A stretch of 64,000 nucleotides of DNA from Luteolibacter rhizosphaerae. Lineage in GTDB: Bacteria > Verrucomicrobiota > Verrucomicrobiia > Verrucomicrobiales > Akkermansiaceae. The position numbers were made by a program, and so were the translations under genes. Position 1 is the stretch's first letter. Every line of letters begins with the position of its first letter. The stretch lies in the NCBI RefSeq assembly GCF_025950095.1, contig NZ_JAPDDR010000003.1, forward strand, positions 124,001 through 188,000. Reading direction: 5' to 3'. Shown piece by piece: positions 1-64,000 of the stretch. The notes beneath the pieces are model-generated. The model did no database searches. It was not told where the DNA came from and saw only the letters and a list, made by a program, of their open reading frames with translations.

Positions 1-444
1 GATATCATCGCGCGAGGCGTCGCTGAAGGTCACGCGGCGCTGCAGCGGCGAGGTGGAATTGTAGATGTGAACGATCGCCTTCTTCGCGCCAGCGATGGCT
101 TCGAAGGAGCGGCGGATCAGGTGCTCGCGGGTCTGCACCAGGATCTGGATGGTCACATCCTCCGGGATGCGGTTCTCCTCGATCAGGCGGCGGCAGAAAT
201 TGAACTCCGTGTCTGCGGCGGACGGGAAACCGATCTCGATCTGCTTGAAGCCGACGCGGCAGAGCAGGTCGAAGAACTCCAGCTTCTCCTCCACGGACAT
301 CGGCTGCGGTAGTGCCTGATTGCCGTCGCGGAGGTCCACCGAGCACCAGATGGGTGCGGTGGTGATGGTCTGGTCCGGCCAAGTGCGGTCCGGCAGCTGC
401 ACCGGCGGGAAGGGCCGGTATTTTGAAATCGAGGCAGAGTTCAC
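1..444 (-). CDS. leuA: 2-isopropylmalate synthase, N-terminal part (runs off the window)
   Basis: This is the first committed enzyme of leucine synthesis, condensing acetyl-CoA with 2-oxoisovalerate in the cytoplasm. I read 148 codons on the minus strand from a GTG at 442-444. The protein begins with [16 protein letters not shown], as in the long (type 2) LeuA family. The metal and substrate loop [10 protein letters not shown] follows near residue 37, then the barrel segment with [17 protein letters not shown]. The frame stays open to base 1, so the C-terminal part of the barrel and the regulatory domain lie outside the window. No strong ribosome binding site precedes the GTG, but the protein start fits the family. 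The 360 bp to the next gene probably hold its promoter. Confidence 0.9.
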
Positions 445-804
445 GGGTAGAAAAGTAGAGAAATCGGAAAAACGGCGTGACGCCGCGGAACATGCGGCAG
501 TCGGTGAAACGACGGTAGGAAAAGAAAATGCTCAGCGGGTGGCCAGCCCTAGAAGGAGCGGCCGCAGCTCAAGAAGCCCGCGGAGATTCGTCGTCACGGC
601 GCAAAGCTGGACCGCGGCAAGGGAGCTGTCGAGGGGAAAGCGTCCGCGGACCCGAGGGGCGGGAGTTCTCCAATTCTTCACACATGACAGATTGAGTCTC
701 ATGCTGCTCGGGATCTAAGCTCCCCTCCCCTGTGACCGGACGAGTTATCTTTTCCCCGTAAAAGGTTATTTACAGAAATCACAAAGTAACTACTGAGTGA
801 TTAC
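445..804. other. Divergent intergenic region between leuA and the RCC1-repeat gene
   Basis: This 360-bp gap separates two divergently transcribed genes and must hold both promoters. The stretch around 740-800 is noticeably more AT-rich than its surroundings and lies just before the GTG of the rightward gene. I could not place convincing -35/-10 boxes, and I see no RNA gene or leucine-rich leader peptide for leuA. Open frames across it have no recognisable protein character. Confidence 0.4.
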
Positions 805-3800
805 GTGAAACCCTCCAACCCATCCCGGCGTGTCATCGTCCTTGCGACTCTCGCCCTTCCGAACTCCAGCCTGCTGGCGAACACGGCCCCTGTCCTGAGC
901 ACGCCGACGTCCCCGCTGGTGATCCAGACGACGAATGCCGCAGGGGCGGCGGTGAAGTTCCTGGCCAGCGCCGATGATGCCGAGGACGGCTGGGTGGAAA
1001 CCTTGGCGACCCGGGGGGGAGTGACGGTAAAAAGCGGCGACTTCTTCCCGACCGGCGACACGGTGGTGGAGCTGCGCGCGAGCGACAGCGGCGGGCTGAG
1101 CAGCACCGCCAGCTTCACGGTGCAGGTGGTCCCGGGGCCGGATCTGAAGTTGATCAACCCATCCGGCGGGACCGAGGGGAAGAGCACCGAGGTGGTGGGC
1201 TGGGGTGATCCGCAGGTGGATAATTACAAGGTTCTGCAGATCCCGAACGGACTTCAGGACGTGAAGCAGATCGACGTGAGCCAGACCCACGGGCTGGCGC
1301 TGCGGGTGGATGGCAGCGTGGTGGCCTGGGGAGGGCCAACGTATCTCAACGTGCCGACCGATCTGCCGCCGGTGATCGACGTGGCGGCGGGGACCCACGG
1401 CTCGCTGGCGCTCACGGCGGAGGGCGAGATCCGGATCTGGAATGCGATTCCGAACGCGGTGCCGCCACCTCCGGTAGGAATCGGCCCGATAATCGATATC
1501 GCGGCGGGAGGCGGCCACTATCTGGCGCTGCGGGCGGACGGCACGGTGGTGAGCTGGGCGGAAAGTTCCGTGGGCAATGCCTTGGACGTACCGGCGGGCC
1601 TCAGCGGCGTGGTGGCCGTGGCGTGCGGGCTGGGCCACAGCTTGGCGTTGAAGGCGGATGGCACGGTGGTGGCATGGGGCTACAACACCTTGGGCGAAAT
1701 CTCGGTGCCGGCGGGCCTGCGCGGGGTGAAGAAAATAGCGGCCGGTCTGAAGTACTCGCTCGCGCTACGCGAGGACGGCACGGTGGTTGGCTGGGGAAGC
1801 TTCCATCCTACGGTTCCCCAGCCCCTGCCCGGCGGCCTGAAGGGAATCAAGGAAATCGGGGCGGGGAGCACCTTCTTCACCACCTTGGATGCCGCGGGCG
1901 AGATCGAGTCCCATGGCCTATTCTTCCAAGAGGCACCGGAGGATCTGCGGCCGGTCTCCGCGCTGGACAATAGCGCGGGGCAATCCTTCGCGCTGGCCGA
2001 GCTGCCACTGCGCTGGGAATTCGGCGGCTGGGAGCAGGGCTTGTCCGACTCGGTATCCTACACGATCCGGAACGAGGGCCTAACCGATCTGAACATCAGC
2101 AGCCTGGCGATGACGGGCGGGCATACCAGCGACTTCAGCCTGACAACGGATGCGCCGGATCTGGTGCTGGCACCGGGAGAGAGCTTGAGTTTCACGCTCA
2201 CCTTCACGCCGACAACGAACGGCCCGCGGAAGGCGACGGCCCGGATCACGAGCAACGACACCGAGCGCCCGGTGTGGGACATCGAGCTGATAGGGCGCGG
2301 GATCAACGGCACGCCGGTCGTGCAGGACGTGAGCGACCTGAGCACTCCGGAGGAAACGCCGATCCATATCACCCTGCCCGCGAGCGATCCGGAGGGCGAC
2401 CCGCTCACCTACCGTTTCAGCAACATGAACCCGCCCGGAGCGGGCATCTTCTTCGGTGTCACGGCCAACAGCGTGGGCTTCGCGCCCCTGCGCGACTTCA
2501 ACGGGGACGTGAGCTTCGACTATGTGGCGGACGACGGAGGAACGGAGAGCGAGCCAGCCCGGGTCTCGCTGACGGTGACACCGGTGAATGATCGGCCGGT
2601 GCTGCTGAACATGCCGCAAATGGTCCGCGCCTTCACCCGGGGACCTGCCCCGGTGGAGGTTCATTTCCTGCGACCGACGGCCAGCGATGCCGAGGACGGG
2701 GCGCTGACACCTGCCATCACCTTGGGCGGGCATGCGCTGCCCAATCCCTTCATTGCAGGACCGGGACTCTACAATGTAACGGTGCGAGTCCGCGATCGTG
2801 AGGACGTGGAAGTCATGGGCAGCTTCCAAATCCACGTGGTTTCAGCCGCCGGCCCGGCGCTCCAGATCGAGTCTCCGACCGGTACCGCCCTCTCCCGACC
2901 GGCGAACTTCCACGAGTGGAACCGGAGCGGCTTGCTGAACGGTGCTCCGTCCGATGTCCGGGGGGCGAAACAGATCGCCCTGGGGATGGAGCACGGCTTC
3001 GTGCTGCGGAATGACGGGATCCTGGTCGGGTGGGGCAACGGATCTTACCGGCAACTCGAGGTGCCGAGCGATCTCACCGACGTGGTGAAGGTCGCCTGCG
3101 GGGACTATCACACCGTAGCGATCAAGGCGAACGGAAGAGTGGTGCAATGGGGCAAGGGCGAGGCAGGGGGCCTCGGCGAGATTACGAACGCCATCGATGT
3201 GGCGGCGGGCTCGGACTTCACGGGCGTGCTCAAGGCGGACGGGACGGTGACCGCGAAAGGGGGCAACTTCTACACCAACTACGGACCGCAGCCAAACAGC
3301 AACATCAAGGCGATCTCCATCTGCGACACCTACGGCCTGGCGCTGCGGAACGACGGTACGGTGAGCGGCTGGGGCATCAACACCAAGGGAAGGCTGAACA
3401 TTCCAAACGGACTGAACAACGTGACCGCGATCTCCGCGGGCCGCTACCATGCGATGGCCCTGAAAGCGGACGGGACGATTGTAAGCTGGGGCAGCGGCGA
3501 GGAAGGACAGCGGAGTAACTCCCCAAACACGGTGACGGCGATCGCCGCGGGTGGCTACCACAGTCTGGTGCTCCGCTGGCAGAACAACCCCTTCGCTTGG
3601 GGGACTTACAAACCGGGAGAATCGCGGATCCCTTACCCATCGAACAACGTGCCGCCCGAGGTCAAGACCGCCACCTTGATCGCGGCGGGGAACGGTCGCT
3701 CCGCCGCAGCGGTGCCTGTGCAGCCTTACGTGCTGGATCTGGGCAAGATACCGATCGGTGTGGAAACCAGCCGCCTGATCCATCTCAAGAACGCGGGCTC

Positions 3801-4437
3801 GGGCAACCTTGCCATCACCTCGGTGGCCAAGCGATTGGGCCCGAATTCTTTCTCTGGTATCCCCTTCCAAAGCACTACCACGCCCGGCGGGCAGTCCACG
3901 GCGGTCACGATCCGCGTCAAGCCGGCGGGCCCGGGCCATATCTCGGCGACCTACCGGGTCACCACGAGCGATGCTCTGGAAGGCCATGCCGATGTCCTGG
4001 TGATGGCGCAGGGGGTGACGCCATACGAGGCGTGGGCCAATGCCAAGGGGCTGGGCGGAGCGGCATCCGCCGACGCGATCCCCTACGGCGACGGGCTGGA
4101 GAACCTGATCAAGTTCGCCTTCAACATGAGCACGAGCGGGCCGGACACGAAGGTGCTGGTGGCGGGAACGGGGAGCTCCGGGCTGCCGCATGTTTCCCTG
4201 CAGGGCAGCGGGGACCACAGCTTCCTGCAGGTGGAATTCGTGCGGCGGAAGAACGGGGGAATCGACTACCTGCCGGAGCAGACCGACTCGCTGGCGGAAG
4301 GAGATTTCGAGCCAATGACCCAGCTCTACGAAACTTCCCCCATCGACGCTGACTGGGAACGAGTGATTTATCGGGAACCCGTCGATCCCGAAACGCAGCC
4401 GAAACGGTTCGCGCGGGTGCGGGTAAGATTTCCCTAA
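805..4437 (+). CDS. Large secreted protein with two RCC1-type propellers, choice-of-anchor D and cadherin-like domains
   Basis: The 1210-residue protein starts at a GTG (an in-frame stop lies at 787-789) with an export signal ending near LLANTAP. Order: an Ig/HYR-like domain (about 30-115); a first set of about six RCC1-type repeats (about 130-400) with the motif LALRxDGTVVxWG; a choice-of-anchor D/ASH domain (about 410-500); a cadherin-like domain (about 505-600, FNGDVSFDYVADDGG); another Ig-like domain (about 600-690); a second set of about six RCC1-type repeats (about 705-970); a second ASH domain (about 975-1060); and a C-terminal region (about 1065-1210, YGDGLENLIKFAFN) of a kind common in verrucomicrobial secreted proteins. 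It is probably an extracellular or surface adhesion or scaffold protein. No catalytic motif is visible and the ligand is unknown. Confidence 0.85.
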   Translation: MKPSNPSRRVIVLATLALPNSSLLANTAPVLSTPTSPLVIQTTNAAGAAVKFLASADDAEDGWVETLATRGGVTVKSGDFFPTGDTVVELRASDSGGLSSTASFTVQVVPGPDLKLINPSGGTEGKSTEVVGWGDPQVDNYKVLQIPNGLQDVKQIDVSQTHGLALRVDGSVVAWGGPTYLNVPTDLPPVIDVAAGTHGSLALTAEGEIRIWNAIPNAVPPPPVGIGPIIDIAAGGGHYLALRADGTVVSWAESSVGNALDVPAGLSGVVAVACGLGHSLALKADGTVVAWGYNTLGEISVPAGLRGVKKIAAGLKYSLALREDGTVVGWGSFHPTVPQPLPGGLKGIKEIGAGSTFFTTLDAAGEIESHGLFFQEAPEDLRPVSALDNSAGQSFALAELPLRWEFGGWEQGLSDSVSYTIRNEGLTDLNISSLAMTGGHTSDFSLTTDAPDLVLAPGESLSFTLTFTPTTNGPRKATARITSNDTERPVWDIELIGRGINGTPVVQDVSDLSTPEETPIHITLPASDPEGDPLTYRFSNMNPPGAGIFFGVTANSVGFAPLRDFNGDVSFDYVADDGGTESEPARVSLTVTPVNDRPVLLNMPQMVRAFTRGPAPVEVHFLRPTASDAEDGALTPAITLGGHALPNPFIAGPGLYNVTVRVRDREDVEVMGSFQIHVVSAAGPALQIESPTGTALSRPANFHEWNRSGLLNGAPSDVRGAKQIALGMEHGFVLRNDGILVGWGNGSYRQLEVPSDLTDVVKVACGDYHTVAIKANGRVVQWGKGEAGGLGEITNAIDVAAGSDFTGVLKADGTVTAKGGNFYTNYGPQPNSNIKAISICDTYGLALRNDGTVSGWGINTKGRLNIPNGLNNVTAISAGRYHAMALKADGTIVSWGSGEEGQRSNSPNTVTAIAAGGYHSLVLRWQNNPFAWGTYKPGESRIPYPSNNVPPEVKTATLIAAGNGRSAAAVPVQPYVLDLGKIPIGVETSRLIHLKNAGSGNLAITSVAKRLGPNSFSGIPFQSTTTPGGQSTAVTIRVKPAGPGHISATYRVTTSDALEGHADVLVMAQGVTPYEAWANAKGLGGAASADAIPYGDGLENLIKFAFNMSTSGPDTKVLVAGTGSSGLPHVSLQGSGDHSFLQVEFVRRKNGGIDYLPEQTDSLAEGDFEPMTQLYETSPIDADWERVIYREPVDPETQPKRFARVRVRFP

Positions 4438-4452
4438 AGGCGGACCAAGCCG

Positions 4453-4509
4453 CGGTTCATGCGGGAGGCCGACGACCCTGGAAACGGGGCGGGTCTCCCG
4501 CATGGGCCG
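4453..4509 (+). terminator. Probable intrinsic terminator after the RCC1-repeat gene
   Basis: Bases 4453-4467 and 4495-4509 form a 15-bp stem, ten of them perfect Watson-Crick pairs (4458-4467 with 4495-4504) and two G-U pairs, closing a 27-base loop. A T-rich run follows at 4510-4516. It starts 15 bp after the stop codon of the upstream gene. The long loop is less usual for a terminator. Confidence 0.55.
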
Positions 4510-4539
4510 TTCTTTTCAATCCCCGGACCGGCCCAACGC

Positions 4540-4579
4540 ATGGAGGGAGGGTGTCACGAGCAAGTGACCCTCCCTCCAT
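4540..4579. repeat. Strong GA/TC-rich hairpin in the 316-bp gap before the LytTR gene
   Basis: Bases 4540-4557 and 4564-4579 are inverted copies: 13 perfect pairs, a two-base bulge, then three more pairs around a 6-base loop. There is no T-run on either side, so it is not a standard terminator. It could be a protein-binding site for the regulator gene downstream or an RNA structure in its leader. Nothing else was recognised in the gap 4438-4753. Confidence 0.5.
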
Positions 4580-4753
4580 GGTTTCGGCTAGGCGTGCACG
4601 CCAGACTCCGGGGCTAGAAATCTTGGGTGAGCGGGGGCGGGTGGAAGCTCCCGATCCGCCTCCCGTATTGGGTTGTGGATCGTGGCACTGCTTGTTAGGG
4701 CTTGTCCACCCAGTGACCGATTTCCGGCAATAGCGGTCGAGAATCTGCAATCC

Positions 4754-5653
4754 ATGTCGAACACGCCCCTGTCCGGCAGCGCCGAAGGCTGCACGACCGC
4801 CCGCCTGTGGAGGGAGCTGGCGCTGCTGGCCGCCCGCCACGATGCGGCGACGGCGGTGGATGAGGGGCTGGCCCTGCTGGGGAGGCACCACGATGTGGAC
4901 CGGGTCTGGGTGGTGCGCTACAACGAGGAGCTGACCCACCTGTGGAACACACACGAATGGTCACGCGACGAGGTGAGCTCGCATGTGGAGGACCTGCAAG
5001 GTGCCTCGGTGGACTTCATCCGCTGGCTGCACGGGCAACTGCTGGAGGGTAAGACGGTGGTGGTGAAGGATGTGGAGGCGCTGCCGCGGCAGGCGCGCGG
5101 GTTCCAAGCGGAGCTGCGGCGGCAGAAGATCCGCTCCAGCATCAACGTGCCGCTGGTGCAGGACGGCAAGCTGCGCGGAATCTACGGCTACGACATGGTG
5201 CGGAAGCTGGGGGAGTGGCCGGACGAGACGATCGCGCTGCTGAAGGAGGCGGCGCCCTACTTCACCGCGCTGCTGCACGGGACGCGGGAGGGCACGGCGG
5301 AGGAGCGCCCGGTGCATCCCTCGACCAAAACGATCCACATCCACAGCAGCGGTTCGGTGGTGGCGATGAACCGCGACGAGCTGATCCTGATCGAGGCGGA
5401 TGGCGATTACACGCACCTGCACTTCAGCGGGCAGCGGAGCTTCACGGAGTTGAGGAGTTTGAAATCCTGGGAGAAGCTGCTGCCGGAGGAGGAGTTCCTG
5501 CGGATCAACCAGAAGAGCCTGATCCACCACGGGAGGATCCGGGAATTGGAGAAGTCGGGAGGTGAGTGGCTCCTGCATCTGAACGGATGGCCGCATGCCT
5601 TGCCGGTGGGGCGGACTTATCGGCCGCGGGTGAGGCAGCATTTGGGATTTTGA
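4754..5653 (+). CDS. GAF-LytTR transcriptional regulator
   Basis: The 299-residue protein joins an N-terminal GAF-like sensory domain (about 20-175; it contains SSINVPLVQDGKLRGIYGYD, a typical GAF strand pattern) to a C-terminal LytTR DNA-binding domain (about 195-297; LIEADGDYTHLHF, then SLKSWEKLLPEEEFLRINQKSLIH). LytTR proteins bind direct repeats in promoters. Here the usual receiver domain is replaced by a GAF domain, so the input is probably a small molecule rather than phosphorylation. I chose the ATG at 4754 because the extra 27 codons upstream have no family character. It is transcribed alone; the target genes are unknown. Confidence 0.85.
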   Translation: MSNTPLSGSAEGCTTARLWRELALLAARHDAATAVDEGLALLGRHHDVDRVWVVRYNEELTHLWNTHEWSRDEVSSHVEDLQGASVDFIRWLHGQLLEGKTVVVKDVEALPRQARGFQAELRRQKIRSSINVPLVQDGKLRGIYGYDMVRKLGEWPDETIALLKEAAPYFTALLHGTREGTAEERPVHPSTKTIHIHSSGSVVAMNRDELILIEADGDYTHLHFSGQRSFTELRSLKSWEKLLPEEEFLRINQKSLIHHGRIRELEKSGGEWLLHLNGWPHALPVGRTYRPRVRQHLGF

Positions 5654-5680
5654 GAGACGGTTCGTGGTGCGGGCCCGAGG

Positions 5681-5885
5681 CAACCCCGTTGGGGTTGGGA
5701 TATCGGAGGACATTGTCCCGGGGTAGGCACTCCTACGTCGTGCCAACCCCGGGCTGTAAGAGGGAACGGCGTTGCCGTTCTTTGAGAGGATTCGCCGCGA
5801 TTCTCCGGGAGGGTTTGCTGCCGATCTTTGAGAAGATTCGATGCCGTTCTGGAGGCGAGTTGGTTGCCGCTCTTGGAAAGAGCGG
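5681..5885. repeat. Intergenic cluster of three hairpins, possibly a dispersed repeat element
   Basis: Three hairpins lie in the 276-bp gap before the ThuA gene. The first pairs 5681-5687 with 5691-5697 (7 bp). The second pairs 5717-5730 with 5740-5753 (13 of 14 bp, 9-base loop). The third pairs 5867-5874 with 5878-5885 (8 bp, 3-base loop). Between them, a segment like CTTTGAGAGGATTCG at about 5780 recurs with changes at about 5826. This suggests a REP-like or decayed dispersed repeat, not a gene. Confidence 0.45.
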
Positions 5886-5929
5886 AGCGCTGGCGAGAAA
5901 ATCCTTCGGATTTGATAGGTGGAACACGT

Positions 5930-8900
5930 ATGAGGGTTGCGATGCGTGTCCTCCGCTACCTTTTGCCTCTGCTCCTTCTCGGCATCATCGGCCTATTCGC
6001 CCAACAGGAAGCGCCCAGCCAGGAGGCGCGGAGGGTGGAGGTGCTATTCTTCGGCGATGACGGGCATCACCGGCCGCTGGATATGTACCGGATCTTCAAG
6101 GAGGTGAGCGGGAACCGGGGGATCAACCTGAGCTACGAGAAGCGCATGGAGGCGCTGACTCCCGAGAACCTGGCGAAGTACGACGTGCTGCTGGTCTTTG
6201 CGAATCATCAGGTGATCACGCCGGGTCAACTAGAGGCGGTGAAGGGATTCGTGGAAAAGGGCGGTGGCTTCATGCCGGTGCATTGCGGGTCGGCATGCTT
6301 CAAGAAAACGGACGGCTACATCGACTTGGTGGGCGGACAGATCGAGGGGCATGGCGACGGGACCTTCACGGCTCGGGTGGTGGAGCCGGAGCACGAGGCG
6401 ATGAAGGATTACAAACCCTTCGAGACTTGGGACGAGACCTACCGGCATCACCGGCTGGCGAAGGACATCACGATCCTGCAGCGGAACGGGGAGGAGCCGT
6501 GGACCTGGGTGCGGACGCAGGGCAAGGGCCGGGTCTTTTACACGGCGCATGGTCACGATGAACGCTGCTGGAATCAGGAGGGCTTCCACGATCTGTTAGA
6601 GCGCGGGATCCGTTGGGCGGCGGGTGAGGAGGTGGAGATCCTGAAGCTGCCAGCGCTGGAGTACAAGGTGCCGATGCTGCCGAACCACTACGAGACGAAG
6701 ATCCCGGTGCCGAAGGTGCAGCAGCCGCTGAGTCCGGAGGAATCGATGAAGCGGGCGCAGGTACCGGCGGGTTGCGAGCTCTCGCTCTTCGCGGCGGAAC
6801 CGGAGATCGAACACCCGATCGCGATCGCGTGGGATCACCGCGACCGGCTGTGGGTGGTGGAGACGCTGGATTATCCGAACGGGATGACGACGGGCGAGCG
6901 CGGGAACGATCGTGTGAAGATCTGCGAGGACACGAATGGCGACGGGCGGGCGGACAAGTTCACGGTCTTCGCGGATCACTTGGCGCTGGCAACCTCCGTG
7001 GTGCACGCGAATGGCGGCGCGATCGTGTCCTCCGGTGGGAAGATGCTGTTCCTGAAAGACACGGACGGCGACGACAAGGCGGACGAACGGAAGGTGCTCT
7101 TCGAGGGCTTCAAGATGTACGACACGCACGCGGGGGTCTCGAACCTGCGCTATGGCTTCGACGGGTGGATCTACGGGACGGTGGGCTATGCGGGCTTCGA
7201 TGGCGTGGTGGGAGGCAAGCCGGTGAAGTTCGACACGGGGGTGTTCCGCTTCCTACCGGATGGATCGCAGATCGAGTTCCTGGGGAAGACGACGAACAAC
7301 ACCTGGGGTCTGGGGTTCACGGAGCAATTCGATTTGCTGGGATCGACGGCGAACCGGCAGGCAAGCTGGCAGGTGATCGGGGATGGCGGGAACGTGCGGC
7401 GCTCCGATCGCGGCACGCGGGTGTATCCGACGACTCTGGACGTGCAGGGATCCGATGGCTGGGAGCCGCCGGTGGAACTGCTGGGTGACGGAAAGATCCG
7501 GGCGAAGGGGCGGCACTACACGGCCGCGGCGGGGCACGCGGTCTACACCGACCGGCGTTTCCCTTGGGATTGGCAGAACAAGGCAGCATTCGTGTGCGAG
7601 CCGACAGGGCACTTGGTCTCGATGACTCGTCTGCGAACGGAGAACGCGGACTTCATCGCGTCCTTCGAGGGGGAGAATCTGTATGCGAGCTCCGATGCGT
7701 GGTCGGCACCGGTGGCGGCGGAGCCGGGTCCGGACGGGGCGATGTGGATCGCGGATTGGTACAACATCATCGTGCAGCACAACCGGCCGGGCGCGCCTTT
7801 CGAACAGACGAAGGTGGAGCGCGGGGCGGGAGCGGCCTATATCACGCCGCTGCGGGAGAAGCCGATGGGGCGGATCTACCGTGTGACACCGAAACTGAGG
7901 GAGAATGTTTCTCCCGTGGAAAAAGATGCCGAGCCGAAGCTCGAACCGATCGACCCCGGTAATCCGGAGAGCCTGCTGGAAGCACTTTCGGATACCTCGC
8001 TGCTCAGGCGGCTTCACGCCCAGCGTTTGATCATGGAGCGCGGAGGAGAGGATTTGATCCCGGGCTTGGTCGAGCGGGGTAGAAACATTCACGCCCTGTA
8101 TGCCCTGCGCCATCTGGGTTACTTCAAGAAGGAATCCGCGGAGCCGTTGACACTCCTGCGCGACATCCTGGATGCCTCCCCTTCCCCGGCTCTTCGCCGG
8201 GCGGTGCTGGAGGTCTGGCCGGAGGGCGCAGCGATTCCGGCGCTGAAGCCGCAGTTTGAATCGGACCCTTTCTACTATCGCGCGTGGTTGCTGCTCGCGG
8301 CGCGTTCGCCCGCGGACGAGACGCTTGGGCGGACCCTGCGCGACTGGCACCGCAACGAGCAGAAGCTGCGGCGTGGCGAGGTGCTGGACCGGTGCTTCGC
8401 GATGGCGGCGGCAAGGCATTCGACGGGCTTCCTGCTGGCCTCACTGGAGAATGCGCCGGATCCCTCCGTACTGAAGGAGCGGATTTATCCGGCGGCGATC
8501 AAGGCCTTCGCGGAAAACCGCTCGCCGCAGGTGATGGCAGCGATCGAGAAGAACAAGTCGCCGCTGGGCCAAGCGCTGAAGGAGGCGATCAAGGAGCACA
8601 AGGTGGAGAAGAAGCACACCCCGCCCGCCGAGCTGCTGGCGCGGGGCGAGGGCGTGTATGCGCGGACCTGCGCGGCCTGCCACCAGAGCAATGGCAGCGG
8701 GGTGGACGGGGCCTTCCCGCCGCTGGACGACAATGCGCGGGTGGCGGGGAGCCCGGAGGCGCTGGTGAAGATCGTGCTGCACGGGCTGGCCGGGCCGGTG
8801 GAGGTGCCGGGGAAGCTGGCGGTGAACTCGCTGATGCCGCCGGTGGTGGGCCTGAGCGATGCGGAGATCGCGGAGGTGCTGAGCTTCGTGAGGCATGCCT

Positions 8901-9001
8901 GGACGAACGACGCCGCGCCGGTATCCGCCGAGGAGGTGGGCAAGGTGCGGGCCGCGACCAAGGAGCGTCAGGCAGCGTGGACGGTGGGGGAGCTGAAGTA
9001 G
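5930..9001 (+). CDS. ThuA / PVC-type membrane-bound dehydrogenase / CxxCH cytochrome fusion protein
   Basis: The 1023-residue exported protein has a hydrophobic leader (LRYLLPLLLLGIIGLF). A ThuA-like glutamine-amidotransferase-fold domain follows (about 28-250; FFGDDGHHRPLDMYRIF, GFMPVHCGSACF). Next is a PVC-type membrane-bound dehydrogenase beta-propeller domain (about 275-640), a HEAT-like helical stretch (about 665-870) and a c-type cytochrome domain with the haem motif CAACH at 914-918 and a possible axial Met in NSLMPPV. This architecture is expanded in Planctomycetes and Verrucomicrobia and is thought to oxidise sugars or related compounds in the periplasm; the substrate here is unknown. 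Two starts are possible: ATG 5930 with AGGTGG at 5917-5922 (chosen), or ATG 5942 with AGGG at 5933-5936. Confidence 0.9.
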   Translation: MRVAMRVLRYLLPLLLLGIIGLFAQQEAPSQEARRVEVLFFGDDGHHRPLDMYRIFKEVSGNRGINLSYEKRMEALTPENLAKYDVLLVFANHQVITPGQLEAVKGFVEKGGGFMPVHCGSACFKKTDGYIDLVGGQIEGHGDGTFTARVVEPEHEAMKDYKPFETWDETYRHHRLAKDITILQRNGEEPWTWVRTQGKGRVFYTAHGHDERCWNQEGFHDLLERGIRWAAGEEVEILKLPALEYKVPMLPNHYETKIPVPKVQQPLSPEESMKRAQVPAGCELSLFAAEPEIEHPIAIAWDHRDRLWVVETLDYPNGMTTGERGNDRVKICEDTNGDGRADKFTVFADHLALATSVVHANGGAIVSSGGKMLFLKDTDGDDKADERKVLFEGFKMYDTHAGVSNLRYGFDGWIYGTVGYAGFDGVVGGKPVKFDTGVFRFLPDGSQIEFLGKTTNNTWGLGFTEQFDLLGSTANRQASWQVIGDGGNVRRSDRGTRVYPTTLDVQGSDGWEPPVELLGDGKIRAKGRHYTAAAGHAVYTDRRFPWDWQNKAAFVCEPTGHLVSMTRLRTENADFIASFEGENLYASSDAWSAPVAAEPGPDGAMWIADWYNIIVQHNRPGAPFEQTKVERGAGAAYITPLREKPMGRIYRVTPKLRENVSPVEKDAEPKLEPIDPGNPESLLEALSDTSLLRRLHAQRLIMERGGEDLIPGLVERGRNIHALYALRHLGYFKKESAEPLTLLRDILDASPSPALRRAVLEVWPEGAAIPALKPQFESDPFYYRAWLLLAARSPADETLGRTLRDWHRNEQKLRRGEVLDRCFAMAAARHSTGFLLASLENAPDPSVLKERIYPAAIKAFAENRSPQVMAAIEKNKSPLGQALKEAIKEHKVEKKHTPPAELLARGEGVYARTCAACHQSNGSGVDGAFPPLDDNARVAGSPEALVKIVLHGLAGPVEVPGKLAVNSLMPPVVGLSDAEIAEVLSFVRHAWTNDAAPVSAEEVGKVRAATKERQAAWTVGELK

Positions 9002-9186
9002 GGACGATTGCAAGGAGAGCGATCCCCTGCCCTATTTCCGCGCCTGGAACCGGAGCCAATGAGCTTTCCCTAAAGATCAGACATCACGAATCGTTCCGGA
9101 TGCACGCCGAAACAGTCAGACGGAAGCGAAACTCCGGGGCGCTTCCGGTGTTGATATCCGCCTGTAAATTCGTATCGCTAGCATCC

Positions 9187-10620
9187 ATGAAGCCCCTGTT
9201 TGCCCTCATCCCTCTGGCACTCTGTATGAACTTGCACGCGGCCATCGGCGAATGGCGCGTGCTCAAAGACGGTGAGGGCGGCCAGATCCGTGCCCGCTTC
9301 GAAGGCCTGAAGGACGACCGCTACCTGCTGCGCCGCGAGGCGGACGGCAAATTGTTCGAGGTGGCTCCGGGGATGCTGATGGGCGAGGACCGCACGAGCT
9401 TCGACGCGCAGGCCAAGCAGCTTTCGGAAGAATTGGGCAAGCTGAGCAAGATGGCGGGCTACCCGCTTTTCTCTGGCACCCCCTTTGAGGTGCGGAAGGC
9501 GGACGAGATCGCATCGGCGCTGCGACTCGGCCTTGAATCGCGGACGAAGCACAGCGCGAGCTGGCGTGCCTACACCGGCGATTCCTACAAGCTTTTCGGC
9601 GCCCGGCCTTACTCGGTGGCGCTCTATGCCGCGGAAGACGGCAATGCCTCGGTGCTGTCCGCCGTGTATGCGAACAAGGGTGACTTCAAGAGCACCATGG
9701 GCCAGGGCGAGCAGCACTTCGAAGGGAAGAGCGAGGCCGACGAAGCCAGCTTGGCGAAGGCGATGGAAGCCGACGAGAAGGCGGTGCTGGCAAGCATCAC
9801 CGAAGTCCTCGGCGAGCCGACGACGCAGCGCTTCGGTGATTCCCGCAAGACCCGCCGCAAGGTGATGCGCTGGGACTGGAACGGCCACTCGCTGATCCTC
9901 TCCAGCCAGGAGGGCGAGTACGTTTCCCTTTCCATCGTGCCGCTGGAGCTGGCCGATGCCGGTGGCAAGACCGCGAAGGTGAAGGACGGCGACATCCGCA
10001 AGCGCCTGGAGCAGGACGTGGTGAAGAAGCCGAACGGCGACGTGTATCTGGGCCAGGTGCCGATGGTGAACCAAGGGCCGAAGGGCTACTGCGTGCCCGC
10101 GACCTTCGAGCGCGCAATGCGCACGGCGGGAATCGAGGCGGACATGTATGTGCTCGCGATGATCGGCAAAAGCGGCATGGGCGGCGGCACGGTGGTGGAA
10201 TTCCTGCTGGATGAAGTGCGCCAGATGGTCCGCAACAAGGGCCGCCGCACGAAGGACGAGCGCGTGAAGGAACTGCGCGTGCGCGACGTGAAGGGCTACA
10301 TCGACAAGGGCATCCCGGTGATGTGGACGATGCGCTCGCTGAAGCAATACAACGAGACCGCCAACGGCAACACGGCCCGGCGCAACCGGGTGACGGATTG
10401 GGCGGCATGGGCCACCGAGATCGCCGAGAAGGCGGATCTGGTGACCAAGCAGGAATCCGAGAACGAGGCCTACCACATCTGCATGATCGTGGGCTACAAC
10501 GAGGCGACGAACGAACTGGCCGTGTCCGATTCCTGGGGTGCGAGCTACGAGCGCCGCTGGGTGCCTGCTTCGGTGGCGAACTGGGCCAGCTCCGGCGGTC
10601 TATTCATGATCCTGCCCTGA
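9187..10620 (+). CDS. Secreted C39-like (papain-fold) cysteine peptidase family protein
   Basis: The 477-residue protein has a short signal peptide (about 1-19, ending LHAA). Its first 280 residues are lineage-specific, starting with an SLA1-homology-like stretch (WRVLKDGEGGQIRARFEGLKDD). The C-terminal 190 residues look like a C39-like peptidase. NQGPKGYC at 295-302 supplies the oxyanion Gln296 and nucleophile Cys302, His430 sits in AYHICMIVGY, and Asp448 in SDSWG. All three catalytic positions are intact, so it is probably an active thiol peptidase outside the cytoplasm. No ABC transporter or bacteriocin-like peptide lies nearby, so a role in leader-peptide processing is not supported. It is monocistronic and ends in a strong terminator. 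Confidence 0.75.
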   Translation: MKPLFALIPLALCMNLHAAIGEWRVLKDGEGGQIRARFEGLKDDRYLLRREADGKLFEVAPGMLMGEDRTSFDAQAKQLSEELGKLSKMAGYPLFSGTPFEVRKADEIASALRLGLESRTKHSASWRAYTGDSYKLFGARPYSVALYAAEDGNASVLSAVYANKGDFKSTMGQGEQHFEGKSEADEASLAKAMEADEKAVLASITEVLGEPTTQRFGDSRKTRRKVMRWDWNGHSLILSSQEGEYVSLSIVPLELADAGGKTAKVKDGDIRKRLEQDVVKKPNGDVYLGQVPMVNQGPKGYCVPATFERAMRTAGIEADMYVLAMIGKSGMGGGTVVEFLLDEVRQMVRNKGRRTKDERVKELRVRDVKGYIDKGIPVMWTMRSLKQYNETANGNTARRNRVTDWAAWATEIAEKADLVTKQESENEAYHICMIVGYNEATNELAVSDSWGASYERRWVPASVANWASSGGLFMILP

Positions 10621-10647
10621 GACGCGGGAGATTTCCTTGGTTGTTGC

Positions 10648-10677
10648 AAACCCCGGGGGCAAGTCCCTCCGGGGTTT
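10648..10677 (+). terminator. Intrinsic terminator after the C39-like peptidase gene
   Basis: Bases 10648-10659 pair with 10666-10677 in a 12-bp GC-rich stem (one G-U pair) with a 6-base loop, and a T-run (10675-10679) closes the structure. It lies 28 bp after the stop codon. Confidence 0.85.
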
Positions 10678-10693
10678 TTCGTTTCTGCACGGA

Positions 10694-11011
10694 CTAAGCC
10701 TGATCCCGTTTGCGGGTCCTGATCTCTTCGCGGATCGACGACGGAGCGCGGCGGCCGTCAAGGATCGCCACCACAATCACTTCATTCCGATCAAGGATGT
10801 CATAGTAGATGGCATGAGGGAAATCCTTCACCAGCACCTTGTGGAAGCCATGCCTCTTGCCGTGAAAGCCGTGCAATCGTTCCAAGCGCCGCAGTTGCCG
10901 GAACACTGCATTGAACAAGAGGTCCCCGGCACCGGGTTCTTGTAGATCATAGAATTCGACCGCGGTTGCGAGATCCTCCCCGGCTTGGCGGGTCAGCCGA
11001 ACGGACTTCAT
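10694..11011 (-). CDS. RelE/ParE-superfamily toxin
   Basis: This 105-residue protein has the length and pattern of RelE/ParE toxins: an N-terminal TRQAGEDLATAVEFYD helix, a central RRLERLHGFHGKRHGFHKVLV segment, and the strand pair AIYYDILDRNEVIVVAILDGRR. Members either cleave mRNA on the ribosome (RelE) or inhibit gyrase (ParE); the sequence alone does not decide which. It is the second gene of a minus-strand pair. Its ATG overlaps the stop of the upstream antitoxin gene (11008-11011), indicating translational coupling. Confidence 0.85.
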   Translation of the reverse strand: MKSVRLTRQAGEDLATAVEFYDLQEPGAGDLLFNAVFRQLRRLERLHGFHGKRHGFHKVLVKDFPHAIYYDILDRNEVIVVAILDGRRAPSSIREEIRTRKRDQA

Positions 11012-11214
11012 TTCTTCCTCGCCCGATGGCGGGCTTCCACTTCCTCCAAGCTCAGGAGCTGCACCTGTCCACTCTCCAAGTCATCGCGTCTCTGCCGGAG
11101 CAGGGGCTCCACCCAAGAGGCTTCCTCTCCCTCTTCCAGCGATTCTTGGAGCCACTCGAGCGTCTGCCACTTCTCCTCGCGGCTCAACCGTGCGATTTCC
11201 TCCCGGGTGATCAT
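11008..11214 (-). CDS. Antitoxin of the RelE/ParE module (addiction-module component type)
   Basis: This 68-residue acidic protein starts MITREEIARLSREEKWQTLEWLQESL, which matches the small antitoxin family found beside RelE/ParE toxins (addiction module component, PF09720-like), and ends in a basic tail. It precedes the toxin and shares four bases with it. Antitoxins of this kind bind and neutralise the toxin and usually repress their own promoter. That promoter would lie in 11215-11334, a gap shared with the divergent EamA gene. Confidence 0.8.
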   Translation of the reverse strand: MITREEIARLSREEKWQTLEWLQESLEEGEEASWVEPLLRQRRDDLESGQVQLLSLEEVEARHRARKK

Positions 11215-11334
11215 GGCGGCATGCTAGCCCGCTGCATGACCTCCTTCAAGGAGCGATCGGGCACGCAATCCGTGGAGGATCAGCCGAGTTTTCGCAGGTG
11301 ACAGCGGCAGCCGGAGGGGCAGACTCCGCGCCCC

Positions 11335-12237
11335 GTGAACCCGGACCCGATCGCCACCCGCAAGCCGCTCGATGGCTTCAGCATCGCCTCGATGGTGGGG
11401 CTGTGCGTGATCTGGGGATTCCAGCAAGTGGCCATCAAGGCTGCGGCACCGGACATGAGCCCGGTGCTGCAGGTGGGCATCCGCTCGGCGGGTGCGGCGC
11501 TGTTGGTGCTGGCGCTGATGCTGGTGCGTCGGGAGAACCTCTCTCTGCGTGATGGCACGCTGATGCCGGGGCTGCTGGTCGGCCTGCTCTTCGGCGGCGA
11601 GTTCATGGCGGTCTCGATGGGGCTGAACTTCACGACGGCAGGACACATGGCGGTGTTCCTCTACACCGCGCCGATTTTCACGGTGCTTGGGATCCCCTTC
11701 CTCTCGCGGGAGGAGCGGATGAACCGCAAGCAGTGGCTGGGTGCGGGCGTGGCCTTCGCCGGGGTGGCGATGGCGTTCTCGGGCAGCTTCTTCGGGCCGA
11801 ACGGGAAAAACATGCTGCTGGGCGATGCGCTGGGAATCCTGGGCGGGATCCTATGGGCTGCGACGACGCTGGTGATCCGAGGCAGCCGGCTCTCCGAGAC
11901 ACCGGCGACCAAGACGCTGCTCTATCAGCTGGCGGGGGCCGGGCTCATGCTACCGGCCTATGCGTGGCTCAGCGGGAAGATGGGTGCGGTGACCTGGACG
12001 CCGCGGCTCGGGGCCAACCTGGTCTTCCAGACGGTGGTGGTAGCCTTCGCAAGCTACCTGTATTGGTTCTGGCTGCTGCGGAAGTATCTGGCCTCGCGGC
12101 TCTCGGTATTCTCGTTCCTGACGCCGATGTTCGGGATCACCTTCGGAGTGCTGATCCTGAAGGAGCCGCTGGACCCGCGATTCGTGATCGGGGCGCTGCT
12201 GGTGCTGACGGGGATCACGATCGTGAACCGGAGGTAG
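11335..12237 (+). CDS. DMT-superfamily (EamA) inner-membrane transporter
   Basis: The 300-residue protein shows about ten hydrophobic segments arranged as two EamA repeats (about 15-145 and 160-298). Typical first-helix and loop sequences are SIASMVGLCVIWGFQQVAIK and RSAGAALLVLALMLVRR, and it ends LKEPLDPRFVIGALLVLTGITIVNRR. EamA proteins mostly export metabolites such as amino acids or pigments; the substrate cannot be predicted. The start is a GTG at 11335. A purine-rich GGAGGGG lies about 15 bases upstream, a little far for a ribosome binding site. It is divergent from the toxin-antitoxin pair and convergent with the next gene. Confidence 0.85.
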   Translation: MNPDPIATRKPLDGFSIASMVGLCVIWGFQQVAIKAAAPDMSPVLQVGIRSAGAALLVLALMLVRRENLSLRDGTLMPGLLVGLLFGGEFMAVSMGLNFTTAGHMAVFLYTAPIFTVLGIPFLSREERMNRKQWLGAGVAFAGVAMAFSGSFFGPNGKNMLLGDALGILGGILWAATTLVIRGSRLSETPATKTLLYQLAGAGLMLPAYAWLSGKMGAVTWTPRLGANLVFQTVVVAFASYLYWFWLLRKYLASRLSVFSFLTPMFGITFGVLILKEPLDPRFVIGALLVLTGITIVNRR

Positions 12238-12273
12238 GTCCTATCGGAAGTTAGCGCTCCCGGAAAAGATCTC

Positions 12274-13536
12274 TCAAACCTCAATCTTCCAAGGCGAGCG
12301 CATGGGCTGGTTGATCAGCTTGTTGGCGTCCGCGTCGTCGAACTTGAGGGTCTTGGGGTCGAACTTGAGGCTCTTGTTCAGGCGATGGGCGGTGACGCCC
12401 ATGTTCACCATGGTGCAGGACCAGAAGCCGTTCCGTTCGTTCAGGGCGAACTTCTTGCGGGTGCGGACGCTCTCGTGGAAGTCGGTGATGACGGGCTCGG
12501 GATCCTTGAGCTCGTCGAGCTTCTTGGCGAGGTCCGGGATGCTGGACTCGAAGCCCTTGGTGATCCAGCCCTTCGGGCCTTCGATGTACTTGGCCTCCTT
12601 GTCCTTGTTGGCGCCATCGAGAACGATCTTGCAGCCGTCCGCATAGGTGAACTCGATGCGGCGCCAAGTGCCGATGGCATCGGCATCCTGCGGGTCGGCA
12701 TCGATCTCCACGGAGATCGGCGCGGTATCGTCCTTACCCAGGATGTATTGGGCGGGATCGAGGTAGTGCTGGCCCATGTCGCCAAGGCCGCCGCCATCGT
12801 AATCCCAGTAACCGCGGAAGGAGGCGTGGGTGCGGTGGGCGCTGTAAGGTTTCTTGGGCGCGGGGCCGAGCCAGAAGTCGTAATCGAAGCCTTCCGGCAC
12901 GGGTTGCTCGGGCAGGTTGGTCTTACCGGTCCAGATGCCGAGCTTCCAATCGAAACCGGTGACACCGGAGACGGTGATCTTGAGCGGCCAGCCTAACAGA
13001 TCGTGCATGGCGGCTTTCTTGATCTGCTTCACCGGCACGCCCATGCCGTAGAAGTTATCCTGGAAGCGGAACCAAGTGTTCAGGCGGAAGACGCGGTCGT
13101 ACTTCTCCACCGCCTTCACCATGGCGATGCCTTCGCCGATGGTGCGGCTCATCGGCTTCTCGCACCACACGTCCTTCCCGGACTTCGCGGCCTCGATGGC
13201 CATGAGGGCATGCCAATGCGGCGGGGTAGCGACGTGGATGACATCGATATCCTTGCGCTGCAGGACCTCGCGGAAGTCGTGATAGCCTTTCACGCCCTTG
13301 GCCTCGCCGCCGGAGTCTTTCATGCGCTGGGCGAGGTGGCCCTTGTCCACATCGCAAAGTGCAAGCAACTTGCCAGGCATCGGCAGATGGGAAGCGGAGA
13401 TGCCGCCACAACCGATGATCGCCTTGGTGATTTCTTCCGAAGGCGGCGTCTGCCCTGCCAAACCGAGCACACGGCTCGGCACGATCTGGATGGTCGCGAG
13501 GGCGGCGAGGGACTTGAGCGTGTGACGGCGGTTCAT
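12274..13536 (-). CDS. Gfo/Idh/MocA-family oxidoreductase with twin-arginine-like leader
   Basis: The 420-residue NAD(P)-dependent oxidoreductase has a leader MNRRHTLKSLAALATIQIVPS resembling a twin-arginine signal. The nucleotide-binding turn is IIGCGGISASHLP (about 41-53), and the diagnostic EKP motif (VWCEKPMSRT) follows in the Rossmann domain. The C-terminal half carries GGGLGDMGQHYLDPAQYIL, typical of the family's catalytic sheet. Members oxidise sugars or inositols; export with bound cofactor would place it in the periplasm. It lies 38 bp downstream of the MFS transporter gene on the same strand, probably in one operon, suggesting a link between uptake and oxidation of one sugar or nucleoside class. 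Confidence 0.88.
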   Translation of the reverse strand: MNRRHTLKSLAALATIQIVPSRVLGLAGQTPPSEEITKAIIGCGGISASHLPMPGKLLALCDVDKGHLAQRMKDSGGEAKGVKGYHDFREVLQRKDIDVIHVATPPHWHALMAIEAAKSGKDVWCEKPMSRTIGEGIAMVKAVEKYDRVFRLNTWFRFQDNFYGMGVPVKQIKKAAMHDLLGWPLKITVSGVTGFDWKLGIWTGKTNLPEQPVPEGFDYDFWLGPAPKKPYSAHRTHASFRGYWDYDGGGLGDMGQHYLDPAQYILGKDDTAPISVEIDADPQDADAIGTWRRIEFTYADGCKIVLDGANKDKEAKYIEGPKGWITKGFESSIPDLAKKLDELKDPEPVITDFHESVRTRKKFALNERNGFWSCTMVNMGVTAHRLNKSLKFDPKTLKFDDADANKLINQPMRSPWKIEV

Positions 13537-13574
13537 GGGTTTACTCGGTTCCAGGCTACTACGTGCGAAACCAG

Positions 13575-14966
13575 TTAGTGTTTCGCATCCTCGCCATCGG
13601 CGGACTTATCCCAGAAGCCGAGGAAGAAGATGATGGCGATCACGGCGGCCATGCCGGCAGGGAAGATCCAGTAGTTCTTCCAATCGCCGAGGACCTTCGC
13701 GACGAGGGCGGAATCGATGCCGGCGGGGTAAGCCTTCCCGAACATACCGGCGAGACTCTCGAAGAAGCTCGGGGTGGCGGTGCCGGAGAGTCCCTTGATC
13801 TGCTCGATGAGCTGCGGGTGCTCGGCCGGAGCGGCACCATAGGCGCCGAGGGTGTTCGGCAACTTGGCCTCCGTGAGCGGGAAGTTCTGGCCGAAAGCCA
13901 TGCGGAAGCCGAAGAACATACCAAGGCCTTGGGTGAGGAAGACCAGCAGCGACTGGGCCTGACCGCGGATCTCGGCGGGAGCCTTCTTGTCGGTATAGAT
14001 GAAGCCGGTGACGAAGAAGAAGTCGTAGCAGATGCCGTGAAGGGCGACGCCGGCGAGAAGCATCCAAGCGACCTGATCCGGTGCGCCGAAGGCGAAGAGG
14101 GCGTAGCGGGCCACCCAGGAGAGCATGCCGATGAGAAGCATCATCTTCACCCCGAGCTTCCGGAAGAAGAAGGGGATGAGGAGCATGAAGACGATCTCGG
14201 ACATCTGGCCAAGGGTCATGGTGGAAGCGGCTTGCTTGAAGCCGGCGGCACCGAGGTAGGCGGAGGTCTGACCGTAGTAATAGGCCAGCGGAATGCAGAT
14301 CAGCATCGAGCAAAGCGCGAAGACCAGGAAGGGCGGGTTCTTCAGCAGCTTGAAGGCATCCACCATCAGCAGCGAGCCGAGATCGAGCGGCTTACCCTTC
14401 GCGGGGGGCGGGGTGTGCGGCAGGGTGAAGCTGTAGAGGCCAAGCGCGAGGCTGGAGGCAGCGCCAAGCCAGAAGATATTCAGAGAGGCGGACCAGCCGA
14501 CTGCGCCGACGGTGAGGCCGGCTACGATCCAACCGATGGTGCCCCAGACACGGGCCTTCGGGAAATCCTCCTGACGGAGATGGGTGAAGGTGATCGTGTT
14601 CCCCAAACCGAGAGTCGGCATGTAGCAGAGCATGTAGCCGATCATCAGCCAGACCATGAGGTCGCCCTTGGCAGCGCCTTGCGGGGCAATGACAGCGACG
14701 GCAGCGACGAGAATACCGCCGATGATCATGAGCACGCCCATAACCCGCTCCGAGGAGAACAGGCGGTCAGCAATCAGGCCTAGGAAGAGAGGGGCGAAGA
14801 TCGCACCGATGGGCGCGCTCTCATAGGCACGACCGATGAAGTCCCCGAGCCCGTTCCCGCCCATGGCCAGAGCAAGAGTGGCGAACCACGATCCCCAGGC
14901 AAAGAACTGAAGAAACATCATCACCGAAAGGCGAGGCAGGGCGGAGGGTGGAGCAGCTTTGTCCAT
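13575..14966 (-). CDS. MFS transporter, nucleoside:H+ symporter (NupG/XapB) type
   Basis: The 463-residue membrane protein has about twelve transmembrane segments. It starts LSVMMFLQFFAWGSWFATLALAM and has the loop YESAPIGAIFAPLFLGLIADR typical of the nucleoside:H+ symporter family. TFTHLRQEDFPKARVWGTIGWIVAG is another family hallmark. In this phylum such transporters often sit beside Gfo/Idh/MocA genes and may carry sugars rather than nucleosides, so the substrate is open. It is the first gene of a two-gene minus-strand operon. The 179-bp gap to the divergent gene at 15146 holds the two promoters. Confidence 0.88.
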   Translation of the reverse strand: MDKAAPPSALPRLSVMMFLQFFAWGSWFATLALAMGGNGLGDFIGRAYESAPIGAIFAPLFLGLIADRLFSSERVMGVLMIIGGILVAAVAVIAPQGAAKGDLMVWLMIGYMLCYMPTLGLGNTITFTHLRQEDFPKARVWGTIGWIVAGLTVGAVGWSASLNIFWLGAASSLALGLYSFTLPHTPPPAKGKPLDLGSLLMVDAFKLLKNPPFLVFALCSMLICIPLAYYYGQTSAYLGAAGFKQAASTMTLGQMSEIVFMLLIPFFFRKLGVKMMLLIGMLSWVARYALFAFGAPDQVAWMLLAGVALHGICYDFFFVTGFIYTDKKAPAEIRGQAQSLLVFLTQGLGMFFGFRMAFGQNFPLTEAKLPNTLGAYGAAPAEHPQLIEQIKGLSGTATPSFFESLAGMFGKAYPAGIDSALVAKVLGDWKNYWIFPAGMAAVIAIIFFLGFWDKSADGEDAKH

Positions 14967-15145
14967 AGATGGAGGGGAGACTCGACGAGAGGCTGAGGGA
15001 ACGGCAAGCTAGAAGCACGGTCAATTCGGCTTGATTCGTCCGATTCTCTCATGAAAATCGGTCTAAACTGAAATTTACACCCGGATCGCGAAAGTCCGCA
15101 TGGGAAATCGCGTATCCCCGTTCCGTTCAAAACCAAGCATCCGTC

Positions 15146-16438
15146 ATGAATTCACCATCCCTATCCCGTCGCCATGTTCTCGCGGGCTCTGTCGTGACCG
15201 CGGCAGTGGCCGGCTTCCCGAACCTCTTGCTGGGCCAAGGCGCGAATACCCAAAAGCTGAAGATCGGTCTGATCGGCTGCGGCGGTCGCGGCACCGGAGC
15301 GGCGGAGCAGGCGCTGAATGCGGACCCGAACGTGGTCCTGTGGGCGGTGGGCGATGCCTTCCCGGAAGCGATCACCGGCAGCTTGAACGGCCTGAAGGGC
15401 TTCGGCGCGAAGGTGGACGTGGGCGACCGCAAGTTCGCCGGGCTGGACGCTTATCAGAAGGTGATCGAGAGCGGTGTGGACGTGGTGCTGCTGGGAGCGC
15501 CTCCGGGATTCCGCCCGCAGCACCTGCGCGCGGCGGTGGAGGCGGGCAAGCACGTCTTCGCCGAGAAGCCGATGGCGATCGACGTGGCCGGCGTGAAGTC
15601 GGTGCTGGAATCCGCCAAGCTGGCGAAGGAGAAGGGTGTGGCCATCCAGCACGGCTACTGCTGGCGCTTCGCCCCGGGCGTGCGCGAACTCTACTCGAAG
15701 ATCACCTCCGGCGAGCTGGGCAAGGTCTACTCGATCTACGGCACCTACATGGGCAGCCCGCCGAAGCCGCTGCAGCCGGGGATGAAGAAGCCGGACGGCA
15801 TGGGAGACGTGGAGTGGCAGTTGCGCTGGTGGACGAATTTCGAGTGGACCAGCGGCGGACCGCTGCTGGAGCAGGCGATCCACACGGTGGACAAGATCGC
15901 CTGGGCGATGGGCGATGTGGCCCCGATCGCGGCGGTGGCCAACGGTGGCCGCGCCTACCGCACGGATGCAGGCAACGTGTACGACCACTACAACATCGCT
16001 TACGAGTATCCCGGCGGCGTGATCGCCCATCTGGGCGAGCGCCAGTATCTGGGCTGCCACACCGAGGTGATCGACCGCATTTACTGTGAGAAGGGCACGG
16101 CGATCGCGCCGAACACGCCGATGGTGATGGGCTTGGATGGCAAGAAGCGCGAGTGGATGTATCGCGCGCCCGCCGGAATGGAGCAGAACATGTATCAGGT
16201 CTGCCACAACGAGTTCTTCGCCGCGCTGCGCAAGGGCGAGATCATCAACACCGGCGAATACATGGCCAACAGCACCATGCTGGGGATCCTGGGCCGCGAA
16301 GCGGCGCACACGGGCCAGCGGATCACCTGGGATGCCCTCTGGGCCTCCAACCAGGACCAGGCTCCGGACACCCTGCAGATGGGCGATGCCTTCGCGGTGA
16401 CGCCGGTACCGGTGCCCGGCGTGCACAAGGTCGCCTGA
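15146..16438 (+). CDS. Gfo/Idh/MocA-family oxidoreductase with Tat signal
   Basis: The 430-residue protein has a clear twin-arginine leader (SLSRRHVLAGSVVTAAVAGFP), so it is probably exported folded with its cofactor. The Rossmann turn is IGLIGCGGRGTGAAEQAL, and the EKP motif is HVFAEKPMAIDV. The catalytic-sheet region contains WTSGGPLLEQAIHTVDKIAW. It is a distant paralogue of the oxidoreductase at 12274-13536 and divergent from the MFS/oxidoreductase operon, so the three may share regulation and a substrate class. The substrate is not predictable. It is followed by a hairpin and then the SUMF1-family gene. Confidence 0.9.
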   Translation: MNSPSLSRRHVLAGSVVTAAVAGFPNLLLGQGANTQKLKIGLIGCGGRGTGAAEQALNADPNVVLWAVGDAFPEAITGSLNGLKGFGAKVDVGDRKFAGLDAYQKVIESGVDVVLLGAPPGFRPQHLRAAVEAGKHVFAEKPMAIDVAGVKSVLESAKLAKEKGVAIQHGYCWRFAPGVRELYSKITSGELGKVYSIYGTYMGSPPKPLQPGMKKPDGMGDVEWQLRWWTNFEWTSGGPLLEQAIHTVDKIAWAMGDVAPIAAVANGGRAYRTDAGNVYDHYNIAYEYPGGVIAHLGERQYLGCHTEVIDRIYCEKGTAIAPNTPMVMGLDGKKREWMYRAPAGMEQNMYQVCHNEFFAALRKGEIINTGEYMANSTMLGILGREAAHTGQRITWDALWASNQDQAPDTLQMGDAFAVTPVPVPGVHKVA

Positions 16439-16468
16439 TCGATTGATATCCAGACCCGGTTTTCACCC

Positions 16469-16501
16469 AAGCGCGGACTGGACTCCATCCGGTCCGCGCT
16501 T
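16469..16501 (+). terminator. Probable terminator hairpin after the second oxidoreductase gene
   Basis: Bases 16470-16482 pair with 16488-16500 (13 bp including one T-G pair, 5-base loop), extended by an A-T pair at 16469/16501. The T-run afterwards is weak (TCATTCT), so termination may be partial. It sits 31 bp after the stop codon and before the next gene's start. Confidence 0.6.
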
Positions 16502-16518
16502 CATTCTACCCTGCCACG

Positions 16519-17670
16519 ATGAGCACCCGTTCGCTTCTCCTCCTCGCGCTGATCACGGCGCCGCATGTCCACGCTCAGACCGCGGCGCCGGAAGCCCCGG
16601 CCAAGCCCGCCGATCTACCAAGCCCGCAGTACTTCCCGGTGACGGAGAAGATCCACGCGCTGGTGAAGGCAAAGGGCGACGTGCCCGCGGACGCCGCGGC
16701 GATGAAGGCCTACACCGAGACGGTGCCGCAGGCGAAGGATGCGAAGTTCGACCTGGTGGCGATCCCGGGCGGCGAGTTCACGATCGGCTCGCCTGCGGGC
16801 GAGGCGGGTCGCAAGGAGAACGAAGGGCCGCAGGTGAAGGTAGCGGTGGATCCCTTCTGGATCGGCAAGTGCGAGATCACCTGGGACATTTACCGCGCCT
16901 TCATGGAAAACGGGAAGGCGCGCAACAAGGATGGCACCCTGAACCGCGACTCGAACATCGCGACGCCGGAAGCGCCCGAAGTGAAGGATGGCGAGACCTT
17001 GGTGGACGTGGTGAGCCAGCCGACACCGCCGTATGTGCCGATGCACTTCGAGATGGGTGAAGGCTATGGCGCGGGATGGCCCGCGATCGCGATGACCCAC
17101 CATGCGGCGAGCAAATTCTGCGAATGGCTGACGGCCCAGACGGGACACTACTACCGCCTGCCGACCGAGGCGGAGTGGGAGTATGCCTGCCGCGCGGGAA
17201 CGACCACGGCCTACAGCTTCGGCGATGATCCGGCGCAGCTCGACGAGTATGCGTGGAGCATGGCGAATGCGAGCTACACCTACCAGAAGGTGGGCCAGAA
17301 GAAGCCGAATGCCTGGGGCCTGTACGACATGCACGGGAATGTCTCCGAGTGGTGTCTGGATGCCTACGTGCCGGACGCTTACGCGAAATGGCAGGCGGGT
17401 GCGAAGAATCCATGGAACCCGGCGGTGAACCGCTATCCGCACGTCACACGCGGCGGACATTATTTCGATGGCGGTCCCGAGACGCTGCGCTCGGCAGCAC
17501 GGGTCCCTTCCGACCCGGCGTGGAAGATGATCGACCCACAGAACCCGAAATCGATCTGGTACTTCACGAGCGCACCGTGGGTGGGCTTCCGCGTGGTGCG
17601 GCCGATGACGGTGCCGGAGGTGAAGGAGATGCACCGGATGTGGAACACGGGTCCGGGGCCGAAGGAGTAG
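16519..17670 (+). CDS. SUMF1/formylglycine-generating-enzyme-fold protein lacking the catalytic cysteines
   Basis: The 383-residue exported protein (signal peptide about 1-20) carries a SUMF1/FGE-sulfatase fold from about 75 to the end. Landmarks are VAIPGGEFTIGSPAGE, the tract YYRLPTEAEWEYACRAG, NAWGLYDMHGNVSEWC and the C-terminal GFRVVRP. In true formylglycine-generating enzymes a cysteine pair lies near the RGGS motif. Here that region reads TRGGHYFDGGPETLRSAARV, with no cysteine. It is therefore probably not a sulfatase-activating enzyme but one of the many SUMF1-like proteins used for ligand binding or unknown chemistry. No sulfatase gene was seen in the window. Confidence 0.8.
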   Translation: MSTRSLLLLALITAPHVHAQTAAPEAPAKPADLPSPQYFPVTEKIHALVKAKGDVPADAAAMKAYTETVPQAKDAKFDLVAIPGGEFTIGSPAGEAGRKENEGPQVKVAVDPFWIGKCEITWDIYRAFMENGKARNKDGTLNRDSNIATPEAPEVKDGETLVDVVSQPTPPYVPMHFEMGEGYGAGWPAIAMTHHAASKFCEWLTAQTGHYYRLPTEAEWEYACRAGTTTAYSFGDDPAQLDEYAWSMANASYTYQKVGQKKPNAWGLYDMHGNVSEWCLDAYVPDAYAKWQAGAKNPWNPAVNRYPHVTRGGHYFDGGPETLRSAARVPSDPAWKMIDPQNPKSIWYFTSAPWVGFRVVRPMTVPEVKEMHRMWNTGPGPKE

Positions 17671-17795
17671 GGTTTCAAGGACGGGAAGATCGGTTTCCGC
17701 CTTGTGATGTAGAGGAACGTGAGGGTGACTTCTGCGGGCCGGAGGCTCCGCGCTCCCGGGCTTGAACCTTGGCGGTAGGGCGACATGATCGGCGC

Positions 17796-18707
17796 ATGCC
17801 AGCCCGTGTGCTAATGCTGTTCGTCTTCTGCGGGGCAGGCTTTCTCCGGGCGGAGGAAGCGGCACCGCTATTCAAGCGGGCGAGTCCGGAGGGGCACCTG
17901 CAATCGCGCGACCTGAACGAGGCCAGCGGGATGGCGGCCTCGCCGAGCGATAACCGCTTGCTCTGGCTGCTGAATGACAGCGGGTGCAGCGCCGAGCTTT
18001 TCCTGACGGAGACCGACGGCGGCAAGCGCGGTCGGGTGAGCGTGGAGGGAGTGAAGAACGTCGACTGGGAGGATCTCGCGTCCTTCGAGCTCGGCGGGAA
18101 GCCCTTCCTGATCATCTCCGATACCGGCGACAATGCCTCGAAGCGGAAGAGCTGCATGCTCTACGTGGTGCCGGAACCGAGGCTACCGGCGGAGGGTGTG
18201 GATCTCGAGGGCGCGGTGAAGCCCGCATGGACGATCCGCTTCCGCTACGAGGATGGCCCGCGCGATTGCGAATCGCTGGCGGTGGACGTGAAGGCGGGGA
18301 AGATCCTGCTGCTGAGCAAGCGCACGAATCCGCCGATGCTCTACGAGCTGCCGCTGAAGCCGGAAGGCAAGGCTGAGCAGGTCGCCCGCAAGATCGGCCA
18401 GCTCTCCAAGACGCTGCCGATGGGCTTCCCGCCGATCCCCTACGGCACGCAGCCGACGGGGATGGATATCTCCGCGGACGGAACCATGGCGACCGTGGTG
18501 ACCTACGCAGGGGTTTTCGTGTTCCCGCGCGGGGAGGGCGAAACTTGGGCGCAGGCCTTTGCCCGGGAGCCGCAGGAGCTGGACTCGCATCAGTCCAGGC
18601 AGGCGGAGGCGATTGCATTTTCCCGCGACGGCAAGACGATCTGGGTGACCGCGGAGGGGGTGAAGGCCCCGGTGATACCCTACCGTCGGGTGGAGGAGAA
18701 ACCGTGA
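17796..18707 (+). CDS. Secreted esterase/phytase-like beta-propeller protein of unknown function
   Basis: The 303-residue protein starts with a signal peptide (MPARVLMLFVFCGAGFLRAEE). The rest is strand-rich with blade-like segments: NEASGMAASPSDNRLLWLLNDSG, VDWEDLASFELGGKPFLIISDTGDN, and DCESLAVDVKAGKILLLSKR. Acidic WEDL and DTGDN loops recur where such propellers bind calcium. This resembles esterase-like or phytase-like propeller proteins, but I cannot name a substrate. I chose the ATG at 17796 because the TTG 27 bp upstream adds nine residues before the signal peptide. The next gene follows after 50 bp on the same strand. Confidence 0.6.
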   Translation: MPARVLMLFVFCGAGFLRAEEAAPLFKRASPEGHLQSRDLNEASGMAASPSDNRLLWLLNDSGCSAELFLTETDGGKRGRVSVEGVKNVDWEDLASFELGGKPFLIISDTGDNASKRKSCMLYVVPEPRLPAEGVDLEGAVKPAWTIRFRYEDGPRDCESLAVDVKAGKILLLSKRTNPPMLYELPLKPEGKAEQVARKIGQLSKTLPMGFPPIPYGTQPTGMDISADGTMATVVTYAGVFVFPRGEGETWAQAFAREPQELDSHQSRQAEAIAFSRDGKTIWVTAEGVKAPVIPYRRVEEKP

Positions 18708-18757
18708 TGCGGCTTCCGGCCCTTGCCGGGCGGAGGGATCGCGGCTAGGCAAGGCCC

Positions 18758-20374
18758 ATGGCCCGCCGCTCCTTCAGTCTCATGCTCGCCTGGCGCTATC
18801 TCAACCCGCGCCGGGCGATGCTTTCTGCCGTGACCTTGATCTCGGTGACGGGGGTGCTGCTGGGCGTGCTGGTGCTGGTGGTGGTGATGTCCGTGTATGC
18901 GGGTCTGGAGCGGACGGTGAAGGAGCGCCTGCTGGGTTTCACGCCCCATATCCGGCTGGAGTATGTCCCCTTCGGCGGCTTCCGCGAACCGATCGGCGAA
19001 TGGCGGGGGGTGGCGGAACAGGTCGCACAGACGCCCGGCGTGGAATCCGCCACGGCCTTCGTGCAGGACTATGTGCTGATGGTGGATGAGCAATCCCGCA
19101 AGCGGCCCGTGATGTTCCGCGCGGTGGACACGGAAACGCCCTCGCAGGTGGAAGGCATCAGCAAGATGCTGGACTCGGCTTACCCGGGCAGCAGCGCAGA
19201 CATGGGCTTGGACAACCGGATCGTGGTGTCCTCGGTGATCGCGAAGCAGTTTCAACTGCAGCTGGGGGACAAGATGAAGTTCCTCTCCGCGAAGAATCTC
19301 GACGAGGTGGAACGCATCGACCGGATGGCGAACGAGCCGCCGGTGCGCGAGAAGTATGCGACCGCGCTGCAATCGACCCGCGAGCTGCTGAAGACTTCCT
19401 TTGAAGAGCGCGGCGACAAGCTCTTCCTGAGCGCGGACAAGGACTTCGCCCTGACGGGGCCCTTCATGGATATCTCCCATCAGATGGAAGGCATCCGTGA
19501 CCAAGAGCGCGAGATCATCGAGAGATTCCTCGCCCTCTTCGAAGCCGAGCCGGCCGAAGCAGGATTCCTGCTGGAGAAGTCGGTGCCGGAAGAGGCCGCG
19601 AAGGTGCTGGCTGAGCTCGATGCCACGGATGTGGAGAAGATGAACGCGGAGAACGACAAGAGCCTGCGCGAGATCATCCTGCCGAAGGAAGCAACGGTGA
19701 TCGGGGTTTACCAAGCATCGCAGATGGCGCTGACGCCGGATGTCTTCATGCCTCTGCCGCTGGCCCAAGAGTTGACGGGTCTGCAGGATGCGGTGCAGGG
19801 GATCGCGGTGCGGCTGAAGGATCCGTATCAGGCGGAGCTCGTAGCGAACGAATTCGTCAAGACGCTGCCCGAAGGTTGGCAGTTGATCACATGGATCGAA
19901 GAACTCGGCGAGTTCTCGCGACTGATCAACCAGCAGCGCGGGATGATGTATTTCGTGCTCTCGTTCATCATCGTGATCTCGGCGTTCTCGATGATGGCGG
20001 TGATGTTCACGGTGACGATCCAGAAGCGCCGGGAGATCGGGGTGATGAAGGCACTGGGTGCCGCGCCAGGGCAGATCGTGAAGGTCTTCGTGTATCAGGG
20101 GATGATCCTGGGCTTCCTGGGGTCGCTGTTGGGCGTGGGGCTGGGACTGCTGGTGGTGAGGCTGCGGACGCAGCTTCAGGAAGGCTTGCGGGCGGTGGGT
20201 TTCGATCCGTTCTCCAAGTCTTTTCTCGGGGTGGACGATCTCCCGGCCCATGTGAACCCGACGGAAGTGGTAGTGATCGCGATCTCGGCGTTTATCTTGT
20301 GCACGGTGGCGGCCTTCGTTCCGGCCTTCTCGGCGGCGCGGAGTGATGCGGCGAAGTCGTTGCGGAACCTCTAA
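18758..20374 (+). CDS. LolC/E-type (FtsX-domain) ABC transporter permease with enlarged periplasmic domain
   Basis: The 538-residue membrane protein starts LMLAWRYLNPRRAMLSAVTLISVTGVLLGVLVLVVVMSV, the classic first helix of lipoprotein-releasing permeases. It ends with three further helices (about 400-530) typical of the FtsX domain, including QKRREIGVMKALGA. LolC/E proteins are about 400 residues. Here the periplasmic part is about 130 residues longer, with a helical, charged insertion at about 175-305. No LolD-type ATPase gene lies in the window, so its partner must be elsewhere. The likely role is extraction of lipoproteins from the inner membrane. Confidence 0.82.
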   Translation: MARRSFSLMLAWRYLNPRRAMLSAVTLISVTGVLLGVLVLVVVMSVYAGLERTVKERLLGFTPHIRLEYVPFGGFREPIGEWRGVAEQVAQTPGVESATAFVQDYVLMVDEQSRKRPVMFRAVDTETPSQVEGISKMLDSAYPGSSADMGLDNRIVVSSVIAKQFQLQLGDKMKFLSAKNLDEVERIDRMANEPPVREKYATALQSTRELLKTSFEERGDKLFLSADKDFALTGPFMDISHQMEGIRDQEREIIERFLALFEAEPAEAGFLLEKSVPEEAAKVLAELDATDVEKMNAENDKSLREIILPKEATVIGVYQASQMALTPDVFMPLPLAQELTGLQDAVQGIAVRLKDPYQAELVANEFVKTLPEGWQLITWIEELGEFSRLINQQRGMMYFVLSFIIVISAFSMMAVMFTVTIQKRREIGVMKALGAAPGQIVKVFVYQGMILGFLGSLLGVGLGLLVVRLRTQLQEGLRAVGFDPFSKSFLGVDDLPAHVNPTEVVVIAISAFILCTVAAFVPAFSAARSDAAKSLRNL

Positions 20375-20440
20375 CCGTGGGAATTCAGCCATCCTTTTAT
20401 AGTCGCGAAAAGACGTTGCATTGTCTGTGATGGCAGCGTC

Positions 20441-21097
20441 GTGAAGGAAATTTGGGATTTAGCCACCAGCGGACCGATGCTGCCGATGACCATCTTGTTG
20501 GTCCCGATCGGCATCTATTGGCTGCTGAGCATTATCGGCGCGGTGGATCACGACATGCTCGGCGTGGATCTCGACGGCGCGGACGGCCACCACGGCGCTG
20601 ATGCCCACCATGACGGAAATCCCATCTCCGAGGTGATGCATGGTGCGCTGCGCATCCTGAATGCGCAGGGAGTACCGGTGATGATCGTGCTCTCGGTCCT
20701 GATCGCCTATCTCTGGGGCTGCTCGATGCTGGGCAATCTCTGGTTTAACAAAAGCCTGAGCGGCGGCACCGGGTTCCTCGTATCTCTGGGTGCTCTTTTC
20801 TCCGCCGTGGTGCTGACGCGCCTGACGGTCACACCACTGAAGCCGGTCTTCCGGATGATGCAGGAAGATCCCGAATCCACGAAGCCGGTGCTGGGACGCA
20901 CCGGGGTCGTCCGCACCGCCCTCGTGAACGAGCGGGAAGGTCAGGTGGAGGTTGAGAATTCCGGCGCGAGCCTGCTCCTGAACGCCCGGGTGGCCATCGG
21001 CTCCCCTCCCCTTTCCCGCAATACTCCCGTGCTGGTCGTCAGCTACGACGAACCTTCCGGTATCTACACCGTCCGTTCCCTCTCCGAAACCTCCTGA
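20441..21097 (+). CDS. YqiJ-like inner-membrane protein with OB-fold tail
   Basis: The 218-residue protein has a GTG start and an N-terminal helix (about 13-33). A histidine- and aspartate-rich stretch follows (DLDGADGHHGADAHHDG, about 43-60). Two more helices lie at about 77-125. A soluble C-terminal OB-fold-like domain (about 145-215) contains VLGRTGVVRTALVNEREGQVEVEN. This layout fits the YqiJ/NfeD-related family, whose members are encoded beside flotillins and are thought to act with them in the membrane. The flotillin gene starts 13 bp downstream, so the two are surely cotranscribed. The His/Asp stretch could bind metal. Confidence 0.75.
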   Translation: MKEIWDLATSGPMLPMTILLVPIGIYWLLSIIGAVDHDMLGVDLDGADGHHGADAHHDGNPISEVMHGALRILNAQGVPVMIVLSVLIAYLWGCSMLGNLWFNKSLSGGTGFLVSLGALFSAVVLTRLTVTPLKPVFRMMQEDPESTKPVLGRTGVVRTALVNEREGQVEVENSGASLLLNARVAIGSPPLSRNTPVLVVSYDEPSGIYTVRSLSETS

Positions 21098-21110
21098 CCA
21101 CACCCTACCC

Positions 21111-23183
21111 ATGAACCTGTCCATCCCACCACTTCTGGCAGCCCTTGAGCCCGCCATCATTGCATTGATGCTCGGCGGAGTTGTCGCCGTCGTCGTTGGC
21201 GGCGGCGTGCTGTTCTCGATGTTCTATCGCAAGGCCCAACGCGGTCAGGCGCTGATCAAGACCGGCTTCCGCGGCACCAAGGTTTCATTCAACGGCTTCA
21301 CGGTGGTTCCCGTGCTGGAACGGCTGGAGACGATGGACATTTCGCTGAAGCGCGTGGAGATCGACCGTACCGCGAAGAACGGGCTGATCTGTAAGGACAA
21401 CATGCGCGCGGACATCAAGGTGGCCTTCTTCGTGCGGGTGAACCAGACGGACGAGGACGTGCTGCGCGTGGCGCAGTCGGTGGGTTGCGATCGCGCCTCG
21501 AACACGGATGAAATCCGCTCGCTCTTCGACGCGAAATTCTCCGAAGCACTCAAGACCGTAGGCAAGCGCTTCGACTTCACGGAGCTGTATGAAGAGCGCG
21601 AGACCTTCCGCGACGAGATCATCAAGATCATCGGCACCAACCTGAACGGCTTCGTGCTGGATGACGCGGCGATCGACTATCTGGAGCAGACGCCGATCGA
21701 GGCGCTGGATCCGGACAACATTCTGGACGCCGAGGGTATCAAGAAGATCACCGAGTTGACCGCTGCACAGGCGAAGCTCGCGAACCACATCCAGCGCGAC
21801 AAGGAGAAGGTCATCAAGCAGCAGGACGTGGAGGCGCGTGAGGCAATCCTGGAGCTGGAGCGCCAGCTTTCCGAAACCGAGGCCAAGCAGAAGCGCGAGG
21901 TCGAGAGCGTGCGTGCCCGCGAGGAAGCGGAGACGCAGAAGGTGCGCGAGGAGGAGCGCCAGAAAGCCGAGCGCGCACGCATCGCCGCGCAGGAAGAGAT
22001 CGACGTCGCGACCCAGAACAAGGATCGCCAGGTGCTCGTGGCGCAGCGCAACAAGGAGCGCACCGACGTGGTGGAAGTGGAGCGCGTGAAGCGCGACCAG
22101 GAACTCGAATCGATCGAGCGCGAGCGGGTGACCCAGCTCAAGGCGATCGAGAAGGAGAAGGCCGTGGAAGTGGAGAAGAAGCTCATCCAGGACGTGATCA
22201 AGGAACGCGTGGCGGTCGAGAAGCTGGTGGTGATCGAACAGGAGCGGATCAAGGACACCGAGGCTTTCGCCGGTGCGGATCGCCAGAAGCAAGTCAAGGT
22301 GACCCTGGCGGAGGCGGCGGCACAGGAAGATGTGATCCACAAGATCAAGGAGGCCGAGGCTGCCCAGGAGGCTGCAAAGCTGCGCGCCGATCAGGAGCTC
22401 TACGAGCGCGTGAAGGCTGCCGAGGCTTCGAAGAAGTCCGCCGAGCTCAAGGCCGAGGAAGTCGTGATCTCCGCGGAAGCCGAACAGGCTGCCAGCGAGA
22501 AGCAAGCGCTCGCCAAGAAGGTGCTGGCGGAAGCTACCGCGAAGGAAGCCGCTGCCTCCGGACTCGGCGAGGTGGAGGTGCTGCTCGCCAAGGCAGATGC
22601 CACCCAGAAGCAAGGCACGGCCGACGCCGAAGTGAACCGTCTCAAGTTCGAAGCGGAAGCGGAAGGCATCAACAAGAAGGCCGAGGCGATGAAGCTGCTG
22701 GAATCCGCAGGTCAGTCGCACGAGGAGTTCAAGCTCCGCCTGGAGAAGGAGAAGGCCGTGGACCTCGCGGGCATCAACATCCAGAAGGATATCGCCGAGG
22801 CTCAGGCCAAGGTGATGGGCGAAGCCATGAAGTCGGCGAAGATCGAGATCATCGGCGGCGAAGGGAAGTTCTTCGACCAAATCGCGGGAGCCATCTCGCG
22901 CGGCAAGTCGGTGGACCGCATGGTGGAGAACAGTGCTGTGCTGGCCGATGTGAAGGACACCTTCTTCAATGGCGATCCGGAATACTTCAAGGCCCAGCTG
23001 CGCGAATGGGCGGGGCAGTTCGGAGTGACCACGGAGGATGTGAAGAACCTCAGCGTGGGCGCGATCCTCGGGAAGCTGCTGGTCGATGCCACCGGCGAAG
23101 ACCGGCGCAAGCTGCTGTCCTTCCTCGGCACCGCCGACCGCTTCGGCCTGGCCGATGAAAAGGCCGCGAAGGTCCTGCGCTAA
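21111..23183 (+). CDS. YqiK-like flotillin (SPFH/band 7 protein)
   Basis: The 690-residue protein is anchored by an N-terminal helix (about 13-40, LMLGGVVAVVVGGGVLF). An SPFH/band-7 domain follows (about 45-230; KTGFRGTKVSFNGFTVVPVLERLETMD and the tract ending TNLNGFVLDDAAIDYLEQTP). A long charged coiled coil rich in Glu, Lys and Ala spans about 225-560. The conserved tail (about 570-690) contains KSAKIEIIGGEGKFFDQIAGAI. Flotillins oligomerise and organise membrane microdomains. It forms an operon with the YqiJ-like gene before it. The next operon member, a giant ATPase, is separated from it only by an inverted-repeat unit carrying a GxxExxY gene. Confidence 0.88.
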   Translation: MNLSIPPLLAALEPAIIALMLGGVVAVVVGGGVLFSMFYRKAQRGQALIKTGFRGTKVSFNGFTVVPVLERLETMDISLKRVEIDRTAKNGLICKDNMRADIKVAFFVRVNQTDEDVLRVAQSVGCDRASNTDEIRSLFDAKFSEALKTVGKRFDFTELYEERETFRDEIIKIIGTNLNGFVLDDAAIDYLEQTPIEALDPDNILDAEGIKKITELTAAQAKLANHIQRDKEKVIKQQDVEAREAILELERQLSETEAKQKREVESVRAREEAETQKVREEERQKAERARIAAQEEIDVATQNKDRQVLVAQRNKERTDVVEVERVKRDQELESIERERVTQLKAIEKEKAVEVEKKLIQDVIKERVAVEKLVVIEQERIKDTEAFAGADRQKQVKVTLAEAAAQEDVIHKIKEAEAAQEAAKLRADQELYERVKAAEASKKSAELKAEEVVISAEAEQAASEKQALAKKVLAEATAKEAAASGLGEVEVLLAKADATQKQGTADAEVNRLKFEAEAEGINKKAEAMKLLESAGQSHEEFKLRLEKEKAVDLAGINIQKDIAEAQAKVMGEAMKSAKIEIIGGEGKFFDQIAGAISRGKSVDRMVENSAVLADVKDTFFNGDPEYFKAQLREWAGQFGVTTEDVKNLSVGAILGKLLVDATGEDRRKLLSFLGTADRFGLADEKAAKVLR

Positions 23184-23190
23184 GCAAGCC

Positions 23191-23641
23191 AAACCACGGA
23201 ATACACGGAACACACGGAAAGGACTTTCTTATGGCACTGATTCTTGAATCGGAGACTCACGCGATTCTTGGAGCATGCTTTGAAGTCTACCGCGACAAAG
23301 GCTGTGGATTCCTAGAGGACGTTTATCAGGAATGCCTCGAACTCGAACTTGCTGATCGAGGCATTCCTTTTGTCCCGCGCCTCCCGCTGCAACTCGAATA
23401 CAAAGGAAGGATCCTGCGGAAACGCTACGAGCCCGACTTCATCTGTTTCGACGAAGTGATCGTGGAGATCAAGGCGTGCAAGCATATCGAGGATTCTCAT
23501 CGGGCCCAGCTCATGAACTACCTCAAGGCCACCCGGAAGCGGGTGGGTTTACTGATCAATTTTGGACACTATCCGAAAGCCCAACACGAGCGATTCGCAC
23601 TCTGATTACTTCTTCCGCGTGTTCCGTGTATTCCGTGGTTT
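23191..23641. repeat. 451-bp unit bounded by 29-bp inverted repeats, carrying a GxxExxY gene
   Basis: Bases 23191-23219 and 23613-23641 are inverted copies matching at 28 of 29 positions. Each arm contains three copies of a CACGGAA-like core. The left arm begins 8 bp after the flotillin stop codon and the right arm ends 15 bp before the ATPase start codon, so the unit fits exactly into the intergenic gap. It holds one small gene (23231-23605). No target-site duplication is evident beside the arms. The arrangement suggests a mobile or formerly mobile cassette, but transposition is an inference; no transposase is encoded. Confidence 0.75.
23231..23605 (+). CDS. GxxExxY-family protein (PD-(D/E)XK nuclease-like)
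   Basis: This 124-residue protein carries the family signature GFLEDVY (Gly26, Glu29, Tyr32). A downstream core resembles a PD-(D/E)XK nuclease fold: YEPDFICFDEVIVEIKACK, with an Asp then Glu-x-Lys on adjacent strands. The family is common in several bacterial phyla, often as multiple paralogues, and its function has not been established as far as I know. GGAAAGGA at the inner edge of the left repeat (about 23216-23223) serves as ribosome binding site for the ATG at 23231. It is flanked by 29-bp inverted repeats and interrupts the flotillin/ATPase operon in the same orientation, so transcription could read through. Confidence 0.8.
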   Translation: MALILESETHAILGACFEVYRDKGCGFLEDVYQECLELELADRGIPFVPRLPLQLEYKGRILRKRYEPDFICFDEVIVEIKACKHIEDSHRAQLMNYLKATRKRVGLLINFGHYPKAQHERFAL

Positions 23642-23656
23642 TCTTTCCTCTTCCTG

Positions 23657-26600
23657 ATGCCTGAAGAACCCCAAAAGCCCGACCAGCTCGAAGGCGGTGC
23701 GTATGAAGTCATCCGCGCCCGCCTGGACAAGCATGCTGCCACGCTGCGGACGGGACTCGATGCGCTGAATGCGGAACGCCTGCAGGTCTTCGGCGGTGTC
23801 GAGACGGCGCTGCTGGGTACCGAGCGCGTACCGACGGAGCACAACTGCATCGCCCGCGACTTGGTGGCGATCGGCAAGCAGCGCTTCCTCTTCGGCTACA
23901 ACATCCAGTTCGGACTGAAGCAGACGACGGACACGAAGGACGTCTTCGCCGCGTACGATTTCAATCCGGAGACGCGCTCGTTCACGCAGGTGGCGGTGGA
24001 GGGGGTGCTGGGCGATCCGAAGTTCACGGAGGACTTCGCTTACCTCTTCAAGTATTACCGCGAGGCGGTCTTCCTGAAGTTTATGGTCATCGGGCCGCAC
24101 TTGTATCTGGTGATGCGGGCCGGCAAGACGGTGGATGACATCAAGGCCTTCAAGTGGCGCTTCGCCAGCAACGGCACCCTGGAGTATGTCGGCAACCGCT
24201 TCGACCACGAATGCGTGTTCCCGGCGCAGCAGGAGTTCCAGTGGAAGCGCGCTCACCGCGGCATGCATCGCTCCGGCGAGCATCCCCACATCTCGATCGA
24301 GGATCGTGTCTTCGTGGAGACGGTGGGTGGAGACCTGACCGTGAAGGTCGAGGACAACACGGCCAGCGGCCAAGGCATCTACTCGGAGCCGGTCACGGAG
24401 AGCGACCAAACGCTGGACGATGCGGAGATCTTCTACGCCACGGTCGGCTCGCTGATCCTGCTGAAGATCTTACCCTACCGCGAGTCGATGCACCGCCATC
24501 TCGTCTACAACGAGAAGACGAAGACGGTGCACCGCATCGACACGATCGGGGACTCCTGCGTGCTGCTACCGGATGATCACGGCATCATCTTCGCGAACGG
24601 CTACCTGCTGCAGAGTGGCGAGGTGAAGACCTTCGACCACGGCATGCTGGACATGCGCTTCGAGCGCAAGGTGGCGAGCGCGAACGGCGAGGACATCCTC
24701 TACTCCTTCTACAACCGCGCGGCGGGCGACTACGTGCTGCTCTCCTACAACCGGATCAAACAATCGGTGGAGACGCCGATCGTGTGCTCCGGTTACTCGC
24801 TCTTCGGCAACGGACAATTGGTGCTCTTCCGCGCCGATGGCCAGCCGCAGAAGCACCACGTCCTGCAAGTATGGCAAACGCCGTACTTGGACGACGAGAC
24901 CAGCGCGGCCGCAGCCGCCGACAAGGAGTCCTTCCTCTACAAGATCGGCAATCCGGAACTGGTCCGCGGGATGGCGGAGTCGCGCGAGCTACTCACGCTG
25001 CTCCAGAAGGACGACTCCTTCGCCGGGCTTTACCTCGATATCGTCAAGCGCTCGGGCGACCTGCTTGATGCCTACTTCTGGCTCGATCGCAAGGAGTGCC
25101 AAGCGCTGGCCGAACCGGTCCGCGAGATCAAGAAGGCGGGTGAAGCGGCGATCGGTGAGTTCGACAAGGTCCAGAAGCTCCGCACGGTCGCCGCCGAGCG
25201 GACGGCCGTGGTCCGCACCGCGATGGAGAAGCTGGTGCGCGATGCGAAGAACTCGCCTCCGGACGCGCTGCAAGGTTTCGTCCACCAACTGGCGGGTCTG
25301 CGGAAGCTGCGGGGCGAGATCATCTCGCTGCGCGACGTCCGCTATACCGAGACGGAAACCATCGCTGCCTTCGAGAAGGAAGTGGTGGAGACCACGGATG
25401 CGGTTTCGGCACGCACGGTGGAATTCCTGTTAGGTGAGGAATCGCTGAAGTCCTACGCCGCGGCGATCGACACGCAGGAGGCCGCTCTCGCGAAGATCGC
25501 CAAGGTCACGGAAGCGGATGAAGTCGCGACCGCGCTCGACCAAGCCGCCGCCGAACTGGAGATGCTGATCGAGATTGTCGGCGGCCTGAAGATCGCCGAT
25601 GCGACGCAGACCACGGCGATCATCGAGCGCATCTCCGCACTCTATGCGCGACTGAACGGCACGCGCGGATCGCTGCGCAACAAGCGCAAGGAGCTCGCAC
25701 GCGGTGAAGGCGAGGCGCAGTTCGCGGCGCAGATGAAGCTGCTTTCGCAGGCGCTGGCGAACTACCTCGATCTATGCGACACGCCGGAGAAGTGCGACGA
25801 GTCCCTCACACGCCTGATGGTGCAGGTGGAGGAGCTCGAAGGCCGCTTCGCGGAGTTCGACGAGTACATCGAACAGATCGCGACGCGACGCGAGGAGATC
25901 TACGACGCCTTCGAAGGACGGCGCACGCAACTGGTGGAAGCGCGCGGCAAGCGGGCGGGTGCGCTCTTCAAGTCCGCCGAGCGGATCCTGGCCGGCATCC
26001 GCAACCGGGTGTCATCCTTCGGCGAGGTCGAGGAGATCCACTCCTACTTCGCGACCGATCCGATGATCGAAAAGGTCCGCGACCTGATCGGCCAGCTGCA
26101 GGCGCTGGGTGATTCGGTAAAGGCGGACGATCTCCAGACCCGCCTCAAGACGCTGCGCGAGGACGGCGTTCGCCAGCTCAAGGACAAGAAAGATCTCTTC
26201 GTGGATGGCCAGAACGTCATCCGCTTCGGCAAGCACGCCTTCAACGTGAACACCCAGCCGCTGGAGATGACCATCGTGCCGCATGAGGATGCGATGGCCT
26301 TCCACCTGACGGGTACCAAATTCTTCGAGCCGATCGGCGATCCGGAGTTCCTCGCTGCGCGCGAGGCATGGGACCTGGAGGTGCCGAGCGAGAGCCCGCG
26401 GGTCGCGCGGGCCGAGTATCTTGCCTGGCGGTTCCTGATGGAGGGCAAGGCCGAGGGCGAATTGCTTCCCGCGGTCCAAGCCTTCATGCAGCCGCGCTAT
26501 GCTGAGGGATACACCAAGGGCATCCACGACGAGGATGCCGCGAAGATCCTAGGCCAGCTCTTGCCGATCCACGCCGAGGCCGGACTGCTTCGTTTCGCAC

Positions 26601-28738
26601 CGCGCGAGCGCGCTGCCGCGATTCTTTTCTGGGAGTCTTGGGATGATCCGGCGAAATCACGCCTCGCCGGGCAGTTCGCTTCCTACGGCAAGCGCCGTAG
26701 CTTGTTCGCGGGCGGCGACGAAACCGAACGCTGGAAAGCCCGTTTGGCGGAAGCCTTCACGAAATGGCGCGCCGACTACGGCCTGTTCACGGAAGTGGAT
26801 GCCGCAAAGGTCGCAAGCTACTTGGAAGAGGAACTCGCGGCCGGCGGAGGCTTCCTCGTCTCTGCTTCCGCAGCGGAACTATCGAAGTCCTTCCACCAAG
26901 GCCTGGTGGCGAAGAGAGCGGACTCCATCTTCAAAGATTCACTCGGCGGCGAAGAGAGCCCGATCCCGCTCAAGTATGAGATCGCCCGTGACTGGCTCGC
27001 CGGTTTCGCGGCCTCCTACCCGGAGAGCCTGCAAGGGAGCCCGGCGGATCTCGCGGATGCGGTGATCGATGAGGCGGCAGTCCACATCGCGCGCGGCGGT
27101 TACGAGCAGCGCGCGGTGAAGACGGTTCCGCTGTCCTTCACCGTCGACGGTCTTCGCTCCAGCCACGCACGGGTGCAGAATGGTAGCCTGGAGATTCACT
27201 ACAGCGAGTTCCTCGACCGGCTGGAGCGCCATGAGCGGACGGACGCCGCGGCCTTCCGATCCCTCGCCGAGCGCAAGACCAAGCTGACCGGCACCAAGCG
27301 TGCGGAGATGCGTCTCGAAGAGTTCAAAGCGAAGGTGATGAGCGCCTTCGTGCGCAATCGCTTGATCGACGAAGTCTACCTGCCCCTGATCGGCAACAAC
27401 CTGGCCAAGCAGCTCGGCACGGCGGGTGCGAACACGCGCACCGACCGCATGGGCCTGCTGCTGCTGATCTCTCCCCCCGGCTATGGCAAGACGACGATCA
27501 TGGAGTATGTGGCCAACCGCTTGGGCCTGACCTTCGTGAAGATCAACGGTCCGGCGCTCGGTCACCGCGTCCTCTCGCTCGATCCCGCCGAAGCCCCGAA
27601 CGCCTCCGCCCGCATGGAGGTGGAGCGTGCGAACCTCGCACTGGAGATGGGCGACAACGTGATGCTCTATCTGGACGACATCCAGCACACGGATCCGGAG
27701 TTCCTGCAAATGTTCATCAGCCTCTGCGACGCGCAGCGGAAGATCGAGGGCGTTTGGAAAGGCCAGCCGAAGACCTATGACCTGCGTGGCCGGAAGGTCG
27801 CGGTGGTCATGGCGGGCAACCCCTACACGGAAAGCGGCGGCAAGTTCCAGATCCCGGACATGCTCGCGAACCGCGCCGATACCTACAACCTCGGCGACAT
27901 CCTGGGCGGACATGAGGCGGCTTTCAAAGCGAGCTACATCGAGAACGCGCTGACCTCGAATGCCGCACTCTCCCGGCTGGCCAGCCGCTCGCAGAAGGAC
28001 GTGCTCACGCTCATCCGCATCGCCGAGACCGGCAGCCGCGACGGCGCCGACTTCGAGGGCAATTACACGCCCGCGGAGATCGAGGAGATGCTTGCGGTGA
28101 CCAAGCACTTGCTCGCCGTGCGCGACACGATCCTGCGCGTGAACCTCCAGTACATCGCGAGCGCGGCCCAGGAGGATGCCTACCGCACCGAGCCCTCCTT
28201 CAAGCTGCAAGGATCCTACCGCAACATGAACCGGATCGCCGAGAAGGTGCTGCCGCTCATGACGCCGGAGGAAGTGCGACAAATCATCGTCGATCACTAC
28301 CGCAGCGAGTCACAGAACCTCACCACCGCGGCGGAAGCGAACCTGCTGAAGTTCTACGAAATGGAAAAGCTCCTCGACGAAGCCCAGGCCGCGCGCTGGG
28401 AGGCGATCAAGAAGGAGTTCAACAAGCGCAAGCTGATGGGCGCCGGCGGCGACAGCGATCCGGTGGGCCGCGTGGTCGCGCAGCTCACGCAGTTCAACGA
28501 CGGGCTGGAGGCGATCAAGGAGGGCATCTCCTCGGCAGGCCGCAACTACTCGCAGCCGCAGTCGCTGGCCGAGCAAACGGTCTCGCAGCTCCGCCAGATC
28601 ATCGAGGGCCTGCGCGCCGTGCCGGTGCAGGTCGACATCAAGGTAGTGCCGGTGCAGGACGACAAGGGCAGCATCGAGAAGATCGACGCTCCGGACAAAC
28701 CACCTCTGGCCTTCCAGCCGGATGTGAAGCAGGGCTAG
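23657..28738 (+). CDS. Giant flotillin-associated AAA ATPase ('DNA repair ATPase' family)
   Basis: The 1693-residue cytoplasmic protein has three parts. Residues 1-430 are a strand-rich, propeller-like N-terminal region (LVAIGKQRFLFGYNIQFGLK; FYATVGSLILLKILPYRES). Residues about 480-870 are helical and coiled-coil-rich. An AAA ATPase domain lies at about 1230-1560: Walker A SPPGYGKTT at 1272-1280, Walker B VMLYLDD at 1335-1341, and a sensor-like VVMAGNPYTESGGKF. Similar proteins are often labelled DNA repair ATPase, but I know of no direct demonstration. Conserved co-location with YqiJ- and YqiK-like proteins points instead to a membrane-associated assembly remodelled by ATP hydrolysis. No transmembrane helix is seen. 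The C-terminal 150 residues contain another coiled coil. Confidence 0.8.
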   Translation: MPEEPQKPDQLEGGAYEVIRARLDKHAATLRTGLDALNAERLQVFGGVETALLGTERVPTEHNCIARDLVAIGKQRFLFGYNIQFGLKQTTDTKDVFAAYDFNPETRSFTQVAVEGVLGDPKFTEDFAYLFKYYREAVFLKFMVIGPHLYLVMRAGKTVDDIKAFKWRFASNGTLEYVGNRFDHECVFPAQQEFQWKRAHRGMHRSGEHPHISIEDRVFVETVGGDLTVKVEDNTASGQGIYSEPVTESDQTLDDAEIFYATVGSLILLKILPYRESMHRHLVYNEKTKTVHRIDTIGDSCVLLPDDHGIIFANGYLLQSGEVKTFDHGMLDMRFERKVASANGEDILYSFYNRAAGDYVLLSYNRIKQSVETPIVCSGYSLFGNGQLVLFRADGQPQKHHVLQVWQTPYLDDETSAAAAADKESFLYKIGNPELVRGMAESRELLTLLQKDDSFAGLYLDIVKRSGDLLDAYFWLDRKECQALAEPVREIKKAGEAAIGEFDKVQKLRTVAAERTAVVRTAMEKLVRDAKNSPPDALQGFVHQLAGLRKLRGEIISLRDVRYTETETIAAFEKEVVETTDAVSARTVEFLLGEESLKSYAAAIDTQEAALAKIAKVTEADEVATALDQAAAELEMLIEIVGGLKIADATQTTAIIERISALYARLNGTRGSLRNKRKELARGEGEAQFAAQMKLLSQALANYLDLCDTPEKCDESLTRLMVQVEELEGRFAEFDEYIEQIATRREEIYDAFEGRRTQLVEARGKRAGALFKSAERILAGIRNRVSSFGEVEEIHSYFATDPMIEKVRDLIGQLQALGDSVKADDLQTRLKTLREDGVRQLKDKKDLFVDGQNVIRFGKHAFNVNTQPLEMTIVPHEDAMAFHLTGTKFFEPIGDPEFLAAREAWDLEVPSESPRVARAEYLAWRFLMEGKAEGELLPAVQAFMQPRYAEGYTKGIHDEDAAKILGQLLPIHAEAGLLRFAPRERAAAILFWESWDDPAKSRLAGQFASYGKRRSLFAGGDETERWKARLAEAFTKWRADYGLFTEVDAAKVASYLEEELAAGGGFLVSASAAELSKSFHQGLVAKRADSIFKDSLGGEESPIPLKYEIARDWLAGFAASYPESLQGSPADLADAVIDEAAVHIARGGYEQRAVKTVPLSFTVDGLRSSHARVQNGSLEIHYSEFLDRLERHERTDAAAFRSLAERKTKLTGTKRAEMRLEEFKAKVMSAFVRNRLIDEVYLPLIGNNLAKQLGTAGANTRTDRMGLLLLISPPGYGKTTIMEYVANRLGLTFVKINGPALGHRVLSLDPAEAPNASARMEVERANLALEMGDNVMLYLDDIQHTDPEFLQMFISLCDAQRKIEGVWKGQPKTYDLRGRKVAVVMAGNPYTESGGKFQIPDMLANRADTYNLGDILGGHEAAFKASYIENALTSNAALSRLASRSQKDVLTLIRIAETGSRDGADFEGNYTPAEIEEMLAVTKHLLAVRDTILRVNLQYIASAAQEDAYRTEPSFKLQGSYRNMNRIAEKVLPLMTPEEVRQIIVDHYRSESQNLTTAAEANLLKFYEMEKLLDEAQAARWEAIKKEFNKRKLMGAGGDSDPVGRVVAQLTQFNDGLEAIKEGISSAGRNYSQPQSLAEQTVSQLRQIIEGLRAVPVQVDIKVVPVQDDKGSIEKIDAPDKPPLAFQPDVKQG

Positions 28739-28769
28739 ACCGGCACAGGAAATCGATTGCAGATCTAGC

Positions 28770-28785
28770 TAACTTAGCTAAGTTA
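28770..28785. promoter_or_regulatory. Perfect 16-bp palindrome upstream of the Phd/VapC pair, probable operator
   Basis: The sequence TAACTTAGCTAAGTTA reads the same on both strands and ends 7 bp before the antitoxin start codon. It is strikingly AT-rich for this genome. Phd-type antitoxins repress their own operon by binding short palindromes at this position, so it is the likely autoregulatory operator. Confidence 0.65.
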
Positions 28786-28792
28786 TTCCGTC

Positions 28793-29032
28793 ATGCAGGT
28801 CAGCATTCACGAGGCGAAGACCCAGCTCTCCAAGCTCATCGCAGCCGCAGAGCGCGGGGAAGAAGTGATCATCGCCCGGCGCGACAAGCCTATCGTGAGG
28901 CTCAACCTCATCACCGAGTTTCAAGGCGGCAGCCGGATTGGAGGCCTCAAAGGGAAGAAGCTGAAGATCGGAGCGAAGTTCGATGATCCCCAGTTGAACA
29001 AGGAGATCGCCCGTTCTTTCGAACAAGCATGA
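28793..29032 (+). CDS. Phd/YefM-type antitoxin
   Basis: The 79-residue protein begins MQVSIHEAKTQLSKLIAAAERGEEVIIARRDKPIVRL, the N-terminal DNA-binding fold of Phd/YefM antitoxins. The C-terminal part (about 45-79) would wrap around the toxin. It is the first gene of a two-gene operon and overlaps the PIN-domain toxin start by four bases (29029-29032). A perfect palindrome just upstream is the probable autoregulation site. It neutralises the VapC-like toxin that follows. Confidence 0.9.
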   Translation: MQVSIHEAKTQLSKLIAAAERGEEVIIARRDKPIVRLNLITEFQGGSRIGGLKGKKLKIGAKFDDPQLNKEIARSFEQA

Positions 29033-29436
29033 GCTCCGCAGACGTGGAGGGATGGCTACTGGATACCCATGCCCTTCTTTGGATGCTTCACGGTGACAAG
29101 CGCCTCTCCAAGAAGGCGGCCAAGGAGATCGACGGCCGCCTGCCACTTTACCACTCTTCCGCCAGCTTCTGGGAGATCGCGATCAAGCTCTCGGGCAAGG
29201 GCTTCGATTTCGCGGTGGATGACGATTGGCACCGGATCTACCCGGAAGAATTGGAGCGCATTGCGGTCCCCCTTCTTTCGCCTTCAGTGGAGGACTTCCG
29301 GCTGCTCCAGGATCTTCCGAAGCGTCATGGCGACTCCTTCGACCGGATCCTGATCTGCCAAGCCAAACGGCGCCGCTTGGGAATCATCTCTGCAGACGAG
29401 GCATGGGATGCCTATGGAATTGTCCGCGTATGGTAG
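29029..29436 (+). CDS. VapC-type PIN-domain ribonuclease toxin
   Basis: The 135-residue protein has the PIN acidic residues in place: Asp12 in LLDTHALLW, Glu49 in SASFWEIAIKL, and Asp102/Asp105 in HGDSFDRILI. Mg-dependent RNA cleavage is therefore likely. Phd-PIN pairs of this kind are widespread toxin-antitoxin modules. The start overlaps the antitoxin stop, and the last seven bases overlap the next gene's ATG (29430), so read-through into the amidohydrolase is possible. Confidence 0.9.
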   Translation: MSSADVEGWLLDTHALLWMLHGDKRLSKKAAKEIDGRLPLYHSSASFWEIAIKLSGKGFDFAVDDDWHRIYPEELERIAVPLLSPSVEDFRLLQDLPKRHGDSFDRILICQAKRRRLGIISADEAWDAYGIVRVW

Positions 29437-30425
29437 AACGAGGATCACCCCGCATCGACTGTCACGTCCACATCGTGGGCACGGGGACCGGCGGCACCGG
29501 CTGTTGGTACCGGCCGAAAGGCCTTACCCGCATCGGCGAGCCCTTTCTGGTGCGGGCGGTCGGGCTTACGACCAAGGATCTGCATGGCCCGGAGTTCGAC
29601 CGACTATATGCGGAGAAGCTGCTGGAGATGGTGCGCGGCGCGACGCTGATCGATCGTGCGATGCTTCTGGCCCACGAGCTTCCTCACAAGGAAGACGGCA
29701 CGGCGATCCCCGAGCTCTCCTCACTCTACGTGCCGAATGACTACGTGCTGAAGCTGGCGCAGGATCATCCCGAATTCCTCGCCGGCGTCTCCATCCATCC
29801 CGCGCGCAAGGACGCGATGGAAGAGCTGGAGAAGTGTCTCGCGGGTGGAGCAGCGGCGCTCAAATGCCTGCCGAATGTGCAGGGCATCGACTGGAACTTG
29901 CCACGCTACACCGCCTTCCTCGAGCGCATGGCCGAGGCCAAGCTGCCGCTGCTGGCCCACACCGGCAGCGAGCGCACGATGCCGGTGATGGACCACGCAC
30001 TCGCATCCCCGAAGGTGCTGACCCGCGCGCTGGAGATCGGCGTGACCTGCATCGCCGCGCATGCGGGCACCGGGATGATGGTGCTGGATCCCGATTACTT
30101 CGACGTCTTCGCGGAGATGCTGGCGAAGTATCCGAATCTCTATGGCGACAATAGCGCGCTGGCCGGGCTGAGCTTCCGCCTGAGACCCTCCGCCCTGCGT
30201 GGCCTGGTCTCCACGGAGATGGAGGGACGCATTCTCCACGGCAGCGACCTGCCGGTGCCTTCCAGCGGCTTGCTCACCTGGGTTTTCGGGATGCTGTCGT
30301 GGAGGGATTTCCGCGCCTCCGCCGCGATCAGGAACCCGATGGAGCGGGATGCCCGGCTCAAGCAGATGCTCGGCTTCGGCGAGGAGAGTTTCCTCCGCGC
30401 CGCGAGCGTGCTGCGCACTGCGTAG
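29430..30425 (+). CDS. Amidohydrolase-family TIM-barrel hydrolase
   Basis: The 331-residue protein starts at ATG 29430, overlapping the VapC stop by seven bases. The metal site begins with IDCHVHIVG (Asp-x-His-x-His, about residues 9-13). It continues with LKCLPNVQGIDW near the lysine position, LPLLAHTGSE, CIAAHAGTG and the late aspartate loop ILHGSDLPVPSS. This is the pattern of amidohydrolase-2-type enzymes (ACMSD/TIM-barrel hydrolases). The substrate is unknown. The overlap with vapC looks incidental and does not imply a link with the toxin module. Confidence 0.82.
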   Translation: MVERGSPRIDCHVHIVGTGTGGTGCWYRPKGLTRIGEPFLVRAVGLTTKDLHGPEFDRLYAEKLLEMVRGATLIDRAMLLAHELPHKEDGTAIPELSSLYVPNDYVLKLAQDHPEFLAGVSIHPARKDAMEELEKCLAGGAAALKCLPNVQGIDWNLPRYTAFLERMAEAKLPLLAHTGSERTMPVMDHALASPKVLTRALEIGVTCIAAHAGTGMMVLDPDYFDVFAEMLAKYPNLYGDNSALAGLSFRLRPSALRGLVSTEMEGRILHGSDLPVPSSGLLTWVFGMLSWRDFRASAAIRNPMERDARLKQMLGFGEESFLRAASVLRTA

Positions 30426-30433
30426 CACTACTG

Positions 30434-30447
30434 CACGTGATCACGTG
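30434..30447. promoter_or_regulatory. 14-bp perfect palindrome upstream of a pseudopilin gene
   Basis: CACGTGATCACGTG lies 54 bp before the pseudopilin ATG and 8 bp after the amidohydrolase stop. It contains two CACGTG boxes and a central GATC. It is a candidate regulator-binding site; no regulator can be assigned. Confidence 0.4.
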
Positions 30448-30501
30448 ATGTCGCCGCGGCAGGGAACTGCTACGGTTCCGTCACCCCCAATCCCCCCAAG
30501 A

Positions 30502-30954
30502 ATGAAAACCGCATCCCCCCTGCGGTCTTCGAGAAGGAAGCATGGCTTCTCACTGCTGGAAGTAACCGTGGTGATCGCCGTCCTCCTTTCGTTGACTACT
30601 GTACTGATCCTAGGCGCACGCGCGTGGAAGAACGGCTCCGATCGCGCCGGCTGCATCCTCAACATGCGCATGGTGCAGACCGCCGTGCGTTCCTATCAGA
30701 ACCTCTACGAATACAATCCCGGCAGCATGCCCTACGCGGAGAATGGCACCCAGGATATCGGCGCGCATCTTTTCCTGAAGGGCTACATCAGCGGCAAGAT
30801 GCTCAACGAGATGCAGGGATACGCCACCTGCGCCGGTGGCGGCTCCTACAGCCGCCCGCACCCGGATGTCTTCCCTCCGATAGGAGAGCTCTACATCAAG
30901 TGTTCCATGTCCTCACAGGAGGACCACGCTCTCCCCGACGGGCCGGAGTGGTGA
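30502..30954 (+). CDS. Prepilin-like protein with type IV cleavage/methylation motif
   Basis: The 150-residue protein has a basic leader and the prepilin peptidase site HGFSLLEVTVVIAVLLSL (about 14-31), followed by the usual hydrophobic spine. After cleavage behind Gly15 the mature protein would begin FSLLE. The C-terminal domain is small, with a cysteine pair (YATCAGGG and IKCSMSS) that could form a disulfide. No other pilus or type II secretion gene is adjacent, which is usual for the many orphan prepilin-like proteins of Verrucomicrobia. Its role is unknown. It is convergent with rmuC, with a 7-bp gap. Confidence 0.8.
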   Translation: MKTASPLRSSRRKHGFSLLEVTVVIAVLLSLTTVLILGARAWKNGSDRAGCILNMRMVQTAVRSYQNLYEYNPGSMPYAENGTQDIGAHLFLKGYISGKMLNEMQGYATCAGGGSYSRPHPDVFPPIGELYIKCSMSSQEDHALPDGPEW

Positions 30955-30961
30955 TCTGAAA

Positions 30962-32437
30962 TCACTCGCCCAGGGCCGAACGAAGGTCGGAGGCCACGGA
31001 CAGGGCCTTCACCTTCGGATCCGGGGTGGTTTCGCGTTCCTCCTCCGATTCCGACGCAGCGGCATCTGCCGGCAAGCGCGGGGATCGCTCGATCGGCTCC
31101 AAGTCCGGTAGCGGCGCATCGTGAGCCGCCACTTCCAGATCCGTGAACTTCCGTGCCGTGCCGAGCACGCGCGTTTCGTAGGCGCCCACGGCGGCATTGT
31201 AGTGGCCCACGGCGTTATCGAGGGACTTGCCCAGCTTCACGAAATGGCCGGCCAAGGTGCCGAGTCGTTCGTGCAGCGTTTTTCCCAAGGCGCAGATCTC
31301 CCGGGCATTGTCCGCCATGGCCTCTTGGCGCCAGCCGTAGAAGACGGCCCGTAGCAGGGCGATCAGGGTGGTGGGCGTGGCGAGGATGATGCCATGTTCC
31401 ACGCCCCGCTCGATGAGGCCGGGATCGCACTGCAGCGCGGCGGAGAAGAAGGACTCGCTGGGCAGGAAAAGCACCGTGAATTCCGGCACGTTCTCGAACT
31501 GGGCGGTGTAGTTCTTCGACGCGAGCTGGGTGATGTGGGTGCGCACTTGGCGGGCATGGTGGTGGAGGGCTTCCTCCCGCTGGCGGTCGTCCGTGGCCTC
31601 GAGCGCGTCGAGGTAGGCATCCATCGGCGTCTTCGCATCCACGACGATGGTCTTGCCGCCCGGCAATTTCACCACGAGGTCCGGGCGCAGGCGTCGGCCT
31701 TCATCGGTCACCGTGGTCGTCTGCGTCTGGAAATCGCAATGCTCCTGCATCCCGGCCAGCTCGACCACCCGGCGGAGTTGGATCTCGCCCCATTGGCCGC
31801 GACCGGTCGGCTGACGCAAGGCCTTGACCAGCTGGGCGGTCTCCCGCTGCAGGCCGAGCTGGCCTTCGGCCAGAGTCTTCACCTGGGTTTTCAGCTCGGC
31901 GTAAGCGCCTTCGCGGGCCTTTTCGATGTCGCCGATGCGGCTCTCGAATCTCCCGAGGGATTCCGCGACCGGCTTGACGAGGTTCTCGATGGCCATCTTG
32001 CGCTTCTCCAGATCCCCCTTCGCCTCCTCCGATTGAGCCCGGAGGGAAGTCTTGGCGAGATGGAGGAATTGCTCGGCGGAGGACCGGAGCGCGTCGGCCG
32101 AGAGGGCCTTGAAGGTATCGGAGAGCCGATGCTCCGCCCGGTCGAGCAGGGCCTGCTTTTCCGCTGCCGAGCGCACCTCGTCCTCCAAACGGGTTTTCAG
32201 TTCGGCAAGCTGCGTCCGCATCGCCTGGCCATTGGCCTCGTGCTGGTGGGATTCTGAGATCGCCGCGGCGTGGCGGGCCGCCAGCTCGGTGATCTGCCGT
32301 TCGTCCGCCTTCAGCCGCTCCTCGAAGCGGGCCCGGCGACCGGAGAGCGCCAGCCAAGTGATCAGCCAGCTCAGGAAGATTCCGGTGACGAAAGCGCCAG
32401 CAATCCAAGGGAGGGTGGATTCAAGTTCGGGAGGCAT
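30962..32437 (-). CDS. rmuC: DNA recombination protein RmuC
   Basis: The 491-residue protein has an N-terminal membrane helix ([23 protein letters not shown]). A long coiled coil follows (about 30-200), then the RmuC nuclease-like domain (about 215-410; [19 protein letters not shown], then [23 protein letters not shown]). The VDAKTP core resembles a PD-(D/E)XK site. RmuC limits inversions at short inverted repeats and is thought to be a nuclease. I chose ATG 32437 because upstream AAGGAA fits; a TTG 39 bp further upstream is less likely. The tail after about 430 is proline/glutamate-rich and probably disordered. Confidence 0.92.
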
Positions 32438-32552
32438 GGTCGGATTGTTCCTTGCGGACGCTTGGCCCCGGGGCAAGGTTGGGCCCGTCGCGCACGCCCC
32501 TCCGGAGTACCGGCCGGGCCGCGCGAACGCAAATCAAACCGACCCCACGATC

Positions 32553-33179
<627 letters not shown>

Positions 33180-33200
33180 GTTATCCCGACAGATTCCCGA

Positions 33201-33232
33201 AGGGCGACCGGACGAGCCGGTCGCCCTTTTTT
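33201..33232 (+). terminator. Intrinsic terminator of the superoxide dismutase gene
   Basis: Bases 33201-33211 pair perfectly with 33217-33227 (11 bp, loop ACGAG), followed by a run of six T residues (33227-33232). It lies 21 bp after the stop codon. Confidence 0.95.
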
Positions 33233-33325
33233 GTTCCAGCTCAAGCAATAGTGCGAATTGCAGCGTCCGATTTTCCCTTCCGGTCCTTGCCCCCGATTGC
33301 AGGCGACTTATGGTGTTAGACGTCG

Positions 33326-34072
33326 ATGGAACGTCTCCACCACTCGGACTACCTGCGCCTGCTCGACTTCGTCGCGGGACTACAGGAGCCGGTCGCGCTC
33401 GAGGATTTCGGGGCGCATCTGGTGCGGCTGACGTCTGAGCTGCTACCGGGGGCGACTATCGCCTTCGATCAGATCGGTGCCGATGGTCTCTTCTACGGCT
33501 TCGATCACAATGTGGAGATCAGTCCGGAAGAGCTGGCGCGGTTCGTTTCCCGGCTCCAAGAGGTCTATCAGCAGAATCCCATCTACGGCTACATCACCGG
33601 CGGCGGGTCGGATCGGATCGTGGATATCGCCGACTTGGCCTCCCGGAGGCAGTTGCACCGGACCGACTTCTATCACGACATCTTTCGTCCGTACGGGATC
33701 GAGCATCAGGTAAATGTGCTTCTCTCCCGGCCGGGCTGGATCAGCACGCTGACGATCAACCGCGACCGGCCGATCCCGCCCCGGATGAAGACGCTGCTGG
33801 CGCTGGCGGTCCGCCACATCCAGCTCGCGCATTCAAATGCCTGCGCGATGGACAAGATCAGCCGGGTGGTGATGCCCACCAGCGGCGAGCTGCTGACGGC
33901 CCGGGAGGCGGAGGTCTTCCGCTGGATGGTGGAGGGCAAGCGTAACGGGGAAATCGCGATCATCCTCGGCTGTTCGCCGCGGACGGTGGACAAGCATGTG
34001 CAGAACATCCTGCGCAAGACCGGGACCGAGACGCGGACCGCGGCGGTGCGATCCGGGCTGCCAGCCGACTGA
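33326..34072 (+). CDS. LuxR-family transcriptional regulator
   Basis: The 248-residue protein has an N-terminal sensory region (about 1-175) with a GAF/PAS-like pattern (RLTSELLPGATIAFDQIG; EHQVNVLLSRPGWISTLTINR). The C-terminal LuxR helix-turn-helix (about 187-245) contains LTAREAEVFRWMVEGKRNGEIAIILGCSPRTVDKHVQNI. No receiver domain is present, so it probably senses a ligand. The inverted and direct repeats just downstream, in the promoter region of the secreted-protein operon, are candidate targets, but this is inference from position. Confidence 0.87.
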   Translation: MERLHHSDYLRLLDFVAGLQEPVALEDFGAHLVRLTSELLPGATIAFDQIGADGLFYGFDHNVEISPEELARFVSRLQEVYQQNPIYGYITGGGSDRIVDIADLASRRQLHRTDFYHDIFRPYGIEHQVNVLLSRPGWISTLTINRDRPIPPRMKTLLALAVRHIQLAHSNACAMDKISRVVMPTSGELLTAREAEVFRWMVEGKRNGEIAIILGCSPRTVDKHVQNILRKTGTETRTAAVRSGLPAD

Positions 34073-34102
34073 GGCGCGTACGCGGTCCTGCGTATTTCCC
34101 CC

Positions 34103-34196
34103 AAGGCTGAATTTAAGGATACTCGGATCGTTCACCCGGGCGGAAGGAAGGCTGAATTTCCCCCCCCGCGGACTTTTACACCTCACCCGGGTGAAC
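34103..34196. promoter_or_regulatory. Cluster of direct and inverted repeats upstream of the LamG/beta-helix operon
   Basis: AAGGCTGAATTT occurs at 34103-34114 and again at 34148-34159. GTTCACCCGGG at 34130-34140 is the inverse of CCCGGGTGAAC at 34186-34196, and TCACCCGGGTGA at 34183-34194 is itself a perfect 12-bp palindrome. The cluster lies 80-175 bp before the next gene start and just after a LuxR-type regulator gene. This spacing fits an operator region with multiple sites. Confidence 0.5.
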
Positions 34197-34276
34197 GCTC
34201 CACCATAGCTCCATGATCCGCGTCGTCCGGCGTTCCACGTCGGGCGGCGCGAAGAGGGAGCTCACCCTTCCCTTCC

Positions 34277-35863
34277 GTGAAAGCGTCCTTCCTTTTCGTG
34301 GCCGGCTTGCTGGCTGCCTCCACCGCGCGTGCCGATCTGGCCAACCCCACGGGGCTGTGGCAATTGAACGGAAACTTCACGCCTGCCGCGGGGTCTGCCG
34401 CCTTGGATGCCTCCAGCCTCACCGCGGGCAGCGACTATAGCTTCGGCACGGACGGGGCAGGGTTCCAGTATCTACAGACCCAGCCCTTCACCACCCCTGC
34501 CAAGCGGCTCACGGTCACCAATACCGCCGGGCCTAACGGCGGTGCCGGTGCCACCCGGACCAATCGGTGGACCATGGTGATGGATGTGAAGCTGGACGCG
34601 ATGCAGCCCTATGCCGGGCTGATCCAGCTCAGCCCGCTGAACAACCTCGATGTGACCATCTACGTGGCCTCGCCGAACAACCTCACCGGTACGGTGCAGC
34701 CGGCATTGAGCTCGGCAAGCGCGGTGGCGGTGAACACGTGGTACCGGCTGGCAATCACCTGCGGCAATGACGGCGCGGGAGGCATCCCCACGCAGAAGTG
34801 CTATCTGAACGGGGTGCCGACGGGCAGTCCGCGGACCAGCACCTTCAACGGCAACTTCTCGCTGCAGTCGGTCTTCCATCTTTTCTCGGACGAAACGGTG
34901 GGCGGCAGCGACCTGAAGCCTGCCAAGCTCGGGTCCTTCGCCTGGTGGAACGAAGAACTCTCCGCCGCGGATATTGCCACGCTGGGCGGTCCGCAGCCCG
35001 CTGGCATCCAGCCGCCGGGACTGGCGGTGCCAAGCACGATCGCCGCGACCTCGCCCTATATTTACGGAGCGAACGTGGGGTGGGTTCATGCCCGGCCGGA
35101 TCAGAAGGGCCTCGTCGTTGGCGAGTATGCCTGCTCCGGCTTCGCTTACGGTGCCAACATCGGCTGGATTAACTTCGGCGACGGAACTCCGGCCAACGGG
35201 ATCCGCTATGCCAACACCGATGGTGCCGACACCGGGGTGAACCACGACGGTGCCGGCACTCTCTACGGACTGGCATGGGGAGCGAACATCGGGTGGATCA
35301 ACTTCGGGATCAATTCGAGCGGTGCACCGCGGCCGCAGAGCGATCCCTCCCGAGCCCGGGTGGACCTGATCACCGGCCAGTTCGGCGGTTACGCATGGGG
35401 CGCGAATGTCGGCTGGTTCGACCTCTCCACCCTCAAGACTGCCACACTCTACTCGGCGGACACCGATGGCGATGGCATCGCCGACGCATGGGAGATCGAG
35501 AAGTTCGGCAATCTAACAGCCGCCAACGGAAGCAGCGATGCGGACAAGGATGGCATCTCCGACAAGGAGGAGCACATCGCCGACACGGATCCGAACGATC
35601 CTAACAGCCGCCTGCGGATCACCCAGCAACTGGTCAGCTTCTTCCCGAACGATGGCTACAATCACTGGGACGTGACCTTCACCAGTTCACCGCGCCGGCT
35701 CTATCGCCTGGAAACGTCCACAAATCTCGGCGCGACGCCTTGGGTCAACGAGATCGGCCTCTTCGCCCCTTCCTCCGGCCCGACCACGACGCGCGATTTC
35801 GATTTCCAACCCTCCCCCCGGAACTTCCTGCGGGTGCAAGCCATCAAGCCCCTTCAGCCATGA
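34277..35863 (+). CDS. Secreted LamG-like protein with GANxGW repeats and calcium-binding TSP3-like motifs
   Basis: The 528-residue protein has a GTG start and a signal peptide (about 1-20, ending ARADL). A concanavalin/LamG-like domain follows (about 25-245; RWTMVMDVKLDAMQPYAGLI). Four copies of a GAN(V/I)GW motif occur between about 262 and 382, spaced 26 to 45 residues apart. DTDGDGIADAWE and DADKDGISDKEEHIADTDPNDP (about 396-440) are thrombospondin type 3-like calcium motifs. A C-terminal strand-rich domain closes the protein. It is probably surface-bound or extracellular. The next gene's ATG overlaps its stop (35860-35863), so the two are translated together. Confidence 0.8.
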   Translation: MKASFLFVAGLLAASTARADLANPTGLWQLNGNFTPAAGSAALDASSLTAGSDYSFGTDGAGFQYLQTQPFTTPAKRLTVTNTAGPNGGAGATRTNRWTMVMDVKLDAMQPYAGLIQLSPLNNLDVTIYVASPNNLTGTVQPALSSASAVAVNTWYRLAITCGNDGAGGIPTQKCYLNGVPTGSPRTSTFNGNFSLQSVFHLFSDETVGGSDLKPAKLGSFAWWNEELSAADIATLGGPQPAGIQPPGLAVPSTIAATSPYIYGANVGWVHARPDQKGLVVGEYACSGFAYGANIGWINFGDGTPANGIRYANTDGADTGVNHDGAGTLYGLAWGANIGWINFGINSSGAPRPQSDPSRARVDLITGQFGGYAWGANVGWFDLSTLKTATLYSADTDGDGIADAWEIEKFGNLTAANGSSDADKDGISDKEEHIADTDPNDPNSRLRITQQLVSFFPNDGYNHWDVTFTSSPRRLYRLETSTNLGATPWVNEIGLFAPSSGPTTTRDFDFQPSPRNFLRVQAIKPLQP

Positions 35864-37662
35864 GAACTCTCCCCATCCTGTTCCTGACGGCATCCGTGGC
35901 ATTCGCCCAAGGGCCGATCGCACCACCCGTCGGCCCGCCGACGCCGGGAATGCGGACGCTGGACCAGATCGAAGCCCGGATCCCGCTACCCGGGGGCACG
36001 ACGACGGTGACGATCTCGCAGCCGGGCTCCTACATCCTGACGGGAAACATCACGGTGAGCACCGGTGATGCGATCACGATCACCGCGAGCCACGTGACCT
36101 TGGATCTGAATGGATTCACGCTCGCCTCCACGGCCAATCCGGCAAGCGGTCGCGCCGTCAACATTGCCGGTAGCCTGAGCAACTTGGCCATCCGCAATGG
36201 CAACATCCGTAGCGGCTCCAGCTACACGGGCAGCACCTTCAATGCCGGGCCCGGCTTCATCGGAGGAGTCGACTGGGCCTCCGGCAACCCTAACAACTGC
36301 CGCGTCACCCATCTGACGGTGACCGGTGTGCGCGACTACGGCATCGACTTGGCCGACACCGGAAACTCGGTGGCGACCGAATGCATCGTGAGCAACGTGG
36401 GTGCCTTCGGAATCCGTGCCGGCGCCGTGGCCGATTCCTCCGCGACGCTCTGCGGCAGCAACTCGATCATCGCCCGGACCACCTCGAACTGCGTCAGCTC
36501 GCTGGCGGCGGGAGGCAACGGACTGTTGGTTTCGGGGAACACCGTGGAGTCCCTCGCCACGCAGATCGCCCAGGTGCAGGCTGACAACCGGGTCCTGGCA
36601 GGACTGCTCAGCGGCTCCGGCGTAAACTTCGCTTGGAATATCCGGACGATCGACAGCACGGGATCGGTGGGCAGCGAGTGTTCGCTCGCCTTCGGCACGG
36701 ACGGCCAGGCAATGGTGGCCTACCACGACTCCACGAATACGAACCTGAAGTTCGCACGCCAGAATGGAGCCAGCTGGCAAGTCACCACCGTGGATAACAG
36801 TCCCGGCAACGTCGGGACCTCGCCCTCGCTGGCAATCGGCGAGGGCGGGCAACCGGTGATCGCCTACTTCGACAGCAGCAACACCGACCTCAAGCTCGCC
36901 CGACGCAACGGGAACCTGTGGACCACCGAAACCATCCCCGATCCGATCGCAAGCGTCGGATCATACTGCTCGCTCGCCTTCGACAGCTCCGGCAATCCCG
37001 CGGTCTCCTACTATGACATCACGAACGGCGACCTGAGATTCGCCCGCTACGACGGCTCCACCTGGAACTTCTCCAGCCCGGACAGCAGTGCAGCCAATAT
37101 CGGCCAGTCCACCTCCCTGGCCTTCGGACCGGACGGGAACCCGGCGATCGCCTATCACGACGTCACCAACAACGATCTGAAGTTCGCACGCTACAACGGA
37201 TCGACGTGGACCCTCGGCACACCCATCGGGAGCGGCCCCTTCGCCGGCCGCTACACCTCGCTGAAGTTCGGCCCCGCGGGCAGACCGGCGATCTCCTACC
37301 GAATCAACACGACCGGCCTGCTCCAGTTCTCCGCCTTCAACGGGAACAGTTGGTCGGAGGTGCCGGTCGATGGCACCGGCGAATTCTCGGCCGGAACCTC
37401 GCTATCCTTCGGGCCCGACGGGCAGCCCGCCATCGCCTATCACGTGGCCAACACCGGCGACCTGAAGTTCGCGCGCTACAACGGGAGCACCTGGGATCTC
37501 TCCCTCGTGGATGGCGATGAGAGCGGAACCGCAGGCTACTCTGTGGGAAGCGGCGTCTCGCTGATCTTCGGTCCCGACGGCCAACCCGCGATCGCCTACT
37601 ACGACATCTTCAACGGCGACCTGAAGTTCGCCCGCCGCGGCATCTTTACTCCTGCACCCTGA
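35860..37662 (+). CDS. Secreted beta-helix plus seven-repeat propeller protein
   Basis: The 600-residue protein begins with a signal peptide (MRTLPILFLTASVAFAQ). A parallel beta-helix module follows (about 35-250; TVTISQPGSYILTGNITVSTGD then HVTLDLNGFTLAS). Next come seven repeats of about 48 residues (about 265-600) with consensus SLAFGPDGxPAIAYxDxxNxDLKFARYNGSTW, matching a seven-bladed propeller. The beta-helix module is a paralogue of those in the next gene, including the N-terminal QGP(I/L)APPxGPPxPGM(R/K)TLDQ(I/L)EAR. It overlaps the upstream gene by four bases and the next starts 15 bp later, so the three form an operon. Function is unknown; no catalytic residues are visible. Confidence 0.8.
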   Translation: MRTLPILFLTASVAFAQGPIAPPVGPPTPGMRTLDQIEARIPLPGGTTTVTISQPGSYILTGNITVSTGDAITITASHVTLDLNGFTLASTANPASGRAVNIAGSLSNLAIRNGNIRSGSSYTGSTFNAGPGFIGGVDWASGNPNNCRVTHLTVTGVRDYGIDLADTGNSVATECIVSNVGAFGIRAGAVADSSATLCGSNSIIARTTSNCVSSLAAGGNGLLVSGNTVESLATQIAQVQADNRVLAGLLSGSGVNFAWNIRTIDSTGSVGSECSLAFGTDGQAMVAYHDSTNTNLKFARQNGASWQVTTVDNSPGNVGTSPSLAIGEGGQPVIAYFDSSNTDLKLARRNGNLWTTETIPDPIASVGSYCSLAFDSSGNPAVSYYDITNGDLRFARYDGSTWNFSSPDSSAANIGQSTSLAFGPDGNPAIAYHDVTNNDLKFARYNGSTWTLGTPIGSGPFAGRYTSLKFGPAGRPAISYRINTTGLLQFSAFNGNSWSEVPVDGTGEFSAGTSLSFGPDGQPAIAYHVANTGDLKFARYNGSTWDLSLVDGDESGTAGYSVGSGVSLIFGPDGQPAIAYYDIFNGDLKFARRGIFTPAP

Positions 37663-37677
37663 CGCTTGTTCACTCCC

Positions 37678-39921
37678 ATGCGCTCCCTTCTCCTATCAGG
37701 CCTCGTTCTCCTCTCCGCTCCGGCCTTCGCCCAAGGCCCCCTCGCCCCACCGGCAGGACCTCCAGCGCCGGGCATGAAGACCCTCGATCAACTCGAGGCC
37801 CGCGTCCCGATTCCGAAAAGCCCGCAGCCGTCCATTGCCGGGCCCCACTTCACCATCACCCAACCCGGCAGCTACTACCTGACTGGAAACATCGATGTCA
37901 CCACCGGCAACGGCATCAACATCGAGGCGGATGACGTGACGCTGGATCTGAACGGCTACACCATCTCGTCTAACAATCCGACGGCCGCCAATTACGGCAT
38001 CAGCCTCAACGGCACCCGGAAACGCGTGAGCATTTCCAATGGCCATATCCGCAGCGGCGCGACCTTCACCGGCAATGCGATCTCCTCCGGACCCGGCTTC
38101 TACAGCGGCATCAACTGGTCCACTGCCAGTCCCATCGCCTGCCGCATCAGCGGGGTTTCGGTGACCGGTGTGCCCGGCGAGGGCATCACTGTCGGCAGTT
38201 CGGTGAACAACTCCTCGATTGTCGAGGCCTGCACCGTGCGGGACGTGGGCGGCATCGGCATCCGCGCGGGCGTGGTGTCCAATTGCTCGGTCACCAACGC
38301 CGCCTCCACCTCGATCGCCGCCGAGCGCGTGATGAACTCCGTGGGCGCCAGGCAGGACGGCACCGGTACCGGGATCGTTCAAGGCGGTGCCTCCTTGGAA
38401 GCGATCGGAGCTGCCACAGACAAGCGGACCCAGATCCCCGGCGGCACCGCCACCGTTACGATCGGCACCCCGGGATCCTACGTGCTGATGGGAAATCTGA
38501 CCGTCACCACCGGCAACGGCATCCTGATCAATGCCAGCGACGTGAGCCTGGATCTCAATGGCTTCACCATCGCGTCCACTTCCTCGACGGCCAGCGGAGA
38601 TGCCATCGGCTTGGGCAGCGAGGTGCAGCGGATCTCGATCTCGAATGGCACGATCCGCAGCGGCACCACTTACAGCGGCGGCGTGTTCTCGAATGGACCC
38701 GGCTTCGATAGCGGCATCAACTGGCGCTCCCTGGCACCTCGATCCGTTCAGGTCTCTGGCGTTTCAATCACCGGTATTCGCGGCTACGGGATCGATCTGG
38801 GATCGGATCAGTCCAGCATCGTCCAAGCGTGCTCGGTCCGCATCGCTGGCACCATCGGCATCCGTGCCGGAGTGGTGACCGATTGCTCGGTAACCACGGG
38901 GCCTTCCACCACCATCTCCGCCGCACGCATCGCGAACTCCGTGGGTGCCCGCGCCGATGGCAGCGGCACCGGCCTCGACACCCAGACGCCATCCTTCGAG
39001 GCGATCGCCACCACCACCACCGCGACCCAAGCGGCAGTGACCACCATTCAAAGCGGAACCACCGCCTTGGTCGCCGCGAAGGACAATCGCACACCCATCA
39101 CATCGCTACCATTTTCGATCTCCACCTCCGGGAGCTACTATCTGCAGGGAAATCTCCAACACATCGGTTCTGGCAACGCGATCACCGTCTCGGCGAATGA
39201 TGTCACCATCGACCTCAACGGTTTCACGCTCGCTTCGGCACCCGGTGCATCCGGCAGCGCCATCAACATCAACTTCGATGCCACCAATGTGACCGTGAAG
39301 AACGGGACTATTGCCGGGAGTTCCACTTTCACCGGAAACTGGTCGAACGACTGGTCCATCACCCGCAACGGTTTCTCCTATGGTATCTTGAACGATGCCC
39401 GTGTCGGCAGTCGTTTCCACAACCTCACCATCCGCGGTTGCCGGACCTCCGCCATCTGGAGCGGCGGACCGAGTCAGAGACATTCTGCAGACATTGATCA
39501 GGTTTCCTGCCAATACAATGGCTCGGGGATCTCCGCCCCCTACAGCCGCGTCTCGAATTGCGTCGTCGCCTTCAACGACGGCTTCGGGATCAACGCTCAG
39601 ACCATCTCGAATTGCCAAGTCACCTATTGCAATTCCTACGGAATCGAGAGCAGCTTCGGCACGGTGACCGACTGCTTCGTCTCCGCGGTCGAGGGGGCTG
39701 GCATCAAAGCCATCACGGTCACGAACTGCACCGTCAACAGCGGGGGAGATGCCATCACGGCCTGCACGGTTACCGGAAGCACTGTCCAATTCAGCGGGGG
39801 CATCGGTATCACGATTAGCCTGAGCAGCGGCGGAGTGATCTCGGGCTGCTGCGTCATCACCGCAACGGGAGGTGAATACTCCGCGCCCGGTGCTGTCCGG
39901 ACCGGCTGCTCGCCTCCGTGA
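37678..39921 (+). CDS. Secreted protein with three tandem beta-helix modules
   Basis: The 747-residue protein has a signal peptide (MRSLLLSGLVLLSAPAFAQ). Three related right-handed beta-helix modules start near residues 55, 255 and 480. Each opens with a strand like PGSYYLxGN(I/L)xVTTGNGI followed by DVTLDLNGFTI. The first two also share SISNGxIRSGxTxxGxxxSxGPGFxSGINW and the tail GIRAGVVxxCSVT. The third is more diverged. This is recent internal duplication on top of paralogy with the preceding gene. Such helices often bind or cleave polysaccharides, but I see no conserved catalytic carboxylates. Last gene of a three-gene operon. Confidence 0.8.
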   Translation: MRSLLLSGLVLLSAPAFAQGPLAPPAGPPAPGMKTLDQLEARVPIPKSPQPSIAGPHFTITQPGSYYLTGNIDVTTGNGINIEADDVTLDLNGYTISSNNPTAANYGISLNGTRKRVSISNGHIRSGATFTGNAISSGPGFYSGINWSTASPIACRISGVSVTGVPGEGITVGSSVNNSSIVEACTVRDVGGIGIRAGVVSNCSVTNAASTSIAAERVMNSVGARQDGTGTGIVQGGASLEAIGAATDKRTQIPGGTATVTIGTPGSYVLMGNLTVTTGNGILINASDVSLDLNGFTIASTSSTASGDAIGLGSEVQRISISNGTIRSGTTYSGGVFSNGPGFDSGINWRSLAPRSVQVSGVSITGIRGYGIDLGSDQSSIVQACSVRIAGTIGIRAGVVTDCSVTTGPSTTISAARIANSVGARADGSGTGLDTQTPSFEAIATTTTATQAAVTTIQSGTTALVAAKDNRTPITSLPFSISTSGSYYLQGNLQHIGSGNAITVSANDVTIDLNGFTLASAPGASGSAININFDATNVTVKNGTIAGSSTFTGNWSNDWSITRNGFSYGILNDARVGSRFHNLTIRGCRTSAIWSGGPSQRHSADIDQVSCQYNGSGISAPYSRVSNCVVAFNDGFGINAQTISNCQVTYCNSYGIESSFGTVTDCFVSAVEGAGIKAITVTNCTVNSGGDAITACTVTGSTVQFSGGIGITISLSSGGVISGCCVITATGGEYSAPGAVRTGCSPP

Positions 39922-39993
39922 GCTGGGGCGGCGCGGCGAATACTTGAACAAGCGGGTGGCAGGGGGGCGCTTCTAGGCGCACCCTGCATCCAG

Positions 39994-42033
39994 ATGACTT
40001 TTTCCTGCCGCGCCGCGCTCCTCCTGCTCGCCCTGTCCACCGCCCAGCCCGTGCTCGCACAGGCCGTGGCCACCCCGCCGCCCGCCGCCGAGGTCGAGGA
40101 TGCGATCAAGAAGATGTACCCGGCGCTCGTCCGCATCTACGTGGTCATGGAGGAGGGCATGGATGGGCGCATGCGCAAAATGCAGGGCAGCGGCAGCGGA
40201 GCGATCATCTCTGCGGAGGGACATGTGCTGACCAACCACCACGTGGCCGGACGCGGGACGCGCTTCGTGTGCTCGCTTTCCAATCGTGAGGAGATCGATG
40301 CGACCCTGGTGGGCACCGATGCGCTCTCCGACCTCGCGGTGCTGAAGCTAGATCTCTCCACCCGCCGCCTGAAGGACCAGCCGCTGGCGGTGGCGAGCTT
40401 CGGCGATTCCGATCAATTGAAAGTGGGCGATACGGTGCTGGCGATGGGCAGCCCGGGCGGGCTCTCGCAATCGATCACCCGCGGGATCGTGGCAAACACG
40501 GCGATGATCGTGCCGAAGCACCAGATCTCCCTGACACTGGATGGCGAAACGGTGGGGGAGCTGGTGCGCTGGATCGGCCATGATGCGGTGATCTACCCCG
40601 GCAACAGCGGCGGCCCCTTGGTGAACCCCGCCGGCGAAATCGTGGGCGTGAACGAAGTGGGCATCGCCAGCTTGGGCGGTGCGATTCCCTCGAATCTGGC
40701 CAAGAAGGTGGCCGCGGAACTCATCGAGAAAGGCAGCGTGACACGGAGCTGGATCGGCATGGAGATCCAACCGCTGCTGCGCCGCATGACCGAAGAGAAA
40801 GGCGCGCTGGTAGCCTCGGTCTGGAAAGGCAGCCCCGCGGCAGCCGCCGGGATCAAGCCGGGCGATTTCGTCACGAGCTACAATGGCAACGCGATTCCCG
40901 ACTGCCATGCGGCGGAAGATCTGCCGGTCTTCAACGCGATGGTGCTGGCCACCGCGCCGGGCACGAAGGTGACGCTGCAAGGCGTGCGCGATGGCAAGCC
41001 GCAGAGCTGGGAGATCACGACACTGCAGCGCGAGCCGACCATGGGCAAGGAGGACGAACTCCGGCCATGGGGCTTCACCGCGAGGGATTTTACCCGTGTG
41101 TCCGCATTGGAGAAATCGCGCGATACCACGGACGGCGTGCTGGTAGACACCGTGCGGGCCGGCGGACCTTCCGCCGAAGCCAAGCCACCGCTGCGCGCGG
41201 CCGATGTGATCGTGCGCGTGGGCGGCAAGCCGGTGAAGACGCGCGAGGAGTTGGAGAAGATCACGACAGAGCTGACCCAAGGAGCGAACGAGCCGAAGCC
41301 GATCCTAGTGGAGTTCGAGCGCAGCCGCGAGCAACTGGCGACGGTGGTGAAGGTGGGCACGCCCAAGGATGCCGTTCGCCCTCGACTGGCGGAGAAGGCA
41401 TGGATGGGTGCCGCGACGCAGGTCATCACGGACGAACTCGCCACGGCACTCGGCATCCCGGGCAAGAAGGGCGTGCGCATCACCGCACTGGCACCGGACT
41501 CTCCGGCGAAGAAGGCCGGGCTGCAGGAAGGAGACCTGGTCCTCAAGCTGGACGGCAAGGTGATCAACGCCCGCCGACCGGAAGATGCCGAGGTATTCCC
41601 CGAACTGATTCTTGCCTACCCCGCCGATGCCTCCGTGGAGCTCACCGGCTTGCGCGAAGGGAAGGAGCAGACATGGACCGTGGCGCTGGCCCCGCGCCCG
41701 ATCGACGATAGCGAGCTGAGCGAACATCGCGACGAGCTCTTCGAGTTCACCGCACGCCAGCTTTCGACCTCCCAGCGTGATCGCGCGAAGGAGGAGCAGG
41801 GCGAGGATCCTGCCGGGGTGGCAGTGCTGAAAGTGGAGCCCAGCGGCTGGGCTGCGCTCGGCGGGCTCGCCGCGGACGACATCATCCTCACCATCGACGG
41901 CACCGAGGTGAACGAGATCGCGACGCTGAAGGCGAAGCTCAATTCACTGCGTGAAGCGAAGCCGCGCAGCGTGGTCTTCGGCATCCGGCGCGGCCCGCGC
42001 ACCTACTTCCTCGAAATCGAACCGCGCTGGTAA
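39994..42033 (+). CDS. HtrA/Deg-type periplasmic serine protease with four PDZ domains
   Basis: The 679-residue exported protein (signal about 1-22) has a trypsin-like domain (about 30-240) with an intact triad: His83 in LTNHHVAG, Asp113 in LSDLAVLKL, Ser205 in YPGNSGGPLV. Four PDZ-like domains follow at about 245-345, 360-445, 465-550 and 580-679, starting at WIGMEIQPL, WGFTARDFTR, WMGAATQVI and FTARQLSTS. HtrA proteases degrade or refold misfolded envelope proteins; two PDZ domains are usual, so four is an expansion. The next gene encodes a shorter paralogue without the triad, and the two may work together. Confidence 0.88.
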   Translation: MTFSCRAALLLLALSTAQPVLAQAVATPPPAAEVEDAIKKMYPALVRIYVVMEEGMDGRMRKMQGSGSGAIISAEGHVLTNHHVAGRGTRFVCSLSNREEIDATLVGTDALSDLAVLKLDLSTRRLKDQPLAVASFGDSDQLKVGDTVLAMGSPGGLSQSITRGIVANTAMIVPKHQISLTLDGETVGELVRWIGHDAVIYPGNSGGPLVNPAGEIVGVNEVGIASLGGAIPSNLAKKVAAELIEKGSVTRSWIGMEIQPLLRRMTEEKGALVASVWKGSPAAAAGIKPGDFVTSYNGNAIPDCHAAEDLPVFNAMVLATAPGTKVTLQGVRDGKPQSWEITTLQREPTMGKEDELRPWGFTARDFTRVSALEKSRDTTDGVLVDTVRAGGPSAEAKPPLRAADVIVRVGGKPVKTREELEKITTELTQGANEPKPILVEFERSREQLATVVKVGTPKDAVRPRLAEKAWMGAATQVITDELATALGIPGKKGVRITALAPDSPAKKAGLQEGDLVLKLDGKVINARRPEDAEVFPELILAYPADASVELTGLREGKEQTWTVALAPRPIDDSELSEHRDELFEFTARQLSTSQRDRAKEEQGEDPAGVAVLKVEPSGWAALGGLAADDIILTIDGTEVNEIATLKAKLNSLREAKPRSVVFGIRRGPRTYFLEIEPRW

Positions 42034-42095
42034 GAACCGGACCCGGCGCTCCGAATTCATTTATTAGATCCATAGTAGTTTATCCATTCACCGAT

Positions 42096-42989
42096 ATGAT
42101 CCGTCATCTGACCCTCGCCTTGGCCGCGACCACGGCACTGGCCTCCGCCGCTACCGCCGAGTTCCGCGAAACCGCCCGCAAGCTCTCCGCCGATCATGGC
42201 GAATCCGTCGTCTGGCTCTCCGTGCTCGCGAAGACCAGCATGTCCGCCGAAGGCGATGTGCCGGCGAACCTGAAGAACATGCTGGCGGCGCAGGAGAAGG
42301 AGGACAAAAGCGAGGCCACCGGCACGGTGGTGGACGCCTCCGGCCTGATCGTCACCGCGCTGGGAAGCATCGACAAATCCTCGATGGTGGACGGGCAGAC
42401 CTTCCCCACCCCGCAGGGGCCGGTGAAGCTCAAGGCCAGCTCCGAGATCAAGGAGGTGAAGGTGATCACCGCCGATGGCTCGGAAGTGCCGGCTGATCTT
42501 GTGCTGAAAGACGAGGACCTCGGTCTCGCCTTCATTAAGGTGCGCAGCGAAAGCGACGAGGCGAAGGGCGTGGAGTTCAAGGCCATCGATCTGGCCAATT
42601 CTTCTCCGGGCCAACTGCTCGACGAATGCGTGGCACTGGGCCGCATGGACGAGGCGATGAACCGTGAGCCGAGCCTGATCAGCACCGAGATCACCGGCCT
42701 GACGACCAAGCCGCGCACCTTCTACCGCGTGCCGAACGAGACCATCGGCTGCCCGGTCTTCCTGGGGAATGGCAAGCTGCTCGGCATCTCGGTGCTGCGC
42801 CAAGGCAAGGCCAGCAGCGCCCGCACCGGCCAGATCCAGATCAGCCCGGTGATCCTGCCCGCCGCCGATGTGGCCAAGATCGCCGCTCAGGCGAAGGAAG
42901 CCAAGCCGGTGGAGGCCACCCCCGAAGAGGCGAAGAAGGAAGAAGCGCCGCAGGACGAGAAGCTGCCGGCCGAAAAGGACGGCGAGTGA
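42096..42989 (+). CDS. HtrA-like pseudoprotease (catalytic triad lost)
   Basis: The 297-residue exported protein (signal about 1-21, ending ATAE) keeps the trypsin-like framework. GTVVDASGLIVTALGSI corresponds to the histidine region, but His is gone. DEDLGLAFIKV keeps the aspartate. TIGCPVFLGNGKLLGI replaces GNSGGPL and lacks the serine. It is therefore almost surely inactive as a protease. The tail (about 260-297) is Glu/Lys/Pro-rich. It lies 62 bp downstream of the four-PDZ HtrA gene. It could be a regulator, chaperone subunit or substrate adaptor for that protease. Confidence 0.75.
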   Translation: MIRHLTLALAATTALASAATAEFRETARKLSADHGESVVWLSVLAKTSMSAEGDVPANLKNMLAAQEKEDKSEATGTVVDASGLIVTALGSIDKSSMVDGQTFPTPQGPVKLKASSEIKEVKVITADGSEVPADLVLKDEDLGLAFIKVRSESDEAKGVEFKAIDLANSSPGQLLDECVALGRMDEAMNREPSLISTEITGLTTKPRTFYRVPNETIGCPVFLGNGKLLGISVLRQGKASSARTGQIQISPVILPAADVAKIAAQAKEAKPVEATPEEAKKEEAPQDEKLPAEKDGE

Positions 42990-43019
42990 GACCGTGGCAC
43001 CGCGGGAGCATTTGAAATG

Positions 43020-43052
43020 AAGAACGCCCGGAGTGTCCCTCCGGGCGTTCTT
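43020..43052. terminator. Bidirectional-type terminator between convergent genes
   Basis: Bases 43020-43032 pair perfectly with 43040-43052 (13 bp, 7-base loop), followed by GTTTTC on the plus strand. It lies 31 bp after the pseudoprotease stop and 27 bp before the end of the minus-strand LamG gene, so it can serve the plus-strand gene and perhaps both. Confidence 0.85.
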
Positions 43053-43078
43053 GTTTTCGCATTCGGATGATTCTCGGA

Positions 43079-45454
43079 TCAGGGCGCGGCGCCGTCCACG
43101 ATCCGCACGAAGCGGCGGGGACCATTGACCGGCACGACCGGGATCGCTCCGCCACCGGTGAAGGTGCTGCCCGGAACGGCCACGAAGTCATTCAAGAGCG
43201 TGCCGGTCTGCAGGTGATAGGACTGGCCGCTCACCAGGCCCGTTACACCGCCGATGACGATATTTCCTCCGCTGATGGTGACGCTGCCGATCTTCACCGA
43301 GCTGGGCACGGCATTGAGGTCAGGGAGCTGCTCGGTGCCGCTGGAGCTGCTCACCGCGGCATTCGCCGAGGTGAAGGCACCGCGCCAGATGCGCATCTCA
43401 TTGACGGTGCCGGCCCAATCCTGATCGCCGAAGAAGACGGCCCCGCCGATGAAGTTATCGGTGGTATTGCCGAGTTCGTAGATCTCGCCGACCCATGCCA
43501 CGCTGTCTGCCAACTGGCCGTCCAGATAGATGGAGATCAGATCGGCCACGGAGTCGTAGACGACAACGGCGTGGCGTTGGACATTTGCCACCAGCGCGGG
43601 GGGATTCGGCTCGGCCCGCGTATTGATCTCGCCGCTGGGCGAGCGGAAGCTGGAACTGGGAGCATCCCCGGTGATGCCGGAGCGGGGCGTGAAGTCGATG
43701 TAGGTGGATTGCTCCCCGGAGCTTCCCGGAGTGCCGAACATCCAGAGCTTCGACCAAGTCTGGGTGGCATTCGCCGGGGTGAACCAGGCCTCCACGGTGA
43801 TGCTGCTGGCGCTGGCGATGGTATAGCCGATCGGGATCGTGGCGTGATTGGTGCGGACACCCGTGCCAGCCAGAACGAGATTCCCACCCGATACGCTGGC
43901 GGTGCCATTCAGGACCGCGGCGGCCGAGCCGACGCTATCGCTGCCATCCGTGGTGAAGCTCCAGCGGTGCGCAAGGACCGGCGGACTTTCCGACTGGGCA
44001 CCGGTGACGTTCACGGTGATGGGGATGTCGATCTGGGCTTCGTTCTGGTCGGGATCATCGGAGAAGATCCGCAGGATACCGGTTTTCGCGCCCGAGTGAA
44101 CTCCACCCGGATTGAAGGTGAAGGCGAGGTTTGTGTTCCCGCCGGGTGCGACGATGAGGGCTCCCTCGCTGACGAAATCACGGGTGACATCGAACTGCTG
44201 GAAGTGGGTGGGAGCCGTGTTGCCCGCGATGAAGATCGCATCGATGATCGCCAGCTCGCCTTGCCCGGTATTCGAGATCTGCAGGGAGTAGCTCTGCTGT
44301 GGCGCGGTACGGGCTACCGGGCCATACGCACCCGGTGTCGTCACGGCGATGTCCGGCAATGCCACCTGCACCTGGAGGTTCACGATCTTTGAGGCATTGA
44401 AGGGATCGCTGCTGGCGATCTCCACGGTAGCCGTGAAATTGCCCGTGAAGCCGTCGGGATTGAAGGACAGCACCAGATTCGAGGTGGCACCGGGTGCGAC
44501 GTTCAGGGGTAGCGTGCTGGTGACTCCGAAGGAAGCGGCATCCTGCCCGGCCAAGGTGGCACCGGTGATCGAGAGGCTATTCGCGGAGCCCTCGTTGGTG
44601 ACTGGCACGTTGACGCTGATCGCGCCACCGCTGGAGGTGGCGGCCACGGTGCCCGGGACGCTGATCCGCGGGTCATGCGGCGGCACGGTATCCGGACCCG
44701 CGGTGCTATTCGCGGAAACCCGGGCAGCGCTCATCGCTCCCTTCCAGACCCGGAATTCGTTGATGGAACCATTGAGGCAGGGATCGCCGTAGAAAACCGC
44801 GGCCCCGAGATAGTTCTGGGTGGTGTTCCCCAGCTGGGAGATCGTCCCGTTCCACACTTCGGAGTCGGCCAGGGTCCCGTTCAGGTAGAGACGGATCTCG
44901 TTCGCCGCGTCATCGAAGACTGCCACGGAGTGGATCTGCGTGCCTGTTCCAAGTGCCGCGGGATTCGTGCCGCCGCGGGTATTCGTCTGCGCTCCCGCCG
45001 GGGCTTTGAATCCGGTGCTGGGCGGGTTGTTCGTGATGCCGGTGAAGGGCGTGAAGTCGATGTAGCCGGTGGCGGCCTCGTTCGCTTGGGGCGTGCCGAA
45101 CATCCAGACCTTCGCCCAGTTCTGGTTGGTGGTGCTGGTAAACCAAGCCTCGACGGTGAGGCTATCGCTCGAGGCAATGGTGGCGCCGATGGGCAGCGCC
45201 GCGAAGTTCGTTCGGGCAGCGCCGCCGGGGATCACCAGTTGGCCGCCGCTGACGGAGGCGGTGCCATTCAGGGTGGCATTCGCGGTGCCGACGCTGTCGT
45301 TCAAGTTCGTGAAGCTCCAGCGGTGAACAAGCTGCTGGGCCTGGAGGTCTGCGGCACCGAGGCCTAAGAAGCCGAGGAGGACCGCTTTCTTCAGCACACC
45401 GGACAAGGCGGTGCTACGGGCGGCACGAGTCCGCCCCGGATTGTTTCGGGTCAT
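43079..45454 (-). CDS. Secreted protein with two LamG domains and two choice-of-anchor D domains
   Basis: The 791-residue protein starts at ATG 45454; a longer frame upstream lacks protein character. A basic leader is followed by a hydrophobic segment ending DLQAQ. LamG domain 1 is at about 40-260 (LTVEAWFTSTTNQNWAKVWMFGTP). Two choice-of-anchor D/ASH domains lie at about 270-475 (LPLNVAPGATSNLVLSFNPDGF; LIVAPGGNTNLAFTFNPGG). LamG domain 2 is at about 480-690 and near-identical in layout to the first (ITVEAWFTPANATQTWSKLWMFGTP). The C-terminus (about 700-791) resembles verrucomicrobial tails ending in FVRIVDG. LamG domains bind glycans or proteins, so a surface adhesin is plausible. Its leader is unusually long for a signal peptide. 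Confidence 0.8.
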   Translation of the reverse strand: MTRNNPGRTRAARSTALSGVLKKAVLLGFLGLGAADLQAQQLVHRWSFTNLNDSVGTANATLNGTASVSGGQLVIPGGAARTNFAALPIGATIASSDSLTVEAWFTSTTNQNWAKVWMFGTPQANEAATGYIDFTPFTGITNNPPSTGFKAPAGAQTNTRGGTNPAALGTGTQIHSVAVFDDAANEIRLYLNGTLADSEVWNGTISQLGNTTQNYLGAAVFYGDPCLNGSINEFRVWKGAMSAARVSANSTAGPDTVPPHDPRISVPGTVAATSSGGAISVNVPVTNEGSANSLSITGATLAGQDAASFGVTSTLPLNVAPGATSNLVLSFNPDGFTGNFTATVEIASSDPFNASKIVNLQVQVALPDIAVTTPGAYGPVARTAPQQSYSLQISNTGQGELAIIDAIFIAGNTAPTHFQQFDVTRDFVSEGALIVAPGGNTNLAFTFNPGGVHSGAKTGILRIFSDDPDQNEAQIDIPITVNVTGAQSESPPVLAHRWSFTTDGSDSVGSAAAVLNGTASVSGGNLVLAGTGVRTNHATIPIGYTIASASSITVEAWFTPANATQTWSKLWMFGTPGSSGEQSTYIDFTPRSGITGDAPSSSFRSPSGEINTRAEPNPPALVANVQRHAVVVYDSVADLISIYLDGQLADSVAWVGEIYELGNTTDNFIGGAVFFGDQDWAGTVNEMRIWRGAFTSANAAVSSSSGTEQLPDLNAVPSSVKIGSVTISGGNIVIGGVTGLVSGQSYHLQTGTLLNDFVAVPGSTFTGGGAIPVVPVNGPRRFVRIVDGAAP

Positions 45455-45690
45455 GGGTTGTTTTTGGGTTTCGTGTCTGTCGGTCCCGTCGCGTCCTTTG
45501 GGTAGCGCGGCGGAACCAAGGGATCGCCCAGGTACGGAGTTCCTACCCATGGGAGATAGGACCTGTGCTATCCCTCAAACATCATCCGCCTAGCAAACCC
45601 CGCAAGGGGAGACAACCCATTTCCATATTCCAAATCCTCTGCGCCGGGGGAGCCGGAGACCGCCGACATATCTCCTCTTCTTCCAAAACG

Positions 45691-45718
45691 AAAAAGGGCA
45701 GCGGTGAACCCGCTGCCC
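45691..45718 (-). terminator. Intrinsic terminator of lpd (minus strand)
   Basis: Bases 45696-45704 pair perfectly with 45710-45718 (9 bp, 5-base loop). The A-run at 45691-45695 gives a T-run in the minus-strand transcript. It lies about 30 bp after the lpd stop codon. Confidence 0.9.
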
Positions 45719-45748
45719 CCTTGGGAAAAGACTGACTTACTCCAATCT

Positions 45749-47137
45749 TCAGAAGTGGATCGCGTGGCCGTCGGCGGCCAGCGTCGCTTCGTGGATGACC
45801 TCGCTCATGGTCGGGTGAGCGTGGATCGTCGCGTGGATCTCGTCCGCGGTAAGCTCCTGGTCAAGCGCCAGGCCCATCTCGGCGATGAGCTCGGTGGCGT
45901 TCTCACCGATGATGTGGGCACCGAGGAGTTCGCCGTGCTTCTTGCCGTAGAGGAGCTTCGCGAAACCGTCTGGCTCGCCCGAGGCGATGGCCTTGCCGAT
46001 GGCGACGAAGGGGATCTTGCCGACCTTGTACTCGATACCCTCTTCCTTAAGCGCGCGCTCGGTCTTGCCGACGGAGGCGATCTGCGGGTGGCAGTAGGTG
46101 CAGCCCGGGAAGACGGTGACCTTGCGCGGGGTGTGGCCTTCCACGTAGAGGCCGTCGACGCACTGGATCGCCTCGAAGGAGGCGGTGTGCGCGAGCAGCG
46201 GCGGGCCGCTCACGTCGCCGATCGCGTAAACGCCGGGGATGGAGGTTTCGTAGCGGTCGCCGATTTTGACGAAGCCGCGTTCGGTCAGCTCCGGCTGGAC
46301 TCCGCCGGGGCCCGGGAGCACCGGCTGCACGCCGATCGCGACAAGCACGACATCCGCAGTGAGGACGCCGTTCTCCTTGGCACCTTCAACCGTGACCTCG
46401 ACCTGGCTGCCCTTGACCTCGGTCTTGGTGATCTTGTGGTTCGAGAGGCAGCGGATGCCCTGCTTGGTGAAGGACTTCTCGAGGGCGTCGCCGATCTCGT
46501 CGTCTTCCACCGGAACAAGGCGCGGCAGCATTTCCACGACGGTCACCTTGGTGCCGAAGGCGTTGTAGATGTAGGCGAACTCCACGCCGATGGCACCCGC
46601 GCCGATGATGATCATGCTCTTCGGCTGCTTCTCGAGCACCATGGCTTCCTTCGAGCCGATCACGGTAGTGCCGTTGAAGGGCAGCGGCGGGAGCGGGCGG
46701 GACTTGGCACCCGTGGCGACGATGATGTGCTTCGCCTCCAAAGTGCTCTTGGCACCGTCCGCAGCGGTCACCTCGACCTTGCCGGGGGCGCTGATCGCGC
46801 CGAAGCCGCGAACGTAGTCGACCTTGTTCTTCTTGAACAGGAACTCGATGCCGCCTGCCAGCTTGTTTGAAACCGTGCGGGAGCGGCCGACCACCGCGGA
46901 CCAGTCGTACTGCAGGTTATCGAAGGAGAAGCCGAATTCCTTGGCGCGGTGCGACAGGGTGTGGAAAAGCTCCGCATTCTTGAGCAGCGCCTTGGTCGGG
47001 ATGCAGCCCCAGTTCAAGCAGGTGCCGCCAGCGCGGTCCGCCTCCACGCAAGCGACTTTCTTGCCAAGTTGCGCAGCGCGGATTGCAGCGACGTAGCCGG
47101 CAGGGCCGCCACCGATGACGATAAGATCGTAAGCCAT
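45749..47137 (-). CDS. lpdA: Dihydrolipoyl dehydrogenase
   Basis: The 462-residue flavoenzyme reoxidises dihydrolipoamide in 2-oxoacid dehydrogenase complexes (E3), passing electrons to NAD. The FAD turn is VIGGGPAGY (7-15), and the redox disulfide is GTCLNWGCIP (Cys40, Cys45). The NAD turn is IIIGAGAIGVEFAY, and the C-terminal interface pair is HAHPTMSE (His-Glu). Length matches the family. Start at ATG 47137, preceded by AAGGA in the right window. It is alone, with no E1/E2 genes in the window, so it may serve several complexes. Confidence 0.95.
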   Translation of the reverse strand: MAYDLIVIGGGPAGYVAAIRAAQLGKKVACVEADRAGGTCLNWGCIPTKALLKNAELFHTLSHRAKEFGFSFDNLQYDWSAVVGRSRTVSNKLAGGIEFLFKKNKVDYVRGFGAISAPGKVEVTAADGAKSTLEAKHIIVATGAKSRPLPPLPFNGTTVIGSKEAMVLEKQPKSMIIIGAGAIGVEFAYIYNAFGTKVTVVEMLPRLVPVEDDEIGDALEKSFTKQGIRCLSNHKITKTEVKGSQVEVTVEGAKENGVLTADVVLVAIGVQPVLPGPGGVQPELTERGFVKIGDRYETSIPGVYAIGDVSGPPLLAHTASFEAIQCVDGLYVEGHTPRKVTVFPGCTYCHPQIASVGKTERALKEEGIEYKVGKIPFVAIGKAIASGEPDGFAKLLYGKKHGELLGAHIIGENATELIAEMGLALDQELTADEIHATIHAHPTMSEVIHEATLAADGHAIHF

Positions 47138-47476
47138 GATTCGGGAGTCCTTCTGAAGTTCGGGCGGAGCGTGGTGGCGGCCTCCCGGATTGTCAAAGGG
47201 GAAGGGTCGGAAGGATTTTGCCCCTTCCATCGAAGCGGCGGACAAGCAACCATCCCGGCAAAAGATGGTTAAGTAGTAAATAAATCTGACATTCCTTAAC
47301 TTGCCTTCGCGTATCGATAGGTTTTTGCTGAGGTCCCGGCTAGGTCATACCCGCTCTATACCCGGTCCGGGGGTACTTTGCTTTTTTTATAAAATGACTA
47401 ACCGTTGTTGACATCTAGATCATCAAACATTACTAAGTAACTGCACTACACTGCTGTTCCCCTTCCTCCCACTTCG
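47138..47476. other. 339-bp divergent promoter region between lpd and the LysR pair
   Basis: The gap holds the promoters of lpd and the LysR genes. It is AT-rich from about 47255. GGTTAAG and CTTAACT-like arms lie at about 47268 and 47296. A poly-T/poly-A run occurs at about 47382-47392. A near-palindrome TTACTAAGTAA (47430-47440, one central mismatch) lies 37 bp before the first LysR start, where LysR autoregulation sites often sit. No gene or RNA was recognised. Confidence 0.4.
47408..47436 (+). promoter_or_regulatory. Candidate promoter for the LysR pair
   Basis: A perfect TTGACA at 47408-47413 is followed after 17 bases by TACTAA (47431-47436), a weak -10. Transcription would start about 30 bp before the ATG at 47477. 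The near-palindrome TTACTAAGTAA overlaps the -10, fitting autoregulation. Confidence 0.35.
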
Positions 47477-48388
47477 ATGAACCTTGACCCTTTGCACCTA
47501 CGTGCATTTACCGCCCTCATGAATGAGGGTTCGGTAAGTCGCGCGTCACTGGAGCTGCGTACCAGTCCCTCCAACGTGAGGCGTATCTGGCAAAGCTTGG
47601 AGGAACAATTGGGAGACCGATTGTTTATCTCGAACGAAACCGGCGAGACACGCCCGACAAGCGCGGCAAAACTTCTCGACCGGGAGATGACCTCGCTTCT
47701 CGCCGAGATGCGTCGTTTTGAAGCCTCGGTGGACAAGATCCACCGCAACGGCCGCACCCTGCGTCTGGGAGCCGACAGGAATGTTTTCAATACCCGCCAC
47801 TTCGGCCGCCTCTTCAATTCGCTCCGGCACGACAGCCGTTTCCGGATCTCTTTCCTTGAGGTGAGCGGCGATGATGGCCGCGGTGCCCTGGAATCCGGAG
47901 CCTGCGACATGGTTTTCGCCTTGGATGGCACTCCGGGCCGCCGCTTTGAAACACGCTACCTGCCGCCGATGCGTTTCGACGTGGCCTGCGCACGCCAACG
48001 CGAGGGAGAACCGACGCTGGATCCAAGTGCACTGGCAGACCTGAACTGGTCGCTCGCCGACTTTTCCACCCGCCCCCTGGCCTTGGACCGGCTGAAGAAG
48101 ATCGAAGCCTGCGGTGGGGGCAGCGGCTCCCTCTGCTCGCAAACCCAGTTCATGCGCTGGGCGGAGGAGCGGCCGGAAGGCGATACCGAAGCGATCGTGT
48201 GCGTACAACCGGCTTCCTTCAGCCGTTCCCCGCAAGTTAGCTTTCTCCCCTTTGAATCAGTGGCCGGCTTCCCCCTCTGTGTGACCTATCTCAGGCAGCA
48301 TCCTTACGAATTCCTGCCGGTGATCACGGATCAGATGGAGCGCGCCCTGAAACCACCGGCCGATGGATCCCGACCTTCCCTGTCTTGA
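47477..48388 (+). CDS. LysR-family transcriptional regulator (first of an overlapping pair)
   Basis: The 303-residue protein has a LysR winged helix-turn-helix at about 1-65 (LDPLHLRAFTALMNEGSVSRASLELRTSPSNVRRIWQSLEEQLGDRLFI), diverged from the usual AARxLxxSQPAVS pattern. A helical linker and a substrate-binding-like domain (about 95-290) follow. LysR proteins act as tetramers and bind T-N11-A palindromes. The last 26 bases overlap the start of a second LysR gene in another frame, implying translational coupling. The diverged recognition helix suggests an unusual target. Confidence 0.85.
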   Translation: MNLDPLHLRAFTALMNEGSVSRASLELRTSPSNVRRIWQSLEEQLGDRLFISNETGETRPTSAAKLLDREMTSLLAEMRRFEASVDKIHRNGRTLRLGADRNVFNTRHFGRLFNSLRHDSRFRISFLEVSGDDGRGALESGACDMVFALDGTPGRRFETRYLPPMRFDVACARQREGEPTLDPSALADLNWSLADFSTRPLALDRLKKIEACGGGSGSLCSQTQFMRWAEERPEGDTEAIVCVQPASFSRSPQVSFLPFESVAGFPLCVTYLRQHPYEFLPVITDQMERALKPPADGSRPSLS

Positions 48389-49298
48389 AACCTTCGTGCA
48401 GCTTGCCGATTGCGGCAGCTTTTCAGAAACCGCCGCCCGGCAAGGAATCAGCCAGCCGGCCGTAAGCCAGCGGATTGCCAAATTGGAAGCCAACACCGGC
48501 CTCCGTCTCTTCCAGCGGGTGCAGGAAGGTCTGAAAATAACCCGCGAGGGCAAGGAGTTGCTCGAGATCGCCCGCAAGATCGTGGCGGAGCACCAGCGGC
48601 TCGGCATCCGGATGGGCCGGCACGTGCGGGAGATCCGTGGAATCGTTCGAGTGATGATCGATCGTTCGATCGCCGGGAACCGTATCGAGGCGGGTTTGCG
48701 GGAAAGAATCCCTTCGCCGGAGCATCTCGATATCGTCCATCCGGAAGGCTTTCTCTGTTGGACCTCCGCGCTCGAACAACATCAGGTCGATATCGTGGTC
48801 ACCGGGACCTTTTTACAGATCGGTGATTCCGCCGCACTGCAACGGGTGGAGCTGGAAAGACAGCAGGGAACCACGCTCGCCTGGAACCGGGTATATTTCG
48901 ATCTGGACCCCGCCAACTTCCGCTTCCCGGAAATCATGCGATCCACCATCTTGGTACCGAGCGAGCGACTGATCCCCGGATATATGCCCTTCTTGGAGCG
49001 TTGGTGCTCGGAGTCGTACGGACTCCTGCCCCCCGACATGATACCCTTCGACGACGAGAGTTCCGCCCGCGAAGCATGCATCTCGGGGCTCGGAATCCTC
49101 GTGTTCCCGGGCGAAGCCGACAAGCGGATGGGCATCGAAAGCGCCGGGCTCGGGATCCTGAAGACCTTCGATTTCCTGCTTCCCGACGCCTTCACCTACG
49201 CCATTCATTTACGTACCGGGGAAAAGGCAACGCAGGTCCTTGAGACGGCGCTGAAGATCAACGACGCCTACAAGTCGCCACGTCCATCACAAGCGTGA
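48363..49298 (+). CDS. LysR-family transcriptional regulator (second of an overlapping pair)
   Basis: The 311-residue protein has a canonical LysR DNA-binding domain (CLETFVQLADCGSFSETAARQGISQPAVSQRIAKLEANTGLRLFQR, about 7-53) and a LysR substrate-binding domain (about 90-300). It starts inside the end of the preceding LysR gene (26-bp overlap), which is rare. A palindrome (49310-49327) lies just after its stop and before the next gene. The two regulators could form hetero-oligomers; they are the best candidates for controlling the two secreted proteins that follow. Confidence 0.87.
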   Translation: MDPDLPCLETFVQLADCGSFSETAARQGISQPAVSQRIAKLEANTGLRLFQRVQEGLKITREGKELLEIARKIVAEHQRLGIRMGRHVREIRGIVRVMIDRSIAGNRIEAGLRERIPSPEHLDIVHPEGFLCWTSALEQHQVDIVVTGTFLQIGDSAALQRVELERQQGTTLAWNRVYFDLDPANFRFPEIMRSTILVPSERLIPGYMPFLERWCSESYGLLPPDMIPFDDESSAREACISGLGILVFPGEADKRMGIESAGLGILKTFDFLLPDAFTYAIHLRTGEKATQVLETALKINDAYKSPRPSQA

Positions 49299-49309
49299 AC
49301 TTAACTTCA

Positions 49310-49327
49310 CCTTATAACTCAATAAGG
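49310..49327. promoter_or_regulatory. CCTTAT-N6-ATAAGG palindrome upstream of a secreted-protein gene
   Basis: Perfect 6-bp arms at 49310-49315 and 49322-49327 are separated by six bases, 59 bp before the ATG at 49386. Outer arms GAACTT (49297-49302) and AAGTTC (49331-49336) extend the dyad. The core CTTAT-N6-ATAAG also occurs upstream of the paralogous gene at 50893, so it is a candidate shared operator. Confidence 0.55.
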
Positions 49328-49385
49328 AGAAAGTTCAAGCGGCAGTTTGTTTGTAACGGCGAGAGCATCGACTCTCACCGTTGCT

Positions 49386-50621
49386 ATGAAACGCTGTATA
49401 TCCCTTACGCTCGCAGCACTTCCCGCGTTCGCGTCCTCCCTAGGGGCCGAAGCTATTGTCGATGGATCGAACTATGGTGACCTGTTCAATCCGTCCGGTG
49501 CCGCAGTTACCGTCGTTCACCCCACCGCTCCCGAAGGTTCCATCGCGCAGCTGCTGCTGAGCGGCAATGGTTCCGGCCCGCTCGGGCTTCATTGGGACGC
49601 CGAAGCTACCGGCGGCCTCAAACTGGCAACCAATCTTATCCTGGACGACGAAATCGTTCTGGCTTCAACCGGGGCACAAGTCCGGCTCAGCGGATCCGCC
49701 TTGGAATTCAACCAGGTAAGCACCGGAGTTCTGTCGCTGCTTGGCACCGGCGTGACGATGAACTGGAGCGCCACCGCCACCTTCGACAAGGCGGGTGCGG
49801 TCGTGGCTCTTTCGCCCAACTCGGTCTACGAGATCAGCTTCAACGTGGTCGATGGTAGCGGGCTCCTGAACTCGACCCTCGGGATCACGCCAAGCTTCGG
49901 GATGCAGTTGCTCGACGGTGCCAACAATCCGGTGGGTTCTTCCACCGGCGGCACCCTCATCAACGTCCTGGGCCTCGACCTGCTCGAAGTGGTGGGCGCG
50001 CCACAGGGGACGGGGCGGGCCACGGTGCGATTCCGTACCGGCACGACGGTCGGCTCCGGCGCGGCGAAGGTGCGCTTCACCGGCGGTGCGGTCCTGCCGC
50101 TCAACCTGCTGGGAATCGGCTCGAACTTCGCAACCATTTCAAACCTGATGGTCGAGCAAATCGACCCCTACACCGTTTGGGTGGAAGACAACGAGATCCC
50201 GGAATCGATGCAGGATCCGGACGCCGATCCCGACAGCGACGGCAAGCCGAACAAGCAGGAGTATGCACTCTCCACCGACCCCAACTCCGGCGGCCACGAC
50301 GACGTGGACTTCGCGACCGGCGATCCGGATGGCAGCGGTCCGGAAACCTCCGCCTTCGTGATGACGCTGCCGGTGCGCAGCGGAGCCCAATTCTCCAACC
50401 AAGGGGGAGACCAGATCGCTACGCAAGATGGTGCGAACTACCGGGTGGAAGGCTCGTTCGATCTGGCAAGCTGGAGTCTCGCCGTATCCGAGGTGACCCA
50501 GGACGACGCCTTCGTGGCTGACTTGCCCGCTCTGCCGGTGGGCTGGGAATACCGCTCCTTCCGCGTGCCGGGACAAACTCCCGACAGTGTCCGCGCCTTC
50601 CTGCGCGTGAAATTCGACTGA
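49386..50621 (+). CDS. Secreted protein, paralogue of the PEP-CTERM protein at 50893, with TSP3-like C-terminal extension
   Basis: The 411-residue protein has a signal peptide (about 1-20). Residues 20-260 are strand-rich and closely related to the protein at 50893-51738. Shared motifs include VDGSNY, STGAQVRLSGSALEFN, GLLNSTLGITPSFGMQLLDGA and SNFATISN. Instead of a PEP-CTERM tail it carries a calcium-type stretch (DPDADPDSDGKPNKQEY, about 277-293) and a C-terminal domain ending FRVPGQTPDSVRAFLRVKFD. No known enzyme motif was seen. A shared palindrome and adjacency suggest co-regulation with its paralogue. ATG 49386 was chosen because the extra codons upstream precede the signal peptide. Confidence 0.78.
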   Translation: MKRCISLTLAALPAFASSLGAEAIVDGSNYGDLFNPSGAAVTVVHPTAPEGSIAQLLLSGNGSGPLGLHWDAEATGGLKLATNLILDDEIVLASTGAQVRLSGSALEFNQVSTGVLSLLGTGVTMNWSATATFDKAGAVVALSPNSVYEISFNVVDGSGLLNSTLGITPSFGMQLLDGANNPVGSSTGGTLINVLGLDLLEVVGAPQGTGRATVRFRTGTTVGSGAAKVRFTGGAVLPLNLLGIGSNFATISNLMVEQIDPYTVWVEDNEIPESMQDPDADPDSDGKPNKQEYALSTDPNSGGHDDVDFATGDPDGSGPETSAFVMTLPVRSGAQFSNQGGDQIATQDGANYRVEGSFDLASWSLAVSEVTQDDAFVADLPALPVGWEYRSFRVPGQTPDSVRAFLRVKFD

Positions 50622-50637
50622 CAGGTACAGGTGAATC

Positions 50638-50669
50638 GGCGGCCCGTGTCCCGCATGGACCGGGCCGCC
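50638..50669 (+). terminator. Intrinsic terminator after the TSP3-type secreted gene
   Basis: Bases 50638-50646 pair perfectly with 50661-50669 (9 bp GC-rich, 14-base loop), then TGCTTTCTTTCC. It lies 16 bp after the stop codon. Confidence 0.7.
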
Positions 50670-50737
50670 TGCTTTCTTTCCGACTCGTTGGTAAAAACAA
50701 TCTCCCGGGGAGTGTGCCCCGGGGGGACAGCACAGCG

Positions 50738-50766
50738 CCGGAGCCGGGGTCCTCCCCCGGCTCCGG
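50738..50766. repeat. 12-bp perfect GC hairpin between the paralogous secreted genes
   Basis: Bases 50738-50749 pair perfectly with 50755-50766 (loop TCCTC). A smaller hairpin (50704-50710 with 50717-50723) lies just before it. No T-run follows, so these are not simple terminators; they may insulate the two transcription units or be remnants of repeats. Confidence 0.45.
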
Positions 50767-50812
50767 GGCAAGCGTGGGAAACGCACCCCCCGCGATCGCG
50801 TAGCGTTAGTCA

Positions 50813-50840
50813 TTTATTCTTATTGCTTTATAAGAATAAA
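50813..50840. promoter_or_regulatory. 11-bp AT-rich inverted repeat with CTTAT-N6-ATAAG core upstream of the PEP-CTERM gene
   Basis: Bases 50813-50823 and 50830-50840 are perfect inverted copies around a 6-base spacer, 52 bp before the ATG. The core and spacing equal those at 49310-49327. An AT-only dyad like this is out of keeping with the GC-rich background, which supports a regulatory role. Confidence 0.6.
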
Positions 50841-50892
50841 GTCCCGTCAGGGCATTGAGCAGGGTTGGGCTTTCCCCCATGGTGTTCAGTGC

Positions 50893-51738
50893 ATGAAATG
50901 CTGCGCACCCCTCCTCGCTGCAGCGTTGGCCTCCTCCTGCTACCTTGCAAACGGCCAATCGCTTGTAGACGGCTCAAACTATCCCGGGCTCTTCTCGCCT
51001 GCGGATGAAATCACGGTAGACCCGCCAATCCCCGAAGGGGCAGTGCTGGGAACCTACATCGGCGGCACTGCTAGCGGTGCCTTGGGGACCTACTGGCAAG
51101 CGACGGCCCAAGGTGGGGTGGTGCTCGGCTCCAACCTGCTGGGCGAGATCCGCGTGGCAGATACCGGAGCCCAGGTTGCACTTTCGGGAAGCGGGCTGGA
51201 ATTCAACATCAGCAACGATCCGGACTCGCTGCTTGGTGGTCTGGGGGTCGGCCTGGGTGCCACGATGAGTTGGCAAGCCACCGCGACCTTCGACGAGCCG
51301 GGAGAGGAGCTCTTCCTCCTGCCTAACACGGTGTACCGCGTGGTCTTCGACGTGGACGGTAGCAACGGGCTGCTGAACTCCACGCTCGGCCTCACGCCGA
51401 GTTTCGGGATCGAGATGCTTGACGGGGCCGGCAATGCGATCGACGCCCCTGCCGAAGACGGGACACTGGTGAACATCATCGGCTTGGAACTGCTCGGCAT
51501 CATCGGCTCACCTCCTGAATCCGGACGCGCCGTGGTCGATTTCCAGACCGGCTCTTCCGTGGCAGCGGGAGCCGCGGGACTACGCTTCACAGGTTTCGCG
51601 ATTCTCCCGGCCACCGCGCTGAATCTCGGTACCAATTTCGCCACCATTTCCAACATCAGCATCACTGCCGTACCAGAGCCATCGGCGCTCGCACTCGGAT
51701 TTGTGGGCGTCGCGTTCACGCTACGCCGTCGCCGTTGA
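50893..51738 (+). CDS. PEP-CTERM sorting-domain protein
   Basis: The 281-residue exported protein starts with a signal peptide (about 1-21, ending NGQ). Its main domain (about 22-255) is paralogous to the preceding gene. It ends with a PEP-CTERM signal: VPEPSALALGFVGVAFTLRRRR, meaning the PEP motif, a hydrophobic stretch and an arginine cluster. Such signals are processed by an exosortase, usually in bacteria that make exopolysaccharide; no exosortase gene lies in the window. The function of the main domain is unknown. It is followed by a 15-bp terminator hairpin. Confidence 0.85.
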   Translation: MKCCAPLLAAALASSCYLANGQSLVDGSNYPGLFSPADEITVDPPIPEGAVLGTYIGGTASGALGTYWQATAQGGVVLGSNLLGEIRVADTGAQVALSGSGLEFNISNDPDSLLGGLGVGLGATMSWQATATFDEPGEELFLLPNTVYRVVFDVDGSNGLLNSTLGLTPSFGIEMLDGAGNAIDAPAEDGTLVNIIGLELLGIIGSPPESGRAVVDFQTGSSVAAGAAGLRFTGFAILPATALNLGTNFATISNISITAVPEPSALALGFVGVAFTLRRRR

Positions 51739-51767
51739 AAAGCCCCCCAGCACGCCTGAAACAGCAC

Positions 51768-51802
51768 ATGGCGGCATCGTCGTTCCCCGACGGTGCCGCC
51801 AT
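51768..51802. terminator. Bidirectional-type terminator after the PEP-CTERM gene
   Basis: Bases 51768-51782 pair with 51788-51802 (15 bp, one T-G pair, 5-base loop), followed by GATTGTTT. It lies between the convergent PEP-CTERM gene and the small minus-strand gene at 51827 and can serve both. Confidence 0.75.
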
Positions 51803-51826
51803 GATTGTTTCAAGGTAACAAGGGTA

Positions 51827-52177
51827 TTATGCGCCGAGAGGCGGAGGCGTATCGGCGGAGACAGGGGAACTCACTTCGGAAGCGGCCTTCTCCGCAGCGC
51901 GACGACCATCCCGCATGCCACGCCGAAGGGTGTCCTTCACGCTTGAGGGGACCAATTCCTTGGCAAAACAAGCGGCGAAGCAAGCGCCGAAGGCCGCCCC
52001 GTAGGCCATGTCATGAGCAGCTCCCGCCAGGGCCTGCTTCAGCTTGGGGGCGGCCTCCCGCGCGATGGAGGATGCGTCCGCCCGGGCAGAGCTGAACGCT
52101 TCTGAGAAAGAGTTGTAACGCGGCGCACCGGTGGTGGATTGCTCTTCGCCAGCAGAGGATGAATTGAAATCGTTCAT
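51827..52177 (-). CDS. Hypothetical small alanine-rich protein
   Basis: The 116-residue protein (ATG 52177) has a polar N-terminus (MNDFNSSSAGEEQSTTG). An alanine-rich helical part follows (about 35-80; AREAAPKLKQALAGAAHDMAYGAAFGACFAACFAKELVP), with a short amphipathic or weakly hydrophobic stretch containing two cysteines. The C-terminus is charged (KDTLRRGMRDGRRAAEKAASEV). The small-residue motifs could mediate membrane association. I do not recognise a family. A 40-codon upstream extension is possible but has no protein character. Confidence 0.6.
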   Translation of the reverse strand: MNDFNSSSAGEEQSTTGAPRYNSFSEAFSSARADASSIAREAAPKLKQALAGAAHDMAYGAAFGACFAACFAKELVPSSVKDTLRRGMRDGRRAAEKAASEVSSPVSADTPPPLGA

Positions 52178-52338
52178 AGTCGGATTTGTTGTGACGTTCG
52201 GTAGCACGATCTCATTCGATTGTTCCGCGCGCCATGGGAAACGGAGGGTTCGTTTGGAAGAAGCCCGGAAAAAATCACGCGGAACTTGAATAAGCACGGC
52301 GCATCTCCGTCGGAACCGGTGAATCCCAATTCAACGAC

Positions 52339-52611
52339 ATGAAGAAGCTGATCGGAATCCTCACTCTCGGTATCGCCGCACTCGTCGCCACTCCCACCGC
52401 GGATGCGAGACACTATCATCGTCCTTCGCGGACCTACGTCGAGTTTCACCGCTCGTGCCGCGGACCAGCCTACATCGAGCGCTACGTCGCTTACTATGAT
52501 CGCCATGGATGCGCGGTGTGGCGCACACGGGTGATCCCGATCCGCCACCATCATCACCATCGCCCGCACGTGGAAGTGCGGTGGAGCAGCGGCGGCGGTT
52601 ACTGCCGCTGA
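52339..52611 (+). CDS. Small secreted histidine/arginine-rich protein
   Basis: The 90-residue protein has a signal peptide (MKKLIGILTLGIAALVATPTADA). The mature part of about 67 residues is rich in His, Arg and Tyr, with RHHHHHRPH near the C-terminus, and has three cysteines (two around YDRHGC and one in the final GGGYCR). It could bind metals such as Ni, Cu or Zn in the periplasm, but this rests only on composition. It is followed by a strong terminator. No family was recognised. Confidence 0.65.
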   Translation: MKKLIGILTLGIAALVATPTADARHYHRPSRTYVEFHRSCRGPAYIERYVAYYDRHGCAVWRTRVIPIRHHHHHRPHVEVRWSSGGGYCR

Positions 52612-52638
52612 GATCGGAGCGGACCTAGCCGTAGCAAT

Positions 52639-52673
52639 ACCCGGTGCAGCCTTGCGGCAGCACCGGGTTTTTT
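52639..52673 (+). terminator. Intrinsic terminator after the His-rich gene
   Basis: Bases 52639-52647 pair perfectly with 52660-52668 (9 bp, 12-base loop), followed by a run of T residues to 52673. It lies 28 bp after the stop codon. Confidence 0.85.
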
Positions 52674-52832
52674 CGCGCCGGTGCGTACGAGGTCTGACAA
52701 GGGATGAGCGCGAGACCGCGACCCCCGTGGGTTTGGCTTTTGATAGAGTCACTTGCGAGGAGGGCAACGACCAGCCCACGACGCTAGAGAGATGCGTGAA
52801 GAGAAGATGAGGGCTGTGTGAAAACCGCGTAC

Positions 52833-53870
52833 TCAATCGCGCCGGACCAATGCCCTGAGCATCACATCGGGTCCGAAGCGCTGGAATGCCGGAGCCTCCA
52901 GCTTCACACCCTCTCCCATTCCCGCACCCGCCAGAGCGGGAACAGGCCCGCCACTGAGCAATGGAGCGAGAAACGCAACCCATTCATCGACCAAGCCTGC
53001 CTCCACGAGCTCCGCGGCGAGACGGCCACCGCACTCTACCATCACGGAACTAACAGCTCTCTCCACGACAAGCCTGCGTAGAACCTCCGCCGGATGATCG
53101 CGATCTTCCACTACGGTCCGCTCACGATGCGCATCGGTGAAGAGATGGGCTTCAGGCGGCAGCGAGGCGGCATCCCGGGTAAGTACCACTCGCCACGGCT
53201 GGGCACGGCCCGCGGCGAGTTCCGGATCACGCAAATCAAGGCGGGGATTGTCCCTGCGCAAGGTTTCTCCGGAGGTGAGGATCGCTTCGCAAGAAGCCCG
53301 CAGACGCTGGACTTCCGCGCGTGCTTCCAGCCCGGTGAGCCACATGCTCTCCCCGGGTGGCCGGGTAATGCGGCCGTCCAAGCTCATCGCCGTCTTCAGG
53401 ATGACCCAAGGCATGCCGCTGCGCTGGACCTTCGCAAAAGGACGGATGATTGCGGCGGCTTCATCGGCCAGCACGCCGCTCTGCACGGCGATCCCGGCAG
53501 CCGCCAGAAGGCGGTCTGCCCGGCCGGCATGCGCGGGATTCGGGTCCTCCGCCGCATAGACGACACGGCTGATACCGGCCTCGATCAAGCCCTCCGTGCA
53601 AGGCGGTGTGCGCCCGTGGGTGGAGCAGGGCTCGAGCGTGACGTAGATGCTGCTACCGCGCAGGGCCGCCTCCCCGTGCGCTTCTCTAACAGCTGCGATC
53701 GCTTCCCGCTCCGCGTGAGGCAGACCGGCACCGCGATGCCAGCCGCAGCCGAGTTCCACGCCGTCCTTCACGATCACGGCGCCGACAGCTGGATTGGGCG
53801 AGGTACGTCCTGATCCCTTGCGCGCTTCGTCGATCGCGCGTCGCATCCACCGTGCGTCTTCACCTTGCAT
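52833..53870 (-). CDS. ribD: Bifunctional riboflavin biosynthesis deaminase/reductase RibD
   Basis: The 345-residue enzyme has an N-terminal cytidine-deaminase-fold domain (about 1-145) with zinc ligands in HAEREAI and PCSTHGRTPPC, then a RibD C-terminal reductase domain (about 150-345; WVILKTAMSLDGRITRP, VMVECGG). It carries out the deamination and side-chain reduction steps of riboflavin synthesis in the cytoplasm. The start was set at ATG 53870 (MQGEDARWMRRAIDEARKG), which matches family starts; the longer frame upstream is not typical. No FMN riboswitch was seen in the short 5' region. No other rib genes are in the window. Confidence 0.92.
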   Translation of the reverse strand: MQGEDARWMRRAIDEARKGSGRTSPNPAVGAVIVKDGVELGCGWHRGAGLPHAEREAIAAVREAHGEAALRGSSIYVTLEPCSTHGRTPPCTEGLIEAGISRVVYAAEDPNPAHAGRADRLLAAAGIAVQSGVLADEAAAIIRPFAKVQRSGMPWVILKTAMSLDGRITRPPGESMWLTGLEARAEVQRLRASCEAILTSGETLRRDNPRLDLRDPELAAGRAQPWRVVLTRDAASLPPEAHLFTDAHRERTVVEDRDHPAEVLRRLVVERAVSSVMVECGGRLAAELVEAGLVDEWVAFLAPLLSGGPVPALAGAGMGEGVKLEAPAFQRFGPDVMLRALVRRD

Positions 53871-54011
53871 GGACAATGAGAGGCCATTTCCCGGAAATCT
53901 TCGCAAGCCTGCGGCTTGGCTGTTGATCGTGCTGCAAGTTCCCTGCAACTTCTTCATAAGTGGTAAACCCCGCATTTGCCACGTGCCCAAAACCTGCAAA
54001 CGCAAACCCCA

Positions 54012-54590
54012 ATGAAGATGCGTGTACTGATACTAGCCGTACTGGCAGTCCTGCCCGTGCGCGCCGATACCGCTGCCACCCTTTACAAACAAGGGATGGC
54101 CGCGGTCGAAGAAGGAGACGTGAGGGCGGCCGAGCTCGCCTTCAAGGAAATCCTCCGCCTGCAACCGAACAACGCCAACGCCCGCTATCAACTCGGGCAG
54201 TTAAAGCAAAACCAGGATTCGATCGCGGCCCGGGCGAGATCGCGACAACTGGCGCAGTACGAAATCGAGCAGATCGATTTCAGCAAGACCGAGGTTTCGG
54301 AAGCGCTGGTCGCTCTCGGCATGCTGATCGAGAAGAAATCCGGAGGGAAGTTCGCACCGAACTTCATGATTCAGGATCCTTCCAACCGGCTGGCCGATCG
54401 CGAGGTGACGCTTCAAGTCAAGAAGGTGCCTGCCTCGGCAGCACTCAACATGATCCTGCAGCAAGCCGGTGCGAGCGCGCGCTATGAGAAGCACGCGATC
54501 GTGATCGTGCCGCGACCCAGCACCTCCAGCAGCGAGGAATCCGCCGTGCAACCCGTGAAGAAGGGTAAAGCGGACAAGACGACCGAATGA
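54012..54590 (+). CDS. Periplasmic TPR protein with secretin-type STN-like domain
   Basis: The 192-residue protein has a signal peptide (about 1-19, ending PVRAD). One TPR-like helical hairpin follows (about 20-60; LYKQGMAAVEEGDVRAAELAFKEILRLQPNNANARYQLGQL). An STN-like domain (about 85-175) is of the kind found at the start of secretins and TonB receptors (IDFSKTEVSEALVALGMLI; VTLQVKKVPASAALNMILQQAGASARYE). The protein ends without a secretin pore domain. It probably binds a peptidoglycan or secretin partner. A histidine-kinase gene starts 41 bp downstream. Function remains unknown. Confidence 0.7.
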   Translation: MKMRVLILAVLAVLPVRADTAATLYKQGMAAVEEGDVRAAELAFKEILRLQPNNANARYQLGQLKQNQDSIAARARSRQLAQYEIEQIDFSKTEVSEALVALGMLIEKKSGGKFAPNFMIQDPSNRLADREVTLQVKKVPASAALNMILQQAGASARYEKHAIVIVPRPSTSSSEESAVQPVKKGKADKTTE

Positions 54591-54631
54591 TCTTTGGCCA
54601 TCCCGCAGGGTGAGCTAATCTCTCCTGCGGG

Positions 54632-55960
54632 ATGCTCCCCGATCTCCGCACGCTGATCCTAGCCACCAGCATACTCTGCGCCGTACAGGCGATGGGGATG
54701 CTGGTGCTCTGGACCCTGAACCGGCGGATGAAGGGAATTCCCTTTTGGGCCGCGGGCAATGTCTTCAACGCGGTGACCACCGCCTTGCTGCCGCTGCAAG
54801 GGGTAGTGGACAACCGGATAATCACGACGCTGATCCCCAATCTGAGCGCGATCGCCGCCGCGGTTTGCTATCTGGTAGGGGCCCGCAGCTTCCTAGGGCA
54901 GAAGCAGTGGAATGCGACAGGAACGATCGGGTTGCTGATCTTGATCCCCTGCTACGCGTACTTTGTTTTCATCCACGACAGCCTGAGCGCGCGGATCATG
55001 ATGGCCTCGGTCCTCCTGCTGTTCCTTTACGGCCAGTGCGGGATCGCCCTGCTGCGTGACAAGACGGATGGGATGCGATTCTCAACGCGCTTCACCGGCT
55101 TCATGTTCCTGGGTTATGCGGCGCTGCTGGTACTCCGCATGCTCAGGGTGGCCATGGAACCGCCCCCCGCGACATTGTTCGATGCCACCATGGCGCAATG
55201 GCTAACCTTCCTGGGAACGGTGACCTTCGCCTACCTCTGGAACTTCGGCACCATCCTTCTTATCATTCAGCGGCAGACACTCGAGATCTCGGAAGGACAT
55301 GCGGCCCAGCTGCGTGCTGAGGAAGCATTGGCCGCCACCCGGCGCGAGGCCTTGGTGCGTGATCTCCATGACGGGATCGGCGGGATCACGGCGAATCTCG
55401 CAGTACTCGCCAGCTTGGGCCGAGAGGAAGAACAGGGACCTGCCCGTGAAGAAACGCTGCGCCATATCCAAACGATGGCTCTGCAAGGCAGCCGTGAGGT
55501 GCGGAGCCTGATGAGCACGCTGGAGAAGAACCGTCTGCCGTGGGTGGAGTGGATGACCGAGATCCGGAATTATGCGCAGGAGCTCTCCGATACGCGCAGC
55601 ATCAGGCTGGTGTGGAACGTGCTTGGCACCCCGGATGAAGCAATCACGGGAGATGCAACCGCAGCGATTTCCCTGAGCCGTGCGGTGAAGGAAGCCATTC
55701 ATAATCTAACACGTCATTCGCAAGCCAGCGAAGCCCGCATCGAGATCGAGTTTGACGCTGATCATTTGCGTATCCTCATCGCCGACAATGGCTGCGGACT
55801 ACCCGAAAAAGTGCGTGCCGGGCGCGGCTTGGGTAATATGAAACGACGTGCCGAGGAACTCGGAGGGAGCTGCGGAATCAGCACCAGTGAAGGCACTTCC
55901 GTCCTCTTCAACCTACCGCTACCCCTCAAATACCCCGATGCTAGCCTTGTCGCCCGTTGA
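54632..55960 (+). CDS. Membrane sensor histidine kinase (NarL-type)
   Basis: The 442-residue protein has about six to seven N-terminal transmembrane segments (about 8-215) and no large periplasmic domain. The HisKA_3 dimerisation domain follows, with phosphoacceptor His246 in VRDLHDGIGG. The HATPase region (about 345-430) shows an N-box (EAIHNLTRHSQ) and DNGCGLP. The membrane part probably senses an in-membrane or small-molecule cue. The response regulator gene overlaps its end by 23 bp, so the pair is a two-component system. Confidence 0.88.
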   Translation: MLPDLRTLILATSILCAVQAMGMLVLWTLNRRMKGIPFWAAGNVFNAVTTALLPLQGVVDNRIITTLIPNLSAIAAAVCYLVGARSFLGQKQWNATGTIGLLILIPCYAYFVFIHDSLSARIMMASVLLLFLYGQCGIALLRDKTDGMRFSTRFTGFMFLGYAALLVLRMLRVAMEPPPATLFDATMAQWLTFLGTVTFAYLWNFGTILLIIQRQTLEISEGHAAQLRAEEALAATRREALVRDLHDGIGGITANLAVLASLGREEEQGPAREETLRHIQTMALQGSREVRSLMSTLEKNRLPWVEWMTEIRNYAQELSDTRSIRLVWNVLGTPDEAITGDATAAISLSRAVKEAIHNLTRHSQASEARIEIEFDADHLRILIADNGCGLPEKVRAGRGLGNMKRRAEELGGSCGISTSEGTSVLFNLPLPLKYPDASLVAR

Positions 55961-56630
55961 TTCTATCAAGACATCTGTTCAAGTGATTCGTATCATCGTA
56001 GTAGAAGATGATCCGCGCCTGCTGGAAAACTTGGCGAAGCTTTTGCAGCGACGTGAAGACTTCGAGGTAGCGGCATGTTATTCCAATGCGGAAGACGCAC
56101 TCGCGGCGAACCTGTGGCAAGCCGGCGACGTGCTCATCTCCGATATCGACCTGCCTGGCATGTCCGGTATCGAGCTGATCGCCAAGGTGAAGGAAGTTCA
56201 GCCCGAAGTTCTTCCACTGGCTTATACCATCTATGAGGATCGGGACACCGTCTTCGCCGCCCTGACCGCCGGTGCTTTCGGGTATCTTGTAAAAGGCAGC
56301 TCGCCGGAGACCTTGGAAACCTCGATCCGCGAGCTGGTGCGGGGCGGCGCGCCGATGAGCCCGTCGATCGCGCGGCGCCTGCTGGATCGCTTCCTGCAAG
56401 ACTCACCGCCCCAAGAGTCCGTGGCGCTCTCGACCCGTGAAGTCGGCTTGCTGAAGCTGGTGGCCCAAGGCCTCATCTACAAGGAGATCGGCGAGCAACT
56501 CGGAATCAGCCCGCACACGGTGCACACCCACATCAAGAACATCTACGGCAAGCTGCATGCGACCGATCGCGCCCATGCGCTGCGCCGCGCGCGGATGCTG
56601 GGTTATCTGGAGTCTCAGGACGAAGGCTAA
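55938..56630 (+). CDS. NarL/FixJ-type response regulator
   Basis: The 230-residue protein has a receiver domain (about 17-135; acidic pocket EDD at 23-25, phosphoacceptor Asp69 in ISDIDLPG, Lys in GYLVKGS) and a LuxR-type HTH (about 160-225; STREVGLLKLVAQGLIYKEIGEQLGISPHTVHTHI). It receives phosphate from the adjacent kinase and binds DNA. The usual receiver threonine is in AYTIYED. The start at ATG 55938 overlaps the kinase gene. Confidence 0.9.
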   Translation: MLALSPVDSIKTSVQVIRIIVVEDDPRLLENLAKLLQRREDFEVAACYSNAEDALAANLWQAGDVLISDIDLPGMSGIELIAKVKEVQPEVLPLAYTIYEDRDTVFAALTAGAFGYLVKGSSPETLETSIRELVRGGAPMSPSIARRLLDRFLQDSPPQESVALSTREVGLLKLVAQGLIYKEIGEQLGISPHTVHTHIKNIYGKLHATDRAHALRRARMLGYLESQDEG

Positions 56631-56680
56631 GTCGGCATCGCTTCTTGCGGGCGGGACGGGCAGCTCTCACGCTGGGAGGC

Positions 56681-57328
56681 GTGAGCGGACAGGTGATCAT
56701 CACCGGGGGTGAAGGCGGTCTCGGGCGGGTGCTCGCGGCGGCCTTCGCAGATGCGGGCCACGAGGTGCTTGCGCCGGGGCGGAGCGAGTTGGATGTCTGC
56801 GACGCCAGCGCGGTGAAGGAGTTCTTCAAGGACCGGGCGGTGGATCTCCTGATTTGCAATGCAGGGCTGACCCGGGACGCCCTGCTCGGGAAGCTGCCGG
56901 AGGAGGACTGGGACGCGGTGATGGAAAGCAATCTGCGTGGCGCAGCGCGTTGTGCTGCGGCGGCCTCGCGGGGAATGCTGCGGGCGCGTGCGGGTCACTT
57001 GGTTTTTATCTCCAGCCACTCGGCGATTCACCCGCCCGCCGGCCAAGCGGCGTATGCGGCGGCGAAGGCCGGGCTGATCGGGCTAACAATGTCTCTGGCG
57101 AAGGAACTGGGCCCGGCGGGGATCCGGGTGAACGCGGTGCTGCCCGGATTTCTGGAAACACGGATGACCAAAGGACTCAGCGTGGAAAGGCGGGAGGAGG
57201 TGCGGGCGGAGCATGTGCTAGGGCGCTTCAACACCGCGGAGGCGGTGGGGCAGTTTCTCGTGACGCTGCACGAGAGGATGCCCCACAGCTCCGGGCAGGT
57301 TTTCCGCTTGGACAGCCGGGTGGGCTAA
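56681..57328 (+). CDS. Short-chain dehydrogenase/reductase (FabG-like)
   Basis: The protein of about 215 residues has the SDR cofactor motif TGGEGGLG, NAG in LICNAGLTRD, catalytic Ser in FISSHSAIH, and Tyr-x3-Lys in AAYAAAKAGL. FabG-type proteins reduce 3-oxoacyl groups, but the family is broad and the substrate is open. It is slightly shorter than typical SDRs (about 245), with a shortened N-terminal segment. The start is uncertain: GTG 56681 has GGAGG only one base away, while GTG 56693 would place it at 13 bases. It is convergent with the pseudopilin gene. Confidence 0.78.
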   Translation: MSGQVIITGGEGGLGRVLAAAFADAGHEVLAPGRSELDVCDASAVKEFFKDRAVDLLICNAGLTRDALLGKLPEEDWDAVMESNLRGAARCAAAASRGMLRARAGHLVFISSHSAIHPPAGQAAYAAAKAGLIGLTMSLAKELGPAGIRVNAVLPGFLETRMTKGLSVERREEVRAEHVLGRFNTAEAVGQFLVTLHERMPHSSGQVFRLDSRVG

Positions 57329-57342
57329 ACCCCGCGAAGCGC

Positions 57343-57924
57343 TTACCAGGATTTCACGTCATCGCCGCCGCCCGCCTTCCCGTCGGCACCGAAGCTGTAG
57401 GCGATCACGGATTCCCGAACGACCTTCCCCGCGTTGAAGGGATCCGGGACCTCGCCGTCGTTGTCGGTATCGATCACCAGATAGAGGGCGTTCCCCCAGG
57501 AATCGTAGAGGCCCTCGGGCTTCGCTCCGGAATCCTTGCTGGTGTAGACGAGTCCGCCTTGGCTCTTGTTCGAGCTCTCGCGGAAGGTGGCGAAGTCGAT
57601 CTGCTTCTTGTTCTGCATCGAGTCACCTACCTCCTCCTTACCGAGCAGGATGGTCAGGAGTTCACCTCCCACCTCGCCTTCGACGCGGATCTCCTCACTC
57701 TGAGCCCCGAAATCCGGATAGCGGCTGTATTCGCGGTTGAAGTCGTCGATCGCATGAACGAGTCCGACGGCGTCGTTCTTGGTTTTAGTCTCTTTACCTC
57801 GATTCATTGCCCGGGCTCCGACGCTCAGGCCCATGGCGGCCAAGACCACGATAATGGCGATCACCACGAGGAGCTCGACCAAGGTGAAGCCGGCGAGGCG
57901 GCGAGAGACGAGACGGGTTTTCAT
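57343..57924 (-). CDS. Prepilin-like (GspG-type) pseudopilin
   Basis: The 193-residue protein has the cleavage/methylation site AGFTLVELLVVIAIIVVLAAMGL (about 11-33). The mature region resembles type II secretion major pseudopilins (DDFNREYSRYPDFG; GLYDSWGNALYLVIDTDNDG, which fits the GspG calcium loop). No other secretion genes adjoin it, so it is another orphan prepilin. Upstream dyads CGTAA/TTACG (57984-57995) and CTATCCA/TGGATAG (57998-58015) may control it. Confidence 0.85.
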   Translation of the reverse strand: MKTRLVSRRLAGFTLVELLVVIAIIVVLAAMGLSVGARAMNRGKETKTKNDAVGLVHAIDDFNREYSRYPDFGAQSEEIRVEGEVGGELLTILLGKEEVGDSMQNKKQIDFATFRESSNKSQGGLVYTSKDSGAKPEGLYDSWGNALYLVIDTDNDGEVPDPFNAGKVVRESVIAYSFGADGKAGGGDDVKSW

Positions 57925-58048
57925 GCTACGGCAATGGGTTAATTGGTTTCCGAAACAAAAAGGACCAACCTGAGACCTAGGGACGTAACTTTACGCCCTA
58001 TCCAACCATGGATAGTAATCGATGAACCTGTCTTGCCAAGCTGGAAGC

Positions 58049-58369
58049 TTATCGTTTCCGCGGCGGACGGGGCGGGCGAGGCTGCCGCTTCGGGGCGGGG
58101 CGGGAAGGCGGGGGCTCTTTGAGCAGGGAGGAAGATGCTGCGCGTTTCACGCGTAGCTTCTCGGACCCGAGCTGGGAGCCATCGAGAGCCTCGACGGCAG
58201 CGAGCGCCTCATCGTGACCGGGCATGTCGGCGAAGCCAAAGCCCTTCGACTTGCCGGTTTCCTTGTCCAGGACGAGGTCGAAGCTGCGCACCTTGCCGTG
58301 TTTTTCGAGGACTTTGCGCATTTCCGCTTCGCTGATGGAGCGGTCGATGTTCCGGACGAGGATGATCAT
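58049..58369 (-). CDS. RNA-binding protein with one RRM domain
   Basis: The 106-residue protein has an RNA recognition motif at about 1-75: RNP2 IILVRNI, RNP1-like KSKGFGFADM. The C-terminal tail is rich in Pro, Arg and Lys (about 83-106). Small RRM proteins of this kind occur in cyanobacteria and several other phyla and may act as RNA chaperones in cold or stress. It lies alone between the pseudopilin and alaS. Confidence 0.85.
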   Translation of the reverse strand: MIILVRNIDRSISEAEMRKVLEKHGKVRSFDLVLDKETGKSKGFGFADMPGHDEALAAVEALDGSQLGSEKLRVKRAASSSLLKEPPPSRPAPKRQPRPPRPPRKR

Positions 58370-58542
58370 TCGGGGAAAGCACTAATCATTAATTCCCTAA
58401 TCATCAATCGAAGTGTGCGGGAGAATAGGGGCGCAAGCGTTTGGACGCCGGATGGGGGTGGCGGAATCGGCACAACCCAGCCCGGGCTTTACTCGCCGCG
58501 CGCTATCCGCCACCTTCCCCGCCCTTTCCGCCTCAACGACCC

Positions 58543-61365
58543 ATGACCGCAGCCGAGATCCGCCAGAGCTTCCTCGATTTCTTCCGTGAGAAGCAGCACA
58601 CCATCGTGCCCTCCGCCTCGCTGCTGCCGCAGTCGCCGGGTCTGCTCTTCACGAACGCGGGGATGAACCCTTTCGTCCCCTACTTCTTGGGCGTTGAGAA
58701 GGCACCCTACGATCCGCCGCGCGCCGCGGACACGCAGAAGTGCATCCGCGCGGGCGGCAAGCATAACGACCTGGAGGATGTCGGCTACGACACGTACCAC
58801 CACACGTTCTTCGAAATGCTGGGGAACTGGTCCTTCGGCAACTACTTCAAGAAGGAGGCGATCCACTGGGCTTGGGAGCTGGTGGTCGAGCGCTGGGGCC
58901 TGCCCGCGCACCGCCTGCACGCTTCCGTCTATGCACCGCAGCCGGGCGACCCGGGTCACTTCGACCAAGAAGCATGGGATATCTGGGCCGAGCTCTACAT
59001 CTCCAAGGGCTGCGACCCGAATGTCCAGATCGTGCACGGCAACCGGAAGGACAACTTCTGGCAGATGGGCGAGACCGGTCCCTGCGGTCCCTGCTCCGAG
59101 TTGCACGTGAACCTGACCCCGGCCGGCGACCCGATGGAGGGACGCCTGCTGGTGAACAACGACTCGGACCTCTGCATCGAGATCTGGAACCTCGTCTTCA
59201 TCCAATACAACGGCGAGGCCGACGGGACCTTCCGCGAGCTGCCCTCCAAGCACGTCGATACCGGCATGGGCTTCGAGCGTGCCTGCTCGATCATCCAGGG
59301 CACGAAGGGCTTCACCGACTTCTCGCAGAAGCCTAGTAATTACGCGACGGACGTTTTCCAGCCGATCTTCCGCAAGATCGAGGAGCTGAGCGGGAAACCC
59401 TACGCAAACATCTACCCGCCGCTGAATGCGGACCGCACGGCCTTCACGGAAGAGATGAAGGAGGCGATCGCTTTCCGCGTGATCGCGGATCATCTGCGCA
59501 CGCTTTCGTTCTCGATCGCGGACGGGATCATGCCGGGCAACACCGGCCGGAACTACGTACTGCGCCGTATCTTGCGCCGCGCGGTGAAGTACGGGCGCCA
59601 GCTTGGTTTTTCCGGCGAGAAGCCATTTTTCGGCGCGCTGGTGGGGACCTTGGTGCAGGAAATGGGCGCCGCTTTCCCCGAGATCAAGAACCGCGAGGAA
59701 TCCATCCGCAAGACGCTGGAGCAGGAAGAGGCGAGCTTCAACCGAACGCTCGACCGCGGCCTGAAGCTTTTCGAAGACGCGGTGAAGGATGCGAAGGACG
59801 GCCGCATTTCCGGCGAAGTCGTCTTCGAACTCTACGACACTTACGGCTTCCCGGACGACCTAACCGCGCTGCTCGGCAGCGAGCGCGGGCTGACAGTGGA
59901 TACCGAGGGCTACAAGGCCCTGATGGAGCAGGCCAAGCAGATCAACCGCGAGGCCCGCACCTCGGTGGTGGTCCGCGCGCTGGATATTTCGACCGACGCC
60001 GTGACCGCCTTCACGGGCTTCGACGCCGACGAGGCGGAAGCCACGGTGCTGGAGGTGCACCCGCAGGAAGACGCGCTCTTCGTGATCACGGACACGACGC
60101 CTTTCTACGCCGAGATGGGCGGCCAGTCCGGAGATACGGGAAGTCTCGTAATTGATGGCAGCGAGTATCCGGTCAACGGCGTGCAACAGGTCGGCAAGGC
60201 GCGCGCACATATTGTCGACGGCTCCGTATCCGTGAAGCCCGGTGACAAGGTGACGCTGAAGCTGGATGCTACCCGTCGCCGCCCGATCGAGGCACACCAC
60301 ACGGCGACGCACTTGCTCCACTGGGCGCTGCACGAAGTCGTTTCGAAGGACGCGGCGCAACAAGGCTCCTCGGTGGACGAGAACCGCCTGCGCTTCGACT
60401 TCAACAGCGGGGCAGTGACTGCCGAGCAGATCGCGGAGATGGAAGAAAAGGTGAACGCCTGCATCATCGAGAACGATGCGGTGTCCTGGAAGGAAGTGCC
60501 GCATTCGGAGGTGAAGGGCCGGGCAGACATCATGCAGTTCTTCGGCGACAAATACGGCGAGTTCGTGCGCGTGGTGCAGATCGGCGGCGGGCGAGGCGAC
60601 CTGACCGGCTACTCGATGGAACTGTGCGGCGGCACGCACGTGCGCAACACCGCGGAGATCGGTCTTTTCAAGATCAAGAGCGAGGGCGCGATCGCTTCCG
60701 GCGTGCGCCGGATCGAAGCGGTTTGCGGTGCGAGCACGCTAGCCTTCCTGAAGGAATCCGCGGCCCAGCTCGACGCCGACACGAAGGCGGCGGAGGCGAA
60801 GCTGCAGGCCGCGAACGAGAAGCTCGCGAGCATCGGTGAAGCCGGCGTGCCCGGGAAAGACTCGCCGCTGCCGGACGTGGAATCCTACTACGAAGCCGCG
60901 GACATCCGCGCGATCAACGATGCCTTCAAGGCCGCACGTGCCGCGCTGGAAGCCACCAAGGAGGCCTCGATCGAAGCAGAGAAGCGCTTCAAGAAACTCC
61001 AAGCCGGTGCCGCCGCCAAACAGGCGGATGCCGCTCTGGCCGAACTGATCGCAGCGGGTGGGCCGATCGTGGCCAGCTTCGAGGCGGATGCCTCGCTCCT
61101 GCAAGAGCTGCTCAACGGTATGAAGAAGCAGGGCTTCACCGGCGCGGGCTTCGTGATCGTCGACGATGGCGACAAGCTGCACCTGGGTGCCTACTGCGGT
61201 GATGCCGCGCAGGCCACCGGCCACAAGGCCGGGGATATCCTGCGGGATCTCGCGGCGATCGCCGGTGGCAAGGGCGGCGGCAAGCCGGACCAAGCCCGCG
61301 GCGCGGCGCCGGAACGCGGGAAGCTGGGCGAGATCGTGGAAGCGGCGAAGGCGCGATTGGTCTAA
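58543..61365 (+). CDS. alaS: Alanyl-tRNA synthetase
   Basis: The 940-residue class II synthetase charges tRNA-Ala. It starts MTAAEIRQSFLDFFREKQHTIVPSASLLP, the classic first motif, followed by the class II catalytic domain (about 1-250; FTNAGMNPFVPYFLG, CIRAGGKHNDLEDVG). The editing domain contains HHTATHLLHWAL and CGGTHVRNTAEIG, giving the HxxxH and CxxxH zinc and editing ligands. A coiled coil and the C-Ala/DHHA1 domain (about 800-940) end with GGGRGDL-like glycine-rich segments. Length is a little above the usual 875. The start is ATG 58543. Confidence 0.97.
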   Translation: MTAAEIRQSFLDFFREKQHTIVPSASLLPQSPGLLFTNAGMNPFVPYFLGVEKAPYDPPRAADTQKCIRAGGKHNDLEDVGYDTYHHTFFEMLGNWSFGNYFKKEAIHWAWELVVERWGLPAHRLHASVYAPQPGDPGHFDQEAWDIWAELYISKGCDPNVQIVHGNRKDNFWQMGETGPCGPCSELHVNLTPAGDPMEGRLLVNNDSDLCIEIWNLVFIQYNGEADGTFRELPSKHVDTGMGFERACSIIQGTKGFTDFSQKPSNYATDVFQPIFRKIEELSGKPYANIYPPLNADRTAFTEEMKEAIAFRVIADHLRTLSFSIADGIMPGNTGRNYVLRRILRRAVKYGRQLGFSGEKPFFGALVGTLVQEMGAAFPEIKNREESIRKTLEQEEASFNRTLDRGLKLFEDAVKDAKDGRISGEVVFELYDTYGFPDDLTALLGSERGLTVDTEGYKALMEQAKQINREARTSVVVRALDISTDAVTAFTGFDADEAEATVLEVHPQEDALFVITDTTPFYAEMGGQSGDTGSLVIDGSEYPVNGVQQVGKARAHIVDGSVSVKPGDKVTLKLDATRRRPIEAHHTATHLLHWALHEVVSKDAAQQGSSVDENRLRFDFNSGAVTAEQIAEMEEKVNACIIENDAVSWKEVPHSEVKGRADIMQFFGDKYGEFVRVVQIGGGRGDLTGYSMELCGGTHVRNTAEIGLFKIKSEGAIASGVRRIEAVCGASTLAFLKESAAQLDADTKAAEAKLQAANEKLASIGEAGVPGKDSPLPDVESYYEAADIRAINDAFKAARAALEATKEASIEAEKRFKKLQAGAAAKQADAALAELIAAGGPIVASFEADASLLQELLNGMKKQGFTGAGFVIVDDGDKLHLGAYCGDAAQATGHKAGDILRDLAAIAGGKGGGKPDQARGAAPERGKLGEIVEAAKARLV

Positions 61366-61384
61366 CGCGACGCGTTACGGCCGC

Positions 61385-61810
61385 TCAAGCCTGCCAATCT
61401 TTGGGGAGGCGCACGGGCTTGCCCTCGGGCATTTGCACGAGGGCGAGGGCCTGTCGGCAGGTGATGAGCAGAGCGTCATCGCTCTCGCGGCGGACTTCGA
61501 AGGCACACCAGAAGCGGGCGCGCTGCATCTCATCGAGCCGGCCATGAAGCAGCAGGACATCGCCGAGCGTAGCGGGGCGGCGGTAGTCGATCTCCGTGCG
61601 GACGACGACCGGGAAAAGCTTGGTATCCGCCATCGACTTGAGGTCCATGCCCATCTTCGCGGCGAGGCGGGTGCGGCAGGTTTCGATCATCCGCAGGTAG
61701 GCCAGATTGTGGACGACGCCGCCGATGTCGGTATCGAAGAACATCACTTCCTCACGGGTGCTGGTGTGGAGATCGGCGGGTAAAGGCATGCAGGAGAAAA
61801 CCAGCTCCAT
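61385..61810 (-). CDS. Acyl-CoA thioesterase, YbgC/4HBT family
   Basis: The 141-residue hotdog-fold protein contains EEVMFFDTDIGGVVHNLAYLRMIETCR, in which the Asp of the 4HBT catalytic motif (FxDTDxxGxVxxxxY) is present. A TEIDYRRPATLGDVL strand follows. YbgC-like enzymes hydrolyse acyl-CoA thioesters and are often near tol-pal genes, not seen here. Start: ATG 61810 has GGAAG five bases upstream; ATG 61789 is an alternative. It is convergent with alaS, and a small palindrome (61363-61377) lies at the alaS stop codon. Confidence 0.85.
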   Translation of the reverse strand: MELVFSCMPLPADLHTSTREEVMFFDTDIGGVVHNLAYLRMIETCRTRLAAKMGMDLKSMADTKLFPVVVRTEIDYRRPATLGDVLLLHGRLDEMQRARFWCAFEVRRESDDALLITCRQALALVQMPEGKPVRLPKDWQA

Positions 61811-61896
61811 CCAATCTTCCAACCCCCAATCGGCACCGTGTTTTGGATAGCCCGGGAGGTAATTCCGGCTCGCGGCGGAGCGTATGGGTGGCTAGC

Positions 61897-63642
61897 ATGG
61901 AGGCGATGAGATGGCTGGCATTGGCCTTGGTGGCGCTCGCGACGGAGGGAAGGGCGGAGTTCGTGGCTCCGGCCGAGGGGCCCGTGCCTTTCCGGCGGGA
62001 TAAACTGCCGGTCGACGTGGACACGATGTCATCCCTTTCCCGGCAAGTGCTGACCCTGACCGGAGCCCCGCTGGCGGAAGGCGCTCCCGGATGGCGCGGC
62101 ATGGCGCAGATGACCGCGCTAGCCCTGGCCTTGGATCCGGCGAACCGCCAAGCTCGCGAGCTACTTACCCGGCTTCAGGCGGGCGAGTCCCCTGACAAAG
62201 TGCCCGTGAAGGAGATCGAGCGCAACTTAGGCCGGGCGTGGCAGGTAGCCGGGTGGCTTGAGATGCCCGAGGCCGGGCCCGATGCACAGGCACTCGCCGC
62301 CTGCCTGGAGGACGTGCTGGTGCTGGCCGATCCCACCCACCCGAAAGCCGAGGAGCGCCGGGAGAGCGGGGAACTGGGTGCATGGAAAGACTGGATCGCC
62401 CCGGAAAGCGCGTTCCAGCCGAAGACGGCCCCCGAGCCCGAGGAAACCGAGCCCGCGATGGACGAAACGCCTGCCAGCGTGGGCATCGCCCTAGCCGATC
62501 TTTCCGTGGCCGCGCCGATGTGGATCAGCGACAAGACCTCGGAAACCAACGTTCTGAAGGTGGTTCCCGTGCACCTGAAAGCGGCTGAAGGAGGTGAAGG
62601 CAACCCTCTCACCTTGGCCGTCGCCGGAGGTGAGGCATCCCCGGCCATCACGGCGGCGGCAGCGAACGTGACGAACTTCATCGCCCGCCGGCATCCGGAT
62701 CTCGGGAAGACCCAAGGCGTTTTCTCATGGGAGAAGGAGAAGTCCTTCGCCGCGGCATGGAACGGGGCCTCGCTCTCAGGGACCTGCGTGCTGCTTCTGG
62801 ATGGAGCGATCACGGGCAAAGCCCCGCTTTCCAGCACCTTCGCGGTGGTGGAGAGCGACGGAAAGCTAGGCCTGCCGCCCCACTTCTGGAAATCCTTGCG
62901 GACGCTTTCCGCGACTCCGGACGTGGGAGGGCGGCTGATCCTGCCGAGCGCCGCTGCGGACTACCTGACCGGCCTCGTGGTGCTGGACGACGCCGCTTTC
63001 TTCCTGAAATTCGAGGTCCTGCTGGCGGAGACGGCAGATCAACTCTGCGATCTGGGCGGCGGCAGTCCGAAACCCGAGCTCCAGGATGCCTACACGCGGT
63101 TCAGCGAGATCAAGAAAGCGGCCGGCGGCAAACAACTCGGTGCCTTCGTGGCCCACCCTACGACTCAAGCCCGTCTGAACCAACTCGCTGCCTCGCTGCC
63201 GCAGCATGCCTCCGCCCGCATGCTGGCGCTGCAGGGCTCCGGCAACCGGCCTCGCTTCCTGCAACGCGCGGTGCTGGCCGAGGAACTCCGCGACGCGCTG
63301 GAACCGATCACCATGTTGGCCTCCACCAGCACCGACAAGCTGGTGCCCAAGCAGCTCGACCAGATCCACGAGCAATCCCGCGAGAAGCTCGATAAGATGG
63401 GCGGCTTCATCGACATCCGCGACCGCGACCTGCACAAGTCGGCGGTAGCTGCCGCCGACAGCGTGCGCACCTTGGCCCGTATGCTCGACAAGAAGGATGA
63501 CGATTATCGCACGAGCCTTATCCTCAAACAGATGGCTGCCCATCGGGCGGCATGGAATGAATACATCGCGGCGGTGGAGGTGCTGACCAAGGCTGCCGGG
63601 GATGAGGGGGCATTTCCGATCCCGAAGCCGCTGGCCGAGTGA
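61897..63642 (+). CDS. Exported protein with possible degenerate Lon-like (S16) domain
   Basis: The 581-residue protein has a signal peptide (about 1-20, ending EGRAEF). Residues 30-185 are helical, with a repeat-like pattern. Residues about 200-370 resemble the Lon proteolytic fold (SETNVLKVVPVHLKAA; TCVLLLDGAITGKAPLSSTFAVVESDG; GRLILPSAAADYLTGL). The usual serine motif (GPSAG) is replaced by GASLSG and the Lys of the dyad is not obvious. It may therefore be inactive or misassigned. The C-terminal part (about 380-560) is helical. Start at ATG 61897 precedes the signal peptide; ATG 61906 is an alternative. Confidence 0.5.
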   Translation: MEAMRWLALALVALATEGRAEFVAPAEGPVPFRRDKLPVDVDTMSSLSRQVLTLTGAPLAEGAPGWRGMAQMTALALALDPANRQARELLTRLQAGESPDKVPVKEIERNLGRAWQVAGWLEMPEAGPDAQALAACLEDVLVLADPTHPKAEERRESGELGAWKDWIAPESAFQPKTAPEPEETEPAMDETPASVGIALADLSVAAPMWISDKTSETNVLKVVPVHLKAAEGGEGNPLTLAVAGGEASPAITAAAANVTNFIARRHPDLGKTQGVFSWEKEKSFAAAWNGASLSGTCVLLLDGAITGKAPLSSTFAVVESDGKLGLPPHFWKSLRTLSATPDVGGRLILPSAAADYLTGLVVLDDAAFFLKFEVLLAETADQLCDLGGGSPKPELQDAYTRFSEIKKAAGGKQLGAFVAHPTTQARLNQLAASLPQHASARMLALQGSGNRPRFLQRAVLAEELRDALEPITMLASTSTDKLVPKQLDQIHEQSREKLDKMGGFIDIRDRDLHKSAVAAADSVRTLARMLDKKDDDYRTSLILKQMAAHRAAWNEYIAAVEVLTKAAGDEGAFPIPKPLAE

Positions 63643-63746
63643 AACGATTTTTCACAGACAATAAGGCTGTTGTGAGGAATTCCTTGCAAGGGTAGTATTC
63701 CCGCGTCCCTGTTCCGCGCGCAGTCACCCCCTTTCACCCCTTACCC

Positions 63747-64000
63747 ATGCAACAAGGCATTCGACGCCTTATGGCACTGGTCGCCGTTTTTGCGGTGGCC
63801 TTCGGTGCCGTTTACCTGATCCGCAATGGCACCTCCGGGCTATCCCGCCTCTGGGATGGCCGGGGCGGCGGTTCCGCGCCCCAGCACCGGCCGGAGCGGG
63901 CCACCCTGCCGGACCGCCCGCCGCTCGAACTGGGCGACGTGGAACTCCTTGCCCGCCTCGATGCGGAGTACTCCAAGCTGACGGAAGCCGTGGTGCCATC
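63747..64000 (+). CDS. N-terminal fragment, probably an HtrA-like exported protease (truncated by window end)
   Basis: I translated this from ATG 63747 to the end of the window (84 codons plus two bases). It has a membrane anchor or signal (RLMALVAVFAVAFGAVYLI, about 7-25), a Gly/Pro/Arg-rich linker, then LLARLDAEYSKLTEAVVPS. In trypsin-like HtrA proteases that last stretch is followed by VVSI and the catalytic domain, so this is the likely identity. The catalytic residues lie outside the window, and the call rests on this short segment. Confidence 0.5.
   Translation, partial: MQQGIRRLMALVAVFAVAFGAVYLIRNGTSGLSRLWDGRGGGSAPQHRPERATLPDRPPLELGDVELLARLDAEYSKLTEAVVP

Follow-up and report, generated by a model that had tools for sequence, protein, structure and literature searches.

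Between two undamaged host genes of Luteolibacter rhizosphaerae lies a small gene of the GxxExxY family, framed by a pair of inverted repeats. Is this arrangement an ordinary part of an operon or a mobile unit occupying the gap, and if the latter, what carries it there? We addressed this question at positions 23191–23641 of the 64,000-nucleotide stretch under analysis (hereafter the window) and by comparison with related genes in the same genome, in 145 genomes of the host family and across phyla.

Anatomy of the cassette

The cassette extends over 451 bp, and its 29-nt inverted arms, complementary at 28 of 29 positions (23191–23219 versus 23613–23641), enclose an intact GxxExxY gene. Its parts and neighbors are as follows.

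21111–23183, + strand: upstream host gene, 690 aa; the name "flotillin" is a label from an earlier note on this DNA only
23191–23641, + strand: entire cassette, 451 bp; arms pair around the ORF in the predicted RNA fold
23191–23219, + strand: left arm; AAACC, then CACGGAA heptamers at 23195–23201, 23204–23210 and 23213–23219, period 9 bp
23231–23605, + strand: GxxExxY gene, 124 aa; predicted PD-(D/E)XK nuclease fold; D69, E79 and K81 present
23613–23641, − strand: right arm, an inverted copy of the left arm (28/29); minus-strand heptamers at 23613–23619 (CGCGGAA), 23622–23628 and 23631–23637
23657–28738, + strand: downstream host gene, 1693 aa; DUF3686 ATPase

Each arm contains three heptamers at a 9-bp period, all CACGGAA except for the single CGCGGAA copy, and a search with the first 17 nt of the arm core (≤3 mismatches) returned three matches in the window, all within the arms, against 0.10 expected. 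This bears out the 29-bp inverted arms with CACGGAA cores that the earlier note had described around the gene. Both flanking ORFs are oriented like the cassette gene, again as described; the downstream name is corroborated by the DUF3686 assignment, whereas the upstream gene gave no Pfam, NCBIfam or PDB-sequence match at the limits used, and flotillin is retained below as a label without a family match. Folded as RNA, the cassette reaches an MFE of −175.7 versus a shuffled mean of −135.8 (z −6.5), with the arms paired.

The window protein matches PF13366 (5.5e-41; 140 bits against a cut-off of 22 bits) and TIGR04256 (3e-40; 137.2 bits against a cut-off of 35 bits), and by these profile matches is a clear member of the GxxExxY (TIGR04256)/PDDEXK_3 (PF13366) family. 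Foldseek comparison of a structure model (pLDDT 95.2) gave as best hit 4ic1, SSO0001 (E 1.5e-4), a Cas4, and also lambda exonuclease (3.1e-3); the predicted core resembles both, in the manner of PD-(D/E)XK enzymes. The catalytic residues E29, D69 and K81 are invariant (102 of 102 GxxExxY proteins), and position 79 holds E in 88 proteins and D in the other 14; the predicted fold and the D...(E/D)xK residues of this superfamily are both present. The protein has no sequence relative in the PDB at E 1, and neither a transposase domain nor an HUH fold was detected by domain search and Foldseek. Searches with the window protein, covering one subfamily, gave matches in 8 of 72,556 plasmid records and in 0 of 50,697 phage records; viral contigs yielded 73 arm-pattern stretches, none confirmed. 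In the open-access literature, the names GxxExxY, PDDEXK_3, PF13366 and TIGR04256 led to no statement on arms or mobility, and searches that also covered arm words, IVS proteins with inverted repeats and REPIN/RAYT led to no earlier description of an armed nuclease cassette; PMC8934634 names GxxExxY only incidentally.

Matched arms around GxxExxY genes

The L. rhizosphaerae genome (6.23 Mb in 31 contigs) contains three GxxExxY genes, all with inverted arms, in three different arm sequences. Besides the window cassette, one lies between two metH ORFs and has CGCAGAG-type rows (39 nt, 85%), and the first metH ORF takes its stop codon from one of the arms; the other, between hisS and aspS, has CGCAGATG-type rows (32 nt, 88%) and a third arm inside. 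TIGR04256 matches occur in 79 of the 145 family genomes (77 above cut-off), spread over 12 of 16 genera. The family set comprised 102 genes from 60 genomes (3 from L. rhizosphaerae, 30 returned by search, 60 picked mostly by score and genus, and 9 from the flotillin junction), and arms were called at an inverted left/right match score of ≥12 within 150 nt. Both flanks were present in 101 genes. Matched arms were found in 82 of the 101, compared with 4 of 384 shifted controls at the same loci and 129 of 2020 pairings of a left flank with another locus's right flank; the other 19 had no arm pair at threshold.

Among the best 80 of 574 confirmed loci from a named genome collection, nearest to one subfamily, arms were present in 60 and no pair reached threshold in 20, versus 2 of 699 shifted controls and 224 of 1600 mismatched pairs; at score 14 the counts were 49 of 80 and 0 of 699. 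The cassette at 23191–23641 is one case of a general rule: matched arms surround most GxxExxY genes tested. The titles of the cross-phyla records, mostly MAGs in which single taxon names may be wrong, include Verrucomicrobia, Bacteroidetes, Planctomycetes, Acidobacteria, Chloroflexi, several proteobacterial groups, Cyanobacteria, Cloacimonadota, Ignavibacteria, Calditrichaceae, Nitrospinae, Myxococcales, Hydrogenedentota, Sumerlaeota and two Methanosarcinales bins. In the last two (L173 and L211), GxxExxY genes with CRCNRAG-type arms lie on contigs filed as archaeal, possibly through a binning error.

Arm sequence follows the protein

The common arm form is ACC followed by three CRCNRAR heptamers at a period of mostly 8–10 (counts 29, 32 and 20); ACAGAATT rows and GGATGGATAGGATGGAT are other forms. 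Over 103 ungapped arm pairs, of which those with at least two heptamers were counted, left and right arms differ in 35 of 1344 cells at fixed heptamer positions (2.6%), compared with 63 of 224 at the free N and 108 of 283 in spacers (28–38%), the unconstrained N position serving as control for heptamers that had been picked by pattern. Because the mismatches fall in spacers and at the free N position, it is the heptamer rather than the stem that is conserved, and the arms fit rows of putative binding sites better than a pairing stem.

The comparison of arm similarity with protein identity covered those 80 cassettes, out of 102 and from 49 genomes, whose arm score was ≥14. Arm similarity stays at 0.25–0.29 below 50% identity and rises to 0.86 above 80%, with a Mantel r of 0.381 over 3116 different-genome pairs, 500 permutations reaching at most 0.098. 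Cassettes within one genome are at background (0.27, n = 44), as against 0.65 for the nearest protein relative in another genome. Arm sequence tracks the protein, not the genome, in support of the earlier note's repeat-bounded unit, with arms tied to the protein encoded between them. The unit had been suspected of being non-autonomous, and may be; the conserved nuclease residues, and data that need no transposase, point rather to self-mobilization.

At loci with both neighbors callable, the gene is co-directional with the two of them in 68 of 85 cases in the family set and 43 of 61 in the cross-phyla set, and opposite to both in one case each; outside the flotillin, metH and hisS–aspS junctions the figures are 35 and 0 of 46, all based on ORFs from a simple script and dependent where one junction recurs. 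Sense orientation and the RNA stem would fit expression from the host transcript, perhaps followed by excision.

Filled and empty junctions

Within the genus, 14 genomes are readable at the flotillin/ATPase junction, where the cassette is present in 10 and absent in 4, the cassette-less gaps measuring 63, 59 and 232 bp, and 407 bp with other sequence inside. Alleles without the cassette, as sought at the suggestion of the earlier note, are therefore present in relatives. Family-wide, 62 of 145 genomes yielded the start of the ATPase gene, and at least 25 of them have, by position, a GxxExxY gene directly upstream. The cassette had been pictured as dropped between the two genes; it does lie there, but a chance drop-in is at odds with related cassettes holding the same place in at least 25 of those 62 genomes.

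The 19 flotillin-site proteins may form one clade (AU 0.607), and their cassettes are possibly one lineage tied to the site. On the cassette-protein tree they require two arm-type changes, the minimum, and each arm type occupies one side of a branch (support 86/89, 95/93 and 97/97). The same 19 labels require seven changes on the host-flank tree (flanking proteins, 37 genomes, 570 columns) against a shuffled mean of 8.8, with values as low in 26 of 200 shuffles and hence no improvement on random labels, arm types having been assigned by eye, the G025 pair being weak and G120 (ACGAAA) counted with CGCGAAA. L. rhizosphaerae and G006 are sisters on that tree (100/98), yet they carry CACGGAA and CGCGAAA cassettes, respectively. 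Four sister groups of the host tree are rejected by AU tests on the cassette data, namely {G000,G006,G071} (P 2.2e-7), {G129,G120,G125} (P 9e-70), {G000,G006} (P 1e-9) and {G058,G087} (P 2.7e-5). The arm-type discordance and the AU rejections together indicate that protein and arms travel as a unit, with repeated entry into the flotillin/ATPase junction. That the cassette moves, protein and arms together, and not the operon, is well supported by these tree comparisons, with recombination through the flanks as a possible vehicle; the discordance could stem from homologous recombination in the conserved flanking sequence or from differential sorting of an old tandem array. Purely vertical inheritance had been considered because other genera also have filled flotillin and metH junctions, as expected of an old resident; the host-flank tree and the AU tests reversed that reading. 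At one flotillin/ATPase locus (L080, G125), a tandem duplication covers the right arm and the beginning of the ATPase gene.

At metH, the 17 genomes compared divide into five with GxxExxY cassettes (two arm types), one with a PF05635 cassette, two with gene-less remnants, three split but empty (gaps of 16, 18 and 68 bp) and six with an uninterrupted frame. G108 holds a clean gene-less doublet whose arms are those of the G056 and G129 cassettes; together, G108 and G120 show how a relic can originate at this site, with the arms kept and the gene lost. In G006, G071 and G101 (L291, L294 and L289), metH forms two ORFs at the cassette site without a cassette, possibly the scar of a lost one. The hisS–aspS junction, also read in 17 genomes, holds GxxExxY cassettes in nine (two arm types; frame decayed in G048) and none in eight (30–143 bp). 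Filled, empty and gene-less (arm doublet) alleles occur at these two junctions, and on the host tree the two arm types need two changes at metH (five genomes) and three at hisS–aspS (7 of the 9 filled genomes included).

Flotillin/ATPase (19), metH (22) or hisS–aspS (5) neighbors flank 46 of the 102 genes, in several genera; L040, at a contig end, has only one side to show. Site labels require 11 changes on a tree of 106 cassette proteins versus 45.4 when shuffled, and a single clade of metH-site proteins is rejected (AU 0.020).

Dispersed arms and gene-less relics

In the L. rhizosphaerae genome, the 15-mer arm core (≤1 mismatch) occurs at 13 places, two of them the cassette's own arms and 11 elsewhere (23 overlapping matches versus 0 for the reversed-pattern control). 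The arm run does recur in the genome, as the earlier note had anticipated, but the 11 dispersed copies are gene-less solo arms and not further cassettes with the same arms. Solo CGCGGAT arms are present as well, yet arms of that type are absent from all three resident cassettes. At three loci (L019, L022 and L023), a CACGGAA arm adjoins a CGCGGAT-type arm in the same orientation. Among the 145 genomes, the three-heptamer pattern was found in 63 of 79 gene-bearing versus 13 of 66 gene-less genomes, 16 gene-bearing genomes being without it (Fisher 2e-13; Spearman 0.67; reversed-pattern control near zero); these counts include the cassettes' own arms, and the statistics ignore kinship. Arms confined to this locus, or a gene always present in relatives with no empty site and unconserved arms, are thus not what we found.

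Elsewhere, intergenic gaps contain series of solo arms of more than one type. In G056:C5 (L283 and L284), nearly all members of such series share one orientation. By replication arm, solo-arm strand bias is strongly one-sided in G056 and in one G009 region and not in G073. A stretch of G009:C2 at ~290–440 kb (L280 and L281) is crowded with arms, mostly on one strand, and with many small ORFs mostly on the other; modular repeats between arms and ORFs give it an integron-like look. Inverted doublets of ~80–130 bp were seen in six congeners, 17 of them in 19 regions chosen for close arms. In G030 (L260, L261, L263, L264, L265, L267 and L268), seven of nine doublets seen share their interior and some outer sequence, and look as if multiplied; the one at L263 has five heptamers in one arm.

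A homing-like reading and its alternatives

We consider it slightly better than an even chance that the cassette is a homing-like, site-preferring selfish nuclease unit with co-evolving iteron arms and REPIN-like relics. There is good support for its existence as a unit and for horizontal spread, whereas the role of the nuclease in driving insertion is inferred. The unit would consist of a small PD-(D/E)XK nuclease gene and two inverted arms of about three 7-bp iterons, and its own protein may recognize these heptamers. It would settle in sense orientation where two co-directional host genes leave a tight gap, and be read from the host transcript. Insertion may be driven by nuclease activity, and spread among related genomes into the same type of gap would be part of a homing-like cycle in which cassettes are gained, decay and are lost. 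By analogy with 23S intervening sequences, the RNA stem might be excised from the operon message. Loss of the gene would leave arm pairs or single arms as REPIN-like relics.

The strongest competitor, which we nevertheless regard as unlikely, makes the cassette a passenger whose alleles are swapped by homologous recombination through conserved flanking genes, with no cassette enzyme active. The flotillin/ATPase flanks are alike between congeners (91% upstream and 85% downstream for L. rhizosphaerae versus G006), and the discordance at this junction requires transfer only, not active insertion. Passive exchange leaves unexplained why matched arms vary between cassettes yet track the protein, why the nuclease residues are strictly conserved, how new positions arise (some species have a split metH, others an unbroken one) and why four-helix and GxxExxY cassettes share one site.

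Ranked below it, and doubtful, is DNA transposition of the REPIN type, with the arms as ends moved widely by the GxxExxY protein or another enzyme and the recurrent junctions as chance survivors. Such movement would accommodate the dispersed single arms and 80–130 bp inverted doublets, the common interior of the G030 doublets and the gene-less metH doublet of G108. Against this stand the strong clustering of sites by clade, the lack of transposase and HUH fold, and the absence of target-site duplication (n = 127, mean match 1.70 versus 1.84 shuffled).

An RNA-level element akin to 23S intervening sequences, in which the arms form a stem cut by RNase III and spread runs through RNA or recombination, seems improbable. 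In size, stem and small ORF the cassette matches the Coxiella IVS as presented in PMC4990558, and its RNA fold and sense orientation agree with such an element. Four-helix-bundle genes (TIGR02436/PF05635) are also found in 111 of the 145 family genomes, with inverted iteron-type arms at 22 of 30 loci (L317–L346) versus 0 of 110 shifted controls, in words that differ from the GxxExxY ones (AGTGGTCAG, AGTTGAGAG, AGTAG); in G048 (L297), the metH site where congeners carry GxxExxY cassettes is taken by a PF05635 (23S_rRNA_IVP) cassette that has inverted arms of its own. What is conserved, by contrast, is not the stem pairing, mismatches being frequent in spacers and at the free position and rare at fixed positions, and the conserved fold is that of a DNA nuclease. 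Finally, we give very little credence to the idea that the gene is an accessory of the flotillin/ATPase operon, passed on vertically and serving the host: related cassettes recur at the junction in several genera, possibly as one clade, but the cassette is absent in 4 of 14 readable congeners, three arm/protein types are scattered across the host tree, 83 of the 102 GxxExxY genes sit elsewhere, and the cassette-versus-host tree results contradict it, short of repeated sorting of an ancient tandem array.

The favored homing-like unit may belong to something wider. Tentatively, and at clearly less than even chances, there may be an unnamed kind of mobile element: iteron-armed one-gene cassettes (GxxExxY or S23p/IVP) with co-evolving arms, present in many bacterial phyla and in archaeal bins, homing into gene junctions and interdomain linkers and seeding arm doublets, with 23S IVS as one branch. 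GxxExxY genes are common paralogues; if the reading is true, they would power a selfish cassette that is widespread, short intergenic repeats of one class would gain an owner across phyla, and joint specificity change of left arm, right arm and nuclease would become testable. It would also offer an origin for 23S rRNA intervening sequences, which PMC4990558 describes as unclear.

Comparison with known mobile elements

The features of DDE insertion sequences are lacking, as no target-site duplication (n = 127) and no transposase domain were found. The 23S IVS with its S23p/IVP protein shares more with the cassette: a length of ~430–450 bp, a ~28-bp terminal inverted repeat, one small ORF read in sense within the transcript, and iteron arms around PF05635 genes (22/30), one at the metH site. 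Unlike an IVS, defined by its insertion in 23S rRNA, the cassette lies between protein-coding genes, its nuclease is unrelated to the four-helix protein, and its stem mismatches are concentrated in spacers. REP/REPIN systems with RAYT (TnpA-REP) are likewise similar in their short extragenic repeats, a cognate gene flanked by repeats, copies dispersed in genomes that carry this gene, and inverted doublets, here 17 in the 19 regions chosen for close arms. REP hairpins carry a GTAG-type tag, whereas the cassette arm is a direct row of heptamers with no such tagged hairpin, and the predicted fold of the cassette protein is PD-(D/E)XK rather than that of the HUH tyrosine transposase RAYT. Homing endonucleases of the PD-(D/E)XK type exist, for example I-Ssp6803I. 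The cassette differs from free-standing homing endonuclease genes in having matched inverted arms of iterons, whose sequence co-varies with that of the protein, and in the dispersed gene-less arms; it resembles them in its small nuclease gene, patchy presence, insertion without target-site duplication, decayed and empty alleles, and repeated horizontal entry into one conserved site, for which recombination is a possible vehicle.
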